Positions 1 to 15,978 of a DNA stretch of 15,978 nt are shown here, in pieces. This stretch comes from Lithacetigena sp037446255 [NCBI: Coprothermobacterota bacterium] (GTDB lineage Bacteria > Coprothermobacterota > HKB111): NCBI GenBank assembly GCA_037446255.1, contig JBBIIY010000018.1:1-15978 (forward strand), read 5' to 3'. Both the position numbers and the translations under genes were made by a program. The notes beneath the pieces were generated by a model. It was not told the origin of the DNA and did not search any database. It saw nothing but the letters and a program-made list of their open reading frames with translations. How positions within the stretch are numbered: position 1 is the stretch's first letter; every line of letters begins with the position of its first letter.

Positions 1-36
1 TTGGCAGTCCAATATGTTTCTGAACTTCTACAATTT

Positions 37-1980
37 TTAGTTTTTAAGTACTTTTTTACTCCTGAACCATTGAATCAATGAAACAATTCCTACCAGACCA
101 AAACCAACTACATCGGTTTGAATAGTAGGATAAATAAGTACCAAACCTGCTATAAATAGAGATATCCTTTCTAACAGCATAGCCCTGGAAACGAAAAATC
201 CAGCGAGAGCTCCACTTATAGAGGCCATCCCTATAATGGCAGTAAGGATTACTAAGGCAAGTTTAAAAGGTGTTACATCAACCATTAGTAATTGAGGTGA
301 AAGCACAAAAATATAGGGAACTAAAAAAGCTCCAATAGCTAATCGAGTAGCTATAACCCCAGCTTTAAATGGATTAGCACGGGCGATAGCTGAAGCAGCA
401 TAAGCTGCCAGGGCAACTGGAGGTGTTAGGTCAGCAATTATTCCAAAATAAAAAACAAACATGTGGGCAGCAATTGGAACAACTCCCAATGTTAGAATTG
501 CAGGTGCGGCAATCGTAGAAGTTATTATGTAGTTAGCGGTAGTAGGTACGCCCATACCAAGTAATATTGAGGTTAGCATAGTAAAGAACATTGTTAGTAT
601 TAATTGGTTGTTAGCTAAATCAACAATAGCGCTGGCTAACTTTAACCCCACACCCGTCTTGGTTACTATTCCTACAATAATACCGGCAATAGCACAAGCA
701 GTAGCTACACTCAAAGCACTACGAGCACCGACTATTAAAGCATCAATAATATCATGAAAATATATTCTGGTTGATTTTCTTATCCAGGAGGCAAGAATAG
801 AAAGTGCAATTCCTGCTAAGGCCACCCTCATCAGAGAATAACCAGCTAATAAAATATATATAAGGCCAATTAAGGGAATAATAAGGTGGCCTTCTTCAAC
901 AATTATATTTCCAAGTTTAGGTAGCTCTGCTCGGGGTAAACCTCTTAAACCTTGTTTTTTTGCCTCATAATGTAAACCAAACCATACTCCAGTAAAGTAT
1001 AGAAGTGCTGGTATAATAGCTGCTTTAACAACCTCAAGATAAGGTATCCCGAGAAATTCCGCCATTAAAAAGGCAGCTGCACCCATAATTGGAGGCATTA
1101 TTTGGCCTCCGGTGGAAGCTGCAGCTTCCGCAGCAGCAGCAAATTCTGATCTATATCCTACTCTCTTCATTAAGGGTATGGTAAATGTTCCACAACCTAC
1201 AACATTAGCCACTGAACTACCGGATACTGTTCCTTCTAAAGCACTGGTGATAACTGCAACTTTAGCAGGTCCTCCAGTAGCCCACCCTGCTAAAGCATTA
1301 GATAAATTCATAAATAGATTTCCAATACCGGTTTTCTGCAAAAAAGCAGCGAAAAGAAGGAACATGAAGAGAAAAGTGGAAGACACTCCGAGGGGAATAC
1401 CAAAAATACCCTCAGTAGTATAGAATAAATGTTGAATGATATATTTTAGTTGAATATTCTGCCGGAAAAAAGCCCCGGGAAAAATCTCTCCGAAAAGGGC
1501 ATAAAAAATAAAAACAGCAGCGATGATTACCATAGGTAATCCCACTATTCTTCTCCCGGCTTCTAATACCAGCAGGATACCGATTACACCTACGACTAAA
1601 TCCAGAGGTGTAGTTATAGCAGCTCTAAAAACCAGGTCTTTATAGAAAATAACTATGTATAAAGGTGTCAGAAAACCTAAAATAGAGAGTATATAGTCAC
1701 TCCAATGAATGGTCCTTCGGGACATTTTTCTAGTTGCTGGATATAATAAAAAAAGCAAACCTAAAACAAAAGAAAGATGAACAGCTCTTTGTAATTGAGC
1801 ATCCAATACCCCAAAAATACCTGTGTATAAATGGAACATAGAAAAAGATAAAGCAATTGCCCAAATTATTCTGGAAACAAAACCAGTTAAGTTACGATGA
1901 GTCATTTCCGGATCAAGATTGGCAAGTTTCTCGTTTAGGTTTTGGTTATCCTGTTCAGGCATTATTTCTTCGTTTTTCAC
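37..1980 (-). CDS. TRAP transporter permease, fused 4TM/12TM (DctQM-type) subunit of a TAXI system
   Basis: This is the membrane part of a tripartite ion-driven TRAP transporter. It carries both the small (Q, 4TM) and large (M, 12TM) parts in one chain, the usual form for TAXI-type systems. About 647 residues are almost entirely hydrophobic helices. The large-subunit signature GGQIMPPIMG lies near residues 291-300, and a related internal-repeat motif, GMGVPTTANY, near 475-484. I place the start at a GTG (1978-1980) rather than the upstream ATG at 1998, because an AAGGAGG site (1987-1993) sits exactly 6 nt before the GTG. That site overlaps the stop codon of the DUF1850 gene, so translation is probably coupled. 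The next gene upstream in the operon is DUF1850, then the binding protein. The substrate cannot be read from sequence. Only 36 bp follow the stop inside the window. Confidence 0.93.
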   Translation of the reverse strand: MKNEEIMPEQDNQNLNEKLANLDPEMTHRNLTGFVSRIIWAIALSFSMFHLYTGIFGVLDAQLQRAVHLSFVLGLLFLLYPATRKMSRRTIHWSDYILSILGFLTPLYIVIFYKDLVFRAAITTPLDLVVGVIGILLVLEAGRRIVGLPMVIIAAVFIFYALFGEIFPGAFFRQNIQLKYIIQHLFYTTEGIFGIPLGVSSTFLFMFLLFAAFLQKTGIGNLFMNLSNALAGWATGGPAKVAVITSALEGTVSGSSVANVVGCGTFTIPLMKRVGYRSEFAAAAEAAASTGGQIMPPIMGAAAFLMAEFLGIPYLEVVKAAIIPALLYFTGVWFGLHYEAKKQGLRGLPRAELPKLGNIIVEEGHLIIPLIGLIYILLAGYSLMRVALAGIALSILASWIRKSTRIYFHDIIDALIVGARSALSVATACAIAGIIVGIVTKTGVGLKLASAIVDLANNQLILTMFFTMLTSILLGMGVPTTANYIITSTIAAPAILTLGVVPIAAHMFVFYFGIIADLTPPVALAAYAASAIARANPFKAGVIATRLAIGAFLVPYIFVLSPQLLMVDVTPFKLALVILTAIIGMASISGALAGFFVSRAMLLERISLFIAGLVLIYPTIQTDVVGFGLVGIVSLIQWFRSKKVLKN

Positions 1981-1991
1981 AAAAAACCTCC

Positions 1992-2504
1992 TTACCATAG
2001 ATGATGCAATATTTTATTCATAAAACGTAAAGCTATGCTTGCTAAATTTATATTTTCAACTTTAATTATACACGCACTCGTATTATTATTTAAAACCCAT
2101 AGATTAATTTGTTTTCTATAAATATTAAGTGAATTCCTGGATATTTCATGAGGAATTATTAATATTTCTTTTAGAGGGTGATTTATTTTTTCAAAGATAA
2201 ATTTACCTTCATGAACACTAAAATTTACCCCTGGATAATCAAACGGTAAACCAGCTCCTTGAGATTCAAAAATAATTGAATCAAGTATCAAGGAATAGTC
2301 ATTTCCAATTATATATTTTTCTATTACCGGTGTTTTTTCAACTGAGTGGATATAAGATAAATTAAACATTACACCAGTAGAAACTAAAAACATATTATAA
2401 ATTAAGTTATCTTTGCTGGAGAGAGTTAAAAAAGGCAATTTAACAGCAAATAATAGAATAGTAATACAAAGTAATACGATGGTTATTATAACTTTTATTT
2501 TCAT
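1992..2504 (-). CDS. DUF1850 domain protein of the TRAP-TAXI operon
   Basis: A 170-residue protein with one N-terminal hydrophobic segment (about residues 4-20) that would anchor it or serve as an export signal, leaving an extracytoplasmic domain. Seen motifs match DUF1850: YIHSVEKTPVIE near residues 51-62 and ESQGAGLP near 80-87. DUF1850 genes are known to sit between TAXI binding proteins and fused TRAP permeases, as here; their biochemical role is not established. The ATG at 2502-2504 is the only start that keeps the hydrophobic segment, yet no Shine-Dalgarno sequence precedes it: the start codon follows directly on the U-tract of a hairpin. The stop codon overlaps the ribosome binding site of the permease gene. 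Confidence 0.85.
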   Translation of the reverse strand: MKIKVIITIVLLCITILLFAVKLPFLTLSSKDNLIYNMFLVSTGVMFNLSYIHSVEKTPVIEKYIIGNDYSLILDSIIFESQGAGLPFDYPGVNFSVHEGKFIFEKINHPLKEILIIPHEISRNSLNIYRKQINLWVLNNNTSACIIKVENINLASIALRFMNKILHHLW

Positions 2505-2532
2505 AAAAAAGGGCTGGGTTTAGCCCAGCCCT
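2504..2532 (-). terminator. Terminator-like hairpin with U-tract between the TAXI gene and DUF1850
   Basis: On the minus strand a 9-bp GC-rich perfect stem (AGGGCTGGG / CCCAGCCCT, positions 2510-2532, 5-nt loop) is followed at once by six T residues and then the DUF1850 ATG. It starts about 20 nt after the binding-protein stop codon. It has the form of an intrinsic terminator. Because two further genes of the same transporter lie downstream with no evident promoter, partial read-through is likely, which would give more binding protein than membrane subunits. Confidence 0.8.
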
Positions 2533-2552
2533 GACACTTTAATTATTAAATT

Positions 2553-4049
2553 TTACTTAAAGAATCTGTCTGCCCAGGGTTTCATTGGTATGGGCATACC
2601 TTCAAGAGCTGTTTCTTTAGTGATTAATCTTCCCATAGCATGAGTAATAGCCAATCTATCAAGGTTTTTGAATATCGCTTCTACAATATCATAAGCTAAT
2701 TTATTATCCATTTTATCAGTTACCACCAGGGTAGCTTTAACAGCCACAGTAGCAACATCAACAGTAACCTTAGAGTAGGTGTCTTTGGGTATTATTACTC
2801 TGGCATAAAAAGGATACTTAGCCATGAGTCTGGTGGCAATATCAGAGGGGACAGGAATTAATGCAATATCTCGGGAAGCTGCTAAATCTCTTACTGCTGC
2901 TGTGGGTAATCCACCGGTAACGAAGGCTACATCCACATGGCCATCTCTTAATCCAGCTGATGCTTCAGCAAAAGATAGATAACGGGGAGTGATATCTTTA
3001 TAGGTAATACCGGAAATATCAAGAATTTGACGAGCATTAGCTTCGGTTCCACTTCCAATAGCACCTACTGCTACTCTTTTTCCTCGTAAATCAGCAATAG
3101 CTCTTATACCGCTAGCAGCTAAGGTAATTATTTGTATAGTCTCGGGATAAAGAGTAGCTAATCCCCGAAGTCCATCAAATTTATTACCATCAAACATTTC
3201 TGTACCGGTATAGGCATAGTAGGATATATCATTCTGCATGAAAGCCAATTGAACAGCACCATCTTTTAAAAGTTGAACATTAGCGATAGATGCGCCAGTG
3301 GTTTGAACGCTGGCATTAATCCCTGGTACATTTCTATTTAATATTTCAGCAACAGCTCCGCCCAATGGGAAGTAAACCCCTGCAGTACCTCCAGTTGCAA
3401 TGTTTATAAACTCAACTTTATGGGGATTTAAAACTTTAAAGATTCCATACGCTACTTCCCCTCTTGTTCCTTGAGCAGCAGGAGCAATGGCAAAGTCTTT
3501 CCGGAAAGTTAGAAATCTATGGGGTAACTGATAGCCTAATGTAACCCAACCAACAGCCCATGATGGAACTTGCCCTGCATCACTTGCGATAGAAGGGGCT
3601 GAAGTTATTTTAGCAGCATCATCGGCTAATCCTTTAGCCTGACCCAGAAGGGCTGCCATTTCTGCTCTGGTTACATTAGAATTTGGTTTGAAGGATTTAT
3701 CAGGATAACCCTTCATGAAACCTAATTTATTTACAGCTAAAATATGGCCAAAAGCCCAGTGAGTTGTTGCTAAATCTATGAATGGACTAACATCTGCTTT
3801 CATAGGAGGGGCTTTTTTGGCTAAAGCAATCATTATTGCTATTTCAGCTCGGGTTACCAATCCATCAGGACGAAAAGTTCCATCAGGATAACCTTTAACA
3901 ATTCCTAATTCTACTAATTTCTTTATTTCAGCTTCAAATTCATGCCCTGAAATATCTTTAAATGTAGTAGAAGCTAGGGAATAAGAATTAATTCCCAGTA
4001 ATGTAACAATGAGAACTAATGACACAAACACCGAGATAAGTTTTTTCAC
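2553..4049 (-). CDS. TAXI-family TRAP solute-binding protein with N-terminal SLH repeats
   Basis: Exported solute receptor of the TRAP transporter encoded downstream. A signal peptide (KK followed by a hydrophobic stretch, about residues 2-25) is followed by two clear SLH repeats near residues 30-77 and 89-137, with motifs GIVKGYPDGTFRPD...VTRAE and GFMKGYPDKSFKPN...VTRAE. A third, degenerate SLH repeat is near 154-207. The TAXI domain fills residues 212-498, with the family-like ATGGTAGVYFPLGG near its start and GSGTE at 332-336. SLH repeats bind secondary cell-wall polymers, so the receptor may be tied to the wall instead of being lipid-anchored or free. I chose the GTG at 4047-4049: AAAGGAG (4059-4065) lies 9 nt upstream. 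The earlier in-frame ATG at 4091 has no such site and falls at the predicted transcription start. Confidence 0.92.
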   Translation of the reverse strand: MKKLISVFVSLVLIVTLLGINSYSLASTTFKDISGHEFEAEIKKLVELGIVKGYPDGTFRPDGLVTRAEIAIMIALAKKAPPMKADVSPFIDLATTHWAFGHILAVNKLGFMKGYPDKSFKPNSNVTRAEMAALLGQAKGLADDAAKITSAPSIASDAGQVPSWAVGWVTLGYQLPHRFLTFRKDFAIAPAAQGTRGEVAYGIFKVLNPHKVEFINIATGGTAGVYFPLGGAVAEILNRNVPGINASVQTTGASIANVQLLKDGAVQLAFMQNDISYYAYTGTEMFDGNKFDGLRGLATLYPETIQIITLAASGIRAIADLRGKRVAVGAIGSGTEANARQILDISGITYKDITPRYLSFAEASAGLRDGHVDVAFVTGGLPTAAVRDLAASRDIALIPVPSDIATRLMAKYPFYARVIIPKDTYSKVTVDVATVAVKATLVVTDKMDNKLAYDIVEAIFKNLDRLAITHAMGRLITKETALEGMPIPMKPWADRFFK

Positions 4050-4058
4050 TTTTTTACG

Positions 4059-4065
4059 CTCCTTT
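4059..4065 (-). promoter_or_regulatory. Ribosome binding site that decides the TAXI gene start
   Basis: AAAGGAG on the minus strand, 9 nt before the GTG at 4047-4049. The upstream ATG at 4089-4091 has only AT-rich sequence before it. This supports a 498-residue protein with a normal signal peptide rather than a 512-residue one with a charged extension. Confidence 0.8.
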
Positions 4066-4097
4066 GATCTGATTAATTTGTGTATATCCATATACTA

Positions 4098-4125
4098 ATT
4101 GTATTGGAAAAATAATAATTGTCAA
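4098..4125 (-). promoter_or_regulatory. Sigma-A-type promoter of the TRAP-TAXI operon
   Basis: On the minus strand a perfect -35 box TTGACA (4120-4125) and a -10 box TACAAT (4098-4103, one mismatch) are separated by 16 nt. The expected transcription start is about 4091, giving a leader of roughly 40 nt before the GTG at 4049. It lies between the stop of the IscU-type gene and the transporter, so the transporter has its own promoter. Confidence 0.75.
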
Positions 4126-4166
4126 TATTAATATACAAATAGTATAATCAAAGAGTTATATGTATG

Positions 4167-4757
4167 TTATTTTTTGGTAAATTTAGCTCCACATTTTAGA
4201 CAACTTTCTGAGTCAAAACGAGTTACTTCTCCACACTCAGGGCAGACGCCTATACTGGCTCCACAACTCTTACAATAGGGAATAACTCCCGACATTGCTG
4301 CATCACAATAGGGACAGGCACACCCTTCTTCTTTTTCAACCCTCTTTTCTTCTATTTTAGATTTGATAAATGGTGTTGATTCTGCTAATCTCTTTCTTTG
4401 ATAATCTTCAATAGCTTTATGCAAAGCATCAGCGCCAAGATTAGAACAATGCATCTTATTTTGCGGTAATCCACCCAACTCTTCAGCTACCTGTTTATTG
4501 GTTATGGTTAGGGCTTCCTCGAGAGTCTTACCTTTTGCCATTTCTGATACCATCGACGACACAGCAATAGCCGCTCCACAACCAAAAGTTTGAAATTTTA
4601 TATCATCAAGATAGTCATTCTTAACTGTAATATAAAAGGTCATCATATCTCCACAGACAGGATTACCAACTTCTCCGACACCATCGGGGCTATCTATTAC
4701 TCCCACATTTTTGGGGTTCAAGAAATGCTCCATAACTTTTTCACTATAGGGTGACAT
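4167..4757 (-). CDS. iscU: IscU/NifU-type Fe-S scaffold with C-terminal double zinc ribbon
   Basis: Scaffold on which Fe-S clusters are built with sulfur from the cysteine desulfurases encoded just upstream. Residues 1-125 form the IscU domain. The three cluster-ligand cysteines are visible at Cys35 (GNPVCGD, with Asp37), Cys60 (FGCGAA) and Cys104 (KMHCSNLGADAL). After a charged linker (about 126-144) comes a tail of about 50 residues with four CxxC pairs at 148/151, 162/165, 172/175 and 186/189. These look like two zinc ribbons. The classical long NifU instead carries a 2Fe-2S domain and a Nfu domain, so this tail is different; its role is unknown. The ATG has AAAGGAG upstream, only a single base separates it from the preceding gene's stop, and the genes form one operon. 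The symbol names the scaffold family only. Confidence 0.9.
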   Translation of the reverse strand: MSPYSEKVMEHFLNPKNVGVIDSPDGVGEVGNPVCGDMMTFYITVKNDYLDDIKFQTFGCGAAIAVSSMVSEMAKGKTLEEALTITNKQVAEELGGLPQNKMHCSNLGADALHKAIEDYQRKRLAESTPFIKSKIEEKRVEKEEGCACPYCDAAMSGVIPYCKSCGASIGVCPECGEVTRFDSESCLKCGAKFTKK

Positions 4758-4758
4758 A

Positions 4759-5940
4759 TTAAACTCCTTTTTCTTTCAGATATTTTGTATATAAAGGTGA
4801 CATGTTTCTCAAGCGGTTTACTACTTCAGGAAATATTTTTAAGAAATATTCTATTTCGGAATATTGATTATCCGGTGATAGTGATAATACCAGGGACCCC
4901 TGAATAATTTCAGCAGGAAGACCGAGGGCTGTTAACACATGTGATGCTTTAAGCGCTCGAGAAGTACAGGTTGAACCACTGGCAGCAGCAATACCCTTAG
5001 TACTGAGTAACATTAACATTGATTCACCTTCAATGAATTCAACACATAAACTTAAATGTCCAGGAAGTCTTTGTTGTGGATGACCTGTGAAATACACCTT
5101 TTCCACCAGATTGGTAATACCTTTTACTAGTGGATCTCTAAGACTAATTAAATGAGTTACCCATTCTTTTCGTTTATCTTTAAGTATTTCTGCTGCTTTC
5201 CCCATTCCAGCAATCCCTGGAACATTATGAATCCCTGCTCTTCTACCATTTTCTTGAACTCCGCCCTCTATTAAAGGTAGCATTTTAGTTCCTTTTCTCA
5301 CATATAAGGCACCCACACCCTTAGGACCATAAAATTTGTGAGCTGATATTGATAATAAATCTACTCCCATTTCATTTATATCCACATTCAGGTAACCAAC
5401 ACTTTGCACAGCATCAGTATGAAAATAAGCCTTGGAATTTTCTTTGATAACCTTAGATATTTCTTCTATGGGCTGTATAGTCCCTATTTCATTATTAGCA
5501 TGCATTATGGAAACGAGAATGGTATCTTTTCTAAGAGCTTTTCTGACATCATCAGGGTTAACTAAACCAAAGCGGTCAACAGGAAGATAAGTAGCTTCAT
5601 AACCGAGTTTTTCCAGTCTCTTGTAGGGATGAAGGACCGAGAAATGTTCAATGCTGGAAGTAATCAGATGTTTACCGATTGAAAGGCGAGCTTCAGCAAC
5701 GCCTTTTATGGCTAAATTATTAGCCTCGGTTCCGCTGGAAGTAAAGATTATATCTTCTGGCTCAGCATTAATAAGCTGAGCTACGCTTATTCTGGAAGAT
5801 TCAATAATTGTTCTACTTTCATCTCCAAAAAAATGCAAACTTTCGGGGTTTCCATAATTATCACTCAAAAAAGGCAGCATATATTTATAAACGTCAGGGT
5901 GAACCATGGTAGTAGCTATGTTGTCAAAATATATTTTCAA
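4759..5940 (-). CDS. Cysteine desulfurase, NifS/IscS-like paralogue (second of a tandem pair)
   Basis: PLP-dependent enzyme of the class V aminotransferase fold, 393 residues. The PLP-binding lysine is Lys202 (SAHKFYGPKG). Also visible are HANNEIGTIQP, HTDAVQ, and the mobile-loop cysteine Cys325 in GSTCTSRALKASHVL. It differs from its neighbour at usually conserved places: RAGIHN instead of RPGTHN, and SLVLSLSPDN where the neighbour has SLRFSLGRLT. The C-terminus, MSPLYTKYLKEK, recalls a clostridial NifS-like clade. The start is TTG (5938-5940), with AAGGAG 6 nt upstream; it overlaps the upstream stop by 4 bp (TTGA), implying translational coupling. Residues 110-218, including the PLP lysine, are encoded by DNA identical to the upstream paralogue. 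It probably supplies sulfur to the following scaffold, but division of labour between the paralogues is unknown. Confidence 0.9.
   Translation of the reverse strand: MKIYFDNIATTMVHPDVYKYMLPFLSDNYGNPESLHFFGDESRTIIESSRISVAQLINAEPEDIIFTSSGTEANNLAIKGVAEARLSIGKHLITSSIEHFSVLHPYKRLEKLGYEATYLPVDRFGLVNPDDVRKALRKDTILVSIMHANNEIGTIQPIEEISKVIKENSKAYFHTDAVQSVGYLNVDINEMGVDLLSISAHKFYGPKGVGALYVRKGTKMLPLIEGGVQENGRRAGIHNVPGIAGMGKAAEILKDKRKEWVTHLISLRDPLVKGITNLVEKVYFTGHPQQRLPGHLSLCVEFIEGESMLMLLSTKGIAAASGSTCTSRALKASHVLTALGLPAEIIQGSLVLSLSPDNQYSEIEYFLKIFPEVVNRLRNMSPLYTKYLKEKGV
5288..5613 (-). repeat. Copy 1 of a perfect 326-bp direct repeat inside the tandem iscS-like genes
   Basis: Base-for-base identical to 6448-6773 (offset 1160). 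It encodes residues 110-218 of the downstream desulfurase. Identity stops abruptly: the first differences are at 5287 and 5614, and the flanking coding sequence is strongly diverged at both DNA and protein level. Confidence 0.97.
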
Positions 5941-7118
5941 ACTCTTCTCCTTAAGGGAGATATGTCCCTCAACCTTCTTACTTCCTTTTCTAAAACCAGT
6001 AGTGTATATTCAATATCTTCATCATAAGTCAGTCTCCCCAGGGAAAAACGCAAACTTCCCCTGGCGAATTCTGGTTTCATTCCTATCCCCAGGAGTACAT
6101 GAGAAGCTTCAACTTCTCCTGAAGAACAGGCAGAACCGGTAGATACATAGATCCCTTTATCTGAAATGGCTGTTAACAGAGCTTCGCCGTCAATACCTAA
6201 AAAAGCGAAATTACTATTGTTAGGTAGCCTATGTAAAGGGTGACCATTATAGATTACATCTTCTATACCCTTTTCTATACCAGATCTCAGCTTATCTCTT
6301 AATGACATAACTCTCGGGGATTCTATGTGCTTTTCGGCTGCTACCAATTCTGCAGCCTTACCCAGCCCTACGATGCCTGGAACATTATGGGTTCCTGGCC
6401 TTATCCCTTTTTCCTGCCCTCCGCCTCTAATGAATGGATTAATTTTCGTTCCTTTTCTCACATATAAGGCACCCACACCCTTAGGACCATAAAATTTGTG
6501 AGCTGATATTGATAATAAATCTACTCCCATTTCATTTATATCCACATTCAGGTAACCAACACTTTGCACAGCATCAGTATGAAAATAAGCCTTGGAATTT
6601 TCTTTGATAACCTTAGATATTTCTTCTATGGGCTGTATAGTCCCTATTTCATTATTAGCATGCATTATGGAAACGAGAATGGTATCTTTTCTAAGAGCTT
6701 TTCTGACATCATCAGGGTTAACTAAACCAAAGCGGTCAACAGGAAGATAAGTAGCTTCATAACCGAGTTTTTCTAAATGATGAAAAACTTCAAGTACTGC
6801 ATGATGTTCAGTTCTGGAAGTGATAATGTGTTTTCCGTGTTCATAATTAGCAAAGCAAATACCAGAGATAGCCAGGTTATTACTTTCTGTAGCCCCAGAG
6901 GTAAAAAATATTTCATCTTTAATAGAACCTGCCAACAACATAGATGCTCTTTTACGAGCAAGATCAACAGCTTCTGCTGCTTGCTGACCAAAGTGATGAA
7001 CACTCATCGGATTAGCAAAATATTCTTGAAAATAAGGCATCATCTCCTTAAGAACCTCTGTTCTGGTAGGAGTAGTTGCAGCATGGTCAAGATAAACTTT
7101 ACGGTGCTGTTTGTTCAT
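5937..7118 (-). CDS. iscS: Cysteine desulfurase IscS/NifS (first of a tandem pair)
   Basis: Removes sulfur from L-cysteine as an enzyme persulfide for Fe-S cluster assembly. The protein has 393 residues and all canonical landmarks: DHAATTP at 11-17, SGATESNN at 74-81, His105 in the TEHHAV segment, HANNEIGTIQP, the PLP lysine Lys208 (SAHKFYGPKG), GGGQEKGIRPGTHN at 232-245, the active loop cysteine Cys331 (STGSACSS), and SLRFSLGRLT near the C-terminus. The ATG at 7116-7118 has GGAGG about 8 nt upstream. It is first gene of an operon with the second desulfurase (4-bp overlap) and the IscU-type scaffold. Residues 116-224 are encoded by the 326-bp tract shared with the paralogue. Since this copy keeps the canonical residues, it is the likelier main desulfurase (inference). 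Confidence 0.94.
   Translation of the reverse strand: MNKQHRKVYLDHAATTPTRTEVLKEMMPYFQEYFANPMSVHHFGQQAAEAVDLARKRASMLLAGSIKDEIFFTSGATESNNLAISGICFANYEHGKHIITSRTEHHAVLEVFHHLEKLGYEATYLPVDRFGLVNPDDVRKALRKDTILVSIMHANNEIGTIQPIEEISKVIKENSKAYFHTDAVQSVGYLNVDINEMGVDLLSISAHKFYGPKGVGALYVRKGTKINPFIRGGGQEKGIRPGTHNVPGIVGLGKAAELVAAEKHIESPRVMSLRDKLRSGIEKGIEDVIYNGHPLHRLPNNSNFAFLGIDGEALLTAISDKGIYVSTGSACSSGEVEASHVLLGIGMKPEFARGSLRFSLGRLTYDEDIEYTLLVLEKEVRRLRDISPLRRRV
6448..6773 (-). repeat. Copy 2 of the perfect 326-bp direct repeat
   Basis: Identical to 5288-5613 and in the same orientation and reading register. It encodes residues 116-224 of the upstream desulfurase, including the PLP lysine. Flanks diverge immediately at 6447 and 6774. 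Confidence 0.97.
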
Positions 7119-7177
7119 ATAAATGCCTCCATGTATAAGGCTATTAAGTTAATTCTCAGTTATTTTTAATCAAATAA

Positions 7178-7183
7178 ATTATA
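7178..7183 (-). promoter_or_regulatory. -10 box of the iscS-iscS-iscU operon
   Basis: Minus-strand TATAAT at 7178-7183, about 60 bp before the iscS start, predicts a leader of roughly 50 nt. No good -35 box is seen at 16-18 nt upstream, so an activator or another -10-dominated mode is possible. I saw no convincing operator and no iscR gene in the window. Confidence 0.5.
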
Positions 7184-7230
7184 CCCTTTATTGAATAATT
7201 AATACTTGATATATTACTAACCTTATTTTG

Positions 7231-7239
7231 TGCTATACT
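7231..7239 (+). promoter_or_regulatory. Extended -10 promoter of the nfeD-floA operon
   Basis: TGCTATACT is an extended -10 (TGn plus a one-mismatch TATAAT). Six bases separate it from the nfeD ATG at 7246, so the expected transcription start is the A of that ATG. No good -35 box is present at 17 nt upstream (ATATTA). It lies back to back with the iscS promoter. Confidence 0.6.
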
Positions 7240-7245
7240 ATTTTT

Positions 7246-8547
7246 ATGAAGAAACTAATTAAATATTTATCAAGACTATGTTTAATTTTGTTAGTTGCGT
7301 ACTTCCTCCAACTTCCTGACATTTTAACTCAAACAAAGCAACCCACTTTATATGTGGTTAATATTTCAGGCACTATAGACCACGGTTTAGCTGCTTTAGT
7401 GAAAAGGGCTGCCAGAAACACAAAACCGCAGGATACCCTGCTTTTCAGGATTGATACTTTCGGAGGATTGGTAGATGCCGCTACGATTATTAAAGATGCC
7501 ATCATATCATCTCCAGCAGAAACCATTGCTTTTGTTGAAAAAAGAGCCTGGTCAGCAGGAGCATTAATCGCTATATCCTGCCAGAAAATAGTCATGGCAC
7601 CTGGTTCATCAATGGGAGCAGCTGAACCAAGACCAGCTGATGAAAAAACCATCTCAGCACTTAAAGGTGAGTTTGAGTCAACCGCTGAAGCTCGTAAAAG
7701 AGATCCAAAAGTTGCTGTTGCCATGGTTGACAAAAGCATTGTAATCGAGAACCTGGTTAATGAGGGTGAAATATTAACTCTTACCGCAGAACAGGCAAAA
7801 GAACATGGATATGCTGATTACAAAATAGCAACTCTGGAATTACTTATTTCTGAATTGAAGTTAGATAAACATACCTACAAAGAACTAACTATCACCTGGT
7901 CTGAAGGAATAACACGCTGGTTGACTGAACCAACTTTATTATCTTTATTCCTTTCTTTCGGGATATTAGGTATCTTTTTTGAGTTGCAGACCCCAGGATG
8001 GGGAGTTCCAGGTACCTTTGGAGTTATTTGTCTGGCACTATTTTATAGTGGGAGATACCTTGCTGGACTTGCTGGTTTTGAGCACCTTCTTTTGATACTC
8101 AGTGGGTTAATACTAATTTTTATAGAAATGCACACTCCAGGTTTTGGAATTGCCGGGGTTACTGGAATAGCAGCGCTTTCTTCAGGTATGTTTTTAGCCT
8201 TAGGTGGTCTATCTAACTTAGGTCCTTCCCTGTTAATAACTTCACTGGTGATATTAGCCATGTTTATCATATTGGCTATTTATCTTCCCCGAAGTAGAGT
8301 TTGGAAATCATTGGGATTACAAAAAACTGAAGAAACTGAAGAAGGATACATTGCACCTCCTGATTCAAATAGGTTGCTTGGCAAAGAAGGTGTTTCCATA
8401 TCAATGCTTCGTCCTTCTGGTATTGCTTTAATTGAAGGTGAAAGAATCAATGTTCAAACTGATGGAGAATTTATACCACCTGATACCCCTATCAAAGTGA
8501 TTCAAGTTGAAGGTGTAAAAATAGTTGTAAATAGAAAAATATCGTGA
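7246..8547 (+). CDS. nfeD: NfeD-type membrane-bound serine protease (long form)
   Basis: Partner of flotillin FloA in membrane microdomains. The 433 residues are ordered as: signal/anchor helix (about 8-22); ClpP-like protease domain (about 33-215); a block of membrane helices (about 230-350); and a soluble OB-like NfeD C-terminal domain (about 370-433). The candidate nucleophile is Ser103 in WSAGA, and a general-base lysine is likely in the following region (Lys134 in ADEKTIS is a candidate by position). [12 protein letters not shown] at 68-79 fits the ClpP-fold substrate-binding strand. I start at the ATG 7246; an in-frame TTG at 7228 would lie upstream of the predicted transcription start. 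No Shine-Dalgarno sequence precedes the ATG and the promoter -10 is only 6 nt away, so the mRNA looks leaderless. floA follows after 16 bp. Confidence 0.92.
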
Positions 8548-8563
8548 TAAAGGAGGTTTTAGT

Positions 8564-9559
8564 ATGTTAAACGATTTAATAAGTGTTCTGGGACCTTTTA
8601 CTACTTTAATCGTTGTATTGGTGTTGATAATACTTTTTTTCCAGTTTGTCCCATTGGGTTTATGGATTTCAGCACTCGCTGCAGGTGTTCGTTTACAGGT
8701 GATTACTCTCATCGGAATGCGTTTAAGGAGAGTCCCTGCTTATGCAATTATAAACCCTTTGATTAAAGCAACTAAAGCAGGTCTGAAATTGTCTGTTGAC
8801 AGCCTAGAAGCTCACTATCTGGCTGGTGGAAATGTTGACCGAGTAGTGAACGCTATTATTGCGGCACAAAGGGCAGCAATACCCTTAACTTTCGAAAGGG
8901 CTTCGGCTATTGACCTTGCTGGCAGAAATGTTCTGGAAGCAGTTCAGATGTCAGTTAACCCTAAAGTAATAGAAACTCCCACCATTGCAGCTGTGGCTAA
9001 AGATGGAATTGAGCTTAAGGCTCGGGCTAAAGTAACAGTAAGAGCCAACATAGACCGTCTTGTTGGTGGTGCAGGGGAAGAAACTATTATAGCCAGGGTT
9101 GGGGAAGGTGTGGTAACTACAATTGGATCGGCCATAAGCCATAAAGCAGTGTTAGAAAACCCCGATTTAATTTCAAAAACGGTTCTACTAAAAGGCCTGG
9201 ATGCAGGAACAGCTTTTGAAATACTTTCTATTGATATCGCTGATGTTGATGTTGGTCAAAATATCGGAGCCAAGCTTCAAATAGATCAAGCAGAGGCTGA
9301 CAAAAGAATTGCCCAGGCTAAAGCAGAGGAAAGAAGAGCCATGGCTGTGGCTAAAGAGCAAGAAATGAGGGCTTATACACAAGAGATGCGCGCTAAAGTG
9401 GTAGAAGCTGAGAGAGAAGTTCCTCAGGCTATAGCCCAGGCTTTAAAAGAAGGTAAGCTTGGGGTTTTTGACTACCTATCCATGAAGAATGTTATTGCTG
9501 ATACTGATATGAGGGACTCCATCTCCCGAATTTCTGAAAAGAAAGATAAAGAAGGTTAA
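8564..9559 (+). CDS. floA: Flotillin-like membrane scaffold protein FloA (SPFH family)
   Basis: Organises functional membrane microdomains on the inner face of the cytoplasmic membrane. At 331 residues it has the usual FloA length. A hydrophobic N-terminal hairpin (about residues 8-42) is followed by the SPFH core with highly typical segments such as [19 protein letters not shown] and [17 protein letters not shown]. An Ala/Glu/Arg-rich coiled coil runs from about 240 to 290 ([18 protein letters not shown]). The ATG has a strong AAAGGAGG site 7 nt upstream, right after the nfeD stop. The nfeD-floA pairing is conserved in Bacillota (yqeZ-yqfA in Bacillus subtilis). Confidence 0.96.
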
Positions 9560-9563
9560 TTAT

Positions 9564-9929
9564 ATGGATACATTGGTTTGGCTCTTTATTTATCTGATTT
9601 TTGTGATTATTTCTACAGTACTGACCTCTAATAAAAGAAAGCGTAAAACCACGCCTACTACTACCTACCGAAGAGAGCCTCCAATTATTCAAAAACCTTC
9701 ACCACTTAAAGAAACCAAAATAATCTCGTCTATTCCTGAACCTACAACAATTGACACTACTTCCTCATCTGAATTTTTGGGAGTAGAGGTCCTTTCTTCT
9801 ACAGAAACAACAAAGGGAGGGCTTTTAACAGCCCTCCCTTTAGAAAAAGATTCAATTATAAGCGGTATTATTTTAAGGGAAGTGCTGGGACCACCGAAAT
9901 CTCTACAAATTAGAAGAAAAAGGTTCTAA
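9564..9929 (+). CDS. Small membrane-anchored protein, third gene of the nfeD-floA operon
   Basis: A 121-residue protein of unknown function. It has one N-terminal membrane helix (about residues 3-21), a basic patch (NKRKRK), then a Pro/Thr/Ser-rich, probably disordered linker (about 30-85), and a short C-terminal segment GIILREVLGPPKSL near 100-113. That type of segment, ending in an ILGPP-like motif and basic residues, recalls small clostridial proteins found after floA, so the C-terminus is probably the conserved functional part (from memory, unverified). The start codon is 5 bp after the floA stop, with GAAGG inside the end of floA, so translation is coupled. The last 4 bp overlap the end of the convergent foldase gene. 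A 12-bp perfect hairpin lies inside the coding region. Confidence 0.7.
   Translation: MDTLVWLFIYLIFVIISTVLTSNKRKRKTTPTTTYRREPPIIQKPSPLKETKIISSIPEPTTIDTTSSSEFLGVEVLSSTETTKGGLLTALPLEKDSIISGIILREVLGPPKSLQIRRKRF
9812..9841. terminator. Intragenic terminator-like hairpin near the convergent operon ends
   Basis: A perfect 12-bp inverted repeat, AAAGGGAGGGCT / AGCCCTCCCTTT, with a 6-nt loop (9824-9829). On the minus strand it is followed by U-rich TTTGTTGTTT, so it could end transcripts from the foldase gene about 85 bp past its stop. On the plus strand only three T residues, part of the stem, follow. It lies inside the small-protein gene because the convergent genes overlap and leave no intergenic space. 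Confidence 0.6.
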
Positions 9930-11443
9930 TTATTTCCAAATATAAAACTTCTGAAGTCATTCCAGAGATTTCCCCTTTTAACCCCATATTTTTTGGTTAA
10001 TTCTTCAAGGAAAGATTTTTTAGCTTCATTTTTCTTATTTGTCAAAAGCTCCTCTTCCACCTTTTTGTAAATATTTTCATCATTCAAATTAGACTCTTTG
10101 AAAGGCTTAATAGCGGAAACTTTAAGAATTTCAAATCCATCTCCAGTTTTTAAAGGATCTTTAACTACTTCACCAATTTTAGCGTTAAATACAAAATCAT
10201 CAAACACCTGTCCCCTGGCGCCTTTTTTAACATAGCCGATTAATCCACCTTGTTCTTTAGAAGTTTCATCTTGAGAAAATTCTTTAGCTATATCTTCAAA
10301 TTTAGTCCCTTTATTTATTCTTCCCAGAATATCCAGAGCTGTCTTTTTAACAGCTTCTTCTTCCTTTGGGGTAGCATCAGATTTAAGAGAAAATAAGATT
10401 CTATAGACTTCTCTTTCTTCTGGTTCGTCAAAAGTTACTTTTCTAGTGCGATGGGAAATACGATGAATGATATGAAAACCAAATTTGGTTTTAACCAATT
10501 CCTGGCTAATTTCTCCATCTTTCAGGCTGAAAGCAGCTTCTTGAAATTCAATAACCATTTTACCCTTTGCAAAGAATCCCAGGTCTTCGTATTTCAATCT
10601 GCCTTCATACTCTTTTTCTTTTTCATGGGAAAAGCTGGCAAAATTGAAACTACTTTCTTTAGCTTTTTCTTTTAATTCTGTAAGAAGTTTTTCAGCTAAT
10701 TTTTGTACTGCATCTTCGGGGGTTTTACCCTCTCCCTCTTCCACAATAGCTAATAGGTGTTCGGCATGGACTTCATACAGTTCGTTGTAATAGCTGTAGA
10801 CATCATCTTTAGTAACTTTAACATCCTTTAATTTTTCCTCTAAAACTTTTTCCACAGTCATATTTATTTCTAATTCTTTAGATAAGTTTTCTTTAATCCC
10901 TTCTATCGTTAACTTGCTGTTTTTAAGAAAATTCTCAAATTCAGCCTCATCTTTAAAGGATTTTTTATAATTCTCAAGCTCTTCATCAACCCTTTTGCTT
11001 AATTCATCAGTGGTAACTTTTAACTTGTTGTCTTTTCCGTATTGGAAAATAAGTTGATCCTCAATCAATTTTTCCAGAATCGTAACCCGGGCATTAACAA
11101 AAATAGAGGCATATTGAGGGTCTTCAGGATCAATACCATATTGCTTGTATTGATTCTTAAGGGCAATAAGCCTTTTTTCAACTTCTTCAGTTTTAATAAC
11201 AGCGTTCCCTACCTTAGCTTCTACGGGAGATTCAAAATAGTATGCCCAACCTCCGAAACCAATAGAAAAGCTTAAAATAATTATTAGAGAAATAACCGCA
11301 ATATTCATAACCCTGGTTATCTTGTGGTATTTCTTAAGCTTTTTTTCAATAGCACTTACTTTGGGTGAGGTATAAGTATCTGTGCTTTTACCAGAACTAT
11401 GTTCATATTTCTTGAGTTTTTTTAATCTACTTTTTCGTCCCAT
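9926..11443 (-). CDS. Membrane-anchored SurA/PrsA-like foldase with two parvulin domains
   Basis: Peptidyl-prolyl isomerase and chaperone for exported proteins, acting outside the membrane. Residues 1-45 are a very basic cytoplasmic tail, 46-68 one membrane helix, 75-215 a SurA-N-like chaperone domain, about 222-330 a first rotamase domain (EVHAEHLLAIV ... LGFFAKGKMVIEFQEAAFSL ... FGFHIIHRI) and about 345-445 a second (YRILFSLK ... SQDETSKEQGGLIGYVKKG ... GFEILKV). At 505 residues it is longer than single-domain PrsA (about 290), and there is no lipobox cysteine, so anchoring is by the helix, not by lipid. The domain order resembles proteobacterial SurA. The ATG has only a weak AAGGGG site about 12 nt upstream. 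Its stop overlaps the convergent small-protein gene by 4 bp. Confidence 0.88.
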   Translation of the reverse strand: MGRKSRLKKLKKYEHSSGKSTDTYTSPKVSAIEKKLKKYHKITRVMNIAVISLIIILSFSIGFGGWAYYFESPVEAKVGNAVIKTEEVEKRLIALKNQYKQYGIDPEDPQYASIFVNARVTILEKLIEDQLIFQYGKDNKLKVTTDELSKRVDEELENYKKSFKDEAEFENFLKNSKLTIEGIKENLSKELEINMTVEKVLEEKLKDVKVTKDDVYSYYNELYEVHAEHLLAIVEEGEGKTPEDAVQKLAEKLLTELKEKAKESSFNFASFSHEKEKEYEGRLKYEDLGFFAKGKMVIEFQEAAFSLKDGEISQELVKTKFGFHIIHRISHRTRKVTFDEPEEREVYRILFSLKSDATPKEEEAVKKTALDILGRINKGTKFEDIAKEFSQDETSKEQGGLIGYVKKGARGQVFDDFVFNAKIGEVVKDPLKTGDGFEILKVSAIKPFKESNLNDENIYKKVEEELLTNKKNEAKKSFLEELTKKYGVKRGNLWNDFRSFIFGNN

Positions 11444-11513
11444 TAGTTTTTAAACCCCTTTTTCAATTAATTCTAATGTTTTTTCTCAGTTAGCCATGAG
11501 TATCGTAATGTAA

Positions 11514-11522
11514 ATTATACCA
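11514..11522 (-). promoter_or_regulatory. Extended -10 promoter of the foldase gene
   Basis: Minus-strand TGGTATAAT is a perfect -10 with the TGn extension. The expected start near 11507 gives a leader of about 64 nt. No -35 match is seen. It lies in the 88-bp gap after the 186-residue protein gene, so the foldase can be transcribed separately. Confidence 0.6.
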
Positions 11523-11531
11523 TTAGCATGC

Positions 11532-12092
11532 CTAACCCTTACTCTCCTTATTAAATAACTCTTTGTACATTTCATCACCTTCTTTTCCGGGCTTCCTGGC
11601 TATTAAATAAATACCTGGAAACTCTACCAGAGGGTTTATATAAAATGGTTCTCTAAACCCTACTTTCTGTAAAATACCACGAGTTTCGCTCAACTTACTT
11701 AATAAATTACCAGAGCTGTTTTCCGAGAAATTTAGAGAAATAGTCAACATACCTGAATTTTCCAATGATAAAAAAGCTTCTGCAACTATATCTACAGGTT
11801 TTTCTAAAAAAAGAGGGAATTCAATAATGATAACCTGTTGAAATAGTGTCTCAGGGAAGAATACTGTTTTTAAAGGGGCTAACCTCTTATTTGAAAACTG
11901 AAAAACACTTTTGTCTTTTAACTCTTTTCCATAATAATAAATAAATAGACTGGACTGACCTTTGCTCCTCCTTATTATTTTGAGCGCTGAGTAGTGTACC
12001 TCATTATTTTCCTGAGACATTAATAATATTTTCCCTTTTTCTAAGGGTACAATTCGGGCAGTCTCCTCTGCCAGGTTATAGTGATTATTCAT
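11532..12092 (-). CDS. Protein of unknown function, possibly a methyltransferase-like fold
   Basis: I do not recognise this 186-residue protein. It has no signal peptide or membrane segment. The second half (VIIIEFPLF ... GMLTISLNF ... ILQKVGFREPFYINPL ... GIYLIARKP) has the strand spacing seen in the C-terminal half of class I SAM-dependent methyltransferases, but no glycine-rich SAM-binding motif is visible in the first half. It may be a degenerate or non-catalytic member; this is a weak inference. The start is the ATG at 12090-12092, not the upstream ATG at 12128: a TATAAT box lies 6 nt before it and there is no Shine-Dalgarno site, which suggests a leaderless mRNA. It is divergent from the CapA gene across 18 bp. 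Confidence 0.65.
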   Translation of the reverse strand: MNNHYNLAEETARIVPLEKGKILLMSQENNEVHYSALKIIRRSKGQSSLFIYYYGKELKDKSVFQFSNKRLAPLKTVFFPETLFQQVIIIEFPLFLEKPVDIVAEAFLSLENSGMLTISLNFSENSSGNLLSKLSETRGILQKVGFREPFYINPLVEFPGIYLIARKPGKEGDEMYKELFNKESKG

Positions 12093-12094
12093 AA

Positions 12095-12104
12095 TGCTAT
12101 TATA
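12095..12104. promoter_or_regulatory. Overlapping divergent promoters between the unknown gene and the CapA gene
   Basis: The start codons at 12092 (minus) and 12111 (plus) are 18 bp apart. Minus strand: TATAAT at 12099-12104, 6 nt before its ATG. Plus strand: extended -10 TGCTATTAT at 12095-12103, 7 nt before its ATG. The two -10 boxes occupy the same DNA, so the polymerase cannot open both at once. Neither has a convincing -35 box. Confidence 0.5.
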
Positions 12105-12110
12105 TATGGT

Positions 12111-13607
12111 ATGAAACACCAGAAACATTATTTCAAGTTATTTATGTTAATAATTTTAACCCTGATATCAGGTATAGCTACTCTCACATTTACCCTTAGC
12201 CAATCAGGATACTGGAATAGATATTCCTTATACATTCCTTCTCACCTAACTTCAAAAATAACCTTTACGGATACTTTTTCTTTAGCTAAATCTCCCCAGA
12301 TTGCAACACATGTATTAACCCCATCGCTTACATCACTTAACAGTACAGACTCGCTTTTAGAGATAAGGTTTGCTATTGCTGGTCATCCGCTACTTACCAT
12401 TAATGATGCTAAATTTTTAACACTTCCAGAATACCTGAAAGAAGCAAGTTTGATTACTGATAAAAGTAATATTATTATAATTCACTCGTTAGAAGGAATA
12501 AAAAACCTGGTCATACAAAAATCTTATTGGGCTATTTTACCTATCGAACATATGTCCCCTCCCTTAAAAATTGTTAATTTAGTTGATATTTATTATTACT
12601 TAAATATTCAAACCACTTCCAGGTGGGCAAGCATATATGCTGATGAAGTTAAGAAAAGCATTACTATCATCAGTGATTACGATAAGCAGGATTTATCTAC
12701 ACTTGCTTTTGTAGGAGATATAATGCTCTCTCGCAGGGTGGGTTTAACTATTAAAAAAAGGGGGCTTGCATACCCCTTTTTGAATATTCGTGAAGAATTA
12801 AGTAAATATGATTTAATTTTTGGTAACCTGGAATCGGTTATTTCGGACCAGGGATATAAGGCTAACCAACCTATTACCTTTAGAGCTTCTCCAGAAACTG
12901 TTAATATCCTTAAGGAAGCAGGTTTTTCCATTGTTTCCCTTGCTAATAACCATGCTTTAGACTATGGTGGTAAAGCTCTGCTGGATTGTCTCAATATACT
13001 TAAAGAAAATGGTATTAAAACCACTGGAGCAGGAAGAAATATTGAAGAAGCATCAAGTTTGAATTACATAGAAGTTAACGGTATTAATATTGGTTTCATG
13101 GCTTATAATTCCATTCCTCCTCTCGGACTTAGGGCAACGAAAAGTTCTCCAGGAGTAAATTACTTAAATAAGGAATCCATTGCAAGCGAGATTTCCCGGG
13201 TTAGTAAAACCGTCGATTTACTGATAGTTTCTCTGCATTGGGGAATTGAGTACCAGCATATTCAATCTAAAGAACAGGAAGAAGTAGCCAATGAATTACT
13301 TAGAAGTGGAGCTCATATAATTATTGGACACCATCCCCATGTTCTTCAGCCTGTTTATATATTTAATCAAAGTAAAATAGTAGCATATTCCTTAGGTAAT
13401 TTCATTTTTGACCAGGATTTTTCTGAAGAAACTTCAACCGGAGGAGTTTTATTAATACAACTATATGGTAAAAGAGCGGTTGGTCTTGAATTCAAGCCAA
13501 CCTATATTATAAATGACCAGTTACACTGGATATCAGACCAGGTAAAGATTGAAAATATTAACAGTATTTTAAAATTTCAAACCCTTGAAAATGTCAATAC
13601 TCCGTAA
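12111..13607 (+). CDS. CapA-family metallophosphatase-like protein with extra N-terminal domain
   Basis: Exported or membrane-anchored protein of the CapA (poly-gamma-glutamate synthesis) family, which has a calcineurin-like phosphoesterase fold. Residues 1-30 hold a signal/anchor helix. The CapA domain is about residues 197-490, with metal-site motifs GDIMLSR (202-208), GNLES (238-242), ANNHALD (278-284), HWG (376-378) and GHHPHV (406-411). Residues about 60-190 (including SYWAILPIEHMSPPLKIV) form an additional domain that looks like the binding-protein-like module before CapA domains in some other phyla; this is a tentative comparison. No other cap genes lie nearby, so capsule synthesis is not implied; a cell-wall role is possible beside ddl. 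The ATG at 12111 is preferred to the GTG at 12081 for its normal signal peptide. There is no Shine-Dalgarno site. Its last 39 bp overlap the convergent aldolase gene. Confidence 0.85.
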   Translation: MKHQKHYFKLFMLIILTLISGIATLTFTLSQSGYWNRYSLYIPSHLTSKITFTDTFSLAKSPQIATHVLTPSLTSLNSTDSLLEIRFAIAGHPLLTINDAKFLTLPEYLKEASLITDKSNIIIIHSLEGIKNLVIQKSYWAILPIEHMSPPLKIVNLVDIYYYLNIQTTSRWASIYADEVKKSITIISDYDKQDLSTLAFVGDIMLSRRVGLTIKKRGLAYPFLNIREELSKYDLIFGNLESVISDQGYKANQPITFRASPETVNILKEAGFSIVSLANNHALDYGGKALLDCLNILKENGIKTTGAGRNIEEASSLNYIEVNGINIGFMAYNSIPPLGLRATKSSPGVNYLNKESIASEISRVSKTVDLLIVSLHWGIEYQHIQSKEQEEVANELLRSGAHIIIGHHPHVLQPVYIFNQSKIVAYSLGNFIFDQDFSEETSTGGVLLIQLYGKRAVGLEFKPTYIINDQLHWISDQVKIENINSILKFQTLENVNTP

Positions 13608-14600
13608 TATTTGTTGTCTATTAATATCTTTATGAGTTACCAATCTGATGGTCGACGGACCTGTAGCATTACAGAAAACCCCTTTTTGGTTAAGCGCTTG
13701 TTCTAAAATATTAGCGGATATGTTAGTTCTTACCAATTTTATTATAACCATGTTAGTTTCAACTTCTGAAGGATTAACTTGCAGATAAGGAATTCCTTGT
13801 AATCCTTCAGCTAAAATTTTAGCGTTGTCATGGTCTTCTTGTAGTCGGTAAATCATTGTTTTTAAGGCTACCACACCTGCTGAGGCAATTACCCCCACCT
13901 GTCTCATACCTCCACCCAGCATTTTACGAAATTTACGTGCCAATTTTATAAAAGGTGCACTTCCCACAAGTAACGACCCAATAGGAGCGCTTAACCCTTT
14001 AGATAGGCAAAACATTACTGAATCAGCATATTTAGCTAATTCACTTGCTTCAAGTTTCAAATAAATACTGGCATTAAATATTCTTGCTCCATCAAGGTGA
14101 ACTGGAAGATTATAGCTTTTAGCTATTTCAAAAATTGCCTTCATATTATCAAGTGGAATTACTTTTCCACCTCCCCGGTTATGTGTGTTTTCCAGACAAA
14201 TTAAAGCGGTTTCGGGAAAATGAATATTTGATGGTCTTATAGCTCTTTCAACCTCTTCTGGGTTCATTACTCCTCTTTCACCTTTAACTGTTTTAACTTG
14301 TACCCCGGATAAAACTGCCAGTCCTCCTACTTCGTAATAGTACATGTGAGATTCTGCTTCCAGGATTACCTCGTTACCTCTTTGGGTCCAGGCCATAACT
14401 GCAGCCTGGTTACCCATAGTTCCAGAAGGTAAAAATAGACCCGCCTCTTTACCCAACAGATTAGCTCCGAGTTGCTCCAGTTCTACTACCGTAGGATCTT
14501 CTTTATAAACATCGTCTCCTATCTTAGCATAATACATGGCTTCTCTCATTTCAGGTGTTGGAGTTGTTACTGTATCACTTCGTAAATCTATTATCTCCAT
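13569..14600 (-). CDS. ltaE: Low-specificity L-threonine aldolase
   Basis: PLP enzyme that splits L-threonine and L-allo-threonine into glycine and acetaldehyde. At 343 residues it has normal length. Visible landmarks are DLRSDTVTTPTPEMR at the N-terminus, GDDVYKEDPTV at 28-38, SGTMGNQ at 59-65 (phosphate-binding turn), His85 stacking on PLP (EAESHMYYYE), LDGARIFNA at 169-177 with Asp170 for the pyridine nitrogen, and the PLP lysine Lys201 in CLSKGLSAPIGS. The ATG has AAGGAG 7 nt upstream. It is 13 bp after ddl and so very likely cotranscribed. Supplying glycine to metabolism or cell wall fits this location but is inference. Its 3' end overlaps the convergent CapA gene by 39 bp. Confidence 0.94.
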   Translation of the reverse strand: MEIIDLRSDTVTTPTPEMREAMYYAKIGDDVYKEDPTVVELEQLGANLLGKEAGLFLPSGTMGNQAAVMAWTQRGNEVILEAESHMYYYEVGGLAVLSGVQVKTVKGERGVMNPEEVERAIRPSNIHFPETALICLENTHNRGGGKVIPLDNMKAIFEIAKSYNLPVHLDGARIFNASIYLKLEASELAKYADSVMFCLSKGLSAPIGSLLVGSAPFIKLARKFRKMLGGGMRQVGVIASAGVVALKTMIYRLQEDHDNAKILAEGLQGIPYLQVNPSEVETNMVIIKLVRTNISANILEQALNQKGVFCNATGPSTIRLVTHKDINRQQILRSIDIFKGLKF

Positions 14601-14613
14601 TTTGTACTCCTTT

Positions 14614-15624
14614 TCAAGTTTTAGAAGGATACTTCAAGAAGTTGCTTTTAAATATTTTTTTCCTGGTATAAGATTCATATCCAAACTTAATTATTTCTTC
14701 TACCAATTCGGTAAAACCAATACCTTCCTGCATGGCCAACATCGGGAAGACACTTGTGGATGTGAAGCCAGGAATAGTATTAATCTCCCCTACGAAAATA
14801 TTGTCTTTCTTCATATACATATCTACCCTGGCAAAACCTTCAGACCCAATAGCTTGATAGGCTTTTATAGAAATCTCCTGGGCTTCCTTGATTTTTTTCT
14901 CAGATAACCGGGCAGGAATAAAAAAGTCTGTAAAGCCTTCGGTATATTTTGCCTCATAATCGTAGTACCTTTTCCTGGGAACAATTTCACAAAGCGATAA
15001 AGCCCTGGGGTCTTCATTACCCAGAATTCCACATTCTATTTCTTTACCTTCAAGATATTCAAGAGTCATGTATTCTTCTATCATAAAACGGTTTCCGAAC
15101 TCTAAAGCCAGGTTTATACCTTCTTCTAAACCGCTGAAATTATCTACTATGCTAACCCCGATGGATGACCCGGAAACTGGAGTTTTTACAACACAGGGGA
15201 AACCAAAATTCTTTTCAATATCATCATTTATATTAGAAAGGTCTTTAGGACTATTATATTTATGATAAAAAAGGGTTGGAACAGTTGAAATACCTTCAGC
15301 GATAAGAACTCGCCTGGTTATTTCTTTATCCAAAGCAATAGCTGACGCTAAAACTCCTGCTCCACTATAAGGTATATCTAAAGTTTCTAAAAATCCCTGG
15401 ATAGTGCCATCTTCTCCAAAAGGCCCATGTAGAGCAATAAAAGCAAAATCACAATTTTTATAAAATTCAGGTTCCTGGAAATGACCTTTTTTATCTATAA
15501 ATATCTTATAAGGTTCATAGGTATCACTTTTCAATAAAGCGTTATATATTGCTTCACCTGAAGTGAGAGAAACTTCGTGCTCAAAAGAAGGGCCTCCCAT
15601 TAAAACTATCACTTTTTTCAGCAT
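14614..15624 (-). CDS. ddl: D-alanine--D-alanine ligase
   Basis: ATP-grasp ligase that makes the D-Ala-D-Ala dipeptide for peptidoglycan precursors in the cytoplasm. The protein has 336 residues. Seen: GGPSFEHEVSL at 10-20 with the dipeptide-site Glu15; HGPFGEDGTIQG at 66-77; the GSSIG loop with Ser153/154; YYDYEAKY at 220-227; and the metal ligands Asp268 (ARVDMY) and Glu280/Asn282 (GEINTIPGFT). The YDYEAKY tyrosine is the form known from D-Ala-D-Ala enzymes rather than D-Ala-D-lactate ligases. A basic tail of about 20 residues (RKKIFKSNFLKYPSKT end) extends past the usual C-terminus. The ATG has a modest AGGA site about 10 nt upstream. It is first gene of a two-gene operon with ltaE. Confidence 0.95.
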   Translation of the reverse strand: MLKKVIVLMGGPSFEHEVSLTSGEAIYNALLKSDTYEPYKIFIDKKGHFQEPEFYKNCDFAFIALHGPFGEDGTIQGFLETLDIPYSGAGVLASAIALDKEITRRVLIAEGISTVPTLFYHKYNSPKDLSNINDDIEKNFGFPCVVKTPVSGSSIGVSIVDNFSGLEEGINLALEFGNRFMIEEYMTLEYLEGKEIECGILGNEDPRALSLCEIVPRKRYYDYEAKYTEGFTDFFIPARLSEKKIKEAQEISIKAYQAIGSEGFARVDMYMKKDNIFVGEINTIPGFTSTSVFPMLAMQEGIGFTELVEEIIKFGYESYTRKKIFKSNFLKYPSKT

Positions 15625-15663
15625 TTAATAATTCCTACCTTCTATAAGGATTGTATTTATATA

Positions 15664-15669
15664 ATTATA
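15664..15669 (-). promoter_or_regulatory. Probable -10 box of the ddl-ltaE operon
   Basis: Minus-strand TATAAT, 39 bp before the ddl ATG, predicts a leader of about 33 nt. A poor -35 (TTATCA, 4 of 6) lies 18 nt upstream. The surrounding DNA is AT-rich, so a chance match is possible. Confidence 0.4.
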
Positions 15670-15742
15670 ATCTTACGGGTATCTATTTGATAATAAGTGT
15701 AATAAATCAAAAAATAAGTTTTCTTGTTCATCTTACAAGCTT

Positions 15743-15773
15743 CTCGTAAAGACACCTTTTTTGTCATTACGAG
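15743..15773. repeat. Imperfect palindrome at the edge of a probable degenerate dispersed repeat
   Basis: CTCGTAAAGACA (15743-15754) pairs with TGTCATTACGAG (15762-15773) with one mismatch around a 7-nt T-rich loop. The right arm resembles the GTCATTnCGAG end of short dispersed repeats common in Bacillota genomes. A partly matching sequence occurs inverted at about 15881-15901 (CTGCGAGTTTTCGTCATGAC). Confidence 0.45.
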
Positions 15774-15978
15774 CCTGCAAAAGGCGGGTATGGTAATTTT
15801 ATGTTTTTAATGGTTTAAAAGATGAGACTTCCACAGCTTCACCTTAAAGTGACGAAATAGGGATTATACTGCCACAGACCCTGCGAGTTTTCGTCATGAC
15901 TAATTGAGGAAAAGTCAGGCCCAATACAATAAAAAGTCCCTTCCTGGCTTCAACCTGCTCTCCCGAAGAACGGCTCCT
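15774..15978. other. Non-coding stretch at the window end
   Basis: The region 15625-15978 holds no convincing gene. After the ddl promoter and the palindrome, 15774-15900 has short inverted segments (CCTGCAAAAGG, CTTCACCTTAAAGTG) in keeping with a decayed repeat element. Beyond about 15930 the sequence becomes more GC-rich, with a CCGAAGAACGG mini-palindrome. An uninterrupted minus-strand frame of about 44 codons enters from the window edge but resembles no protein I know. Confidence 0.4.

What the first reader, a model, noticed from the sequence alone, without database searches (positions are those of the whole stretch)
5288..6773. 326-bp perfect identity between two otherwise diverged tandem cysteine desulfurase genes
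Positions 5288-5613 and 6448-6773 match at every base, including silent positions, while both flanks diverge at once to roughly 40% protein identity by eye. The tract encodes the PLP-lysine region (about 109 residues). Ancient paralogues cannot keep silent sites identical by selection alone, so recent gene conversion (unidirectional copying) is the natural reading. A misassembly that merged two reads at a conserved core is the main alternative. If real, one desulfurase now has a catalytic core from its paralogue, and conversion may couple PLP-site evolution while the active cysteine loops stay distinct.
Basis: partly seen in the sequence, partly recalled or inferred. Interest (0 to 1): 0.72.

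Follow-up and report, generated by a model that had tools for sequence, protein, structure and literature searches.

The report
Dead desulfurase given back active core
Two neighbouring sulfur-handling genes share 326 identical DNA letters, most likely because a working enzyme's core was recently copied over that of its neighbour, whose sampled relatives all lack the lysine that anchors the cofactor, so a probably inactive protein has regained that lysine in one step.

Summary
In 70 other NifS paralogue pairs (60 genomes) the longest shared run was 20 bp. Minus-strand order: A (5937-7118), B (4759-5940), NifU (4167-4757).

Gene conversion holds up, but the main point was missed. B's flanks place it in a NifS-like family in which none of 112 sampled members has the PLP-binding lysine (IscS K206) or the substrate arginine (R354). 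Among 281 sampled homologues lysine without arginine never occurs; window B is the only case (K, V354). The tract resembles A-type cores, so copying most likely ran A to B and put lysine, Gln183, Ser203 and His205 into B together. B still lacks R354 and the PGT-motif threonine, so activity is not assured.

Open: assembly error cannot be excluded without reads. No relative closer than 60% protein identity was found. The flank tree does not reject B branching before the lysine was lost (AU p = 0.20). Repeated conversion as a habit is not supported. Conversion between ancient paralogues is known (RF1/RF2); I found no report of a recent one into a lysine-less paralogue.

The parts
5937..7118 (-). 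gene A: canonical NifS/IscS-type cysteine desulfurase, 393 aa; probable donor. K208, Q185, C331, R357 all present
   Evidence: 11 of 11 active-site positions; codon places
4759..5940 (-). gene B: NifS-like paralogue, 393 aa, TTG start with AAGGAG upstream, 4-nt overlap with the end of A; recipient. Flanks belong to the lysine-less family, core is A-type
   Evidence: flank trees; 9 of 11 active-site positions
6448..6773 (-). tract copy in gene A (probable donor copy), A residues 116-223
5288..5613 (-). tract copy in gene B (probable recipient copy), B residues 110-217
5335..5337 (-). codon of B K202 (IscS K206 position, PLP Schiff-base lysine), inside the tract; absent in 112 of 112 B-type homologues (the group is defined by that absence)
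5404..5406 (-). codon of B Q179 (IscS Q183 position), inside the tract; Gln in 7 of 112 B-type and 139 of 159 lysine-bearing homologues
4888..4890 (-). codon of B V351 (IscS R354 position), outside the tract; Arg in 0 of 112 B-type and 159 of 159 lysine-bearing homologues
5230..5232 (-). codon of B I237 (position of the Thr in the PGT/AGT motif), outside the tract; Thr in 159 of 159 lysine-bearing and 104 of 112 B-type homologues
4966..4968 (-). codon of B C325 (IscS C328 position, catalytic cysteine), kept
4167..4757 (-). NifU/IscU-type Fe-S scaffold with a probable C-terminal zinc ribbon, next gene after B
   Evidence: PF01592; PF12773 at 26.3 bits, just below its cut-off of 27.3

Best explanation
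A recent, one-way copying event (ectopic gene conversion) replaced about 326 bp of gene B with the matching stretch of its upstream neighbour A, 1160 bp away. Shown: exact identity with sharp edges; silent sites saturated outside; the tract resembles A-type cores; B's flanks belong to a NifS-like family whose sampled members lack the PLP lysine and R354. Inferred: before the event B was a lysine-less, probably desulfurase-inactive partner of NifU, like Archaeoglobus fulgidus IscS; the event installed Lys, Gln183, Ser203 and His205 together; and it started from short identical stretches, since diverged NifS pairs offer at most about 20 bp, by replication or repair template switching or by RecA exchange on a minimal segment. 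B may now bind PLP, but it lacks R354 and the PGT-motif Thr, so activity is uncertain.
For: Exact tract, random silent sites outside. 0 of 70 paralogue pairs in 60 genomes share more than 20 bp. Over 128 homologues, identity to the window core follows identity to A's flanks (r = 0.76), not B's (r = -0.20); 33 rows nearer to B in the flanks by over 5 points average 55% core identity (maximum 62%), 17 rows nearer to A average 67% (maximum 77%). Core alone at A's position beats B's position by 16 lnL, AU p = 0.042. Site scan of B: N -27, core +8, C -73 lnL (positive favours A's position). Flank trees put B in the lysine-less clade (SH-aLRT 97, 99, 99.6) and A next to Dictyoglomota rows (88-89). 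K206/R354 over 281 homologues: both 159, neither 121, R without K 1, K without R 0; window B is K without R. Score on 11 active-site positions: lysine-bearing 9-11, B-type 4-7, window B 9.
Against: No reads and no close relative (best 60% identity), so neither misassembly nor the pre-event state of B is excluded directly. In the core test only AU passes 0.05; KH and SH give 0.070. Six core columns that best tell the two types apart split 3 A-like, 2 B-like, 1 neither. The core tree has few columns and groups the tract with one lysine-bearing row (L048) and one B-type row (L009), support 87. B branching before all 47 lysine-less B-type rows is not rejected (AU p = 0.20). RecA exchange is said to need a segment of at most 30 identical bp in bacteria (PMC8918686, passages); the 20 bp at most of control pairs may be too short. 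The homologues were gathered by likeness to B or A, so they are not an even sample.
Confidence: 0.68

Rival explanations
1. Assembly, gap-filling or amplification artefact: B's true core, an ordinary lysine-less one, was overwritten by A's sequence.
For: No own genome is held, so the record may be a metagenome contig; the tract is exact and reads cannot be checked. It would also explain why K without R354 occurs in none of the 281 other homologues.
Against: An assembler must enter and leave A's core from B's flanks; 70 control pairs share at most 20 bp, below usual word sizes (recalled). The A-B junction and the B start with its AAGGAG look natural, the three reading frames are open, and the copies sit at homologous, in-frame positions.
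Confidence: 0.2
2. Conversion in the other direction: B's core was copied into A.
For: Direction is not fixed by the two copies alone; two of six type-telling core columns are B-like.
Against: The tract carries K206, S203, H205 and Q183, found in 0, 30, 11 and 7 of 112 B-type and in 159, 156, 159 and 139 of 159 lysine-bearing homologues; core identity follows A's flanks; likelihood favours A's position.
Confidence: 0.05
3. B's line split off before the family lost its lysine, so B always had a PLP lysine; the conversion merely homogenised two lysine-bearing cores.
For: AU test does not reject B outside all 47 lysine-less B-type rows (p = 0.20); nesting support is only 81-82.
Against: In the best trees Aquificota rows and a group of Desulfobacterales, Deltaproteobacteria and Nitrospirae rows, all lysine-less, branch outside the set that holds B. 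R354 and K206 go together in 280 of 281 homologues, and B has lost R354.
Confidence: 0.15
4. Both copies received the core from a third NifS gene or from another species.
For: A's core is unusually conserved against its flanks, rank 2 of 94.
Against: Dictyoglomota rows, nearest to A's flanks, show the same gap (ranks 1 and 7) and are also nearest to the core by path. One event suffices if A is the donor.
Confidence: 0.05
5. No copying: purifying selection keeps the core identical.
For: The core is more conserved than the flanks across the family (core identity about 0.10 + 0.92 times flank identity).
Against: 106 of 106 codons identical where about half are expected, log10 P near -40.
Confidence: 0.01

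Closest known systems
RF1/RF2 gene conversion in Bacteroidia and Chloroflexi (PMC4530459, abstract and passages seen)
   Same: Partial conversion between anciently split paralogues confined to a functional core domain (about 80-100 residues), with distinct flanks kept; one-way.
   Different: Those are old events found by phylogenetic signal, between two paralogues whose converted domain does the same task. This one is identical at every base, and the recipient's family lacks the catalytic lysine.
Archaeoglobus fulgidus IscS and Methanosarcina acetivorans IscS1 (PMC7585200, passages seen; PDB 4EB5 listed)
   Same: IscS-fold proteins lacking the PLP lysine (Asp in A. fulgidus) and encoded or working with an IscU. 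A. fulgidus IscS has no desulfurase activity and supplies a Cys ligand to the cluster.
   Different: In the flank tree the Asp-bearing rows form a clade (7 rows) separate from the B-type; that A. fulgidus IscS itself falls there was not tested. Window B carries the lysine again.
Canonical NifS/IscS cysteine desulfurases (TIGR03402, IscS, NFS1)
   Same: Gene A: class V fold, 11 of 11 active-site positions; it passes the NF002806 IscS-subfamily cut-off (334.8 against 304 bits).
   Different: Gene B lacks R354 and the PGT threonine and misses the NF002806 cut-off (294.8); A and B both score below the TIGR03402 cut-off (507.3 and 488.8 against 530.75 bits).

Membership tests
Canonical NifS/IscS cysteine desulfurase | Aminotransferase class V fold by sequence | tested here: met
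   PF00266, A 9.7e-84 and B 9e-78
Canonical NifS/IscS cysteine desulfurase | PLP lysine (K206) and catalytic cysteine (C328) | tested here: met
   present in A and in B; in B the lysine lies inside the copied tract
Canonical NifS/IscS cysteine desulfurase | Substrate-carboxylate arginine (R354) and the Thr of the PGT motif | tested here: not met
   met in A; in B they are Val and Ile. Arg role: PMC9978102, PMC3343029, PMC5426080 (passages). A phosphate-binding Thr268 is named in PMC5426080; that it equals the PGT Thr is recalled. R354K kept activity in IscS (PMC9978102), so loss of R354 is not proof of inactivity
Canonical NifS/IscS cysteine desulfurase | NCBIfam cut-offs (TIGR03402 equivalog; NF002806 subfamily) | tested here: inconclusive
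   TIGR03402: A 507.3, B 488.8 against 530.75; NF002806: A 334.8 passes, B 294.8 fails, cut-off 304
Lysine-less B-type NifS-like family (defined here) | Flank sequence clusters with the family | tested here: met
   SH-aLRT 97 to 99.6
Lysine-less B-type NifS-like family (defined here) | No K206, no R354, catalytic Cys kept | tested here: not met
   window B has K206 but no R354 and has the Cys; K206 lies in the copied tract
Ectopic gene conversion | Identity including silent sites over a bounded tract, saturated outside | tested here: met
Ectopic gene conversion | Tract and flanks have different phylogenetic placement | tested here: met
   AU 0.042 but KH and SH 0.070
Ectopic gene conversion | Present in the living genome, not the assembly only | not testable with these tools
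   no reads or second assembly available
Cysteine desulfurase activity of B | PLP binding and sulfur release from cysteine | not testable with these tools
   needs purified protein

The most novel reading that the evidence does not exclude
A paralogue that had lost its cofactor lysine, and had served as a non-enzymatic partner of NifU, was re-armed in a single conversion event by the active gene next door and now binds PLP: pseudoenzyme loss of function reversed by conversion and not by back-mutation.
Probability: 0.3. Interest if true: 0.8.

Novelty: new variant of a known kind. Interest (0 to 1): 0.6.

Why it matters
Loss of a catalytic residue is usually treated as a one-way step. A tandem active paralogue can act as a spare-part store that restores several residues of a dead site at once. 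If real, window B is a natural chimera that tests whether lysine-less NifS-like proteins kept a usable pocket. The survey also shows that PLP-lysine-less NifS-like genes, directly upstream of NifU in 17 of 40 cases with enough sequence, occur in several bacterial groups. Of four such proteins scanned, one (L217) passes an IscS-subfamily cut-off of NCBIfam (312.3 against 304 bits) and the best reaches 530.2 of the 530.75 bits of the NifS model, so naming them cysteine desulfurases may be wrong.

Tried and rejected
Selection alone: rejected by silent sites. Chance: rejected. Repeated conversion as a family habit: no other tract in 70 pairs, which were a hand-picked part of the genomes with two or more listed hits. 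Other window proteins as markers were inconclusive: Ddl matched in 9 of 10 genomes, at most 43%; FloA in 13 of 49, the six best 72-75% in Bacillota, Dictyoglomus and Atribacteria genomes. A viral-contig scan gave two hits at 49%. A treekit AU test did not finish; one search replaced it with 72 rows (47 lysine-less, 24 lysine-bearing, window B) under LG+G4, where my timer stopped the free search at its best tree so far. Structure prediction and fold search were not run.

Full report
WHAT IS THERE. The window carries a minus-strand cluster: gene A (5937-7118), gene B (4759-5940, TTG start preceded by AAGGAG and overlapping the TGA of A) and a NifU-type scaffold gene (4167-4757). The 326-bp identity is exact and sharply bounded, the only exact repeat of 20 bp or more in the window. 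Outside it the two genes are 38% and 42% identical in protein, and their silent sites are random right up to the edges.

HOW UNUSUAL. I took NifS paralogue pairs from 60 other genomes: 48 pairs in 42 genomes and 22 pairs in 18 genomes. The longest exact shared runs were 19 and 20 bp. The genomes were picked by hand from those with two or more listed hits, near-tandem pairs first, without looking at likeness between the copies; not every such genome was taken. Conversion between NifS paralogues is therefore not common, and 326 bp is far outside the range.

WHICH GENE GAVE THE CORE. Among 128 homologues, identity to the window core follows identity to A's flanks (r = 0.76) and not to B's (r = -0.20). 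Placing the core at A's position in the flank tree beats B's position by 16 lnL (AU p = 0.042; KH and SH p = 0.070). A per-site scan of B gives N flank -27, core +8, C flank -73 lnL; for A all three parts favour A's position (+22, +20, +41). Weaker or contrary: six type-telling core columns split 3 A-like, 2 B-like, 1 neither, and the core tree, with few columns, groups the tract with the lysine-bearing row L048 and the B-type row L009 (support 87), although the nearest rows by path are from the Dictyoglomus group.

THE POINT THAT WAS MISSED. B's flanks fall in a clade of NifS-like proteins (SH-aLRT 97, where one outlying long row was in the set; 99; 99.6; 98). Of 281 distinct homologues, 159 have K206 and 122 do not: 112 that I call B-type, 9 with Asp, and one outlier (L208). 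Of the 112, none has R354, 7 keep Q183, 11 H205, 30 S203, and all 112 the catalytic cysteine. Not all 112 were placed on a tree; 47 were in the tree. The 159 with K206 all have R354. Lysine without arginine does not occur in the 281. Window B is exactly that: lysine, Gln, Ser and His from the tract; Val at 354 and Ile at the PGT threonine from its own flanks. On 11 active-site positions lysine-bearing proteins score 9-11, B-type 4-7, Asp-bearing 6-7, window A 11, window B 9. The groups are defined by K206 itself, so that column is circular; R354, H205, Q183 and the flank tree are not. The homologues were gathered by likeness to the window genes and are not an even sample. Residue roles come from passages of PMC9978102 (H104, N155, D180, Q183, K206, C328, R354), PMC3343029 and PMC5426080; the E. 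coli numbers T76, S203, H205 and T243, and the equation of the PGT Thr with the phosphate-binding Thr268 of PMC5426080, are recalled.

PRIOR STATE OF B. Lysine-less Aquificota rows and a group of Desulfobacterales, Deltaproteobacteria and Nitrospirae rows branch outside the set that holds window B (support 82, 81), so parsimony says B's ancestor lacked the lysine. A tree with B outside all 47 lysine-less B-type rows is 9 lnL worse but not rejected (AU p = 0.20).

LIKELY FUNCTION. B-type genes lie directly upstream of NifU (start within 340 bp, same strand) in 17 of 40 cases with enough sequence; lysine-bearing genes do so in 47 of 85, so the neighbourhood is shared (on the 59 B-type and 125 lysine-bearing rows held then). 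A. fulgidus IscS, with Asp for the lysine, has no desulfurase activity and gives a cysteine ligand to the cluster on IscU (PMC7585200, passages). By analogy B-type proteins are probably NifU partners without desulfurase activity; this is inference. A near B is not unique: a lysine-bearing copy lies upstream of a lysine-less one on the same strand in G892 and G741 and in L008 and L111. Nine literature searches listed no title or abstract start on a bacterial lysine-less NifS clade or on conversion among desulfurases; I did not read the listed reviews, and the library lacks most subscription journals.

HOW THE COPYING COULD HAPPEN. [quoted passage not shown] control pairs offer at most 20, which may be too little. 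Either the two genes happened to share more, or earlier small conversions paved the way, or a replication or repair fork switched template to the direct repeat 1160 bp away and back. The tract's end lies in a conserved stretch (B-type relatives match the last 16 residues at 68%, the first 6 and the middle at 51%), which would help pairing at that end; nothing comparable is seen at the other. Zero differences in 326 bp means that the event, or the last of several, is recent.

ASSEMBLY. No reads or second assembly could be examined. An overwriting artefact needs shared words at both edges, unlikely for the same reason that recombination is; I give it 0.2.

VERDICT. Observation confirmed; conversion supported; direction A to B likely; the biological point is a paralogue of a lysine-less family that has received a complete PLP-lysine core. 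Whether it now works is open.

Noticed in passing
L001 6001-7167, L092 1501-2661, L217 1501-2664 and 109 further rows: 112 sampled NifS-like proteins lack the PLP lysine and R354 but keep the catalytic Cys. Of four scanned, one passes the NF002806 IscS-subfamily cut-off and none TIGR03402, two within 3 bits of it.
   Followed up: partly
L039 507-1703, L157, L174, L178, L192, L194, L196: A second, separate lysine-less clade with Asp at the lysine position (7 rows in the tree, starred 99), as reported for A. fulgidus IscS.
   Followed up: partly
L208 80-1258: A single NifS-like protein with Thr at the lysine position but R354 kept; the only such case in 281.
   Followed up: no
window 2553-4091: Fusion of two SLH domains with an NMT1-like solute-binding domain, beside a DUF1850 gene and a DctM-family TRAP permease; the receptor may be anchored to the cell wall.
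   Followed up: no
window 4167-4757: NifU-type scaffold with a probable C-terminal zinc ribbon; long matches reaching into this part in L013 and L125.
   Followed up: no
window 7228-9559: NfeD1b followed by FloA; the same pair with 43% NfeD identity in an Atribacteria genome (L121). The host of the window could not be named.
   Followed up: partly
window 5937-7118: Gene A's flanks are unusually diverged against its core (rank 2 of 94; Dictyoglomus-group rows rank 1 and 7).
   Followed up: partly
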